In this document: positions 1-47,355 of the stretch, in pieces
Layout of the letters: the number at the start of each line of letters is the position of its first letter
Numbering within the stretch: position 1 is the first letter of the stretch
Assembly: GCA_025350815.1 (NCBI GenBank)
Contig: JANXXE010000171.1
Coordinates: 1 to 47,355, forward strand
Direction of reading: 5' to 3'
Length of the DNA: 47,355 nt
Origin: Myxococcales bacterium
Lineage (GTDB): Bacteria; Myxococcota_A; Polyangia; Fen-1088
Translations under genes and position numbers: made by a program
The notes under the pieces: model-generated
The model's database searches: none
The model's input: the letters and a program-made list of their open reading frames with translations, nothing else
Told to the model about the DNA's origin: nothing

Positions 1-347
1 AAAAGACCGGTGACGGTGTTGGTCGCGCCCGGGCCCGACGTCACCAGCACCACGCCCGGCCTGCCGGTGGCGCGCGCGTAACCATCGGCCATGTGGGTGG
101 CGCCTTGCTCGTGCCGCACCAGGATCAGCTTGATCTTCGAATCGACGAGCGCGTCGAAGATCGGCATCGCCGCGCCGCCCGACAGCCCGAAGACATATTC
201 GATGCCTTCCCGTTCCAGGCACTTGATGACCATTTCGCCACCGGTCAGCACCTTCGCCCTGGCGTCGGGCGCCTTCACGGCCGCCTTTGTGGGAAGTTTG
301 GCAGTTTTCGGTGAAGTTGACCGTTTCGAAATGGCGATCTTGCTCAT
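1..347 (-). CDS. ilvB: Acetolactate synthase large subunit, N-terminal part (runs off the window)
   Basis: Thiamine-diphosphate enzyme that condenses two pyruvates (or pyruvate and 2-oxobutyrate) in the first step of branched-chain amino acid synthesis. Only the first 115 codons are inside the window. After a basic, Ala/Lys-rich leader of about 30 residues the frame shows the TPP-enzyme N-terminal domain: [15 protein letters not shown], then [16 protein letters not shown] with the catalytic Glu in RHEQGA, then [15 protein letters not shown]. These strings are characteristic of acetolactate synthase among TPP enzymes. The start is ATG at 347. No strong ribosome binding site precedes it, but a good extended -10 box lies about 70 bases upstream. 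The downstream neighbour, where an ilvN regulatory subunit would be expected, is outside the window. Family is certain; other TPP carboligases such as glyoxylate carboligase are less likely. Confidence 0.9.
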
Positions 348-419
348 GTGGACACTTTTTCAGGCAAATGTGACGGGTTGACGAAAAGCGATGTAGGAAC
401 CTGCATAAAACGAACGCAT

Positions 420-428
420 CTTATAGCA
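420..428 (-). promoter_or_regulatory. Extended -10 promoter element for ilvB
   Basis: On the minus strand the string TGCTATAAG fits an extended -10 promoter (TGn followed by TATAAG, five of six matches to TATAAT). No good -35 box is seen 17 bases further upstream, as expected for an extended -10 type. It predicts a transcript start near 413 and a leader of about 65 bases before the ilvB start at 347. No leader peptide or attenuator was recognised in that leader. Confidence 0.4.
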
Positions 429-483
429 TGGCTCAGGTGGCCTGTGCCATACATGAGGTTATCCACAGGGAAAGCGCCAGTAG

Positions 484-2307
<1,824 letters not shown>

Positions 2308-2317
2308 GCTCGTCTCC

Positions 2318-3328
2318 CTAATCTAGTTCAGCCGCATCAATCCGGGCCGCGCGCCCGGTCTTTCGCTTCGCCAGATCTGCGGCGAGATCCAGCGCAGCCC
2401 CGAAGCTGTCGGGTTGCGCCCGTCCCGTGCCGGCGAGGTCATATGCGGTCCCATGGTCGGGTGATGTTCTCACGAAGGGCAATCCCAGGGTCAAGTTCAC
2501 CGCATCATCGAAATGCAACAGCTTGATCGGGATCAGGCCCTGGTCGTGGTACAGCGCCACCACCGCGTCGAACTGTCCCAGCGCAGCCTGACGAAAGATC
2601 GAATCAGGAACGTGCGGACCCGACACCTGCGCGCCGATGCCCGCCGCCGCCAGTTGCGCGCGCGCCACGGTGACGGCCGGAACCACCAGCCGGGCTTCCT
2701 CGTCGCCGAAGCGCCCCGCCTCGCCTGCATGGGGGTTCAGGCCCGCGACCGCGATGCGTGGCAGGGCCAGACCGAAGCCGTCGCGCATCGCCCGCGTGGT
2801 CAGCACGATGGCCGCGGCGATCGCCGGCACCGACAGCTGTGTGGGGACATCCTTGAGCGCGATGTGCCGGGTGACCACCGTGACCTTCAAGGTCGGCCCC
2901 GCCAGCATCATCGCGAAGTCGGTCACGCCCGCGCGCGCGGCCAGGTATTCCGTGTGGCCCGGGAACGTGAATCCGGCCTTGCCCGCCCATTCCTTCGACA
3001 GAGGCGCCGTTACCAAAGCGGCGATTTCGTCCTTCAGGATCGCCGTGGTGGCCGCCGCCAAGTAGTCGACCTGCGCACGGCCCGACAGCTCGCTCGGCTG
3101 CCCGGGGCGCGCCTGGCTTTCGGTCAGCGCCGTGACCTCGACCACGTTCGTGGGGATCGCCACATTCATGACGGTCGCCGCGCGGGTCAGCACACCTCGA
3201 TCACCAAAGATCAAGACGTCAAGGTCGGGTCGGTCGGCGAGCGCCCGCACCACGACCTCCGGACCGATTCCGGTCGGATCCCCAAGCGAGATACCAAGAC
3301 GAGTCGCTGACAAGCGGACGCGCATCAT
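2318..3328 (-). CDS. pdxA: 4-hydroxythreonine-4-phosphate dehydrogenase
   Basis: NAD-dependent oxidation of 4-phosphohydroxy-L-threonine in the DXP-dependent route to pyridoxal phosphate. The 336-residue length is normal. Family strings are in order: LGISLGDPTGIGPEV near the N-terminus, the metal-site histidines in FPGHTEYLA, in GLNPHAGE and in ALYHDQGLIPIK, and the C-terminal VRTSPDHGTAYDLAG. The start is one of two adjacent ATG codons at 3328 and 3325. It is first of a minus-strand pair with glmS and diverges from clpX across a 94-base gap that holds a hairpin and an inverted repeat. Nothing looks damaged. Confidence 0.96.
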   Translation of the reverse strand: MMRVRLSATRLGISLGDPTGIGPEVVVRALADRPDLDVLIFGDRGVLTRAATVMNVAIPTNVVEVTALTESQARPGQPSELSGRAQVDYLAAATTAILKDEIAALVTAPLSKEWAGKAGFTFPGHTEYLAARAGVTDFAMMLAGPTLKVTVVTRHIALKDVPTQLSVPAIAAAIVLTTRAMRDGFGLALPRIAVAGLNPHAGEAGRFGDEEARLVVPAVTVARAQLAAAGIGAQVSGPHVPDSIFRQAALGQFDAVVALYHDQGLIPIKLLHFDDAVNLTLGLPFVRTSPDHGTAYDLAGTGRAQPDSFGAALDLAADLAKRKTGRAARIDAAELD

Positions 3329-3332
3329 AGCA

Positions 3333-3349
3333 GCCTGGCTTTGCCAGGC
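3333..3349. repeat. Short perfect hairpin in the pdxA/clpX divergent gap
   Basis: GCCTGGC and GCCAGGC are exact inverted arms around a TTT loop. The hairpin lies five bases upstream of the pdxA start, so on the minus strand it would sit in the pdxA leader and could hide its ribosome binding site. A second inverted repeat, GCCAAG at 3367-3372 and CTTGGC at 3383-3388, lies closer to clpX and could be an operator. No function is shown; both may be chance in this GC-rich gap. Confidence 0.35.
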
Positions 3350-3388
3350 ATCTGGGCCAGGCGTCAGCCAAGCATCTAGGCACTTGGC

Positions 3389-3418
3389 TTGACCGCTTTC
3401 CAGGTGCCATACTCTATT
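3389..3418 (+). promoter_or_regulatory. Candidate promoter at the clpX start
   Basis: TTGACC (3389-3394; five of six matches to the -35 consensus) is followed after 18 bases by TCTATT (3413-3418; four of six matches to the -10 consensus). Transcription would begin almost at the clpX ATG at 3423. The same TTGACC-N18 layout recurs before the cpoB-like gene with a better -10 box. The -10 here is weak, so the call is tentative. Confidence 0.35.
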
Positions 3419-3422
3419 CTTA

Positions 3423-4628
3423 ATGGACGATTTTCACTGTTCATTCTGCGGCAAGCGCCGTCGCGAGGTCAGGAAGCTGATCTCGGGGCCGCGCGTCTTC
3501 ATCTGCGACGAATGCGTGGCCTTGTGCAACGACATCATCGCGAAGGAAGAGGCCGCCGAACGTCCACGTTACCCGCGCCCGCGCGAAATTTACGACGAGC
3601 TGAATCGGTACGTCATCGGCCAGGATCGCGCGAAGAAGGCGCTGTCGGTCTCGGTGTACAACCACTACAAGCGCATCGGCCAGCAGGGCAAGTCGACCGA
3701 CGTCGAGATCCAAAAGGGCAACATCCTGCTGATCGGGCCCACGGGCTGCGGCAAGACCTTGCTGGTGCAGACGCTGGCGCGCAAGCTGGACGTGCCCTTC
3801 GCCATGACCGACGCCACGACGCTGACCGAGGCCGGTTACGTCGGTGAGGACGTCGACAGTGTCATCAAGGCGCTGTACCGGAACGCCGGCAACGACGCCG
3901 ACAAGGCCGCCCGGGGAATTGTCTGCATCGACGAGATCGACAAGATCGCCCGCAAGGGCGGCGGTCCGTCAGTCACCCGCGATGTCTCCGGCGAGGGCGT
4001 TCAGCAGGCGTTGCTCAAAATCCTGGAAGGCAAGAACGCGTCGATCACGCCGGACGGGGCGCGCAACCGCCCGCAGCAGGAACTGATCCAGGTTGATACG
4101 ACCGGGATCCTGTTCGTGTGCACGGGTGCTTTCAATGGTCTTGAAGAACTGGTTCGCCGCCGTGTCGGCGATCGCGGCCTGGGGTTTGGCGCGCAGATTG
4201 GCAGGGGCGAGGAATCCAAGAACGCCCTGCGGGCCCTGGCGCGGACCGAGGATCTGGTGAAGTTCGGCATGATACCCGAGTTCATGGGCCGCCTTCCGGT
4301 CATCGTCGCCGCTGACGAGCTGGCGGTGGACGATCTGGTTTCGATTCTGTGGAAGCCGAAGAACGCCCTGGTCAAGCAGTACGAACGTCTGCTGGACATG
4401 GAAGGCGTAAAGCTGCGCTTCACCGAGGACGCCCTGCAAAGTGTCGCCGAGGAAGCCGCGCGGCGCCGCTCGGGCGCGCGGGGACTGCGCGCCATTCTCG
4501 AAGAGGTGATGCTGGACGTGATGTATGAGATCCCGTCACTCACAGGTGTGTCCGAGTGTGTGGTCAACCGCGACGTGGTGGTGTCGCGTGGACGACCGCA
4601 ACTTGTAAAAGAGAAGAAAGCCTCCTAA
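3423..4628 (+). CDS. clpX: ATP-dependent Clp protease ATP-binding subunit ClpX
   Basis: AAA+ unfoldase that feeds tagged proteins to ClpP. The 401-residue protein starts with the ClpX-type four-cysteine zinc finger (CSFC and CDEC, residues about 6-31), which HslU and ClpA lack. The AAA+ core has Walker A GPTGCGKT (the usual Ser is Cys here), the pore loop GYVGED, Walker [11 protein letters not shown], the [20 protein letters not shown] string, and the sensor-2 arginine in [11 protein letters not shown]. The ATG at 3423 is the first possible start because an in-frame stop sits at 3390-3392. No Shine-Dalgarno is visible at normal distance. Neither clpP nor tig is next to it, unlike the common tig-clpP-clpX order, so the peptidase is presumably elsewhere. 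Confidence 0.96.
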
Positions 4629-4660
4629 AGACTCTTCCCGAGCCGGGCCGGACTCCTTAT

Positions 4661-4672
4661 CCTGGATCCAGG
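4661..4672. promoter_or_regulatory. Perfect 12-base palindrome upstream of the DksA-like gene
   Basis: CCTGGATCCAGG is an exact palindrome about 40 bases before the start of the DksA-like gene, in the 84-base gap after clpX. Its position would suit an operator. No matching promoter boxes are convincing around it, so this remains a sequence observation. Confidence 0.25.
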
Positions 4673-4712
4673 TTCGAGTTGATCGTCTTAACCGCCGTCG
4701 CAAAAGGAACAC

Positions 4713-5153
4713 ATGCTCAACGTGAGCGAAAAAGCGCAGATCCGTCAGGTTCTCGAGGACGCGCAGAAGCGCCTGGCCCGCACGGGTCAGAATGCCCTGT
4801 CGTATTCGATGAACCACGAACGAAACATCGGGCGCGATTCCATCGACGAGTCCATGGAAGAGGAACTCTTCTCGACCGAGATGCGGCTTCATGATCGCGA
4901 GAAGTTTTTGCTTGGTAAGATAACCAAGCAGCTGGCGCGGCTCGACGCCGGTGGCATCGACGTCTGCGACGAGTGCGGCGAGGGCATTTCCTTTCGCCGG
5001 CTCTTGGCGCGTCCGGTCACCACGCTGTGCATCGACTGCAAGGAGCAAAGCGAGAAGGAAGAGGCGGCCATCGCGCAAGTGGGTCGTGGCATCGAGGCCA
5101 GCGACGCCGACAGTGGGGCCGAGCCCGAGCGGGCGCCCGTCGCCGAGGAGTAA
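4713..5153 (+). CDS. DksA/TraR-family RNA polymerase-binding regulator
   Basis: Proteins of this family enter the RNA polymerase secondary channel and, with ppGpp, adjust transcription. The 146-residue protein has an N-terminal helical hairpin and a zinc finger with spacing C-x2-C-x17-C-x2-C (CDEC and CIDC, about residues 90-115). The segment around GRDSIDESMEEELFSTE and the following DRE aligns with the E. coli DksA tip and second helix: the two key acidic residues three apart are kept, while the tip Ala is Ser. The C-terminal 25 residues are acidic and probably disordered. AAAGGA stands five bases before the ATG. It lies 84 bases after clpX and before a Ser/Thr kinase. Several DksA-like paralogues are usual in myxobacteria, so I do not assign the symbol dksA. 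Confidence 0.85.
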   Translation: MLNVSEKAQIRQVLEDAQKRLARTGQNALSYSMNHERNIGRDSIDESMEEELFSTEMRLHDREKFLLGKITKQLARLDAGGIDVCDECGEGISFRRLLARPVTTLCIDCKEQSEKEEAAIAQVGRGIEASDADSGAEPERAPVAEE

Positions 5154-5165
5154 CCCCCCGGGGGG
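5154..5165. terminator. GC palindrome directly after the DksA-like gene
   Basis: Six C followed by six G come straight after the stop codon of the DksA-like gene, with no loop bases and no T-tract after them. Only a weak intrinsic terminator or pause site could form. It is listed because of its exact position at the end of the gene. The run would also be prone to slippage or sequencing error, but it is outside any reading frame. Confidence 0.25.
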
Positions 5166-5209
5166 CCTTCTGGTATAGTCCCGCGCGGGCCGGGCTCACC
5201 GGCCGTCGC

Positions 5210-6646
5210 ATGCCCGACAGTCGCTATCGAATCACGGAACGCATTGCCGCCGGGGGCATGGCGGAGGTCTTCAAGGGCGTCGCCGAGTCCTTGCAGGGCT
5301 TTCGCAAGAGCGTCGCCATCAAGCGCGTTCTGCCGTCGCTGACCAAGAACAAGACGTTCATCGCCATGTTCCTGGACGAGGCGCGGCTGTCGCTGCACCT
5401 GCAGCACGCCAACATCGTGCAGGTCTTCGACATCGGCCACGCCGATGAGACCTATTTCATCGTGATGGAGTTCGTGGACGGCGTTGACCTCAAGGCCGTC
5501 CTCGAATGGCGGCGTCGCATCGGCAAGCGGCTGACCATCGGGCAGACGATCTATACGATCATGGAGGTCTGTAAAGGTCTCGCCTACGCGCACGACGCCG
5601 TGAATCCCGAAACCGGCAAGCCTCTCGGCATCGTGCATCGCGATGTTTCACCGCCGAACGTGCTGTTCTCAAAGAACGGCGAGGTCAAGGTCGCCGACTT
5701 CGGCCTGGCCAAGGCTGCGGGACAGCTAGAGGTCACGGACCCCGGCGTGGTCAAGGGCAAGATGAGTTATCTGTCGCCCGAGGCGGCGCGCGGCGAGGAG
5801 GTCGACCAGCGCTCTGACATCTTTGCCGTCGGGATCTTGCTGTACGAGATGCTAACCGGCAAACGCCTGTTCTACGGCGAGACCGACTACCACACGGTCG
5901 AACAGGTTCGTGCCGCTAAGATTCCCCCGATCGCCCCACAGAATCTCGAGGTCGAACCCGAGATCGAGGACGTCTGTCGCAAGGCTCTCGCCCGACGGGT
6001 CGACGATCGTTTCCAGACCGCGGCGGATTTGCAGGACGCCCTGGCGCACTATCTGTTCTCACGTGGGTTGAAGATGATCCAGCGCGACATCGGGGATCTG
6101 GTACGGGCGTGTATCGAGGATCAGGCCACGCAGAGTGGTACGGCCCGGCAACGAAAACCGGCGAGCTCGATCGACACCCTGCTCATCAACGAGATCACGG
6201 GCTTCACTTCGGTGGACTTCGAAGAGGCGCCGGGGGCGAAGCCCCTCGTGGCCGACGAGATCGCCTTGCCGCGCCGGGTGACCGGTCCCGAAGACATGAT
6301 CGATCCACGCGCCTGGGCCGAAGACGCGGACTGGCCCGCGCGCCGGACCGGTGGGCGCAGCACGGCCAGCCGAAACACGGGTGGCCCTGGCAGTTTTGCG
6401 CGGTCTTCGCTGGCGGTCGAGCCCGAGGCGCGTCGTTCCCAAAACGGATTGCAGGCGCTGGCCGACGAACTGGGTGCGCCCGATCGCGCGGACGCGACGC
6501 CGGGCCCCGAGATGCTGGCCGCCATCCTCGAACCGGGCGCGCCGCCCCCGATCCGCCCGCAGGCGGCCGGCAAGGGCATGTTTGTCGGCGTGCTACTCGG
6601 TGCCCTGGTGGTGGGCGCCATCGTTGCGGCGCTCTTCGTGCACTAG
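5210..6646 (+). CDS. Ser/Thr protein kinase with a C-terminal membrane anchor
   Basis: Hanks-type kinase of 478 residues, starting at ATG 5210; the frame is open further upstream but there overlaps the DksA-like gene. Kinase motifs are complete: Gly-rich loop IAAGGMAEVF, Lys38 in VAIKRV, HRDVSPPN (143-150), DFGLAKA (163-169), SPE in place of APE, and SDIFAVGILLYEMLTGKRLF. The usual catalytic-loop Lys is Ser, a variant I know as common in myxobacterial kinases. Residues about 300-450 are low-complexity and acidic. The last 23 residues form one strongly hydrophobic helix (GVLLGALVVGAIVAALFVH) ending at the C-terminus, so the kinase is probably tail-anchored with everything else in the cytoplasm. 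No extracytoplasmic sensor is present. It converges on trxA with a 9-base gap. The substrate is unknown. Confidence 0.92.
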   Translation: MPDSRYRITERIAAGGMAEVFKGVAESLQGFRKSVAIKRVLPSLTKNKTFIAMFLDEARLSLHLQHANIVQVFDIGHADETYFIVMEFVDGVDLKAVLEWRRRIGKRLTIGQTIYTIMEVCKGLAYAHDAVNPETGKPLGIVHRDVSPPNVLFSKNGEVKVADFGLAKAAGQLEVTDPGVVKGKMSYLSPEAARGEEVDQRSDIFAVGILLYEMLTGKRLFYGETDYHTVEQVRAAKIPPIAPQNLEVEPEIEDVCRKALARRVDDRFQTAADLQDALAHYLFSRGLKMIQRDIGDLVRACIEDQATQSGTARQRKPASSIDTLLINEITGFTSVDFEEAPGAKPLVADEIALPRRVTGPEDMIDPRAWAEDADWPARRTGGRSTASRNTGGPGSFARSSLAVEPEARRSQNGLQALADELGAPDRADATPGPEMLAAILEPGAPPPIRPQAAGKGMFVGVLLGALVVGAIVAALFVH

Positions 6647-6655
6647 GACCAGGCC

Positions 6656-6985
6656 CTAAAGGGCCTTCTTGATCAGATCTTCGATCTTGGCGCGCGGGAC
6701 AGCGCCCACCAACTGGCCGACGACCTGCCCGCCCTTGAAGACCAGCAGTGTCGGGATGCTTCTGACCTCGAACTGGGACGGAATCTGGGGGTTGGAATCG
6801 ATGTCACACTTGCCCACGCGGATCTTGCCGACGTATTCGCCCGCCAGGGCCTCGACGTGGGGGGCAATGGCGCGGCAGGGGGCGCACCACACGGCCCAGA
6901 AGTCCACCAGGACCGGCAAGGAGGATTTGACGACCTCCTGGTCGAAGTTCGAATCAGTGATCTCGACGATGTTTGCGCTGGCCAT
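6656..6985 (-). CDS. trxA: Thioredoxin
   Basis: Small cytoplasmic disulfide reductase, 109 residues, the standard thioredoxin length. The active site reads WCAPCRAIAPHV (canonical WCGPC; Ala for Gly is tolerated), preceded by VLVDFWAVWC, and the cis-proline segment is RSIPTLLVFKGG. No signal peptide is present. The start is ATG at 6985 with AAAGGAG seven bases upstream. It diverges from the tetrapyrrole operon across about 160 bases and converges on the kinase gene. This is a true thioredoxin and not a TlpA/DsbE type, because the N-terminus is soluble and there is no insert. Confidence 0.95.
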   Translation of the reverse strand: MASANIVEITDSNFDQEVVKSSLPVLVDFWAVWCAPCRAIAPHVEALAGEYVGKIRVGKCDIDSNPQIPSQFEVRSIPTLLVFKGGQVVGQLVGAVPRAKIEDLIKKAL

Positions 6986-7146
6986 GAGTGGGCTCCTTTA
7001 CCACGAATCCTGAAAAATCTGGATCACCCATGGGATGCCACAGCGGCGCATTGGTTTCCAGGTTTGTCGCCACGTGCGGGCGATGCTAACTTTTGCTTCG
7101 GTGTTTCCACGGCTTGCGGCTGTCAACGGCCGGCCGAACATTGTTC

Positions 7147-7488
7147 ATGAAGGTGTTCATATCCCAGGCGGCCCTAGACGGCTGGCTCTCTGCCGACAGG
7201 GCTGACCTGCACGACGATGGTCTGACGTTGCGCGGTAGCCTGGTCAGGCTCAGCCTGGTCCCCGCCTCGCGCTTCTGTGGTGTTGCCGGCGGCGGCGCCG
7301 ATCTTCACAATCTCGTGGGCAAGGTGAAGAACGAGGCAGCCATCGTCGCCCTCGGCGCCGAGGCCTATATGACCTCGGTGTTGCTGGGCGAGATCGCCTA
7401 CGATGTCGAGCCCGGCTTCATCGCCACACCGGCGGACGTGGTCGACGTCACGCAGCTGCTCTTGGCCTTGCGTCTTGCCGGTACTTGA
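7147..7488 (+). CDS. Conserved-looking protein of unknown function, first gene of the heme operon
   Basis: A 113-residue soluble protein from ATG 7147; the frame is open for another 18 codons upstream, but MKVFISQAALDGWL looks like a natural start. The sequence alternates short beta-like and charged segments, with LTLRGSLVRLSLVPASRF, a Gly-rich GVAGGGAD turn, then KVKNEAAIVALGAEAYMTSVLLGEIAYDVEPGF. I see no catalytic motif, cysteine pair, signal peptide or membrane helix. It ends seven bases before hemX, and hemX, hemA and hemC follow without gaps, so it is almost certainly cotranscribed with them. A role tied to tetrapyrrole or cytochrome synthesis is only an inference from position. Confidence 0.75.
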   Translation: MKVFISQAALDGWLSADRADLHDDGLTLRGSLVRLSLVPASRFCGVAGGGADLHNLVGKVKNEAAIVALGAEAYMTSVLLGEIAYDVEPGFIATPADVVDVTQLLLALRLAGT

Positions 7489-7495
7489 GATCCCC

Positions 7496-8287
7496 GTGGA
7501 CGTGCTTTCGCTCATTTGCATGTTGGCCTACGGGATGGCGTCGGGGCTGTATCTTCTGCTGCACGTCGGTCTGCCCGCACGGGCCGGTCGCTTCGCCCGG
7601 GCGGCCCTGGCGGCCGGATGGGTGATCGAGGCGCTGGACATCGGCCTGCGCTGTCTGCGCGGGGCGCATCCCGCATCGTCGACGGCAGAGGCGCTGGCGT
7701 TCATTGCATGGATGGTGGCGGGTGGTTATCTCGCGGCTTCGATTCGCTACCGACTGGATGCGGCCGGCGCCTTTGCCGTGCCTGCCGCACTGGTGTTGCT
7801 GCTGGTCGCGCGCGTGGTTCCTCCCGACGGTGGGGCCGCCGCGCCTGAAGGCTCGCTTGGGACCGTACACATTTTCCTGGCCACCGTCGGCGTGGCCACC
7901 TTCGCGCTCGCGTCCGTCTTGGCGGTCGTCTATCTGCTGCAGGAACGTCGCCTCAAGCGCAAAGACTTTCATATGGGGCAGGGGACCACGCCGCTCGACA
8001 CGCTGGATCGTCTGGCCGGTCGCTGCGTGTCCTTTGGCTTTCCCGTGTTCACGCTGGCAATCCTGACGGGGGCATTGTGGGTCGCGCGACTTGGGCTTTT
8101 GCGCAATGGCGTCGCTGCCCGTCCGGAATACGTCCTCGCCGTCGCTTCGTGGATCGCGTTCGGCGTCCTGCTGATGGCGCGGGTCGGTGCGGGCTGGCAG
8201 GGTCGCCGCGCGGCCTGGCTGACGCTCGGCGGATTCGCAGGTGCGATGTTGGTGGTGGTGGCCTATTTTCTTCGCCACGCGACCTGA
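7496..8287 (+). CDS. hemX: HemX/CcsA-type membrane protein, cytochrome c assembly domain
   Basis: Integral membrane protein of about 263 residues with seven or eight hydrophobic helices. It belongs to the CcsA/HemX family: the strings TVHIFLATVGVATFALASVLAVVYLLQERRLKRKDF, with its heme-family histidine, LDTLDRLAGRCVSFGFPVFTLAILTGALW and GAGWQGRRAAWLTLGGFAGAM match the usual family pattern. HemX proteins next to hemA are thought to influence glutamyl-tRNA reductase level, while true CcsA proteins ligate heme to apocytochrome. The WGxxWxWDxxE heme-handling motif of CcsA is not seen, and the position before hemA favours HemX. The start is probably GTG at 7496; GTG 7502 is also possible. The gap to hemA is three bases. 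Confidence 0.8.
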   Translation: MDVLSLICMLAYGMASGLYLLLHVGLPARAGRFARAALAAGWVIEALDIGLRCLRGAHPASSTAEALAFIAWMVAGGYLAASIRYRLDAAGAFAVPAALVLLLVARVVPPDGGAAAPEGSLGTVHIFLATVGVATFALASVLAVVYLLQERRLKRKDFHMGQGTTPLDTLDRLAGRCVSFGFPVFTLAILTGALWVARLGLLRNGVAARPEYVLAVASWIAFGVLLMARVGAGWQGRRAAWLTLGGFAGAMLVVVAYFLRHAT

Positions 8288-8290
8288 TCG

Positions 8291-9616
8291 ATGGAACTGC
8301 TGGTTATCGGCCTGTCTCACCGGACCGCGCCCGTCGAGGTTCGCGAGCGGCTGGCGGTGGTTCCGACGGATACCGAATCGTATCTGCGAGCCGTGACGGC
8401 GTTGCCAGGCGTCAAGGAGGCCGCGCTTATCTCGACCTGCAACCGGGTCGAGATCTACGCCGCTTTCTCGGACGGGCCGGGGGCGTTGGCGGCCCTGCGT
8501 GAACATCTGGGCGGGCGATTGCCCACTGGATCACCGGCCCAGATCGACTTGGATAGGCATCTGTACCGGCGCATCGGCCGCGAGGCGGTGCACCACCTGT
8601 TTCGGGTCGCGGCCAGTCTGGATTCGCTGGTGGTGGGCGAGCCGCAAATTCTGGGTCAGCTCAAGGAATCCTTCGAGACCGCGCGTCGCCATGGCACCGC
8701 GGGACAGGTGTTGGGTTTTGCGTTCCCGCACGCGTTTCGCGTGGCGCGCCGGGTGCGCCGGGAAACCGGCATCGCGCGCCAGCCGACGTCGGTCAGTTCG
8801 GTCGCCGTGGAACTTGCGCGCCAGGTCTGGGAAGGGTTCGAGGGCCGTCAGGTGTTGCTGATCGGGGCGGGAAAGATGGGTGACCTGGCCGCGCGTTCCC
8901 TGCGGGCAAGCGGCGCCAATGTGATTGTAACCAACCGAACGGCCGCGCGCGCGGACGAGCTGGCCGCGCGCCTGGGTTGCAAGGCCGAGCCGTTTACTGA
9001 TCTTCCCGCATTGCTGACGGCGGCGGACATCGTCATCACGTCGACGGGTTCACGCCAGCCGCTGCTGTTGCGTTCGCAGATGGAAAAGGTCCAGCGCGCC
9101 CGACGTGGGCGACCACTGGTCATAATCGATATCGCCGTGCCGCGCGACGTGGAACCCCAGGTGGGTGAGCTCGAAGGAATCTTCTTGTGGGACATCGATG
9201 CCCTGCAAAAGGTGGCCGCCGAAAATCTCGGTGACCGCCGCGTCGAGGCCGATCGCGCTGAGGTCATGGTCGAAGAAGAGCTGACCCGTTTCGTCGCCTC
9301 ACACCGGGGCCGCGGCGTTGGGCCGACCATCAGCGCCTTGCGGGCGCGCTTTGCGGCTTACGCGCGCGCCGAGGCCGACAAGGCCATCCAGGCGATGCCC
9401 ACCTTGGATGAACGGCAGCAGCGGGCCGTGCATTTGATGGCCGAATCCCTGGCGAACAAGTTGTTGCATGCGCCGTCGGTGGCATTGAGGAAGGCGGGGG
9501 CGGGCGATGATCCCGACGCGCTGGCGGCTGCGGTCCAGCAGCTGTTCGATTTGCCAGGGACCGATGGGCTTTCGGAGGGCCCGGGTGGCGCCGACAAGAA
9601 AGACGCCGAGTCTTGA
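8291..9616 (+). CDS. hemA: Glutamyl-tRNA reductase
   Basis: Reduces glutamyl-tRNA(Glu) to glutamate-1-semialdehyde, the first committed step of C5-pathway tetrapyrrole synthesis. The 441-residue protein has the family layout: catalytic domain starting MELLVIGLSHRTAPVEVRERLA with the nucleophilic Cys50 in LISTCNRVEIYA, the HHLFRVAASLDSLVVGEPQILGQ string, an NADPH-binding domain with LIGAGKMGDLAARSL (about residues 195-210), and the C-terminal dimerization helix. Its presence means that ALA is made by the C5 pathway here and not from glycine and succinyl-CoA. It overlaps hemC by four bases, so translation is probably coupled. Confidence 0.97.
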   Translation: MELLVIGLSHRTAPVEVRERLAVVPTDTESYLRAVTALPGVKEAALISTCNRVEIYAAFSDGPGALAALREHLGGRLPTGSPAQIDLDRHLYRRIGREAVHHLFRVAASLDSLVVGEPQILGQLKESFETARRHGTAGQVLGFAFPHAFRVARRVRRETGIARQPTSVSSVAVELARQVWEGFEGRQVLLIGAGKMGDLAARSLRASGANVIVTNRTAARADELAARLGCKAEPFTDLPALLTAADIVITSTGSRQPLLLRSQMEKVQRARRGRPLVIIDIAVPRDVEPQVGELEGIFLWDIDALQKVAAENLGDRRVEADRAEVMVEEELTRFVASHRGRGVGPTISALRARFAAYARAEADKAIQAMPTLDERQQRAVHLMAESLANKLLHAPSVALRKAGAGDDPDALAAAVQQLFDLPGTDGLSEGPGGADKKDAES

Positions 9617-10575
9617 GCGCGCCGGGGCAATCCCGCATCGTCATCGGCACCCGCGGCAGCCCGCTGGCGCGCTGGCAGGCAGACCACATCGGCGCGACGC
9701 TGGCCCAGGCGCATCCGACCCTGGCGGTCGAGCAGCGGATCATTGTCACGGAAGGCGATCGCTTCCAGTCAGGTCCGCTGGTGCAAATCGGCGGCAAGGG
9801 CGTGTGGGTCAAAGAGATCGAGGCCGCGTTGCTGGCAGGCGAGATTGATCTTGCGGTGCACAGTCTGAAGGACGTCCCGGCAGATCTGGCACCCGGGCTG
9901 GTCTTGACGGCCTTTCCGCAACGGGCCGATGCCCGCGACGCGCTCATCGTTCGCGACGGCGTCGGCCGGGCGGGTCCGGGTCTCGACCGGCTGCCCACCG
10001 GTGCGCGCGTCGGGACGTCCAGCCCGCGGCGGCTGTGCCAGTTGATGGCGGCGCGTCCGGATCTCCGTGTCGAGGTGCTGCGCGGAAATGTGGACACCCG
10101 CCTGCGGAAAGTCAGCGAGGGGGTGGTCGATGCCGCCGTGCTGGCTTGCGCCGGTCTGGATCGCCTGGGGCACGCCGCTTCCATCGCGGAACGGCTGTCC
10201 ATCGAGATCATGCTGCCCGCCATTGGCCAAGGCGCGCTCGCGATCGAGACCCGCATCGACGACGATCGGGTGCGTTCCCTGTGCAAGATCCTTTCGGATC
10301 CGTCAGCCGAGATTACGGTGGCGGCCGAGCGCACGCTGCTGGAACGACTGGGCGGGAGCTGCCGCACCCCGCTTGCCGGACACGCGCGGCTTCTGCGAGA
10401 CGGCCCCGGGCCGGGGGTCTTGTACCTGGGGGGGCTCGTGGGTCGGCCGGACGGCACGGAGACCATCCGGGATGCGGTGCAGGGTCCACCCGAGGAGGCC
10501 GCAAGTCTCGGCGCCGAGCTGGCACGGCGACTTCTTGCCCGCGGCGCGGCCCGCATCCTGGCCGAACTGGGCTAG
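9613..10575 (+). CDS. hemC: Porphobilinogen deaminase (hydroxymethylbilane synthase)
   Basis: Joins four porphobilinogen molecules into hydroxymethylbilane. The start is TTG at 9613, inside the hemA stop (TTGA overlap), giving 320 residues, close to the usual 310. The sequence shows IVIGTRGSPLARWQADHI at the N-terminus, the catalytic Asp in AVHSLKDVPADL, GTSSPRRLCQL, LRGNVDTRLRKV, and Cys250 in LGGSCRTPLAGHA, which carries the dipyrromethane cofactor. HemD, the next enzyme in the pathway, is not downstream but at 45.7 kb in this window. Confidence 0.97.
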   Translation: MSAPGQSRIVIGTRGSPLARWQADHIGATLAQAHPTLAVEQRIIVTEGDRFQSGPLVQIGGKGVWVKEIEAALLAGEIDLAVHSLKDVPADLAPGLVLTAFPQRADARDALIVRDGVGRAGPGLDRLPTGARVGTSSPRRLCQLMAARPDLRVEVLRGNVDTRLRKVSEGVVDAAVLACAGLDRLGHAASIAERLSIEIMLPAIGQGALAIETRIDDDRVRSLCKILSDPSAEITVAAERTLLERLGGSCRTPLAGHARLLRDGPGPGVLYLGGLVGRPDGTETIRDAVQGPPEEAASLGAELARRLLARGAARILAELG

Positions 10576-10618
10576 GTCCAATCCTGTTTGCGTGTTTTTC
10601 GGCCGTTTTCGCCCGTTT

Positions 10619-10648
10619 TTGACCTTCGGTCGCGCCTGGGCCTATGAT
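10619..10648 (+). promoter_or_regulatory. Sigma-70-type promoter before the CpoB-like gene
   Basis: TTGACC (10619-10624) and TATGAT (10643-10648) each match the vegetative consensus at five of six positions and stand 18 bases apart. This is the best promoter seen in the window. Transcription would begin near 10655, only about eight bases before the ATG at 10663. The real start of the gene could therefore be the GTG at 10678. It separates the heme operon from the envelope genes. Confidence 0.5.
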
Positions 10649-10662
10649 CACGATGCAAATTC

Positions 10663-11655
10663 ATGCCTTTGGCTGCTGTGATCACGACTGAAACCACCGA
10701 CCGCTGGCTGCGGGTCCGAACGCTGCTGCTGCTTCTGGCCGGCCCCACGTTTGTCGGCGTTGGCGGTTGTGAAGGTCACGCCAGGGACGTCTCAAGTGGC
10801 GAGGAGCTCAACCGCACCATCAATCTACTGCGCACCCAGAACGCGGCTTACGGGCGTCAGGTCGAAGAGCTCGAGAATCGCCTGTTCATTCTGAACGACA
10901 AGGTGGACAGCCAGAAGGTGAACGACCAGCGCCGGGCCGCGCCCGCGCTGCCCACCGAGGTATTGCGCCCGGCCGACGTGGCCCAGGGGCCCGAAATCGC
11001 GTCCGACTGCTTGCCTGCCGAATCAGATGTCGAATACCTGGGCGAGGCGGCAAAGTGCCGCTCGAAGAAGCGCCCCTTCTTGCACTTGATTGGGGATGAG
11101 CTGCCGGTGATGTCGGCGCCCGTGGTCTCGGCGCCGGTTGCCGTCGATTCGGCGCCACGGATTGCCGTGGTCGGCGAAAAAAGCGCGGCCGCCTTGCATG
11201 GTCCGGCTGTGGGTCCCCTCGGTCCGATGGCGCTGTACCGACGGTCGCTCGAGCAGTTGTGGGCTGGACACCACGACGAGGCGTCGTTCGGATTTCGCGA
11301 CTTCGTCCGGCAGTGGCCGCACCATGATCTCGCGGACAACGCCCAGTACTGGTTGGGGGAAAGCTTCTACGCCCGGCAGCAGTTTGCCCAGGCCGCGCAG
11401 GAATTTCGCCGTGTGGTGGAACGATTCCCGCAGGGAAATAAGGTCCCGGACGCCCTGCTGAAAGTGGGTTTCTCTTATCTGGCGCTGGGCAGCGCGACCG
11501 CCGGTCGCGAGGCGCTGGAGCAACTGGTTCGGTCCTACCCGCAGCACCCGACGGCGGGTCTTGCGACTGCGCGACTTGCCGAACTGCGCTCGCCCGGCAG
11601 CCGGGCTGCGGTTTCCGGTGGCCGAGCCGGCGACCCCACGCAGGAGATTCGGTGA
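10663..11655 (+). CDS. CpoB/YbgF-like TPR lipoprotein
   Basis: Envelope protein of up to 330 residues. An N-terminal hydrophobic segment (LLLLLAGPTFVGVGGC) ends in a lipobox-like VGGC with Cys36 as the likely lipidated residue. A coiled-coil stretch follows (about 45-80, ELNRTINLLRTQNAAYGRQVEELENR), then a linker, then TPR units at about 195-310 (YRRSLEQLWAGHHDEASFGFRDFVRQWP and repeats with AQYWLGESFYARQQFAQAAQEFRRVVERFP). Coiled coil plus C-terminal TPR is the CpoB/YbgF layout, which in E. coli links Tol-Pal constriction to peptidoglycan synthesis. No tol or pal gene is present in the window. It overlaps the LysM gene by four bases (GTGA). Start could be ATG 10663 or GTG 10678. Confidence 0.8.
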   Translation: MPLAAVITTETTDRWLRVRTLLLLLAGPTFVGVGGCEGHARDVSSGEELNRTINLLRTQNAAYGRQVEELENRLFILNDKVDSQKVNDQRRAAPALPTEVLRPADVAQGPEIASDCLPAESDVEYLGEAAKCRSKKRPFLHLIGDELPVMSAPVVSAPVAVDSAPRIAVVGEKSAAALHGPAVGPLGPMALYRRSLEQLWAGHHDEASFGFRDFVRQWPHHDLADNAQYWLGESFYARQQFAQAAQEFRRVVERFPQGNKVPDALLKVGFSYLALGSATAGREALEQLVRSYPQHPTAGLATARLAELRSPGSRAAVSGGRAGDPTQEIR

Positions 11656-12914
11656 TCGGTCGCGCAATCGCGGTGGCTGCCGGTGGCCTGTTGCTGGTCG
11701 GCGGGGCAATGTTTCCTGCCAGCGTCGCAGGCCAGACCGTCAGGCTGGGCCAGCCGCGCGCGCCGCAGGAAGCCGACCTTCCAGATACCAACGCAATCGA
11801 AAAGGGCGCCCCGGCGCCAGGGCCACTGTCTTCCTCGGCCTCACCGGAAAGTCCGCCGCCCGATGAGGCCGCATTGAATCGTCAGGCCGTACAGGCCGGA
11901 TCGCCTGTCGCGGGGGGAATCTACGGTCTGGATCAGCTGCAGGGCGACGCCGGACCCGACGAATCACGGGCCAGCGCGATCCCCGAGCTGCACGTGGTCA
12001 AGAAGGGCGACACCCTGTGGTCCCTGTGTGATTTCTACTTTCAGGACCCCTGGCGCTGGCCCCAGGTCTGGGCGCAGAACCCCCTCATCACCAACCCGCA
12101 CTGGCTTTTCCCTGGGGATGTCGTGCGCGTCCGCCCGCCCGGTCCATCGCCCGAGGCGCCCAGGCCGCCTGAGGGGGCCAAGATCATCACCAGCAATCGG
12201 TTGGGCTCGCTCGAAAGCAAGGCCGTCATGTTGCGGCAGATGGGCTTCATCGCCGCCGGCTATCTCGCCGTCAGTGGCGAGATTTCTGGTTCGCGCGAAG
12301 AGAAGATCATGCTGACAGGAGGGGACCAGGCGTACGTGCGCTTCGCCAAGGATCGTCCCCTGCGCGCGGGCGAGCGGTACTCGGTGTTCGTGGTCGACCG
12401 CGAGCACCCGGTCAAGGCCAAGGACAGTGGACTGGTGCTGGGCTATATCGTGCGCGTCCTGGGCGACGTCGTCGTCGATCAAGTGGCCGAGTCGAACGTC
12501 GCGCGGGGTATCCTGGCGGACGTCATCGACCCGGTCGAGCGCGGCTTTCTGGTCAGCCCCGCCGTTCGGCAGTTCAAGACGATCGAGCCGCGGCCGAGCG
12601 ACGTGAACGTCGAGGCGTCCGTGCTGGCCTCGTTCACACCGGTCGTGATGCTGGCGGCCGAGAACTTCGTCGTGCTTGGCCGTGGGAAGAAGGACGGGGT
12701 GCAGGTCGGAAACCGGACCTTCGTCGTGCGCCGGGGCGATGGCTACCGCCGGGTCATGGAGTCCTGGGACCGATCCGACCCCAATTTTCCCAAGGAGGTC
12801 GTCGGTGAACTGTGGATCGTGGACGTGCGAGAAGATACCTCGGTGGCGTGGATAGTCCGCAGCACCAAGGAGATTCGGGTTGGCGAGGTCACCGAGCTGC
12901 GCAAGGGCCACTAG
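11652..12914 (+). CDS. Secreted LysM-domain protein
   Basis: Periplasmic or envelope protein of 420 residues from GTG 11652, overlapping the stop of the CpoB-like gene. A signal peptide covers about residues 1-27 (AIAVAAGGLLLVGGAMFPASVAGQ). A Pro-rich linker follows, then one LysM domain at about 113-161 (ELHVVKKGDTLWSLCDFYF, RWPQVWAQNP, LFPGDVVRV), which should bind glycan strands of peptidoglycan. The remaining 260 residues are beta-rich (YLAVSGEI, AYVRFAKDRPLRAGERYSVFVVDRE, LGYIVRVLGDVVV) with no catalytic motif I recognise. The overlap with the CpoB-like gene suggests a joint role in cell-wall or outer-membrane attachment. Confidence 0.85.
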   Translation: MIGRAIAVAAGGLLLVGGAMFPASVAGQTVRLGQPRAPQEADLPDTNAIEKGAPAPGPLSSSASPESPPPDEAALNRQAVQAGSPVAGGIYGLDQLQGDAGPDESRASAIPELHVVKKGDTLWSLCDFYFQDPWRWPQVWAQNPLITNPHWLFPGDVVRVRPPGPSPEAPRPPEGAKIITSNRLGSLESKAVMLRQMGFIAAGYLAVSGEISGSREEKIMLTGGDQAYVRFAKDRPLRAGERYSVFVVDREHPVKAKDSGLVLGYIVRVLGDVVVDQVAESNVARGILADVIDPVERGFLVSPAVRQFKTIEPRPSDVNVEASVLASFTPVVMLAAENFVVLGRGKKDGVQVGNRTFVVRRGDGYRRVMESWDRSDPNFPKEVVGELWIVDVREDTSVAWIVRSTKEIRVGEVTELRKGH

Positions 12915-12943
12915 GTCGTAAGACCGCAAGAATACTAGGGTAC

Positions 12944-13900
12944 ATGACGTTCGCCTTGACGCCGTGGGGAGGGGACGCTATCTGCTTGCCTTCCATGCTG
13001 CTGTCCCAGGACAACCTGACTGACCGTTTTCCGACAAAGCCCGGCGTGGCTGCGAAGGCGGTTTATCAGGTCGACCGCGACTCGGCCGATTATCCGCATC
13101 GCCTTATGACCCTTGCTGATCCACCGTCCCGTCTGTGGTTCAGCGGGCGTCTGCCTCCGGCCGCCGGGAAGGCCCTGGCCATTGTCGGCTCGCGCGCCGC
13201 CACCGGCGTCGGGCGGGCTTGCGCGCGGCAGCTGGCGACCGACGCGGGTGAACGTGGTTGGGCGGTGATCTCGGGTGGGGCGCTGGGGATCGACGCCGCC
13301 GCCCACGAGGGGGCCTTGAAGGTGGGGGCGCCCACCTTCGCGTTGCTCGGCTGTGGGGTGGACGTTGTCTACCCTGATCGCCACGAATCTTTGTTCGGCG
13401 AGATTGCGAAGTCGGGGGGTCTGCTGTCCGAGTACCCGCCGGGCGAGCCACCCCGCAAGGGACAGTTCCCGGCGCGCAACCGCCTGATTGTCGCGCTGTC
13501 GGACGCCGTCGTGGTGGCCGAGGCGGCCCGGCGCTCGGGGGCGCTGATAACGGCTCGCATTGCCGCGGATCGTGGCTGTCCCGTGTTTGCCCTGGCCGGA
13601 AGCCCGGGCGCGGACGAATTCATCGCCAGTGGGCGCGCCCGCCGCGTCGCCGGATTCGACGAGATCGAGGGTGCGCTGGCCGGCCGCGCCCCCGCCGAGC
13701 CGCGGGAGAGCCCCGCGATTCCGGAGGCCTTGGCAGCGGTAGTGGGCGCACTTCGGGAAGTCCCGGACACCGCCGATGGCCTGGCCCGGCGGCTGGCGCT
13801 TCCGATCGCCTTGGTCATCGGCCGGCTCACCGAAGCCGAGCTGGAGGGATGGGTTAAGCGCGGCAGCGGTGGCCGCTACGAGGTGTACCGTGGCCACTAA
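12944..13900 (+). CDS. dprA: DNA-processing protein DprA
   Basis: Binds incoming single-stranded DNA and loads RecA during transformation; DprA genes also occur widely in bacteria not known to be competent. The Rossmann-like core is complete: LAIVGSRAATGVGRACARQLA, VISGGALGIDAAAHEGAL, FALLGCGVDVVYPDRHESLF, LLSEYPPGEPPRKGQFPARNRLIVALSDAVVVVEA-like segment (VVVAEAARRSGALITA), then CPVFALAGSPG. The usual C-terminal part of the last motif (G-x-N-x-LI) is GADEFIASGRAR here. A winged-helix domain closes the protein (about residues 245-318). The N-terminal SAM domain is missing: only about 50 residues precede the core. ATG 12944 gives 318 residues; ATG 12995 is an alternative. It overlaps topA, a conserved pairing. 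Confidence 0.93.
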   Translation: MTFALTPWGGDAICLPSMLLSQDNLTDRFPTKPGVAAKAVYQVDRDSADYPHRLMTLADPPSRLWFSGRLPPAAGKALAIVGSRAATGVGRACARQLATDAGERGWAVISGGALGIDAAAHEGALKVGAPTFALLGCGVDVVYPDRHESLFGEIAKSGGLLSEYPPGEPPRKGQFPARNRLIVALSDAVVVAEAARRSGALITARIAADRGCPVFALAGSPGADEFIASGRARRVAGFDEIEGALAGRAPAEPRESPAIPEALAAVVGALREVPDTADGLARRLALPIALVIGRLTEAELEGWVKRGSGGRYEVYRGH

Positions 13901-16451
13901 GAAGTCCGCAGCCAAAACTGAGAACAAGTCCGAGTCCAAATCCCCGGCGACGCCCGACAAGGCGCCCAAGAAGTCGATCAAGAAGGTGATCAAGCCGGCG
14001 ATTGCCAAGGAGACCAAGCGCGCGGCGAAGGTGAAGGCGCCCGCGGCGAAGATTGATGTCGATCCACCGGAAGACAAGCCCACGAAGCAGCCGAAAGCGC
14101 CGCGCGCGGGCAGCGCCCTGGTGGTGGTCGAGTCACCGGCCAAGGCGAACACCATCAAGAAGTACCTGGGCGCCGGCTACATCGTGAAGGCGTCGGTCGG
14201 GCACGTGAAGGATCTGCCGAAGACCTCGATGGGCATCGACATCGAGAACGGCTTTCAGCCCGAATACGTGGTCATCGAGGGCAAGAAGAAGGTCCTAAGC
14301 GAGATCAAGGCTGCCGCCGAGAAAGTCGAGCGCGTGCTGCTGGCGCCCGACCCGGATCGCGAGGGGGAGGCCATCGCCTGGCACATCGCCGAGGAACTGC
14401 GTCCGTCCAATCCGAACATCCGTCGGGTGCTGTTCAACGAGATCACCAAGAAGGCCGTGACCGAGGCGGTGTTGCGACCTCTCGATCTCGACATCAAGAA
14501 GTTCGAATCGCAGCAGGCGCGCCGCATACTGGATCGCCTGGTCGGCTACCAGATCAGCCCGGTCTTGTGGACCAAGGTGAAACGTGGTCTGTCCGCCGGT
14601 CGGGTGCAGTCGGTGGCCGTGCGCCTGGTGGTCGAGCGTGAAGGCGAGGTCAAGGCGTTCCGGCCCGAGGAATACTGGTCGATCGACGTGCTGGTCGAGG
14701 GCGCCGCCCCGCCGCCGTTCAGCGCGAAGGCGTTCCGTCTGGATGGCGGCAAGCCCGTGCTGAGCCACGAGGGCCAGGCGCGCGAGATCGTCGACATCGT
14801 CAAGTCGTCGACTCTTCGGGTGACCGCGGTCGAGCGCAAAGAGCGCCGCAAGAACGCCCCGGCCCCGTTCATCACGTCCAAGCTGCAGCAGGAGGCATCC
14901 AGCAAGCTTCGGTATTCGCCCAAGCGAACCATGGGCCTGGCCCAGCGCCTGTACGAAGGTATCGATCTGGGTGACGAGGGTCCGGTCGGTCTCATCACGT
15001 ATATGCGGACCGATTCGACGCGCGTTTCGGACGACGCGCTGACCGAGGTGCGCGCGTACATCGCCGGCCGCTACGGCGCCACGGCCTTGCCCGAGCAGCC
15101 GAATACCTTCAAGAGCAAGAAGGGCGCGCAGGATGCGCACGAGGCCATCCGCCCGACGTCCACAAAGTATGATCCCGAGACCCTGCGGGCGCTGATGGCC
15201 GCGGCGCCCGGTGGCGGCGGGCGTGACGCGCGTGAGGTCGAGGATCTGCTGAAGTTGTACACGCTGATCTGGAATCGTTTCGTCGCCTGCCAGATGGTTC
15301 CGGCGGTCTTCGATCAGACCAGCATCGACATCGAGGCCGGCCGGGTCGGCCTGCGCGCCAGCGGCCAGGTGATGAAGGTTCCGGGTTTTCTCGGGGTCTA
15401 CGCCGAAAGCGTCGAGGATGCCGCCTCCGAAGACGAAAGCACCGGCAGCCTGCCCGACATCAAAGAGGGTGAAATCCTGCGCCTGCTGGAAACCAAGCCC
15501 GAGCAACATTTCACGCAGCCGCCGCCGCGTTTTTCAGAGGCCACTCTCGTCAAGGAACTGGAAGAAAAGGGCATCGGGCGGCCGTCGACCTACGCGGCCA
15601 TTCTGTCCACCATCCAGGACCGCGGTTACGCCGAAAAACGCGAGGGCCGCCTGCACCCGACGGAACTTGGCACCATGGTCAATGGCCTGCTGGTCAAGAG
15701 CTTCCCCCGCATCGTCAGCACGGACTTCACGGCGCAGATGGAAGAACAACTGGACCAGGTTGAGGACGGCACGGTCGACTGGGTGAAGCTGCTGCGCGGA
15801 TTTTACGACCCCTTCAAGCTGGACGTCGACAAGGCCAAGATTGAGATGAAGGACATCAAGCGGGAGGAACAGCCGACCGAACATGTCTGCGAAAAGTGCG
15901 GCAAACCGATGGTTATCAAGTGGGGCCGCAACGGGCACTTCCTGGCCTGCTCGGGTTACCCGGATTGCCGCAACACCAAGGAATACACCCGCAACGAGGA
16001 CGGAACCGTCAAGGTGATGCCGGCCACGCGCCCAACGGATCAGCTGTGTCCGGCCTGCCAGTCACCGATGGTCATCCGGCGCGGGCGCTTCGGGGAATTC
16101 CAGGCGTGTTCGCGCTACCCCGACTGCAAGACGACGTCCCCGATGTCCATCGGCGTCGCCTGCCAGCGTCCAGGCTGTGGCGGTTACCTGACCGAGAAAC
16201 GATCCAGACGGGGCAAGACGTTCTTCGGTTGCTCGAACTATTCCAAGACCAAATGCGATTTCGTGTCATGGGACAGGCCGGTGCCGAAGCCGTGTCCGCT
16301 GTGCGGGGCCACGTTCCTGGCGCTCAAGGTGTCGAAGGCCGGTTCACGCCTTCGCTGCATCAACGAAGGATGCGGATACACCGCTGACGTCGACGACGCG
16401 GGCAATCCCGAACCTGGGGCCACCCCCACGCCGGACGCCAAGGCGTCCTGA
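13890..16451 (+). CDS. topA: DNA topoisomerase I (type IA)
   Basis: Relaxes negatively supercoiled DNA by cutting one strand. The start is probably GTG 13890, overlapping the dprA stop by 11 bases, and gives 853 residues. Residues 1-75 are a Lys/Ala/Pro-rich extension (KKSIKKVIKPAIAKETKR) resembling basic DNA-binding tails. The Toprim domain follows (LVVVESPAKANTIKKYLG, then APDPDREGEAIAWHIAEEL). The active-site Tyr371 is in ITYMRTDSTRVS. The C-terminus carries four cysteine fingers: CEKC...CSGYPDC, CPAC...CSRYPDC, CQRPGC...CSNYSKTKC and CPLC...CINEGC. Length, order and motifs are those of an intact topoisomerase I. The basic N-terminal tail is unusual in length. Confidence 0.97.
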   Translation: MATKKSAAKTENKSESKSPATPDKAPKKSIKKVIKPAIAKETKRAAKVKAPAAKIDVDPPEDKPTKQPKAPRAGSALVVVESPAKANTIKKYLGAGYIVKASVGHVKDLPKTSMGIDIENGFQPEYVVIEGKKKVLSEIKAAAEKVERVLLAPDPDREGEAIAWHIAEELRPSNPNIRRVLFNEITKKAVTEAVLRPLDLDIKKFESQQARRILDRLVGYQISPVLWTKVKRGLSAGRVQSVAVRLVVEREGEVKAFRPEEYWSIDVLVEGAAPPPFSAKAFRLDGGKPVLSHEGQAREIVDIVKSSTLRVTAVERKERRKNAPAPFITSKLQQEASSKLRYSPKRTMGLAQRLYEGIDLGDEGPVGLITYMRTDSTRVSDDALTEVRAYIAGRYGATALPEQPNTFKSKKGAQDAHEAIRPTSTKYDPETLRALMAAAPGGGGRDAREVEDLLKLYTLIWNRFVACQMVPAVFDQTSIDIEAGRVGLRASGQVMKVPGFLGVYAESVEDAASEDESTGSLPDIKEGEILRLLETKPEQHFTQPPPRFSEATLVKELEEKGIGRPSTYAAILSTIQDRGYAEKREGRLHPTELGTMVNGLLVKSFPRIVSTDFTAQMEEQLDQVEDGTVDWVKLLRGFYDPFKLDVDKAKIEMKDIKREEQPTEHVCEKCGKPMVIKWGRNGHFLACSGYPDCRNTKEYTRNEDGTVKVMPATRPTDQLCPACQSPMVIRRGRFGEFQACSRYPDCKTTSPMSIGVACQRPGCGGYLTEKRSRRGKTFFGCSNYSKTKCDFVSWDRPVPKPCPLCGATFLALKVSKAGSRLRCINEGCGYTADVDDAGNPEPGATPTPDAKAS

Positions 16452-16595
16452 TCTAGCCGGAGCGGCCGAGAACGCGCGACACAAAGCCAGAATCCAGCGT
16501 GCGACCGTCGCGCGGTGGCCGAGATCGTCCATGCGACGCCTAACATCCGCCGGTCCATCGGGGTCCTGTCAATCAACGGCAAGGGAGCCATCGCC

Positions 16596-17780
16596 ATGAT
16601 CACGAAGCGTCCACTTTTGTTTGCGGCAGGTCTGCTGGCGGGCGTCGCGCTCGCAGGGTGTGGCAAGGGCGCCGACAACATTTCCGCGGAACAGATGGAA
16701 CAGACGTGCACGACGGTGGCGAGGTCGATCTGCACGCGCATCACACGTTGTCAGGTTGCCTTCCGGCTGGCCCGGGATTACCAGGACGCCGATTGCCAGA
16801 AGGTCGAGCACGACCGCTGTTTTCGTACGCTCAAGCGCCAGAACACTGGTGATTCTGTGAAATCCCTCGAAGACTGCGCGCGGGCCCGCGACAGTCAGGA
16901 CTGCCCCGAATTTCTGGCGGGCGTCGCCCCGGTTGCCTGTGACACGCCGAAGGGTCCGCTGACGGACGGCGCGCCTTGCGTGTCCAGCGCGCAATGTGCG
17001 TCGCAGTATTGCGATGTTGCGACGACCGGGTTGTGCGGTAGTTGCAAGGCGAGACTTGCCGTCGGTGGCGCTTGCGATGCCAACGGTGATTGTCAGACGG
17101 GTCTTTACTGCAAGAAGGCGGCAGCCACCGATCTGACGGGCGTGTGTGCGAAGCGCGGGGCAGAGGGCGAGGCGTGTAACAGCGAAACGGTGTGCCTGTC
17201 GCTCCTGGTCTGTTCGGGGGCGCATATGGAAGGCATGGTCGCCGTCGACGGCGCCTGTCACTCGCGAACCGCCGTGGCGGATCAGCCGTGCAATGACAGC
17301 CGGGTGTGTCTGCGCGGGCTGTCGTGCGTCGGGTTCAACCGTACGAAGATGATGGATGGCGTGTGCAAGGTGCAGGGTTTGGTCGAAGGAGCGCCCTGCG
17401 GCGCTCAGAATGCCGGTTGCGACGGCGACGCCGATCTGTACTGCTTCACGGACCCAAACGACAAGGCCATACGGACGTGCAAGAAGCGGACGTACTCTGG
17501 TGCCGGCGGGATGTGCGGAACGCTTGCCGACGGCAGCGACGCGGGTTGCAAGGACGCGGCGGCCTGCAACAAGATGCTTGCGAACGATCCGGCGAACCCG
17601 ACCAAGCGGATCGATCCCGGAATGTGCGTGCGCCAAGTCGGCATGGGAATGCCCTGCAACGCCAGCGGCCTGGACGGGGCGGGCTGCGTGCCGGGGCTCA
17701 GCTGCATCCTGTCGGCGGCGGGGGCGAAGACGGGGACCTGCCAGTTCCGCGACTATCAGCTGTGCGGGATGAAAAAATAG
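16596..17780 (+). CDS. Cysteine-rich surface lipoprotein of unknown function
   Basis: The protein of 394 residues begins with a lipoprotein signal peptide (LLFAAGLLAGVALAGC, lipidated Cys22). AAGGGAG lies about eight bases before the ATG at 16596. The rest has about 39 cysteines arranged in repeated modules of the form PC...C....YC or C...VC with intervening Gly/Ala, for example APCVSSAQCASQYC, GACDANGDCQTGLYC, EACNSETVCLSLLVC, QPCNDSRVCLRGLSC and MPCNASGLDGAGCVPGLSC. The modules resemble Dickkopf-like or EGF-like small disulfide knots that are frequent in myxobacterial lipoproteins. All cysteines are probably paired in the envelope. No enzymatic motif is present. It stands alone between topA and the dioxygenase gene. 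Confidence 0.85.
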   Translation: MITKRPLLFAAGLLAGVALAGCGKGADNISAEQMEQTCTTVARSICTRITRCQVAFRLARDYQDADCQKVEHDRCFRTLKRQNTGDSVKSLEDCARARDSQDCPEFLAGVAPVACDTPKGPLTDGAPCVSSAQCASQYCDVATTGLCGSCKARLAVGGACDANGDCQTGLYCKKAAATDLTGVCAKRGAEGEACNSETVCLSLLVCSGAHMEGMVAVDGACHSRTAVADQPCNDSRVCLRGLSCVGFNRTKMMDGVCKVQGLVEGAPCGAQNAGCDGDADLYCFTDPNDKAIRTCKKRTYSGAGGMCGTLADGSDAGCKDAAACNKMLANDPANPTKRIDPGMCVRQVGMGMPCNASGLDGAGCVPGLSCILSAAGAKTGTCQFRDYQLCGMKK

Positions 17781-17829
17781 GGACGCGGGCGCCTGCTGAG
17801 ACGCGCGCAAGAGGCTGGCGCGCACGACC

Positions 17830-18636
17830 ATGAACGGACGTAGCGACACCAAGGCAAGCGCATTCGGCGGACGGATGCCGGTCATCTTCGCGGCGCACGG
17901 CGCGCCCATCTTGCTGGACGATTCCGTGTGGATGGGGGAACTCGGTTCGTGGGCGGGATCCATGCCCAGGCCGGGAAGCGTGTTGATGGTGTCGGCACAC
18001 TGGGAGGAACGACCGGCCACGCTGGGTGCCACTCACCCGGTGCCCCTCGTTTACGACTTCGGGGGGTTCCCTGACCGCTACTACCAGACGAAATACCCGG
18101 CCCCGGGCGCTCCAGCCCTGGCCGCGCGCGTTCGCGAGCTGATGGGCGCGGCGGGCATCGCGGTCGCCGATGATCCGGCTCGCGGTTTGGACCACGGTGC
18201 CTACGTGCCGCTGGTCGCCATGTACCCGCAGGCTGACGTGCCCGTTCTTCAGATCTCGATGCCCGGGCTGGACGCACAACAGCTATTCAAGTTGGGCCGG
18301 GCGCTGGCGCCGCTCCGCGACGAGGGCGTGCTGATCTTCGGCAGCGGCTTTCTGACGCACAACATGCGGTACGCGTTTCGACCAGGCATCCCGGCGTGGG
18401 CGCGTGAGTTCGACAATTGGGCGCAAGGTGCCTTGTCGCATTTCGACGTCGACGCGCTGGTCGATTTTCAGAACCGGGCCCCCTCGGCCCGAATGGCGCT
18501 GCCGACCTGGGAGCACTACGCGCCGGTTCTGGTCGCTGCGGGGGCCGTGACCGAGGCCCAGCCGGTGGTGAAATTCCCCATCACCGGTTGGTGGATGGAC
18601 GGCGCGTTCACCCGACGGTCGGTGCAGTTCGGCTGA
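17830..18636 (+). CDS. DODA-type (class III extradiol) ring-cleaving dioxygenase
   Basis: Member of the LigB/YgiD superfamily, 268 residues, cytoplasmic. Metal-binding histidines are in place: His23 in FAAHGAPIL, His57 in VSAHWEER, the His in GLDHGAYVPL and the His in SGFLTHN. Relatives include 4,5-DOPA extradiol dioxygenase (E. coli YgiD, plant betalain DODA), which open catechol rings, and the family residues PxxYDFxGFP (PLVYDFGGFP) are present too. The natural substrate cannot be read from sequence, and no aromatic-degradation genes surround it. ATG 17830 or the internal ATG 17875 (MPVIFAAHG) may be the start; the second is closer to where family members usually begin. It lies 64 bases before xerC. 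Confidence 0.9.
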   Translation: MNGRSDTKASAFGGRMPVIFAAHGAPILLDDSVWMGELGSWAGSMPRPGSVLMVSAHWEERPATLGATHPVPLVYDFGGFPDRYYQTKYPAPGAPALAARVRELMGAAGIAVADDPARGLDHGAYVPLVAMYPQADVPVLQISMPGLDAQQLFKLGRALAPLRDEGVLIFGSGFLTHNMRYAFRPGIPAWAREFDNWAQGALSHFDVDALVDFQNRAPSARMALPTWEHYAPVLVAAGAVTEAQPVVKFPITGWWMDGAFTRRSVQFG

Positions 18637-18700
18637 ATGTCGGCGCTGTTTGGCTGTCCGAATTCGCCCGAACCGGGCCTTCACGCTACGATCCACGACG

Positions 18701-19651
18701 ATGCACCCGCTGGTTGCGCTGTTCCGACAGCACCTGGTCTCGGAGAAGCGCGCCTCCGATCACACGGTGCGGGCCTACGTCAGCGACGTCGAGGAACTGC
18801 TGGCGCACGCGGGGGCCGGTGGGCGGGCTGTCACGGTGGCGGATCTTGATGTCACCGCCTGTCGTTCGTATCTGGCCAGCCTGCACGGCCGCAACGATCC
18901 CGTGACGGTGGGGCGCAAGCTGTCGTCGCTGCGGACGTTCTTTCGCCTGCTGGTGCGCCGGCGCCTGGCGTCGGGCAGTCCGGTCGCGGCACTGCGGGGG
19001 CCGAAGCGCGCGCGCCGCTTGCCGGCTTTTCTGGGCAAGGAAGAAGCTGGCCGCCTACTTGATGCGGTCATCGCGCCCGCCGCGCGCCCCGCCGAAGACG
19101 CACGCGATCAGGCGCTGTTCGAGGTGCTGTACGGTGCGGGCCTCCGCGTGTCGGAGGCATGTAACTTGAACCTGGGCGACGTGGCCGCCCAGGGCCCCGG
19201 GGGCCTCGTGACCGTGCGGTTCGGAAAAGGGCGCAAAGATCGCATCGTTCCACTGGGCGCCAAGGCCTGTCAGGCGATCGATGCCTATTTGCCGCTGCGG
19301 GCGGTGTTGCTGGCGGGGGCCAAGGTGGCGACCAAGGTGGACCCAGATGCGTTGTTTCTCAGCAACCGGGGCCGGCGCCTCGGTCCCCGCGAGGCGCGCC
19401 GCCGGCTGAACCGGCGCGAACTGGCCAGCAGCGTCCGCCCGGTGTCCCCCCACGCCCTGCGCCACAGCTTTGCCACGCACCTTCTGGGCGAGGGCGCCGA
19501 CCTGAAGGCGATTCAGGAAATGCTGGGCCACGCCAGCCTGCGGACGACCCAGCGTTACGCGCAGGTCGACATCGACCATTTGATGGCGGTATACGACCGG
19601 TCGCACCCGCGTGCGCATTTGACGACCGAACGAGGACCACGAAAGACATGA
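18701..19651 (+). CDS. xerC: Tyrosine recombinase XerC
   Basis: Site-specific recombinase of the Xer type, 316 residues, which resolves chromosome dimers at dif together with XerD. The N-terminal SAM-like core-binding domain spans about residues 3-90. The catalytic set is complete with Xer spacing: Arg149 (GAGLRVSE), Lys176 ([13 protein letters not shown]), His251 and Arg254 ([14 protein letters not shown]), His277 (MLGHASL) and Tyr286 (TTQRYAQ). Its stop overlaps the hslV start (ATGA). The order xerC-hslV-hslU matches the known codV-clpQ-clpY order of Bacillus and several other phyla, which favours XerC over a mobile-element integrase. No dif-like 28-mer was recognised nearby. Confidence 0.93.
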
Positions 19652-20178
19652 AGATTCGCTCGACGACGGTTCTGGCCGTCCGCAGAAATGGCAAGGTTGT
19701 GATCGGTGCCGATGGGCAGGTGACCATGGGCAACACCGTGGTCAAGGGCAGCGCGCGCAAGATCCGACGTCTCGACGACGGCAAGATCATTGCGGGTTTT
19801 GCTGGCTCTGCGGCAGACGGAATCACGCTGTTCGAAAAATTCGAGAGCAAGCTGAAGGACCACGGTGGCAACCTGCTGAGGTCCGCGGTGGAACTGGCCA
19901 AGGACTGGCGGATGGACCGGGCGCTGCGGCGTCTGGAGGCGCTGCTGGTCGTCGCTGACCGCGAACGCATCCTGATTCTGTCCGGCACCGGCGACGTGAT
20001 CGAGCCGGACAGCGACGCGGCGGCGATAGGCTCGGGCGGCAGCTTCGCGCTGGCGGCGGCGCGGGCGCTGTTGGCGGACACCACCCTGTCGGCGCGCGAA
20101 ATCGCCGACAAGTCACTGAAGATTGCCGCGGACATCTGCATCTACACCAACCACAACACCCAGTTCGAGGAGCTGTAA
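19648..20178 (+). CDS. hslV: ATP-dependent protease subunit HslV
   Basis: Proteasome-like peptidase that forms a double hexameric ring capped by HslU. The 176-residue protein starts [34 protein letters not shown]. Alignment to E. coli HslV (TTIVSVRR) makes Thr6 the N-terminal nucleophile after removal of a five-residue propeptide. The catalytic Lys/Asp region and the [17 protein letters not shown] string are present. It ends FEEL like other HslV proteins. It overlaps xerC by four bases and precedes hslU by two, so all three are clearly one transcription unit. Confidence 0.97.
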
Positions 20179-20180
20179 CC

Positions 20181-21581
20181 ATGTCAGGACTGGGTATGCC
20201 CCGCCCGAGCGGCGAGGCCTTGACCCCGCTGGCCATTGTCGAAGAGCTGGATCGCTACATTGTCGGCCAGCGGGCGGCCAAGCGCGCCGTCGCGGTGGCT
20301 TTGCGCAATCGCTGGCGGCGCCAGCAGGTCCCGGCGCCCCTGCGTGACGAGATCGCGCCCAAGAACATCATGCTGATCGGCCCGACCGGCGTGGGTAAGA
20401 CCGAGATCGCGCGCCGGCTGGCCAAGCTGGCGGGCGCCCCGTTCGTGAAGGTCGAGGCGTCCAAGTTCACTGAGGTGGGTTACGTCGGACGCGATGTCGA
20501 TTCGATGGTGCGCGATCTCGCCGAGACCGCCGTGTCGATGCTGCGCGAGGAGGAACGCGAACGGGTGCGCCCGCGCGCGCGCGAAAACGCCGAGGAGCGT
20601 CTGCTGGACGTGCTGCTGCCGCCGTCGCGTGCCACGCGTCCCGCCGTGGGGACGAATGCCGCAATGACCCCGGCCGTCATCGACGTCGTGATGGAACCCG
20701 GCGCCGAGAACGCCACGCGCGAGAACCTGCGCCGTCTGCTGCGCGAGGGAAAACTGAACGACCGCATGGTCGAGATCGACACGGCGGATTCCCCGCAGTC
20801 AGTCATCGATGTGTTTTCGGGCAGCGGCATGGAGGAGATGGTGCTCAACCTCCAGAACATGTTCCCGGGGTCCAAGAAGACCAAACGCCGCCGCCTGTCG
20901 GTGCCCGAGGCGCTGGAAACGCTGGTCGAGGAGGAAGCGTCACGCCTGGTCGACATGGAGCGCGTGACCAAGGAGGCCATCCGGCGCGCAGAGCAATCCG
21001 GCATCATCTTCATTGACGAACTGGACAAGATCGCGGGCCGCGAGGGTGGGCGAGGCCCGGACGTCTCGCGCGAGGGCGTGCAACGCGACCTTCTGCCCAT
21101 CGTCGAGGGGTCGACCGTGTCGACCAAGTACGGGCCGCTCAAGACGGATCACGTGTTGTTCATCGCGGCGGGTGCTTTCCATGTGTCGAAGCCGAAGGAT
21201 CTGATCCCTGAGTTGCAGGGGCGATTCCCCATCCGCGTGGAATTAGAGTCGCTGTCCGATGCCGATTTCGTGCGCATCCTGACCGAACCCGAAAACGCCC
21301 TGACCAAGCAGTACACGGCGCTGCTGGCCACCGAGAAGATCACCCTCGACATCCGCCCGGACGCCGTGGCGGAAATCGCTCGCATCGCGGCCGACGTGAA
21401 CGCGCGCATGGAAAACATCGGCGCTCGCCGGCTGCACACGATCATGGAACGTCTGCTGGACGATCTGTCGTTCGAGGCGCCGCAACTGGGGGAGCGAACC
21501 ATTCCGATCACCGCGGCCTACGTCAAAGAGCGTCTGGCCGAGACCCTGGCCGACGAAGACTTGTCGCACTACGTGCTGTAG
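20181..21581 (+). CDS. hslU: ATP-dependent protease ATPase subunit HslU
   Basis: AAA+ unfoldase partner of HslV, 466 residues. The N-terminal signature [17 protein letters not shown] is followed by Walker [18 protein letters not shown], the pore loop GYVGRD, an intermediate I-domain (about residues 110-240), Walker [14 protein letters not shown], and the C-terminal sensor-2 segment [21 protein letters not shown]. The protein ends DLSHYVL; a C-terminal tail of this kind inserts into HslV to activate it. A GAGGAG ribosome binding site lies eight bases upstream of the ATG. No cysteine finger is present, which separates it from ClpX at 3.4 kb. Confidence 0.97.
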
Positions 21582-21617
21582 ACTTCTGGACGCTGGCCCG
21601 TTCAAGGAGCTGCTCTT

Positions 21618-23081
21618 ATGCGGATGACGTATTGGTTGCTTTCGGCCGTTGCGGTGGTGTTCTCGGCGTCCATGGCGCATGCCGCCGCTAGGCTGGTGCT
21701 GGTGCCCGTGACGGTTGGGGGCAGCGGGGTTCCGGCGGAGGCTCTCATGGCGGGCCTCGCCCGTGGTCTTGGGGAAAGTCACCAGTGGGGCGTGCAGCGG
21801 GGCGCCGATTTGAAGGTTGCGGCGGAACCGACGGCCTCGCTGACACCCGAACAGGTGTCAGCGTTGTCCACCGGATTCAACCAGGTGTCCGAGAAGCTGG
21901 CTCGCGGTCAAGCCCAGGACGTTATTCCGGTGCTCGAAAAACTTCGTGCTGACCTCAACAAGGCCGCCGAAGCGGGACAACGCGGCGAGGCGGGTGATGC
22001 GGCCGCGTATCGGGCGGGCGCCTTGCTGGTGACGGCGCTGCTGGCCGGGAACGATGCCGACCGCGCCAAGACCGTGGGGGGCGAAGTGGCCCTATCGTTT
22101 CCAGGGCGCAAACCCGCCGAGGCGGATGGGATCCCGGCGGCGACCGCTGAGCTTCTGGTTGCGCCCGCGCCGCCGGCCGGCGCCAAGGTGACCGTCAAGA
22201 CGCGCCCCGAAGGTTGCGCGATCTGGATCAATGGGACACAGGTTGGGCAGGGTGTCGCCGACGTCGCTGTGTTGCCCGGTCTGGCCTATTACGCGCAGGC
22301 GACGTGCCCGACGCCGTCGGGTGCGCCCCTCAAGACGCGCCCGAAGAAGATTCAGCTTGCGGCCAACGAGACCACGCGCCAGGAGCTTCTGGATGCGGAG
22401 TTCGGAAAGGCGTTAAGGCTGGAGGGGGACGCCCAGGTGCATTTCGAGTCCTCGGACGAGCGCCGACAGCTCGAGGAAGCGTACGCGCGTCGCGTGGCCG
22501 AGATTTTTGGCGCCGATGTCGTGGTGTTCACGTCGGTGGGTGAGTTGAGTGGCGCCGACTGGTTAAGCGCACGCCTGTATCTGCGCTCGGGCTACCTGAA
22601 TCGGCAGGCGTTGGTGCGCCTGGATGCGGGCCGAGCCGTGGCGCTTGGTCGCTATCTTGGGGATGGCAAGGAGAGCCCCGGTGTCCTCAAGCCCGACGAG
22701 GCGGGCGCGCTGGTCGCCGCCGGGCCGGCCAGCGGTTTTACGGCCGCCGATGTGCATAAGGCCTGGTACACCGATGTTCTGGGCTGGACCCTGACCGGCG
22801 CCGGCGCTGTCGGGTTGACTCTGGGTCTGTGGTCAAACGCGGTCGGCGACCGCAAGACGAAACAGGCGGATATGGTGCGTGGGGACAACGATCGGCAACA
22901 GGCCATCTACCAAGAAGCGCAGAGCGCGAAGTTCATGGGAGATATCGGCACCGTCGGTGGCGGCCTACTGATGATCACTGGCGTCATTCTGCTCGCCGTT
23001 CCCGAATACGACGAAGGCGCCATCGTCGCGGTCACGCCCCTGCGTGGCGGCGGCATGTTTGCCTGGGCCGGTCACTTCTAA
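21618..23081 (+). CDS. Envelope protein with a PEGA-like domain and two C-terminal membrane helices
   Basis: The protein has 487 residues, with AAGGAG eight bases before the ATG. A signal peptide covers about 1-23 (WLLSAVAVVFSASMAHAAA). Residues 30-180 are Ala-rich and helical. A PEGA-like domain lies at about 190-258 (VTVKTRPEGCAIWINGTQVGQG), the surface-layer type fold often attached to myxobacterial kinases. Two hydrophobic helices sit near the C-terminus (about 387-405 and 443-461), separated by a charged loop. The helices imply that the PEGA part faces the periplasm or outside. The function is not known. It follows hslU by 36 bases but has its own ribosome binding site, and converges with the YXWGXW lipoprotein with no gap. 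Confidence 0.75.
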   Translation: MRMTYWLLSAVAVVFSASMAHAAARLVLVPVTVGGSGVPAEALMAGLARGLGESHQWGVQRGADLKVAAEPTASLTPEQVSALSTGFNQVSEKLARGQAQDVIPVLEKLRADLNKAAEAGQRGEAGDAAAYRAGALLVTALLAGNDADRAKTVGGEVALSFPGRKPAEADGIPAATAELLVAPAPPAGAKVTVKTRPEGCAIWINGTQVGQGVADVAVLPGLAYYAQATCPTPSGAPLKTRPKKIQLAANETTRQELLDAEFGKALRLEGDAQVHFESSDERRQLEEAYARRVAEIFGADVVVFTSVGELSGADWLSARLYLRSGYLNRQALVRLDAGRAVALGRYLGDGKESPGVLKPDEAGALVAAGPASGFTAADVHKAWYTDVLGWTLTGAGAVGLTLGLWSNAVGDRKTKQADMVRGDNDRQQAIYQEAQSAKFMGDIGTVGGGLLMITGVILLAVPEYDEGAIVAVTPLRGGGMFAWAGHF

Positions 23082-24020
23082 CTACTGCGATGGGGCGGCC
23101 GGGGCTCGACGTCTGGGCGCCCCGTCTGCCCCTGACTGCACTGGCTGGGGCGGCGCGCGGTCGGGGCCCTGTACCGGCGAACTTGGGCCACGCCTGATCG
23201 GAGCCGGGGCTGGCGCCTGCTGGACGGGCGGCGCGGCGGGCTCCTGGGGCGGTGCGTACACGGGGGCACGACGGGGTCCGGTGCCTCGGTTCTGGCCGGG
23301 GTCATTCTGCGGCGGCGCGGCCCGGGCGGGGCTCCAGGCGTCGGAAGGTGCCGGGGGCGCGGGGATGGCGGCTGCGGGATTGTTTGCACGCGGGACGGGC
23401 TGTCCCCGCCACGGATCCCCCGCTGGCGCCGGCGCGGCGGGCGGGGCGGCTTGCCAGCTTCCGTTGGGGGGCGCCCCCCGTCCCGCGCCCTGGGGCCCAC
23501 CATAGGGTGCTGCGGGCGGGTTTCCCCCTCCGGCCGGCGGTGCGCCCCGCCAGGCGCCCGGTGCGGATGGGGCGCTTGCAGGCGGCGCCCCTCGCCAGGC
23601 GCCCGGTGCAGACGGCGGACCCGCAGGCCGCGCCGGACGGGCGTATTCGTAGTCGGCGCGTCCATCGTGGCTGCGCCAGTAGCTGCGGTGATAAAGCCAC
23701 CGCCCGTCGGAATACACATACCGCGGCTGGATGTAGACATAACCGGGGCGAGGCGGGGCCCAATAGCCGTTCACCCAGTACCAGTCGTAGCCAGACCAGT
23801 CCCAGGATCCGTCGATCCACAGGTAGCCATAGCCCGGAGGCGCGGGGCGGTACTCGCCGACGGGCGCGGGCGGGGGCGCCCCGACGTACCCGTCGTGATA
23901 CGAGGGCCCCGTCGACACCGTGCCGCCCACGCTCACGTAGCCCACGGGACGTGTTCGGACGACGCACCCTGCGAGCGCTGCCCACAGGATCGGGATGGTC
24001 AACCATGAGGCGCGAGTCAT
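23082..24020 (-). CDS. YXWGXW-repeat lipoprotein with a proline-rich tail
   Basis: The protein has 312 residues; AAGGAGAT stands five bases before the ATG at 24020. The frame is open 22 codons further upstream, but this start has the signal. The lipobox is ALAGC with Cys19. Residues about 50-125 are aromatic-rich short repeats of the YxWxxGxW kind (YGYLWIDGSWDWSGYDWYW, VNGYWAPPRPGYVYIQPRY, WLYHRSYWRSH), as in the YXWGXW family found in secreted proteins of Proteobacteria and relatives. From about residue 135 to the end it is Pro/Ala-rich and disordered, with a 15-residue unit containing APSAPGAWRGAPP repeated twice. It is probably an outer-membrane-anchored surface or matrix protein. No catalytic motif is present. 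High GC of the tail reflects the Pro/Ala/Arg codons. Confidence 0.75.
   Translation of the reverse strand: MTRASWLTIPILWAALAGCVVRTRPVGYVSVGGTVSTGPSYHDGYVGAPPPAPVGEYRPAPPGYGYLWIDGSWDWSGYDWYWVNGYWAPPRPGYVYIQPRYVYSDGRWLYHRSYWRSHDGRADYEYARPARPAGPPSAPGAWRGAPPASAPSAPGAWRGAPPAGGGNPPAAPYGGPQGAGRGAPPNGSWQAAPPAAPAPAGDPWRGQPVPRANNPAAAIPAPPAPSDAWSPARAAPPQNDPGQNRGTGPRRAPVYAPPQEPAAPPVQQAPAPAPIRRGPSSPVQGPDRAPPQPVQSGADGAPRRRAPAAPSQ
23536..23615 (-). repeat. Direct repeat inside the proline-rich tail (45-base period)
   Basis: Two 35-base units (23536-23570 and 23581-23615) differ at only a few bases and are offset by 45 bases. They encode two copies of a 15-residue unit built on PSAPGAWRGAPP in the YXWGXW lipoprotein. 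The period is a multiple of three, so copy-number change would keep the frame. Degenerate versions of the unit continue further along the tail. Confidence 0.7.
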
Positions 24021-24136
24021 ACGGATCTCCTTCTTCGCCGTTGCGCGATCTGCGCTTTGGACGCCCAAGGCTAGTCGGCAATTCAAGTGCGGGCAAATCC
24101 GCCCGTGACCCGCTGTGTTCCGGTCGTCGCCGTGCG

Positions 24137-24661
24137 CTAGGGGTGTTCAGCGACCGCCAGGCTGGCGACCGTGCTGCCGACAACCGCTGACGCCACCGCT
24201 GTCCACAGCCACCAGCGTGCCGATGGCGTGTGGGGCGCCGCCTTGGCGGCAGGCCCGCCGGCATCCGCGGCGCTTATGGGCCTTTCGAGTCCGTCGGCTA
24301 TCGCCCGGTCCAGATCCTTTACGATCTCTTGCACCTCGCTTCGGCGGGGTGACTGCGGGGCGACCAGGATGAACTTGCGGTAGTACGCGCGGGCCTTGCG
24401 CAGGTCGCCCAGCATGCGGTGGCAGTGGGCAATGTCGATCAGGAAGCCCGGCAAGGGCGCCAATTGGTAGCCCGCTTCATAGTCGGTCAGCGCCTCGGCG
24501 AAGAGTCCCTGTTTGAATTGACGTTCGGCCAGTTCAAAGCGCTCCCGCGCGGCGGCGCGGTCGGAAGCCGGGTCGGCCTGCACGACCGCCGCCGGGCCCA
24601 GCAGGATCATCGCACTCATCGCCACAAAGACGGGCAGCTGAGGGAAGCTGCCCGTTCTCAT
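24137..24661 (-). CDS. TPR-containing protein with signal peptide and C-terminal membrane helix
   Basis: The protein has 174 residues. A signal peptide covers about 1-29 (VFVAMSAMILLGPAAVVQA), TPR units lie at about 35-105 (ERFELAERQFKQGLFAEALTDYEAGYQLAP, then CHRMLGDLRKARAYYRKFI), then a linker and one hydrophobic helix at about 147-168 (WWLWTAVASAVVGSTVASLAVA). The start codon overlaps the stop of the preceding kinase gene (ATGA), so the two are translated as a pair. Such small TPR proteins beside PEGA kinases are common in myxobacteria and may present a ligand or scaffold to the kinase. That role is inferred from position only. Confidence 0.8.
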   Translation of the reverse strand: MRTGSFPQLPVFVAMSAMILLGPAAVVQADPASDRAAARERFELAERQFKQGLFAEALTDYEAGYQLAPLPGFLIDIAHCHRMLGDLRKARAYYRKFILVAPQSPRRSEVQEIVKDLDRAIADGLERPISAADAGGPAAKAAPHTPSARWWLWTAVASAVVGSTVASLAVAEHP

Positions 24662-26391
24662 TGGTGGCCCGGTGACTCTTCGGCGAAGGGATCGATCGAC
24701 AGCCCCTCGCGTACCTTGCCGTCAGATCCCGTCGCCGCTCTGTGGGGCGCAGCGGCCGGGCGCGTTCTTGGCCGTTGCGTGGTGGCCACCGGGCGCGGGC
24801 GTGGTGCCGCTTCGGCGCCTCGCAACGTGAGGCGCGCGCTGCTGTCGCGGTCCGGGGTGATGGCCTGGTGGCTCGGCACGAAGCCGACCTTGCTAACCGT
24901 CAGGAAAATCGGTTTGCGCGATCTTGGGAGGCTGAGCAGCAGCGGCGTCACGCCCATCGCCGCGCCGTCCTCACCTTGCACCTGCGCCCCGGTTGGCTCC
25001 GAGTCGACCCTGATGGTAACGGTGCCGGACGGATCGGGGGCGGGGGCCGGTTCGTCATTTGGACCTGGTACCGGCGCTGCTGCGGGCTCGGGTCTGGTCG
25101 GGACCAGGGCCACTTCTGGCTTGGCCGGGGTCAAGACGGCTGCCTGGGGTGCCAGGGCCGACGCGCCAGCGGACGCGGGCTCTTTCTTCATGGACAGCCC
25201 AACCACGACCGCGAGGGCAAGGACCATCCCGGTGGCCCCGAACGCGGCCCGAGACGCACGGGTTCTCGGCAAAAGCGAACGGAAGCCACCTAGCCCCGGG
25301 GCGGGCGCCCGCGACACCGCCACAGGTGGCACCGACACCGAGGGATTCGGCCCGGCGTCCACCGCGGCCCGGACCTCCGAGACGGATATATCGTCGCCGT
25401 GCGAGGTCGCCTCGGGCAGTTGCGGCGTCTCGGTTTGTAGCGCGTCCGGGCCGAACAGCTCGTCCAGCAAGCGGGGCATCGCGGCCGGGGAGTAGCGGAT
25501 GTCTTGCAGGAAGCTATCGAGGTCGTCGACCATCATCTTCGCGTTCGGGTAGCGCCGATCGAGATCACGTTCCAGAGCGCGGACAACGATGTAGTCGAGC
25601 GCGGCCGGCAGATCGGCCCGCTGCGTGGAGGGCGGAGGCACGGGCCGCTCCATCACATTCTTCATCGTCTGAAAGTCGGTCTTGTCGAAGAACAGGCGCT
25701 TTCCGGTCAGGCACTCCCACAGCACCACGCCCAGCGCGAACACATCCGCGCGGCCGTCGATGTTGCCCGCGGCGCGCACCTGCTCGGGCGACAGGTAGCT
25801 AAGCTTGCCCTTGAGCAACCCCGCCTGCGTCGTGTTCGATTTGCGGATCTCCGTCGTGGCCTTGGCGATGCCGAAGTCGAGCAGCTTCACGCCGCCCGCC
25901 CGCAGCAGCATGATGTTCGACGGGCTGACGTCGCGGTGGATGATGTTCAGACTCTTGCCCCCCTGCTGGGTCAGGCTGTGTGCGTAATTCAAGCCCGAGG
26001 CCACCTGCTGCGCGACGTAGGCGGCGATGCCCGGTGACAGCAGGCGCCGCGCCGTGTGCAGTTGGCGCAGGACATTCAGCAAGTCCTTGCCCTGCAGGTG
26101 TTCCATCGTCAGGAAGTAGCTGCCGTGGATCTGCCCGAAGTCGTAGATCTGAACGATGTTGGGGTGATTCAGCAGGGCGCTAATCCGCGCCTCGTTCACG
26201 AACATCTCGATGAATTCCTTGGACGCCGACTTCTCCTTGAGAATTCTCTTGATGACGAAGACGCGCTGGAAGCCCTCAACACCGTGCGCTACGGCACGGA
26301 ACACCTCCGCCATCCCGCCTCGTCCAATGGGTTCGAGAAGCAGGTAGCGCCCAAATTTTTCGCCTTCAGCCGGCATGGCAGGGTTCGACAC
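24658..26391 (-). CDS. Transmembrane Ser/Thr protein kinase with extracytoplasmic PEGA domain
   Basis: The protein has 577 residues. The kinase domain spans about 14-290: Gly loop IGRGGMAEVF, Lys48 in FVIKRI, HRDVSPSN (152-159; Ser for the usual Lys), DFGIAKA (172-178), SPEQVRAAG, and DVFALGVVLWECLTGKRLF. One membrane helix lies at about 383-400 (AFGATGMVLALAVVVGLS). A Pro-rich linker and a PEGA domain at about 457-525 (TVTIRVDSEPTGAQVQGED, GVTPLLLSLPRSRKPIFLTVSKVGF) follow. PEGA outside and kinase inside is a familiar sensor-kinase layout. The start is probably GTG 26391 with AGGG just upstream; ATG 26376 is an alternative. It is cotranslated with the small TPR protein downstream. The signal and substrates are unknown. 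Confidence 0.92.
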   Translation of the reverse strand: MSNPAMPAEGEKFGRYLLLEPIGRGGMAEVFRAVAHGVEGFQRVFVIKRILKEKSASKEFIEMFVNEARISALLNHPNIVQIYDFGQIHGSYFLTMEHLQGKDLLNVLRQLHTARRLLSPGIAAYVAQQVASGLNYAHSLTQQGGKSLNIIHRDVSPSNIMLLRAGGVKLLDFGIAKATTEIRKSNTTQAGLLKGKLSYLSPEQVRAAGNIDGRADVFALGVVLWECLTGKRLFFDKTDFQTMKNVMERPVPPPSTQRADLPAALDYIVVRALERDLDRRYPNAKMMVDDLDSFLQDIRYSPAAMPRLLDELFGPDALQTETPQLPEATSHGDDISVSEVRAAVDAGPNPSVSVPPVAVSRAPAPGLGGFRSLLPRTRASRAAFGATGMVLALAVVVGLSMKKEPASAGASALAPQAAVLTPAKPEVALVPTRPEPAAAPVPGPNDEPAPAPDPSGTVTIRVDSEPTGAQVQGEDGAAMGVTPLLLSLPRSRKPIFLTVSKVGFVPSHQAITPDRDSSARLTLRGAEAAPRPRPVATTQRPRTRPAAAPHRAATGSDGKVREGLSIDPFAEESPGHQ

Positions 26392-26496
26392 TTCGACCCT
26401 GACAACATCGGCGAAAACCCCCAGTAATTTAGTGGCGTTAAAATAGTACTAGGCCTTACTAGTTTTATATGTATCAATGTTTCTCCCTGCAGGCGC
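26392..26496 (-). promoter_or_regulatory. AT-rich gap between uvrD and the PEGA kinase
   Basis: The 105 bases contain an island at about 26423-26480 that is far richer in A and T than anything nearby. In it ACTAG (26449-26453) and CTAGT (26459-26463... on the plus strand reading ACTAGGCCTTACTAGT) form an inverted repeat. On the minus strand the boxes TTGATA, TATAAA and TACTAT occur, though none pair with ideal spacing. The gap most likely holds the kinase promoter and perhaps an operator; weak termination of uvrD is also possible. Confidence 0.4.
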
Positions 26497-28854
26497 TCAG
26501 GGTTTCTTCAGAAATCGGGCCAGGATGGTTTTCACGCCGGCGCCGGGGAAGCGCATCGTGACCTTGAGATCGGCACCGGCCGCTTGCCAGCCGCGCACCT
26601 CGCCGCTACCGAACTGCGGGTGCACCAGTTTGGCACCGATGCGCAGGCCGTGTTCGTCGCCGCCGCTGTCGTGGCCGTCGTCGTAATGGACCGTGATTTC
26701 TCCAGGGCGCCCGGGGGCCCGCGCGGGCGTCGCCGGGGTTCGGGGCGCCGCCGGCTTCTGCCAGCGTCCGCCGCCCCAGGGACCCGCGCCGTCGGTGCTC
26801 AGGCCCTGGTAACTGGGCCGTGGCTGAACGACCGCTTCGATACACTCAGCGGGCAGATCCCGCAGAAAGCGACTCGGTATCCCGGGCAGCACTTGGCCAG
26901 ACAAGCGACGGACCCGGACCCGGGACAGGACCAGGCGCTTCATGGCGCGCGTGACGGCGACGTAACACAGGCGGCGCTCTTCCTCGATGGCCGAATCGTC
27001 GTCGATGCTGCGGGCGTGCGGGAAGATCCCTTCTTCCAGACCGGTCAGGAAGACCACGGGGAACTCCAGCCCCTTGGCGGTGTGAACGGTCATCAAGGAC
27101 ACGGCGCCCTTTCCCGGATCGTAGCCGTCGACGTCAGAGGCAAGCGCGATGCGCTCCAGAAATCCCGACAGCGTTGGTTCCTCCGCCTCGCGTTCGTATT
27201 CGCGCATCTGCGCCACGAATTCGAGCAGGTTCTCGATGCGCCCTTCCGCCTCCAGCGACGCCTCGGCGGCCAGCGAATCGCGATAGCCTGACTGTTCCAG
27301 CACCTTTTCCGCCAGCGCGGCCGGCGGCAGATCCGCCGCGGCGGTTCGCAGTCCGCGCATCAGCTCGCAGAACGCCGTTACCTTGCGCTTGGGACCGGGG
27401 CCGAGGACCTGCCCGGCCTCACCATCGCCGCAGACCAGTTCGACCGCCGCCCACAGGCCGACGTGCCGTTCGTGGGCCAGCGCCGAGATGCGGTCCACCG
27501 TCGTGTCCCCGATTCCGCGCGCGGGCACATTGATGATACGGGCCAGGCCAATGCTGTCGTCCGCGTTCTGCAAGGTACGCAGGTACGCCACCAGATCTTT
27601 GATTTCGGAGCGATCGTAAAAGCGCGTGCCACCCACCACCGTATAGGGGATGTCGCGGGTCCGCAGCGCTTCCTCCAGCACGCGGGACTGGCCGTTGGTT
27701 CGGTAGAAGACGGCGAAATCGCGCGGTGCCCCATCGTGCCGCAAGGCCGCATCGATCGACGCCGCGACGAACTCGCCTTCGTCGCGTTCTGTTTCTCCTT
27801 CGTACGCGATGATGGGATCGCCCGCGGCTGCAGTCGTGAACAGACGCTTGTCGCGCCGTTCGGTGTTTCGGGCGATGACGGCGTTGGCGGCGCGCAGAAT
27901 GTTGCCGGTCGATCGGTAGTTTTCCTCCAGCTTCACCACCACCGCGCCCGGGTGGTCGCGCTCGAAATCGAGGATGTTGCGAATGTCGGCGCCGCGCCAC
28001 TTGTAGATTGATTGATCCTCGTCCCCGACGACGGTGATGCTGCGGGTGCTTTGCGACAAAAAACGCACCAGGCGGTACTGCACGCTGTTGGTGTCTTGAA
28101 ACTCGTCGACCAGCACGTGCTGGAAACGCGCCGCCAGCTCAGCCGCCACGGGGCTGTCGGGGTGGCACAGCTTCAACGCCCTCAGTAGCAGACCGCCGAA
28201 ATCCGTGGCGTTCGCGGCCGCCAGTCGCTCTTCGTACAGGCGGAAGGCTTTGCCGACAACGTCATCGAAATAGTCGCCCGGCGTGTACTGCGCCGATTCC
28301 AGACCCTGGTTCTGGGCACGATCGATCGCGGACAGAACCTGACGCACCGGAAACAGGCGTTCAGGCACGTTCAGGTCCGCCAGCACGCGGGTCATCAGAC
28401 GTTTCTGATCGTCGGTGTCGTAGATGACAAAGTCCTTGCGCAGACCCACCGCCTCGCCCCAGCGTCGCAGCAGACGCGCCGAGATGGCGTGGAAGGTGCC
28501 GATCCACATACCGAACAGGCCACCGCCGTCGCCCCCCAGCAGACGCGAAACCCGCTGCTTGAGCTCGCCCGCCGCCTTGTTTGTGAACGTGACCGTCAAG
28601 ATCGATCGCGGATCGGCGCCTGTCGCCACCAGGCGTGCCAATCGATAGGTGATGACCCGCGTCTTGCCCGATCCGGCGCCCGCAATCACCAGCAAGGGGC
28701 GCGGTGGGTGCGCGACCGCCTCCAGTTGCGACGGGTTCAGCTCGTGGCTGAGGGCCTCGCGCGAAAACCGCCCCTGCGGCTCGCGTCGAGGCGCCGAGAA
28801 CAGGTCCAGCGTTTCCACGCGAGCTTTATACTGTGCGGGTGACCCCGCGACCAC
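26497..28854 (-). CDS. UvrD/PcrA-type superfamily 1 DNA helicase
   Basis: 3'-5' helicase for excision and mismatch repair and for removing protein roadblocks. The protein has 785 residues. In order: ELNPSQLEAVAHPPRPLLVIAGAGSGKT (Walker A 59-65), TFTNKAAGELKQRV, LLVDEFQDTN-type motif II (VLVDEFQDTNSVQY), VVGDEDQSIYKWRGAD, EENYRST, VNVPARGIGD, SLMTVHTAKGLEFPVVFL and CYVAVTRAMKRL. The C-terminus has the PcrA/UvrD Tudor-like segment (GAKLVHPQFGSGEVRGW). The start is GTG 28854 or GTG 28818; neither has a good ribosome binding site. It follows the S41 peptidase by six bases and is probably cotranscribed with it. PcrA and UvrD cannot be separated from sequence alone. Confidence 0.95.
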   Translation of the reverse strand: MVAGSPAQYKARVETLDLFSAPRREPQGRFSREALSHELNPSQLEAVAHPPRPLLVIAGAGSGKTRVITYRLARLVATGADPRSILTVTFTNKAAGELKQRVSRLLGGDGGGLFGMWIGTFHAISARLLRRWGEAVGLRKDFVIYDTDDQKRLMTRVLADLNVPERLFPVRQVLSAIDRAQNQGLESAQYTPGDYFDDVVGKAFRLYEERLAAANATDFGGLLLRALKLCHPDSPVAAELAARFQHVLVDEFQDTNSVQYRLVRFLSQSTRSITVVGDEDQSIYKWRGADIRNILDFERDHPGAVVVKLEENYRSTGNILRAANAVIARNTERRDKRLFTTAAAGDPIIAYEGETERDEGEFVAASIDAALRHDGAPRDFAVFYRTNGQSRVLEEALRTRDIPYTVVGGTRFYDRSEIKDLVAYLRTLQNADDSIGLARIINVPARGIGDTTVDRISALAHERHVGLWAAVELVCGDGEAGQVLGPGPKRKVTAFCELMRGLRTAAADLPPAALAEKVLEQSGYRDSLAAEASLEAEGRIENLLEFVAQMREYEREAEEPTLSGFLERIALASDVDGYDPGKGAVSLMTVHTAKGLEFPVVFLTGLEEGIFPHARSIDDDSAIEEERRLCYVAVTRAMKRLVLSRVRVRRLSGQVLPGIPSRFLRDLPAECIEAVVQPRPSYQGLSTDGAGPWGGGRWQKPAAPRTPATPARAPGRPGEITVHYDDGHDSGGDEHGLRIGAKLVHPQFGSGEVRGWQAAGADLKVTMRFPGAGVKTILARFLKKP

Positions 28855-28860
28855 CCGCGG

Positions 28861-31800
28861 CTACTTGACTGGCATCGGCGGTGCGGCGCCGGTTTGCTGG
28901 ACCAGATTCGGCCCGCCCCTTTGCAGCACGACCAACGTCTGCACCGACTGGACCTCGTTGGTCTCGCGCGCGAAGACCTGCACCAGGTTGCTGCCTGGCC
29001 ATAGCGGAATGTCTGCCTCGAACGAAAGCTTGGTGCGATCACCGCGGTTCGACAGGTAGAACACCTTCTTGGGCGGCATCTTCGAGTCCCGGTTGTAGAC
29101 GCGCACAAAGACGTCCTTGATCTGATTGTCGTCGGACGCGACGCCGCGCAGGTGAACGCTGTTGCCGCTCACGACGGTGGGGGCGGTGGCGATGAGAACC
29201 GGCGGCGAGACCTGCCAGCGGGGCTGGAACGTTCCCTTGGCGGTACCGCCCATCTGAATGTCAGTTGCGGCCACGAACGCCGAGTGGTTGGCCTCAAGCT
29301 CGATGCGCACGAAACCGGCCATTCGACCCGTCAGCTTGAACCCGGCGCCCTTCGCGGCGTGGCCCACAATCAAGGACGAATCCACCGGCGATTCGCGCAG
29401 CACGGCGTCCGCTGCCGTCACTGTGACAAAGCCGCCGTCGGTTTGGACCGGCGGCCCGGGCTTGGCGATCTTGATTTTGATCTTGTCCGTTACCGACTCG
29501 CCCAGCACCGTGTCGCCCACCATTAGTTCAAGCTGATAGTCGTTACCCTGGTAGTCGGCCTCCACCTCATATGCGAAGGACACGGTCTTCACGGCGCCCA
29601 CGGCCAACTCTTTGATGTCGAAACGTCCGCCGGTGATCAGGATGCCTTCCTGGCCGGTTCCGTTGCGCAAGATGGCTTCGGTCCGAATGGCCGGGCCGCT
29701 GCCGATGTTCTTGATTTTGACCAGCGTGTGGACGCGCTCGCCGCGCTGGACCTGCCCGTCGTGATTGCCGTTCACATCGTCGACGGTCTGGTAGGTGTAC
29801 GCGAACAGGGGCCGCGGCTTGCCCTCGATGTTGACCGTCATCTCGGCGCCATTGGCCTTGACGCCCCCGGTGGCCATCAGGGTCGCCTTGATGACATCCG
29901 TGCGGGTCAGGCTGCTTTTGGGCACCTTGACGGTCAGGTCGTAGGTCTTCGCCTCGCCCGCCAGGATCTTGCCGAACACCATCTCGTTCTCGTCGAAATA
30001 GACATTGTCGCTCTTGAGAACGGCGCGAACGCGGTAGGCGGTCGTGGTACCGACGTTGCGCACGGTGCCGCGCACCTTGATGGGATTGCCCGCCAGGACC
30101 TTGGCATCGCCCGCGGCCGAGGCCAGGGTCACCTGCAGTTGGGACACGGTGTTCCCGGCGCCACCGTCGCTCCAGTCGACGCCCAGTTTCTCCAGGGCGC
30201 CCGCCATTTTCTTGTCCTCGTCGGCGCGTATCTTGTCGAAGAAGACCTTGGACGTGCCCAGGATCTCATGCCGCTTGCTCGACTTGGCCTGCGCCAGCAG
30301 ATCGCGCGCGAAATCGACCAGGAAGTCAGTCCGGCTCTCCGTCGCTTCGAGCGGTTCCTCTTCCTCGTCCGCGGCGTCACCGTTCTCGTCATCCTCGCGT
30401 GCCATGCGCTCTTGCGCGGGCGACGGCACGAAAAGGTAGGACAGGACCTCGCTCGGCAGGACGCCTTTGCGGGCGGTCGGGTGCTCCAGGTGCCACTCGT
30501 AGTCCGCCTCCTGGTGGCGGCGCGACGATGTCTGCAGCCGAATGATCCGCGTGTCGTCGGGGCGCTTCCGCACGCTCAGGGGAACCATCTGGATGTCAGG
30601 CGTGACGCCCACACCCTGAATGGAAAGGCCACCGGCCGTCAGGTACTGCGCCGTCGTCAGTTTGAGGCCCAGACGATCATCTTCGGACTTGCCGCCGAAC
30701 GGCACCGGCGACGTGATGTCGAACAGCATCTGCACCGATCCCTTGCCAAACGTCGTCTCGCCGATGATCACCCCGCGGTCCAGGTTCTTGAGGGCGCCCG
30801 CCACAATTTCCGATGCGCTGGCCGAACCCTGATCGACCAGAACGGCAAGGGGGGCTTTGGTGTCGCCGTTGCGCGTGGCGTGTTCGTCCTTTTGCTGCCG
30901 GCCCCCGACGCCGACCATGGACACCAGCACACCCGAGTCGATGAAGGCATCCGCCACCTTCTGGGCCTGATCGTAAAGACCACCCGGGTTGCCCCGCAGA
31001 TCCATGATGATGCCCTTGACCTTCTCGCGCTCGAACAGGCTCAGCGCCTCCATCAGGTCGCGTTCGGTGTTCGCGCTGAAGGTGTGCACCCAGAAGTACC
31101 CGATCTTCGCCGGGGGCTGACCAGGCGCACCGGGCGCGTTCAGCACGCGCGGCGCAGGCTCGATCGACGGCGGGAAGATCGAGGCGCGGGTGATGGTCAG
31201 CTTCTTGGTTCCGGGTGTGCTGTCCCGGTCGATGTAAACGTCCACGGGCGCCCCGACCTCACCGCGCAGGCGGTCCACGGCCTCGTTGAGGGTCATGTTG
31301 ACAGTCGATTCGTTGTTGATGCGGACGATGTGATCCTTGGCCTTGATCCCGGCGCGCGACGCGGGCGTTTCGGGAATGGGCTTCTTCACCGTGATGCGGT
31401 TCTTGCGATCCATCTCGATCACGATGCCCAGTCCGCCGAACTTGCCCTGTGTGGTCGTGCGCATGTCTTTGAAGCTGTCGACGTCCAGCAGCAACGAGTG
31501 CGGGTCCAGCGTGTACAGCATGCCGTTGGTGGCGGCCATCTCGATCTCCACCAGGCGTCGCGCCTCTTCCTTGGGCTCGACGGGCTGCAGGTTCGGCTGC
31601 ACGAATTTGACGATTTCCTGCAGGGTGGTGCGCAGGCTCCAGGGGGCCTCGACCTTTTCCAGCGAAAAGGTCTTCTGCTGGCCGTTGACCTTCACCGTGA
31701 CCTGCTTCGGATCCCGCTCGGGAAAACGGTCGATCAGGATCTCGGGCACGTCACGCTGCAGGTAGTCCAGCGCGCCGACCAGCATGCGCTTGGGGTCAAC

Positions 31801-32016
31801 GCGGCCGCTGTCGAAATAGTCGCGCTGCACGTGGTACAGGGTCTTGGTGAAGATTTGCAGCGACGACAGGTCATAGACCGACGGCGTGGATCGCACGGCC
31901 GCGCGCAGCGACGCGTTGGTTTCAAGGCGGATGTCCCGACCCCGGTGTCGAATGGTCAAGCCCAGGGCCAGTACCGCCGCACCAAGGAAGATCAGGACTT
32001 TGCGGAAACGACGCAT
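28861..32016 (-). CDS. S41-family C-terminal processing peptidase with a long C-terminal extension
   Basis: Serine protease of the CtpA/Prc type, 1051 residues from ATG 32016, which has GGGAG eight bases upstream; an upstream ATG at 32082 lacks a ribosome binding site. One N-terminal membrane helix (VLIFLGAAVLALGLTI) anchors it with the rest in the periplasm. A PDZ domain lies at about 190-280 (GGLGIVIEMDRKNRITVKKPIPETPASRAGIKAKD). The S41 core has DLRGNPGGL, catalytic Ser400 in DQGSASASEIVAGAL and Lys425 in GETTFGKGSVQ. After about residue 530 comes an acidic linker and then some 450 residues of beta-sandwich and CARDB-like repeats, including a calcium-loop-like DVNGNHDGQVQRGE and an SH3-like segment. 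Ordinary Ctp proteases have 400-700 residues. Resembles the long S41 peptidases known from myxobacteria. Confidence 0.9.
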   Translation of the reverse strand: MRRFRKVLIFLGAAVLALGLTIRHRGRDIRLETNASLRAAVRSTPSVYDLSSLQIFTKTLYHVQRDYFDSGRVDPKRMLVGALDYLQRDVPEILIDRFPERDPKQVTVKVNGQQKTFSLEKVEAPWSLRTTLQEIVKFVQPNLQPVEPKEEARRLVEIEMAATNGMLYTLDPHSLLLDVDSFKDMRTTTQGKFGGLGIVIEMDRKNRITVKKPIPETPASRAGIKAKDHIVRINNESTVNMTLNEAVDRLRGEVGAPVDVYIDRDSTPGTKKLTITRASIFPPSIEPAPRVLNAPGAPGQPPAKIGYFWVHTFSANTERDLMEALSLFEREKVKGIIMDLRGNPGGLYDQAQKVADAFIDSGVLVSMVGVGGRQQKDEHATRNGDTKAPLAVLVDQGSASASEIVAGALKNLDRGVIIGETTFGKGSVQMLFDITSPVPFGGKSEDDRLGLKLTTAQYLTAGGLSIQGVGVTPDIQMVPLSVRKRPDDTRIIRLQTSSRRHQEADYEWHLEHPTARKGVLPSEVLSYLFVPSPAQERMAREDDENGDAADEEEEPLEATESRTDFLVDFARDLLAQAKSSKRHEILGTSKVFFDKIRADEDKKMAGALEKLGVDWSDGGAGNTVSQLQVTLASAAGDAKVLAGNPIKVRGTVRNVGTTTAYRVRAVLKSDNVYFDENEMVFGKILAGEAKTYDLTVKVPKSSLTRTDVIKATLMATGGVKANGAEMTVNIEGKPRPLFAYTYQTVDDVNGNHDGQVQRGERVHTLVKIKNIGSGPAIRTEAILRNGTGQEGILITGGRFDIKELAVGAVKTVSFAYEVEADYQGNDYQLELMVGDTVLGESVTDKIKIKIAKPGPPVQTDGGFVTVTAADAVLRESPVDSSLIVGHAAKGAGFKLTGRMAGFVRIELEANHSAFVAATDIQMGGTAKGTFQPRWQVSPPVLIATAPTVVSGNSVHLRGVASDDNQIKDVFVRVYNRDSKMPPKKVFYLSNRGDRTKLSFEADIPLWPGSNLVQVFARETNEVQSVQTLVVLQRGGPNLVQQTGAAPPMPVK

Positions 32017-32234
32017 GAACGGCTCCCGGGCAGCAGGCGTGGCAGGGCTGGACAATTTGGACGGATCGTCCAGTAAATCCATATTTTGGAATCATAGCAG
32101 CACTCGCGTCAGCCGTCGCGAGGGCGGGGCCAGCACAGGCCAAGGCCGGCCGTTTCGGTCGCCGGGTTCCCGCGCGGCGGCCGTCGGTGTCCAAGAACTG
32201 CGAGATTCACGTGGATGCGGCTAAGCTTTCCGTC

Positions 32235-34442
32235 ATGAAGTGGTTGTACGTGGCGGCCGTGCTCGGGCCTGTGTGGTTTGTCGACGTGGCCATTGCGGCC
32301 GACCCTCCGATCCTCGCTGCTTCCAACGGGATCGCGCGCGCGGCCACATCGGTCGGTGACGGCTTCGCGATCGTTGGCAGCGTCGCCGTTCTCGTGGGCG
32401 ATGAAACCACGGCCACCCGGCGCAGTCCTGGGTTCGGGATGACGTCGGAAAACCTGGCTGCCATCAGTCGGCGTTTTATCGCCGCCTTCGGGGACGACTA
32501 TGATCAGTTGGCCATCTTTCTTAGCTTCTCCGACCTGCTGTCGCAGCAGGCGCTCGCGTATCAGTTGCCTGTCAGAAACGACATCAAGGGCCTTGGGATT
32601 GGCCTGTTCGACTCGTCGGCGCAGTTCGGCTCGGCCGGTCGGATGGAGACCGTGCTCAACATGAAGCGCATCACCCTGTACGGCCGGGATGCCGCCAATG
32701 ATCCGGAAAACGACCTCTATTCGGTATGGGCGCAGGAGGCTGCCCACCGCTGGCTGGCCTATCTTCGTTTTCAACGCGACACCGACACCAGTCCCAGGGA
32801 CGACCTGCTGGGGCGGCAGAAGGCCCACTGGGCCAATACCGTGCAGGCCGACGCTTCGTTCATGGACGGATACCTGTGGAAGGACAACGGCGACGGAACG
32901 TTCACGCCGACGGAAAGAAACAAACGCTACGGGACGCTTGATCAGTATGGAATGGGCCTGCGCACGGCTGACGAGGTCCCGCCCTTCTTCATTCTGCAAA
33001 ATCTGACTGACCAGGAGGATCGCCCCACCAAGGTGGTCGCCGTTGGCGGTCGCTACAAGGCCAAGCGGCTGGACCTGACGATCAAGGACATCGTCCGCGC
33101 CATGGGCAAGCGCGAGCCGGCTTCCAGCCCCGCCGCGCAGGATCTGCGCATGGGCGTCATCCTGGTCACCGCACCGGCCAGTCAGACGGACGATTTTGTG
33201 GGTGAATCCTTCCGAATCGACCGCACACGCCGCGTGTGGGACGAATTCTACAACGCTGCCGGCGGCGGGCGCGGCAAGGTCTGCACGGAACTGCTGCGCC
33301 CGTGTCGCGGGCCGTCCTTTGTCTTTGGCGACGCCGACCTGACCGAGGGTCCAGCTGCTTCCGGAAAGGACGGCGTTGTGGCTCCCGGCGAGCCCTTCGT
33401 GTTGAAGCTGCCGGTGACCAGCGCGGGCAGCGAACCCGGTGTCGCCACGGTGAAGATCGACAGCCACGACAAGCTGACGCTCAAGCAGGCCACGGTGGCG
33501 ACCGCAGTGCTGCCGCCCGGCCAGTCGACGACGCTGGTCTTCGACGGACAGGTGCCGCGCGGAACGCCGTGTGGTCAGGCGTTGACGGTGGACCTGGCCG
33601 CGCCCGGGCGCCTCGGTCCGTCAAGGGGTAAGGCCTCGATCATCGTGGGTCTGGCCAAGGCGCATGTGGACACGCTCGAAGATCCGGCGACGCCGACCGC
33701 CTGGCGCGTAAATCCGGACGGCAAGGACACGGCCACGCGCGGCGCCTGGGCCTGGGGTGCGGCGCAAAAGACCACCGCCTTCGAATTTACCTTGCAGCCG
33801 GGGGGCGCCTGGTCCGGGTCGCACGCGTTTGTAACCGGTCTGTCGGGCGCGGAGGATTCGTCGGACCAAAATGTCGACGACGGCTTCACCACGGTCGAAT
33901 CCCCGCCCTTCAGTCTTGCGGGAACGCGCCAGCCGTACCTTTCCTACCAGCTGTATTTCGTCGCCGCCGACTTTCAGAACGAGGTGCTCAAGCCCGACCC
34001 GGCGGACTCGCTGAAGGTGCAGGCGTCGGTGGATGGCCAGGCATGGACCGAGGTTGATGTTGTCAGGGGCATGGCGCTGGGATGGACCCGGCGCCTGGTG
34101 AAGCTTTCGCAGGTCCTTGCACCGGAAGCGCTTGCCTCGGGGTCCCTTCGGTTTCGCTTTGTTGCGGAGGACACAGGGGTGGCCCGCAACATCGTCGAGG
34201 CCGTAATAGATGACGTGGGCGTCTACGACGAGGTCGCGGCCTGCGGCGATGCGCCGCTTGACGGGGGCTTCACGGATGGGGCGGCAACGGCGATGCCGAC
34301 GTCCGGCGGGACGGGCTGTGGCTGTCGCCTGGGGGGCGCCGGGTCGGTGCAGGGAACGGCCCTGTGGCTGCTGGCCGTCGGGGTCGCCATCGGGATCATC
34401 GTCCGGAATCGCCGCCGCCCGGTGGGCGCGGGCCGCTCGTGA
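32235..34442 (+). CDS. Surface protein with a probable MYXO-CTERM tail and an altered HExxH-like motif
   Basis: The protein has 735 residues from ATG 32235. A signal peptide covers about 1-22 (WLYVAAVLGPVWFVDVAIAA). Residues 130-260 resemble a putative secreted metalloprotease family in which the motif HExGHRW precedes an RDGAHW/LGR and a DNGDGTF segment. Here the motif reads WAQEAAHRWLA (Gln167, Glu168, His171), followed by LLGRQKAHWANTVQADASFMDGYLWKDNGDGTF and LDQYGMGLRTADEVPPFFI. The C-terminal half is beta-rich, Ig- or lectin-like. The end shows a Gly/Cys-rich GTGCGCRLGG, one membrane helix (ALWLLAVGVAIGIIV) and RNRRR, matching the MYXO-CTERM sorting signal. The gene overlaps rsmI (GTGA). 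The function is unknown and catalysis is doubtful. Confidence 0.8.
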   Translation: MKWLYVAAVLGPVWFVDVAIAADPPILAASNGIARAATSVGDGFAIVGSVAVLVGDETTATRRSPGFGMTSENLAAISRRFIAAFGDDYDQLAIFLSFSDLLSQQALAYQLPVRNDIKGLGIGLFDSSAQFGSAGRMETVLNMKRITLYGRDAANDPENDLYSVWAQEAAHRWLAYLRFQRDTDTSPRDDLLGRQKAHWANTVQADASFMDGYLWKDNGDGTFTPTERNKRYGTLDQYGMGLRTADEVPPFFILQNLTDQEDRPTKVVAVGGRYKAKRLDLTIKDIVRAMGKREPASSPAAQDLRMGVILVTAPASQTDDFVGESFRIDRTRRVWDEFYNAAGGGRGKVCTELLRPCRGPSFVFGDADLTEGPAASGKDGVVAPGEPFVLKLPVTSAGSEPGVATVKIDSHDKLTLKQATVATAVLPPGQSTTLVFDGQVPRGTPCGQALTVDLAAPGRLGPSRGKASIIVGLAKAHVDTLEDPATPTAWRVNPDGKDTATRGAWAWGAAQKTTAFEFTLQPGGAWSGSHAFVTGLSGAEDSSDQNVDDGFTTVESPPFSLAGTRQPYLSYQLYFVAADFQNEVLKPDPADSLKVQASVDGQAWTEVDVVRGMALGWTRRLVKLSQVLAPEALASGSLRFRFVAEDTGVARNIVEAVIDDVGVYDEVAACGDAPLDGGFTDGAATAMPTSGGTGCGCRLGGAGSVQGTALWLLAVGVAIGIIVRNRRRPVGAGRS

Positions 34443-35293
34443 CGCCGCTGGGGACCCTGTATGTCATTTCTTCTCCGCTTGGAAATTCGGCGGATCTTTC
34501 GGCGCGCGCGGTCGCCACTTTGCGGTCGGTCGACGTTGTTTTCGCCGAGGACACCCGAACCGCCCGGCAGCTGATGGCGGCGCATGGCTTCGATCGTCCC
34601 ACGCAGTCCTGTTTCGACGCCAACGAGGCGGGCCGCGCCGACGAGATCCCCGACCTTTTGCGCCAGGGCAAAAGCATCGGATTGATCTCCGAGGCGGGCA
34701 CACCGACGGTTTCTGACCCGGGCTACCGCGTTGTGCGTGCGGCCATCGGCGCCGGCGCGAAAGTGGTGCCGATTCCGGGGGCCTCGGCGGTGCTGGCCGC
34801 CCTGGTCGGCTCTGGCCTGCCCACGGACAGGTTCTTCTTTGTGGGCTTTCCGCCTCGCAAGACATCGGCCCGGCGCGCGCTGTTCACCAGTCTGCAGGCG
34901 CTGCCGGCAACGTTGATCTTCTACGAATCGCCGCGCCGTGTGCCCGAGACGCTGGTCGACATGGTCGCCGTCTTTGGTGTCGATCGGCCCGCGTGTGTGG
35001 CGCGTGAGCTCACGAAGACGCACGAAGAATTCGCGCGTGGCTCATTGGCGGACCTTGCGGCTCGATACCGGGACGACCGGCCGCTCGGCGAGGTCACCTT
35101 GGTGGTCGGCGGCACGTCGGGCGACGGGGCCGCGATTGATGAGGCCGAGTTGCGTGTTCGGGCGGCGGCGCTGCTCGGTTCAGGGCAATCGCCCCGCGAC
35201 GTTGCCCAGTCTTTGGTGGGTGAAACGGGTCGCGCGCGCCGCGAGATGTACCAACTGGTCCTTTCGGTCGCGAAGGGCGAGAGCGCCGATTGA
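34439..35293 (+). CDS. rsmI: 16S rRNA 2'-O-ribose C1402 methyltransferase
   Basis: SAM-dependent methyltransferase that modifies C1402 in the ribosomal P site. The protein has 284 residues from GTG 34439, which overlaps the stop of the preceding gene. The tetrapyrrole-methylase fold strings are in order: GTLYVISSPLGNSADLSARA, VFAEDTRTARQL, IGLISEAGTPTVSDPGYRVV, PIPGASAVLAALVGSGLPTDRFFFVGF, LIFYESPRRV, and ACVARELTKTHEEFARG. All are diagnostic for RsmI and separate it from cobalamin enzymes. It converges with the zinc-ribbon gene. Coupling to an upstream surface-protein gene is unusual and probably without functional meaning. Confidence 0.95.
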   Translation: MTPLGTLYVISSPLGNSADLSARAVATLRSVDVVFAEDTRTARQLMAAHGFDRPTQSCFDANEAGRADEIPDLLRQGKSIGLISEAGTPTVSDPGYRVVRAAIGAGAKVVPIPGASAVLAALVGSGLPTDRFFFVGFPPRKTSARRALFTSLQALPATLIFYESPRRVPETLVDMVAVFGVDRPACVARELTKTHEEFARGSLADLAARYRDDRPLGEVTLVVGGTSGDGAAIDEAELRVRAAALLGSGQSPRDVAQSLVGETGRARREMYQLVLSVAKGESAD

Positions 35294-35297
35294 ATGT

Positions 35298-36080
35298 TCA
35301 GGCCTGTAGTTCCATGAAAACGTAGAACACCCGCCCGTCGTCGGTGATTTCGACGTCGATGCGCTGACCATCCACCATTTCGTCGAGGGCACGTTCCGCC
35401 TCTACCAGATCCATGCCCAGGAACGAGGCCACGGCGGTGACCGTCAGACGACCCTTGTGCTGGCCCGCCAGCGCCAGGATGCGCAAGGCGCGGTGTCGTC
35501 GCCGTCGGGTCTCGGCCCTCTGCCCGTAGGCGCTGCTTGCCAGAAGCGACGCCAGGGAGCCTGCGGCCAGTACGCCCGAGATCGCCAGGCTGGCCGTCGC
35601 ATCACCGCTTGCGGCCAGGCCCGCGAAAACGGCGGAGGTCATTCCGAATACCGTTCCGCGAACCCGGTGCAGGCGCCCTTCGCGTCCGATACGTTCTGCT
35701 TCTTCGTCAACAATGGGCAGCGCCAGGGCATTCGATGCCCCTGTGGTCAGATTCAGATTCATCGGCCCCAGCAGGCCCCGGTGCGCCTCCTGGGGCAGCA
35801 GATGTCGGCAGTTGCCGCAGATGATCCGGTCCTTACGGTAGAAGAAGAACAGCAGTGGCCCGATCATGCTGAAGGGCAAAAGCAGGATCAGCTTGGCGAC
35901 ATTCCTCCCGCGGGAAAAGTAGCTCTGTGGCACCGACGGTGCGCCGCAACTCGGGCAGGTGTAGACGCGCGCCGCAAGCCGCGCCGCAGATGCGCGGGAC
36001 GGGCGACCGACGGCGGCGCCGCAGGACGCACAAAAGCGCGCCGTCTCGGAGCTCTCGGTACCGCAGGCCGCGCAAAACAT
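35298..36080 (-). CDS. Zinc-ribbon membrane protein with a C-terminal winged-helix-like domain
   Basis: I do not recognise this 260-residue protein as a named family. Residues 1-22 form a zinc ribbon (CAAC and CASC). A second pair of knuckles, CPSC at about 42 and CGNC at about 88, flanks a hydrophobic helix (LILLLPFSMIGPLLFFFY). A weakly hydrophobic Ala-rich region follows at about 140-185. The C-terminal 65 residues look like a winged helix: RILALAGQHKGRLTVTAVASFLGMDLVEAERALDEMV and then a DDGRVFYVF strand. A membrane protein with zinc ribbons and a DNA-binding-like tail could be a sensor or regulator, but this is inference. It starts 21 bases after the outer-membrane protein gene and converges with rsmI. 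Confidence 0.75.
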   Translation of the reverse strand: MFCAACGTESSETARFCASCGAAVGRPSRASAARLAARVYTCPSCGAPSVPQSYFSRGRNVAKLILLLPFSMIGPLLFFFYRKDRIICGNCRHLLPQEAHRGLLGPMNLNLTTGASNALALPIVDEEAERIGREGRLHRVRGTVFGMTSAVFAGLAASGDATASLAISGVLAAGSLASLLASSAYGQRAETRRRRHRALRILALAGQHKGRLTVTAVASFLGMDLVEAERALDEMVDGQRIDVEITDDGRVFYVFMELQA

Positions 36081-36101
36081 CGGACGCCCGGGCGCCCCGA
36101 C

Positions 36102-37433
36102 CTAGAAGAGCAGCGCGCCCTCGAGCGCCAGACTCCAGATGCGGGCATCGTCGACGCGGAAACGTCGCCCCGGGATGTCGTAGGCCTCGTTGCCCGAGCG
36201 GCCATCGGTCAGGAATCTATCTTGCTCGAAGGACATGCCGAACAAGCCGCGAAACCGTATGTAGCGCCCGACCTGGACATTGATGCCTGCATCGCCGCCG
36301 AGCACACCGTAGCTGGGCGTGCGGGTGATCCCCGGATTTGCGTCGGGCAAGCCGTCCCCGTTGAGATCGCGATCGAGGTTGGGCCGGCAGGTGCCGGGCT
36401 CGGTCTTGCAGGTTGACGGCCCCGATAGAACTTCCCAAAGTTCGCTGTGGGCCAGACCAAAAAAACGCAATTCATACCGGCCGCGAAGCTCCAGCGTGAC
36501 CCGCTGCCGCGCCTGCGGCTGCTCCCAGATCACGCCTTCGATGCCGAACTCGGTGCCGGCCCGGTGCTGTGGGCCGCCGAATCCCTTGGTCCCCAGGGTG
36601 AAGTCCTTGTACGGGCTGCCCGCCGTCATCTGCGGCGCCATGTACCAGCCGCTGACATACGGATCCAGACGCCCAAAGTGTCGCGAGAACAGCGTCGAAA
36701 AGACGAACTGGTGGTATCCCAATCCCACGCCGGTGTTGGCCGTTGGCTGCGCCGGATCAAAACGCATGCTCTGTGAAACGGAGAATCGCGATTCGAAACG
36801 GACCATCCACGTGGGTTTCGTGTCGTCACGCAGCTGATTGAAGATCGCCCAATTGATGCCGAGGCCCAGGTATTCGAAACCTTTTCGCGTGGGGCCCTGG
36901 AAGACGCCTTCGGATGGTCGCTCGAAGGGACGGCCGTGCAATGTGTCCCAGCCGTACTTGGCCGAGCGCGCGCCCGGAAGGATGCCATCCCGTAGCAGCG
37001 TCGATGTGCTGTCGTTCACGCACTCGGACGAGGCGCCGCCCATCAGGGCGTCGCAAGAGGCGTCGCGGCGGTCGAACCCGAGGGATCGATCGTCGGTCAA
37101 GACCAGCGGCGCGACGAAGAACAGGCTGACGTCGCCGATAATGCCGGCGTCCGCTCGTAGCGCCAGCACGTTCCGTGTTTGCTGATACACGAGATCGTTG
37201 ACCACGCCGGTCTGGCCACCGGTGGCCTGGCCCTGGAATTCGCGCCGAATGACCGCCGTCTTCTGCTCACGCAACCAGGCCAAAGACAGGTTGAAATCGA
37301 ACAGTTCCCCCCGGCTGCGGCTGCCAGACACCACCCGCGTCGCCTCGGCGGCGTGCGCGCCAGTCCCGATTCCCAACGATGCGGCGGCCAGCACAAGAAA
37401 CAGTGCCTGGCGCGGATTCACGAGTTTGCACAC
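36102..37433 (-). CDS. Predicted outer-membrane beta-barrel protein of unknown function
   Basis: The protein has about 443 residues from GTG 37433; GTG 37421 also fits, and the frame is open to GTG 37496. The signal peptide (ALFLVLAAASLGIGTGAHA, cut before AEATR) is followed by alternating amphipathic strands with many aromatic ends (GLGYHQFVFSTLFSRHFGRLDPYVSGWYM, RYELRFFGLAHSELW). The last residue is Phe after SLALEGALL, the usual outer-membrane insertion signal. One loop holds a calcium-loop-like DLNGDGLPDANPG next to a Cys pair. All this suggests a barrel exposed to the outside. The gene lies 118 bases or more after the response regulator with a sigma-54-like site in the gap, and 21 bases before the zinc-ribbon gene. 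Confidence 0.75.
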   Translation of the reverse strand: MCKLVNPRQALFLVLAAASLGIGTGAHAAEATRVVSGSRSRGELFDFNLSLAWLREQKTAVIRREFQGQATGGQTGVVNDLVYQQTRNVLALRADAGIIGDVSLFFVAPLVLTDDRSLGFDRRDASCDALMGGASSECVNDSTSTLLRDGILPGARSAKYGWDTLHGRPFERPSEGVFQGPTRKGFEYLGLGINWAIFNQLRDDTKPTWMVRFESRFSVSQSMRFDPAQPTANTGVGLGYHQFVFSTLFSRHFGRLDPYVSGWYMAPQMTAGSPYKDFTLGTKGFGGPQHRAGTEFGIEGVIWEQPQARQRVTLELRGRYELRFFGLAHSELWEVLSGPSTCKTEPGTCRPNLDRDLNGDGLPDANPGITRTPSYGVLGGDAGINVQVGRYIRFRGLFGMSFEQDRFLTDGRSGNEAYDIPGRRFRVDDARIWSLALEGALLF

Positions 37434-37494
37434 GAGGTTGGACCCACCAGTTTTTGCCAACTTGTACCTGCCAGCTTGGCGCCGCGACGATAAC

Positions 37495-37509
37495 ACAACC
37501 CCGGGGCCA
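37495..37509 (-). promoter_or_regulatory. Sigma-54-like promoter before the outer-membrane protein gene
   Basis: On the minus strand TGGCCC-N5-TTGT matches the -24/-12 consensus TGGCAC-N5-TTGC with two mismatches. The GG of the -24 box and the G of the -12 box are kept and stand at the correct distance. The mismatch in the final C of the -12 box is a real weakness. Transcription would start near 37483 and leave about 50 bases before GTG 37433. The gene directly upstream encodes an activator of exactly this sigma factor, which raises the prior. Confidence 0.35.
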
Positions 37510-37551
37510 AACCGTCAGTCTTCGTTCAAGGCCGCCGGACCCGGCCAGCCG

Positions 37552-39012
37552 CTATTCGCGGTCGCGCAGCCCCAGTTCCTTCATCTTGGTTTGCAGGCTC
37601 TTGCGCGAGATCTTCAGTCGACGGGCGGCCTGCGTGACGTTGCCGCCGGTCTCGTCCAGGGCGCGTTGTATGAGCTCCCGTTCCACGCGCTCGGTCTCGG
37701 CCTTGACCGCCTCTTTCAGCGAACTGACAGCCTCGGCATGCCCAACTGCGCCGTGTGCCGACGTCGCCGTTGTGGCCCCGCCCGCGGGCAGTGCAACAGC
37801 GGCCCGCTCGTCCGATGACGCAGCCGAAGACAGACCCAGGATTTCGCCTGGCAGGTCGGCCACCCGGATCTGCGGCCCCTCGCAGAACAGCATCGTGCGC
37901 TCGATGACGTTCTCAAGCTCGCGGATGTTGCCTGGCCAGTTGTACCCGACCAGGCGATCGACGGCGTCGGGGTCGATGCCCGTGAACTGCTTTTTCAGCC
38001 GCTCGTTGAACTTGGCTATGAAGTGCTCGGCCAGCAAGGGCACGTCGCCCCGCCGGTCGCGCAGCGGGGGGATGTGGATGGGCACGACGTTCAGTCGGTA
38101 ATAAAGATCTTCGCGGAAGCCGCCTGTGGCCAGTTCAGCGACCAGATCGCGGTTGGTCGCCGTCACCAGGCGGACGTCCACCTTGATGGTCTTGATGCCG
38201 CCCACGCGCTCGAATTCCGATTCCTGCAGCACGCGCAACAGCTTGACCTGCATCTCGACCGGGATTTCCCCGATCTCATCCAGGAACAGCGTCCCCGCAT
38301 GCGCCAGCTCAAAGCGTCCGGGCTTGGACCCGACCGCGCCGGTGAACGCGCCCTTCTCGTAACCGAAAAGCTCGGACTCCATCAGCGTCTTGGGGATGGC
38401 CGCGCAGTTGATCTTGATGAACGGCCCCGCGTGGCGGGACGAATTGTCGTGCAACGCCCGCGCGATAAGCTCCTTGCCGGTGCCCGATTCTCCGGTGATA
38501 AGAACAGTCGACGGTGTGTTCGCCACCTTCTCGATGACCGAATAGATCTGCGAGATGGCCACCGATTCGCCCACCAGGCGGAAGCGTCCCCGACCGGTCG
38601 ATTCCTCGGGACGGGCGTCGCGCCGGGACAGGGCCTGGGTCTTGAGCGCCTTGCCGAGAATCTGACGGATTTGCTCCTGATCGAAGGGCTTTTCCAGATA
38701 GTCGAAGGCGCCCAGCTTGACCGCCTCGACCGCGTTTTCGACCGATCCGTGGGCCGTTATCATCACGACGGGAACGTCTGGGTATTCCGCAGACAGCCGC
38801 CGCAACAGTCCCATCCCGTCGAGCCCCGGCATCTTGAGATCGGTGATGACGGTGTGAACGCCCTTGCCCATTTTGGACACGGCTTCCAGACCATTGGCGG
38901 CGGTGATCACCTCGTACCCCTCCCGCCTCACAATGGCCTCCAGCACGCGACGAATGTTGATCTCGTCGTCGGCGATCAGGATGCGCTTGGTTTCGATTTC
39001 GGTGCCTGCCAC
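37552..39012 (-). CDS. NtrC-family sigma-54-dependent response regulator
   Basis: The protein has 486 residues from GTG 39012. The receiver domain covers about 8-125 with phospho-acceptor Asp58 in [11 protein letters not shown] and Lys107 in YLEKPF. The AAA+ domain has Walker A GESGTGKE (173-180), the sigma-54 contact loop GAFTGA (220-225), Walker [10 protein letters not shown], and the [20 protein letters not shown] string. A Fis-type helix-turn-helix closes the protein ([34 protein letters not shown]). It lies 25 bases after the histidine kinase gene and is surely its partner. Target genes are not known; the next two genes downstream are candidates. Confidence 0.95.
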
Positions 39013-39037
39013 GCGCGGACTTTACAGGGTTCTCAAC

Positions 39038-41239
39038 TTAGCGCGAAGCCCGCCCGCCGGCTGGCAGCGGGTCCTTGGCGCTGTCCTTGCGGACGGGTTC
39101 CAGGCTGGGCAGCAAGACGGGTGTGCGGCGATCGGCCGGCAAAGGCGGCGGACCCTTCTTGGACTCCGCGTAGGACGCAAACGCATCCGCCTCGATGGGC
39201 AGCAACACCGTGAAGCTAGCCCCCGCCCCCGGCTGCGAACGAACCTCAATGGTGCCACCGTGGTTTTCGATGATGCGCTGGCTGATCGGCAAACCCAGGC
39301 CCGTGCCTTTGTCCTTGGTGGTGAAGAAGGGAATAAACAGGTTGCGCAGATCACCGGGCGGGATCCCTACTCCTGTGTCGCGGAACCGCACTTCAAGGAA
39401 AGCCGCCGTAGCGCCCCGACGGGTCGAACGCCGCAAGCTGGTCGACACTTGCAACTTGCCGGTCTGGGGCATCGCCTGAAGGGCATTCAGAGACAGGTTC
39501 AGAAACACCTGACGCAGCTGTTCCGGATCGGCGCGTACGGGCGGCAGGCCCTCGACCAGGTTCGAACTGATCTCGATCCGTGACGCGCCTTCTTCCTTCT
39601 CCAGAAGCTGCAGCGTCTTCTTCACGACATCGTTGACGTCAAGGGGGCTTGGATCACCTCGATACGGTCGCGCATAGTCGAGGAATTGCGACACGATCTT
39701 GTTCAGTCGATTGGCTTCTTCGACGATAATGTCCAGGAACTCTTTCGTGGTGCTGTCCGACGACTGTTGCCCGATAGGTTGTAGCAGCTGCGCGGCCCCC
39801 TTGATCGATCCCAGTGGGTTCCGGATCTCGTGTGCAAGGCCCGCCGCCATTTGGCCTAGCGCCGCCAGGCGGTCTCGTTCCTTCATGCGCTCATACACTT
39901 GTGAATTCTGCAGCGTCACCCCGATGGACGCTGCCACTCCTCTGAACAAATCGATCTCGTCCGACGAGTAGGCTTCGCGCAGGCGCTCGTCGCGAAGCAC
40001 CAGCATGCCCAGTAGTTGCTCTTCGCCGACGATGGCCACCACGACCGATCCGTTCAGCAACTCGAGGGCCCGGCTCATCAACAGCAGGTTCTGTTTCTCT
40101 TCTGTCTGCTGGTTCTTTCCTGCCGCAATCTCCCGTTCCAGGCCCTCGATCGACACGACCCCGGCCCGGCGCAGACGCTCGAAGAACGCCCGGTTGGCCA
40201 CCGCGTCCAGGCGCGCCTCGGGCCGGGGTCCTATGTGTCCCGCCAACTCGTAACCCGAGCCGTCCGGATCGACGAAATACGCTGACGCGTGTGTGACGCG
40301 GCGAGAGTCCTCAAGCGCCGCCATCACCCTGGGCACCGACTCGCGCACGTCGATGATGTTCATCAGGTCGGCGCGCAGATTGTCGATCCGGCGGGTCAAT
40401 TCGTACTTTTCCTGAAACATCCACTTGTTCACCGCCCCTTCGACCCGGGAGCGCAACGGATCGTAGACGATCAAAATCGCCGTCGATGCGATCAGCGCGT
40501 TGAAGAAGAACAGGCCGTGCTGATCGGGACCGACCCACTTTACAAGGACGCCGTAGATCAGCGTCACGATCAGCACCAGCGTGGCCAGAACGACCATCCG
40601 CCCCAGAAGCTCGTTCAAATCGAGCAGCCGGTAGCGAACCAGGGTCTGTGACAGGAAATACAGGTAGATGATGATGAAGATATTCCCGAAGGACGAGCCA
40701 CTCGGCGCCACGTCCAGCAGCGCCGCCGTCACCGTTGCCACGCCGCCGACCACCAAGTACAGCAGCCGAATCTTCTCGACGCGTGAGGGCGTTGCGCGGT
40801 AGCGCCGGTACAGGTAGTAGACCGACAGGTACAGCCCGGCAAACACGTAGATCGCGAAGGCAAAGTTGAACCAGGTCGAGTGGTACAGGGACGTGTCGAC
40901 GAACCGGCCGAAGCACAGAGCCAGGTAAAACAAGCCAGCGCCAACCACGGTCGACCGCAACAGCGGCGGCGGCCCGGCTTCGTCTCCCAGGAAGCGCTGA
41001 AAGAATCTTTGCGCGGTCGCTGGCAACGAGACGGCTGCCAGCATCGCCGCCCAGTTGAAGAAATCCGACTCCAGGCCGGCGGCCAGGAAAGAGAACAAGT
41101 TGCGTAGCGCGATGTTGAAAGTAAACGTTGCAAACAGGACGTGAACGCCGCGTCGTGGCTCGCGCAGCAATACGGATCCGCCAATCGCCAATCCGACGAT
41201 CGCGGCCACCAGGGCGGACAGGGGCTGCGTGCTCAGCAA
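39038..41239 (-). CDS. Membrane-bound sensor histidine kinase with GAF domain
   Basis: The protein has 733 residues. About nine hydrophobic helices fill residues 1-270 (for example TLVLIVTLIYGVLVKW and ALIASTAILIVY). A GAF-like domain follows at about 300-450 (VTHASAYFVDPDGSGYEL, LRDERLREAYSSDEIDLFRGVAASIGVTLQNSQVY). The HisKA domain has the phospho-acceptor His470 in AAGLAHEIRNPLGSIKGA. The ATPase domain has N-box NLSLNALQAM, DTGVGIP, FFTTKDKGTGLGLPIS and GGTIEVRS. The NtrB-like H-box and the NtrC-type partner downstream agree. The start is a TTG at 41239 with no ribosome binding site, so the exact N-terminus is uncertain. A TAGAAT box lies ten bases upstream. The stimulus is unknown; a membrane-embedded or hydrophobic signal is plausible. 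Confidence 0.93.
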   Translation of the reverse strand: MLSTQPLSALVAAIVGLAIGGSVLLREPRRGVHVLFATFTFNIALRNLFSFLAAGLESDFFNWAAMLAAVSLPATAQRFFQRFLGDEAGPPPLLRSTVVGAGLFYLALCFGRFVDTSLYHSTWFNFAFAIYVFAGLYLSVYYLYRRYRATPSRVEKIRLLYLVVGGVATVTAALLDVAPSGSSFGNIFIIIYLYFLSQTLVRYRLLDLNELLGRMVVLATLVLIVTLIYGVLVKWVGPDQHGLFFFNALIASTAILIVYDPLRSRVEGAVNKWMFQEKYELTRRIDNLRADLMNIIDVRESVPRVMAALEDSRRVTHASAYFVDPDGSGYELAGHIGPRPEARLDAVANRAFFERLRRAGVVSIEGLEREIAAGKNQQTEEKQNLLLMSRALELLNGSVVVAIVGEEQLLGMLVLRDERLREAYSSDEIDLFRGVAASIGVTLQNSQVYERMKERDRLAALGQMAAGLAHEIRNPLGSIKGAAQLLQPIGQQSSDSTTKEFLDIIVEEANRLNKIVSQFLDYARPYRGDPSPLDVNDVVKKTLQLLEKEEGASRIEISSNLVEGLPPVRADPEQLRQVFLNLSLNALQAMPQTGKLQVSTSLRRSTRRGATAAFLEVRFRDTGVGIPPGDLRNLFIPFFTTKDKGTGLGLPISQRIIENHGGTIEVRSQPGAGASFTVLLPIEADAFASYAESKKGPPPLPADRRTPVLLPSLEPVRKDSAKDPLPAGGRASR

Positions 41240-41415
41240 GGTGGCGACATTCTAGCCCCTTTTGCCGGTGTCGCTTCCGTCTGTTAACATTCATGCACGA
41301 TGTCCGCGGCCGACGTTCTCTGGCTCTGGCTCTGGGACGAAGGGCTGCTCTGGAAGCGGCACAGGCAGTCTTGCCCCGTGGTTGCGGGGCGGCAAGGGCG
41401 GGGCGCGCTGTTGTG

Positions 41416-42015
41416 ATGAACAATTGTTCCGTGTTGGTGCTCAATCGACACTACCAGCCGATTCACATCACCAGCGCCAAGCGCGCGTTCTGCCTGCTGT
41501 ACTCGGGCGTCGCACAGGTCATCGATCCCCAGTTCCGCATCTTTGACTTCGCGGACTGGGCACAGCTGTCTGTCGAAATGGGCGACGACGCCGTTCACAC
41601 GGTCAACCAGGCCATCCGCGTGCCGCGCGTGATCATCTTGCAGCTTTATGACCGCATCCCAAAAACCAAGGTTCGTTTCTCGCGCCACAACATCTACATG
41701 CGCGACGCCAACACCTGTCAGTATTGCGGCAGTCAGTTGCCCCGCACCGACCTCAATTTGGACCACGTGGTTCCGCGTGCCCAGGGCGGCCGGACCACCT
41801 GGGAAAACGTGGTCTGCTGTTGCATCGATTGCAACTTGCACAAGGGCGCCCGCACGCCCGAACAGGCGGGAATGAGGCTGCACAAGGTGCCGTTCCGGCC
41901 GCGCTGGACGCCAACCTTCCGTGCCGCCGGCGACCGCGTGCGCTACCGCGAATGGTTGCCGTTCCTCGATTTGCCGACCGCTTCCTACTGGAACGTCGAA
42001 CTCAGCGACGAATAA
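41416..42015 (+). CDS. HNH endonuclease-family protein
   Basis: The protein has 199 residues from ATG 41416 (MNNCSVLVLNRHYQPIHITS); the frame is open much further upstream, but family members begin at this point. The nuclease domain at about 88-150 has a first zinc pair CQYC (101-104), the HNH His117 in NLDHVVPRAQGG, Asn131 in TWENVV, and a second pair CIDC (136-139) followed by NLHKG. The N-terminal part (VLVLNRHYQPIHITSAKRAFCLLYSGVAQVI) is characteristic of a stand-alone HNH family widespread in bacteria whose biological role is not established. No restriction-modification, phage or toxin gene is beside it. It diverges from the histidine kinase across about 180 bases and converges on the PhoH gene. 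Confidence 0.88.
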   Translation: MNNCSVLVLNRHYQPIHITSAKRAFCLLYSGVAQVIDPQFRIFDFADWAQLSVEMGDDAVHTVNQAIRVPRVIILQLYDRIPKTKVRFSRHNIYMRDANTCQYCGSQLPRTDLNLDHVVPRAQGGRTTWENVVCCCIDCNLHKGARTPEQAGMRLHKVPFRPRWTPTFRAAGDRVRYREWLPFLDLPTASYWNVELSDE

Positions 42016-42039
42016 GACGGCCGCTGCGTCGGATTCCGT

Positions 42040-43353
42040 CTAAAGGACGTTGGACGCCAGTTCTGCCAGGGGTGATCGCTCACCCTTGGTCAGCGTCACG
42101 TGCCCGGCCATCGGTTGGTCGCGGAACTTCTGCACGATCGTCGTCAGCCCGTTTGACGTTGCGTCGACGTAGGGATTGTCGATCTGGTACGGATCGCCAG
42201 TCAGGACGATCTTCGTCGCCTCGCCCGCTCGCGTGATAATGGTCTTCACCTCGTGCGGCGTCAGATTCTGTGCTTCGTCGACAATGATGAACTGGTTTGG
42301 GATTGATCGCCCACGGATGTAGGTCAGCGGTTCGATCTCGATGAATCCCAGATCGATAAGTTCGCGGTAACTTCGCCCGCTCTTGCTGTCCACTTTGGAC
42401 AGGCCCATCAGAAACTCGACGTTGTCGTAAATTGGCTGCATCCAGGGATTCAGCTTTTGTTCCAAATCGCCAGGCAGGTATCCGACATCGCGGCCCAGCG
42501 GGAACACCGGCCGCGAGACCAACAAGCGCTGGTACGTCCGCTCCTCCACCACCTTTTGCAGCCCAGCCGCAAGCGCCAGCATCGTCTTTCCGGTGCCGGC
42601 CTTGCCAACCAGGGTCACCAGCTTGATCTCGTCTGACAGCAACAGGTCCAGGGCACAGTGCTGCTCTTTGTTCCGTGGTCGAATGCCCCAGACCCCGTCG
42701 CGCATCTTGCGCAACGGCACCAATTTCCCCGAAGAGCCGTCGAAACGTCCCAGTGCAGTGTGCGACTGGCTTTCGCCGTCCCGCAGCAGGATGTATTGAT
42801 TTGAAACAGCATCCTTGGCGTTCAGTGGCAACGCCCCCTGCGCATAAAACGTATCGATGTCGCTGCCCTTGACGACCAGTTCGGTCATGCCGGAATACAG
42901 TTCTTCGATGTCAATGCGTTCGGCGTCGTAATCGACCGCAATCAAGCCCAGCGCATCCGCCCGCAGCCGTAGGTTGACGTCCTTGGTGACGAACACCGTC
43001 TGATCGTTCGGATGGCTGTCGCGCACGTCCAGCGCCACGCCCAGAATCAGGTGGTCGGCGATTTGGCTTTCTCGCAGCGCCGTCGGGACCGAACGCTGGC
43101 CGGCGGCCACGCGCAGGCGCCCACCGTTTGGCAGCGGCGCGCCCTCGGCCAGTTTGGCCCCGCTGCCGCGGAAGGCGTCCAGCATGCGCGCCACTTCGCG
43201 GGCGTTTCGTCCGCGCTCAGAGGATTCCTTTTTGAACTGGTCGATTTCTTCCAGGACGAAGATGGGGATGACAACCTCATCTTGACCAAACTGGTTGATG
43301 GCGCGGGGATCGTGAATCAAAACATTTGTGTCTAGAACTACATGTTTCTCCAT
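42040..43353 (-). CDS. PIN-PhoH fusion ATPase (PhoH2-like)
   Basis: The protein has 437 residues. The N-terminal PIN ribonuclease domain covers about 1-160 (KHVVLDTNVLIHDPRAI with the first acidic metal ligand Asp8, then VIPIFVLEEIDQFKK and VFVTKDVNLRLRADALG). The C-terminal PhoH ATPase domain has Walker A GKAGTGKT, VSRPVFPLGRDVGYLPGDLEQKLNPWMQP, and Walker B FIIVDEAQNLTPHEVKTIITRAG followed by VLTGDPYQID. Known PhoH2 proteins are RNA helicases with an RNase and are often placed with toxin-antitoxin genes. Here no antitoxin gene is adjacent. All motifs are intact, so an RNA-processing role is likely. Confidence 0.93.
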   Translation of the reverse strand: MEKHVVLDTNVLIHDPRAINQFGQDEVVIPIFVLEEIDQFKKESSERGRNAREVARMLDAFRGSGAKLAEGAPLPNGGRLRVAAGQRSVPTALRESQIADHLILGVALDVRDSHPNDQTVFVTKDVNLRLRADALGLIAVDYDAERIDIEELYSGMTELVVKGSDIDTFYAQGALPLNAKDAVSNQYILLRDGESQSHTALGRFDGSSGKLVPLRKMRDGVWGIRPRNKEQHCALDLLLSDEIKLVTLVGKAGTGKTMLALAAGLQKVVEERTYQRLLVSRPVFPLGRDVGYLPGDLEQKLNPWMQPIYDNVEFLMGLSKVDSKSGRSYRELIDLGFIEIEPLTYIRGRSIPNQFIIVDEAQNLTPHEVKTIITRAGEATKIVLTGDPYQIDNPYVDATSNGLTTIVQKFRDQPMAGHVTLTKGERSPLAELASNVL

Positions 43354-43475
43354 TTTCAGGCCTGCACTCCCGCGGTCAACCGGCCCCGCACCGTGGTTCT
43401 AGTCTCTATGGTCAGCATTGTCCTCCATACGAAGAAAACACTTTGTCATAGTACAACGGCTGGCGACGGAACGGG

Positions 43476-45629
43476 TCACATCTTCTTCCCGGGTTTGCTG
43501 TTTGTTCCTTGTCGCGGGTTTCCTTGTCGCGGGTTTCGTCGCAATTGTCGTTGTTGTTGGCTTGGCCGGGGCTCTGGGCTTGGCCGGGGTCCCGGCAGAT
43601 CTCGTTCGAGAGCCGCCAAGGCCACATGTAGGTTCACCCTTGTGCGGGCCCGCGTTCCCGCCCAGAGATCGCCGGTCGTCGCCAATCGCCCCGGCAGGCT
43701 GCGAATCGTGAAATCTCGCGCGTTGATTCCCGGCTCGTCGTGCACCTCTTGCCACGTCAGTGGTGTTGAGGTGCCGGCAAAATCGCTCGCGCGGGCGCTG
43801 TAGGCGCACGCCAGTGTCTTGCCGCGGACGTTCTGCAGGCAATCGATGTACACAGTCGATCCACGGTTGCTGACAGCACGTTCAACCGTTGCGGCTTTTG
43901 GGTGCGCGCGCGCCACCGCGGTCCCGATGATCTGTGCGAACAGCCGCGCCGCCTCGTAGGGCGTTCCCGGTACCAGGGGCACATGGATGTGCAGGCCACT
44001 TGCGCCCGAGGTCTTGGGAAATCCCGCCACGCCGATGCGCTCCAGGGCTTCGTGCAGCCAGCGCGCAACCTCCAGGACGCGCGTGAAGGGAACGTCCGGC
44101 ATTGGATCCAGGTCCAATGCCACCTCGTCGGGAAACTCGGGGCTGTCCACGCGCGAGAACCAGGGGTCCTGCGAAATGACACCCAACTGGACCATGTACA
44201 GCAAAGTCGCCAGGTCGCCACCAACCAGGCGACTCGGCACCTCGTGATCATTTGCTAGCGTCACAATCCGGATTCCGGCCGGAACCTGCGGCGCGCGTTG
44301 CTGGTAGAAGGCCTCGCCCTCAATCCCGTCCGGGTAACGTTTCATGACCAGGGGTCGCCCATCGACGACCGGCAGGATGTAGGGGGCGACGCGCGCGTAG
44401 TGGCGCATGAGTTCCCCTTTGGTGATGCCCAGCCTCGGCCAGTAGACCTTGTCCAGGTTCGCGACGTCGAGCGCGACCCCACCGGAAAGTTTTAAACGGC
44501 CGCCGGCGCCGCTGCGTTCGATCTCGTCCAGACGCGCCAGCAATTCGTCACTGTCGCCGACGGGTGGCAGCGGCCGGTGCGCTGCTACGGGCGTCGCGGG
44601 TTCATCGCCGCGGATCGTCGCCGTGACGGGTCGTTGGGTTTCCCGCTTCACCTTTCGCACTGCCACGTCATCGCGAAGGCCCAGGAAGACCGGATGGCGC
44701 AGGATCCCGGCACTGGTCCACTCGGCAAATTTCACTTCCGCGACCAGGTTCGGCCGCACCCAGTGCGCCTTTCCATTGGCGTCGGGGCGCGCGGCAAACG
44801 GGCAATGTGGGGTCTCCAGCGGTGCAAGGCGTCCAGCCAGATCGACCAGGGTCCGCTGGTCAAACCCCGTCCCGACGTGGCCGGCGTAAACCAAATGGCC
44901 CCCGTCGTACACACCCAGCAGAAGCGCGCCAAACCTGTCCCGCGAACCACGAGGCTCCGTCCAGCCGCCCAGAACGAACTCCTGGCGGTGAACGATCTTC
45001 AGCTTGCGCCAGGCAGGCCCGCGTCGGCCTGCGTGATAGTGCGATTGGGCCTCCTTGACGATGAGTCCCTCCCAGCCATTGGCCACTGCCTCGGCCATCA
45101 GGCCCCGTCCGTCGGTGGGGACGGATCGCCCCAATCTCAGGTCCGGCGATTCGTGATCCGCCATGACGCTTTCGAGACGTCTTCGGCGTTCACTCAGCGG
45201 CAATTCGCGCAGATCATCCGAACCGTCGCGCAGAATGTCGAATGCCACGAATGCCACAGGCACGGCTGTGACGTTCCGGCGAATGTTGTGCGCGCGGGTC
45301 AATTGCAGTCGCGGTTGCAGCGTCTCGAAGCCTTTCGCCCCGTCACCGCCCACCGCAACGATTTCCCCATCCAGCGCCAACGATCGCCCCACCCGCACTC
45401 CCAGCGTCGAAAGGGCCTGCGCCACTTCCGGGAACTGATGGGTCTTGTCGTTTCCCGCACGCGACCAGATACGGGCCGATGCTGCGTGCCCGCGCACGTT
45501 CACGTCAACCAAGGCCCGGATGCCGTCGTACTTGGGCTCGAAGATCAGGGACGCCCCCTGCAACGGCGACTCCGCCAGCAAGGCCAGCATGGGGCTCAGC
45601 TTCGCGACGTCTTCCTGCCACTTGCGCAC
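43476..45629 (-). CDS. ligD: ATP-dependent DNA ligase D, ligase-polymerase form
   Basis: End-joining DNA ligase of 717 residues if GTG 45629 is the start; ATG 45692 (738 residues) is also open and would overlap the hemD start region. The ligase domain comes first, with the adenylated Lys33 in FEPKYDGIRALV, LALDGEIVAV, FVAFDILRDG, WEGLIVKEAQS and WRKLKI. The archaeo-eukaryotic primase-like polymerase domain follows at about 383-660: VYWPRLGITKGELMRHYARV, the metal site DLDP (about 506-509), KTSGASGLHIHVPL and CLQNVRGKTLACAYSAR. The phosphoesterase domain seen in many LigD proteins is absent. The C-terminus is a basic disordered tail with an NPRQG repeat. No ku gene is in the window. Confidence 0.9.
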   Translation of the reverse strand: MRKWQEDVAKLSPMLALLAESPLQGASLIFEPKYDGIRALVDVNVRGHAASARIWSRAGNDKTHQFPEVAQALSTLGVRVGRSLALDGEIVAVGGDGAKGFETLQPRLQLTRAHNIRRNVTAVPVAFVAFDILRDGSDDLRELPLSERRRRLESVMADHESPDLRLGRSVPTDGRGLMAEAVANGWEGLIVKEAQSHYHAGRRGPAWRKLKIVHRQEFVLGGWTEPRGSRDRFGALLLGVYDGGHLVYAGHVGTGFDQRTLVDLAGRLAPLETPHCPFAARPDANGKAHWVRPNLVAEVKFAEWTSAGILRHPVFLGLRDDVAVRKVKRETQRPVTATIRGDEPATPVAAHRPLPPVGDSDELLARLDEIERSGAGGRLKLSGGVALDVANLDKVYWPRLGITKGELMRHYARVAPYILPVVDGRPLVMKRYPDGIEGEAFYQQRAPQVPAGIRIVTLANDHEVPSRLVGGDLATLLYMVQLGVISQDPWFSRVDSPEFPDEVALDLDPMPDVPFTRVLEVARWLHEALERIGVAGFPKTSGASGLHIHVPLVPGTPYEAARLFAQIIGTAVARAHPKAATVERAVSNRGSTVYIDCLQNVRGKTLACAYSARASDFAGTSTPLTWQEVHDEPGINARDFTIRSLPGRLATTGDLWAGTRARTRVNLHVALAALERDLPGPRPSPEPRPSQQQRQLRRNPRQGNPRQGTNSKPGKKM
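43507..43536. repeat. Exact 15-base tandem repeat at the 3' end of ligD
   Basis: Two identical 15-base copies (43507-43521 and 43522-43536) stand head to tail. On the minus strand they encode a duplicated five-residue unit in the basic ligD tail (RNPRQGNPRQG). The period keeps the reading frame, so copy number may vary between strains without harm. Confidence 0.75.
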
Positions 45630-45698
45630 GGTGTACCCGCAAACGAAGGCCACATGAACATGGGCACCTTCTGCTCCCGAGGGTATCATCATCCGACA

Positions 45699-46448
45699 AT
45701 GGCTCATTCGCCTCTCGGAGGCGCCAGGGTTCTCGTCACGCGGCCACCCGAGCAAGCGCTGGCCTGGCGTGTGCCACTCGAGGCCGCCGGTGCGGTGGTG
45801 GTTTCCTACCCGACGATCACGGTGACGCCGCCGCCCTCCTGGGAGCCTCTCGACGAAGCTCTTGGGCACCTTACACAGTACGATTGGATCGTCTTCGCCA
45901 GTGCCACGGCGGTTCGTTTCGCCTTGTCGCGCCTGGCCGGAACGGTCGATATCGCTGCCTTCCGGCGCCCGAAGATCGCCGCCGTCGGTGTTGAGACCGC
46001 GCGCGTGCTGGAAAGTCTCGGGCTGCCGGTGTCGCTGGTTCCGGGCCAGCAGCGACAGGAGGGACTGGTCGCCGCCTTTGCTGATCTGCGTTCCGGCACG
46101 CGTATCTTGTTTCCCCAGGCCGTCGGTGGTCGCGACGATCTTTCGAAGTTCCTCACAGCGCAAGGGTGTATCGTCGACGTCGTGCCGGCTTCGCAAACGC
46201 TGCCGCTCAAGGCCCTTCCCCCTGTCCCCGCTTTTGATGTGGCCACTTTCGCAAGTCCCTCGGCGCTGCGAGCCTTCGTCGCAAATCACGGAACCGCGCA
46301 TTTGCGCAACTTTCCGGTCGTCGTCATCGGGCCGACCACGGCTGGCGCTGCCCGGGCCCTGGGACTATCCCCCGTCGTCGCTGACGCCCCCAGCATCCAG
46401 TCTTTGATCCGCGCCATCGGGCACTCACTTTTGCCACCAGGAGCTTGA
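45699..46448 (+). CDS. hemD: Uroporphyrinogen-III synthase
   Basis: Cyclises hydroxymethylbilane to uroporphyrinogen III with inversion of ring D. The protein has 249 residues, the normal length. The family is divergent, but the typical pattern is present: [96 protein letters not shown], and [17 protein letters not shown]. The ATG at 45699 stands back to back with the ligD gene, so regulatory sequence for one must lie inside the other. HemB follows after five bases, confirming a heme operon. HemC, its upstream partner in the pathway, is at 9.6 kb. Confidence 0.9.
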
Positions 46449-46453
46449 ACACC

Positions 46454-47355
46454 ATGTCCTTTCCCGAGTCTCGTCCGCGTCGTCTCCGTCGTACAGATGC
46501 CTTGCGTCGCATGGTTCGTGAAACGACGCTTTCTGTCGACAACTTCATGTTCCCGATCTTTGTTTGTCCCGGCAAAGGGGTGCGCAAGGAGATCTCTTCC
46601 CTGCCCGGGCAGTACCATTTTTCGGTCGATGAACTCGCGCGCGAGGCCGAATCAGTGGCCAAACTCGGAATTCCGTCGATCTTGCTGTTCGGCTTGCCTG
46701 AAAGGAAAGACGAAGTCGGCAGCGAAGCCTGGCACCCCGACGGCGTAATCCAAAGGGCCGTTCGCGCGATCAAAAAGGCAGTTCCCGACCTGGCCGTTGC
46801 TGTGGACGCTTGCTTTTGCGAGTACACGACGCACGGGCACTGCGGCGTGATTCTGCACGACAAGCAGGACACGTCAGGGCGTGTGGCACTCGACAACGAC
46901 GCGACACTCGACAATCTGGCGCGGGCGGCTCTGTCCTACGCCCAGGCTGGCGCGGACATCGTGGCCCCTTCGGGAATGCTGGATGGCATGATCGGCTTTC
47001 TTCGCGAAAGCCTGGACGAGGCCGAATTCTCACACGTAACGCTCTTGTCCTACGCGGCGAAGTACGCCTCCGCCTACTACGGGCCTTTTCGCGTTGCTGT
47101 CGACTCGGCACCCGCCTTCGGCGATCGCCGCGGCTACCAAATGGATGCCGCCAACATCCGTGAGGCCATTCGCGAAGTCGCGCTCGATGTCGAAGAAGGC
47201 GCAGATATCGTGATGGTCAAGCCGGCGCTGGCCTACCTCGATGTAATCTCGGAAGTGCGGCGGGAATTCGACCTTCCGATAGCGGCGTACAACGTGTCCG
47301 GCGAGTACGCGATGCTCAAAGCGGCCGCCGATCGCGGCTGGATCGATTATTTCAG
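46454..47355 (+). CDS. hemB: Delta-aminolevulinic acid dehydratase (partial, runs off the window)
   Basis: Condenses two 5-aminolevulinate molecules to porphobilinogen. The first 300 codons are in the window, about nine tenths of the protein. The N-terminus has [22 protein letters not shown]. The zinc site is the three-cysteine type: [14 protein letters not shown] with Cys120, Cys122 and Cys130. The Schiff-base lysines are Lys203 ([15 protein letters not shown]) and Lys256 ([13 protein letters not shown]). The cysteines mean a zinc-dependent enzyme and not a magnesium-only one. The frame is intact up to the window edge ([16 protein letters not shown]). It lies five bases after hemD. Confidence 0.95.

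Follow-up and report, generated by a model that had tools for sequence, protein, structure and literature searches.

QExxH as a clade-wide variant in an uncatalogued family of putatively zincin-like proteins

We analysed a 47,355-nucleotide stretch of DNA from a Myxococcales bacterium (contig JANXXE010000171.1; hereafter the window), in which a gene for a 735-residue protein has Gln and not His at position 1 of an HExxH motif, with the Glu at position 2 and the His at position 5 both present. Judged from the related sequences, the QExxH of this protein is a clade-wide variant of a mixed HExxH/QExxH family and not a private loss. An earlier note on this DNA had described a zinc motif altered to QEAAH and followed by HRW, an LGR...AHW segment, DNGDGTF and a VPPFF string, and all of these were located as described in the 735-residue frame. 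The description of the motif as altered does not hold, as Gln is the inherited state of the clade and is present in 15 of its 15 rows. By composition alone, 0.006 occurrences of a QExxH string are expected in the window protein. Since the string is this rare by composition and is conserved among relatives, a chance match is excluded.

The features of the gene and its neighbor are listed in Table 1. The reading frame is open without internal stops, and a homologue (G002:C5) shares 56% identity with the window protein over residues 20-718. With a probable signal peptide, read by eye, the protein is probably secreted. The Ig-like segment was matched by the Pfam model Ig_VWA7 with an E value of 0.0031 (18.2 bits against a cut-off of 27), and residues 360-453 aligned with positions 665-759 of TIGR03900, the family model of the adjacent S41 peptidase, with an E value of 0.0017, far under its cut-off. 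BLASTP of the window protein against the Ig-like part of this neighbor gave no match to that part (best E 0.34, elsewhere), and the likeness between the two consists of the sub-cut-off HMM match only. A further C-terminal part lies between the Ig-like segment and the tail.

Table 1. Positions of the gene, its putative site residues and the adjacent S41 peptidase gene in the window.
Feature	Position	Strand	Basis or detail
MXAN_5808-family S41 peptidase, divergent neighbor	28861..32082	-	TIGR03900, 953 bits (cut-off 661)
Gene of the 735-residue protein, stop included	32235..34442	+	ATG start; TGA stop 34440-34442; coding 32235-34439
Probable signal peptide (MKWLYVAAVLGPVWFVDVAIAA)	32235..32300	+	Sequence read by eye
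Family core domain (residues 47-349), termed zincin-like from its motif	32373..33281	+	Profile matches; AlphaFold models
Motif WAQEAAHRW: Gln167, Glu168, His171	32727..32753	+	Codons start at 32730 (Ala166), 32733 (Gln167, CAG), 32736 (Glu168, GAG) and 32745 (His171, CAC), then RW; Glu168 and His171 kept in 121/121 Gln, His and Leu rows
LLGRQKAHW: Arg194 (32814), His198 (32826), proposed further metal ligand	32805..32831	+	Conservation across rows
TLDQYGMG: Asp236, Tyr238	32934..32957	+	Conserved; also retained in the probable pseudoenzyme pair L091/L118
Ig-like segment, residues 376-458	33360..33608	+	Pfam Ig_VWA7 and TIGR03900, both below cut-off
Cys motif, hydrophobic stretch and Arg cluster (MYXO-CTERM layout)	34314..34439	+	Sequence, by eye

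The extent of the family was explored with two profiles. One, built from eight proteins, matched 66 of the 377 genomes sampled from the phylum, with five first-look candidates scored per genome, and one of 83 proteins found matches in 60 of 289 genomes from the class, with eight candidates scored per genome. The 179 matches collected were reduced to 166 by dropping 13 partial ones, to 136 by removing duplicates, and to 124 non-redundant rows, the window protein included, by leaving out L042-L062, which had been retrieved by a search pattern that required QE..H. At position 1 of the motif these rows have Gln (66), His (49), Leu (6), Arg (2) or Glu (1; L094, an EExxH protein at a contig edge that is missing the LGRxxHW region). 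Because each of the eight proteins that seeded the first profile was QExxH and some matches were left unfetched (including G259:C614, G236:C52, G236:C274, G276:C73, G561:C1215, G483:C133 and G465:C898), the 66:49 ratio of Gln to His does not represent a population frequency. The 49 HExxH proteins sit on other branches of the same family and HExGH is common among them, as in MGHEFGHQW of L080; what the earlier note says of relatives with HExGH is correct for these other branches. One QExxH member, L050, came from a contig of a Bryobacteraceae MAG, an acidobacterial label outside the window's phylum. The family was also found on L061 (CAMAWH010000001.1), a contig whose record bears the title Klebsiella pneumoniae MAG, isolate MaH-04nov19-8. 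Since this contig contains 3841 of 3841 60-mers of L033 (G213:C1), from a genome drawn as belonging to the window's phylum, its species name looks wrong.

No Pfam or NCBIfam model covered the window core at its cut-off. When 83 cores of the family were scanned, the best Pfam match was Reprolysin_3 (E 0.044), found in two of the 83; where bit scores were given, it reached 14.9 and 14.0 against a cut-off of 22.4. The window core itself matched no family, and the M11 model was absent from the matches of the 83 members at E 0.1. NCBIfam gave no core match in the proteins scanned. By these sequence searches the family is uncatalogued, having neither a convincing Pfam match among the 83 cores nor an NCBIfam core match among the proteins scanned. 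In the literature on MYXO-CTERM proteins and QExxH metalloproteases, the titles and abstract openings among the matches listed do not name it; reports may exist.

Conservation across the 124 rows singled out a small group of residues. Glu168, His171 and His198, the last being the His of an HWS string 27 residues after His171, are kept in all 66 Gln rows, all 49 His rows and all six Leu rows, whereas neither of the two Arg rows has any of them. Tyr238 is present in all Gln, His and Arg rows. The Asp236 column holds Asp in 63 of the 66 Gln rows and in both Arg rows; in the His rows it holds Asp (31), Glu (17) or Ala (1). Arg194 is found in 66 of 66 Gln rows versus 7 of 49 His rows, one of which (L095) looks misaligned; adding the pattern-selected loci brings the Gln rows that carry it to 78 of 78. 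The LExxH proteins (L071, L102, L159, L160, L165 and L166; LFLLELSH and alike) retain the Glu, the second His and the HWS His. Two sister proteins, L091 and L118, have lost position 1, the Glu, the second His and the HWS His altogether and have kept LDxY. Their sequences suggest that they are likely a true pseudoenzyme branch. The joint loss in this pair suggests that position 1, the Glu, the second His and His198 constitute a functional set, and the retention of Asp236 and Tyr238 in the same pair that these two residues are probably structural.

To place the Gln in the history of the family, trees were calculated without the motif column from 135 rows (Gln 78, His 49, Leu 6, Arg 2), in which 12 rows from L042-L062 stayed and L094 was absent. 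Support values are SH-aLRT of quick trees, and no roots were inferred. The window protein falls in a clade with a support of 100 whose 15 rows all have Gln, and which includes L002, its paralogue from the same genome (36% identity, motif QESAH). A homologue that is 56% identical and comes from a different genus of the same family likewise reads QEAAH. The question posed in the earlier note of whether close homologues share the Gln is therefore answered in the affirmative. The Gln label requires at least three changes by the starred branches. His and Gln rows alone require six changes, or five on a second tree also lacking the Arg194 column. One HExxH protein, L104, lies within a nine-row clade alongside eight QExxH proteins (support 99), its exact inner place being unsure (24). 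The six Leu rows form a single clade (support 100) and the two Arg rows another. Because the tree is unrooted, a gain of Gln is indistinguishable from a loss of it.

The codons add to this picture. Gln is encoded by CAG in 68 and by CAA in 10 of the 78 Gln rows, and by CAG in 14 and CAA in one of the rows of the window's clade. The use of both codons indicates that the residue was kept while its codon drifted. Since Gln and His codons differ at the third base only, the occurrence of Gln in 15 of 15 rows points to selection. Between the window protein and L006, the aligned core gave a dN/dS of 0.21 by NG86 with a dS of 1.45, which is near saturation.

The earlier note had proposed a check for an active paralogue in the same genome. 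In a search of that genome, five places matched at E ≤10, only two of them over the motif region and both QExxH; a mixed profile, for which 8 of 27 first-look candidates were scored, returned the same two places. Among the motif-covering matches in this genome there was thus no HExxH paralogue of this family. A separate protease of the M43 family is encoded in the genome. Around the gene, five of the 15 loci of the clade (L001, L006, L007, L139 and L162) have the S41 peptidase next to the family member, namely the window and four loci from four other genomes; the flanks of the other clade loci vary in length, and not all could reveal such a neighbor. The paralogue L002 (848-3962) adjoins a different gene, which by reading of its sequence appears LysR-like, and the same pairing is seen in its counterpart L009.

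The kinship of the core to zincins was examined with structure models and profile comparisons. AlphaFold modelled the window core with a mean pLDDT of 70.8 and the homologue L044 with a pLDDT of 87.0 and a pTM of 0.88, and in both models the motif lies in a helix that follows a strand. Foldseek found no significant match for the L044 model (best E 0.83). In a VIA-align comparison of this model with 999 chains, none scored above Z 3.1 and five reached Z ≥2. The top two, both of them metzincins but too weak to rely on, were PAPP-A2 (Z 3.1 over 141 residues with an rmsd of 4.8) and an alkaline protease (Z 2.4 over 132 residues with an rmsd of 5.1). The best matches of the window-core model, a kinesin (E 0.045) and a phosphatase (VIA-align Z 4.5), were taken as chance; the O-glycopeptidase OgpA stood in row 10 of its VIA-align listing with a Z of 3.4. 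A sequence profile search of the PDB returned fragilysin alone, at a non-significant E of 0.33, with its HExxH in register.

Profile-profile alignment with hhalign gave probabilities against metzincins of 13-39% for all rows, 23-38% for His rows and 14-23% for Gln rows, with matches of 13-43 columns around the motif only, in register with the metzincin HExxH. The metzincin set consisted of 22 segments from 22 loci of the same phylum, picked by the pattern HExxHxx[GN], two of which (L189 and L199) are the same protein. Five column shuffles of all rows gave at most 0.14%, a weak null because column shuffling breaks any motif. At the place of the third metzincin ligand, which follows the second motif His by six residues, the window protein has Leu177 (QEAAHRWLAYL), so that HxxGxxH/D is not found in it, nor is its core recognised by the metzincin models of Pfam. 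The family resembles metzincins such as pappalysin (M43), reprolysin-like proteins, fragilysin and serralysin in a weak in-register match of the motif helix, in sub-threshold Reprolysin_3 scores and in weak fold matches. It differs from them in being without the third ligand His of HExxHxxGxxH, and no significant similarity over the whole domain was found. As the fold searches gave no convincing match, the family is called zincin-like chiefly because of the motif and the way it is conserved.

Substitution of the first His by Gln has a precedent. Heitzer and Hallmann (2002) is said to be the original work on VMP3, a metalloproteinase of Volvox carteri. According to PMC7717551, VMP3 is a QEXXHXXGXXH protease that favors copper, and the same change has been modelled in MMP8. 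The window protein is similar to VMP3, which is extracellular by the title of the original paper, in having Gln for the first His with the Glu and the second His kept. It is dissimilar in that VMP3 has the HXXGXXH extension, while the further His of the window's family comes 27 residues on, in LGRxxAHWS. A diiron halogenase carries a QExxH that is unrelated. Conserved substitutions in HExxH sites are also described for CLCA and other zincin families in PMC3650047. As in those families, intact and substituted motifs are mixed within the present one and several independent changes have occurred. That paper differs from our observations in that Arg and Lys are over-represented there as replacements of His, whereas in the present family Gln is the dominant replacement and the other site residues are intact.

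The other end of the protein bears on its location. Its tail was read by eye as tripartite, with GCGCRLGG (GCGC at residue 694), a hydrophobic stretch and RNRRR. MYXO-CTERM proteins are sorted by myxosortase, as stated in PMC11980579, and the window protein is similar to the proteins described there in its signal peptide, Cys motif, hydrophobic stretch and Arg tail. The genome also encodes an MrtX-like (myxosortase-like) protein (G000:C200; E 4.4e-43). The tag and the MrtX-like protein both score under their family cut-offs, the tag with 9.1 bits for TIGR03901 of NCBIfam on residues 692-728 (cut-off 20) and the MrtX-like protein with 148.7 bits (cut-off 180). The designation MYXO-CTERM surface protein in the earlier note is supported by the layout of the tail and not by its model score. 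The window protein is probably anchored at the cell surface.

How is the conserved Gln to be interpreted? In the reading that we favor, and which we regard as evenly poised between right and wrong, the Gln proteins would have a conserved QExxH variant of a zincin-like site that is active or at least binds metal. The first ligand position of HExxH would be switchable between His and Gln within the family. In the window protein, Gln167 may stand in for the first His, either through its side-chain oxygen or by leaving an open position filled with water, with Glu168 as the putative general base and His198 as the putative third ligand. We infer His198 and not Asp236 as the further ligand since His198 is lost and Asp236 is kept in L091 and L118. 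Asp236 as an aspzincin-like third ligand is less likely because this pair retains it. Such a site would still bind a divalent metal and may act as a peptidase in the extracellular space, perhaps preferring a metal other than zinc, as reported for the Volvox QEXXH protease VMP3. The broader proposal of a large uncatalogued bacterial metalloprotease family with a His/Gln toggle, in which QExxH would be active and tuned to another metal, strikes us as unlikely though not far-fetched.

Alternatively, the Gln proteins may be conserved pseudoenzymes, that is, catalytically dead surface proteins for binding, scaffolding or decoy. Their Glu, two His and Arg194 would then be kept, free of metal, for maintaining the fold or making up a binding site. 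The earlier note had suggested a binding protein or pseudoenzyme that lost a metal ligand. As a private loss this fails, since Gln is in all 15 clade rows; as a conserved pseudoenzyme it is a serious contender, although we lean against it. In HExxH sites the first His ordinarily serves as a zinc ligand, and conserved, non-random substitutions in HExxH families are described in PMC3650047. From the Leu rows it is evident that a residue incapable of binding metal is tolerated at position 1. Since Leu cannot bind metal and the LExxH clade still keeps the Glu and both His, retention of these residues is not proof that Gln binds metal, and this clade weakens the case for a retained metal site. Arg194, with its uneven distribution between Gln and His rows, could conceivably neutralise Glu168 in a metal-free site, but its link to Gln is inseparable from shared ancestry and the three independent pairs on starred branches are too few. 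What argues against dead proteins is that the Glu and both further His are kept in every one of the 66 Gln rows, as opposed to their joint loss in L091 and L118, and that a His occurs within an otherwise Gln clade (L104).

It is improbable, in our estimation, that the core is not a zincin at all and that the cluster is a structural or other metal or ligand site, for instance His171 and His198 with an acid, the HExxH being coincidental. The sub-cut-off Reprolysin_3 match in two of 83 cores and the fold searches without a convincing match are in line with this idea. It is countered by the occurrence of HExxH in 49 of 124 rows, all 49 with the Glu and the second His, by the two metzincins at the top of the VIA-align comparison, even at Z 3.1 and 2.4, and by both models, in which the helix that carries the motif comes after a strand. 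We attach next to no credence to an error in sequencing or assembly, or to the decay of this one copy. The CAG of Gln is one base away from the CAC of His, but the same residue is found in all rows of the clade, the paralogue among them, which makes an error very unlikely, and the frame is open.

Regardless of which reading applies, this is a family with matches in 66 of 377 genomes of the phylum and no convincing Pfam match for the 83 cores scanned. Dead Gln proteins would be an unambiguous example of whole clades of pseudoenzymes in which three of the four site residues persist. With an active site, the series of HExxH, QExxH and LExxH proteins with its several switches would test how far loss of the first His is tolerated and whether the metal shifts with it. 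Should the broader proposal of a His/Gln toggle be true, the family would offer natural His/Gln pairs on one scaffold for the study of metal choice in zincins.
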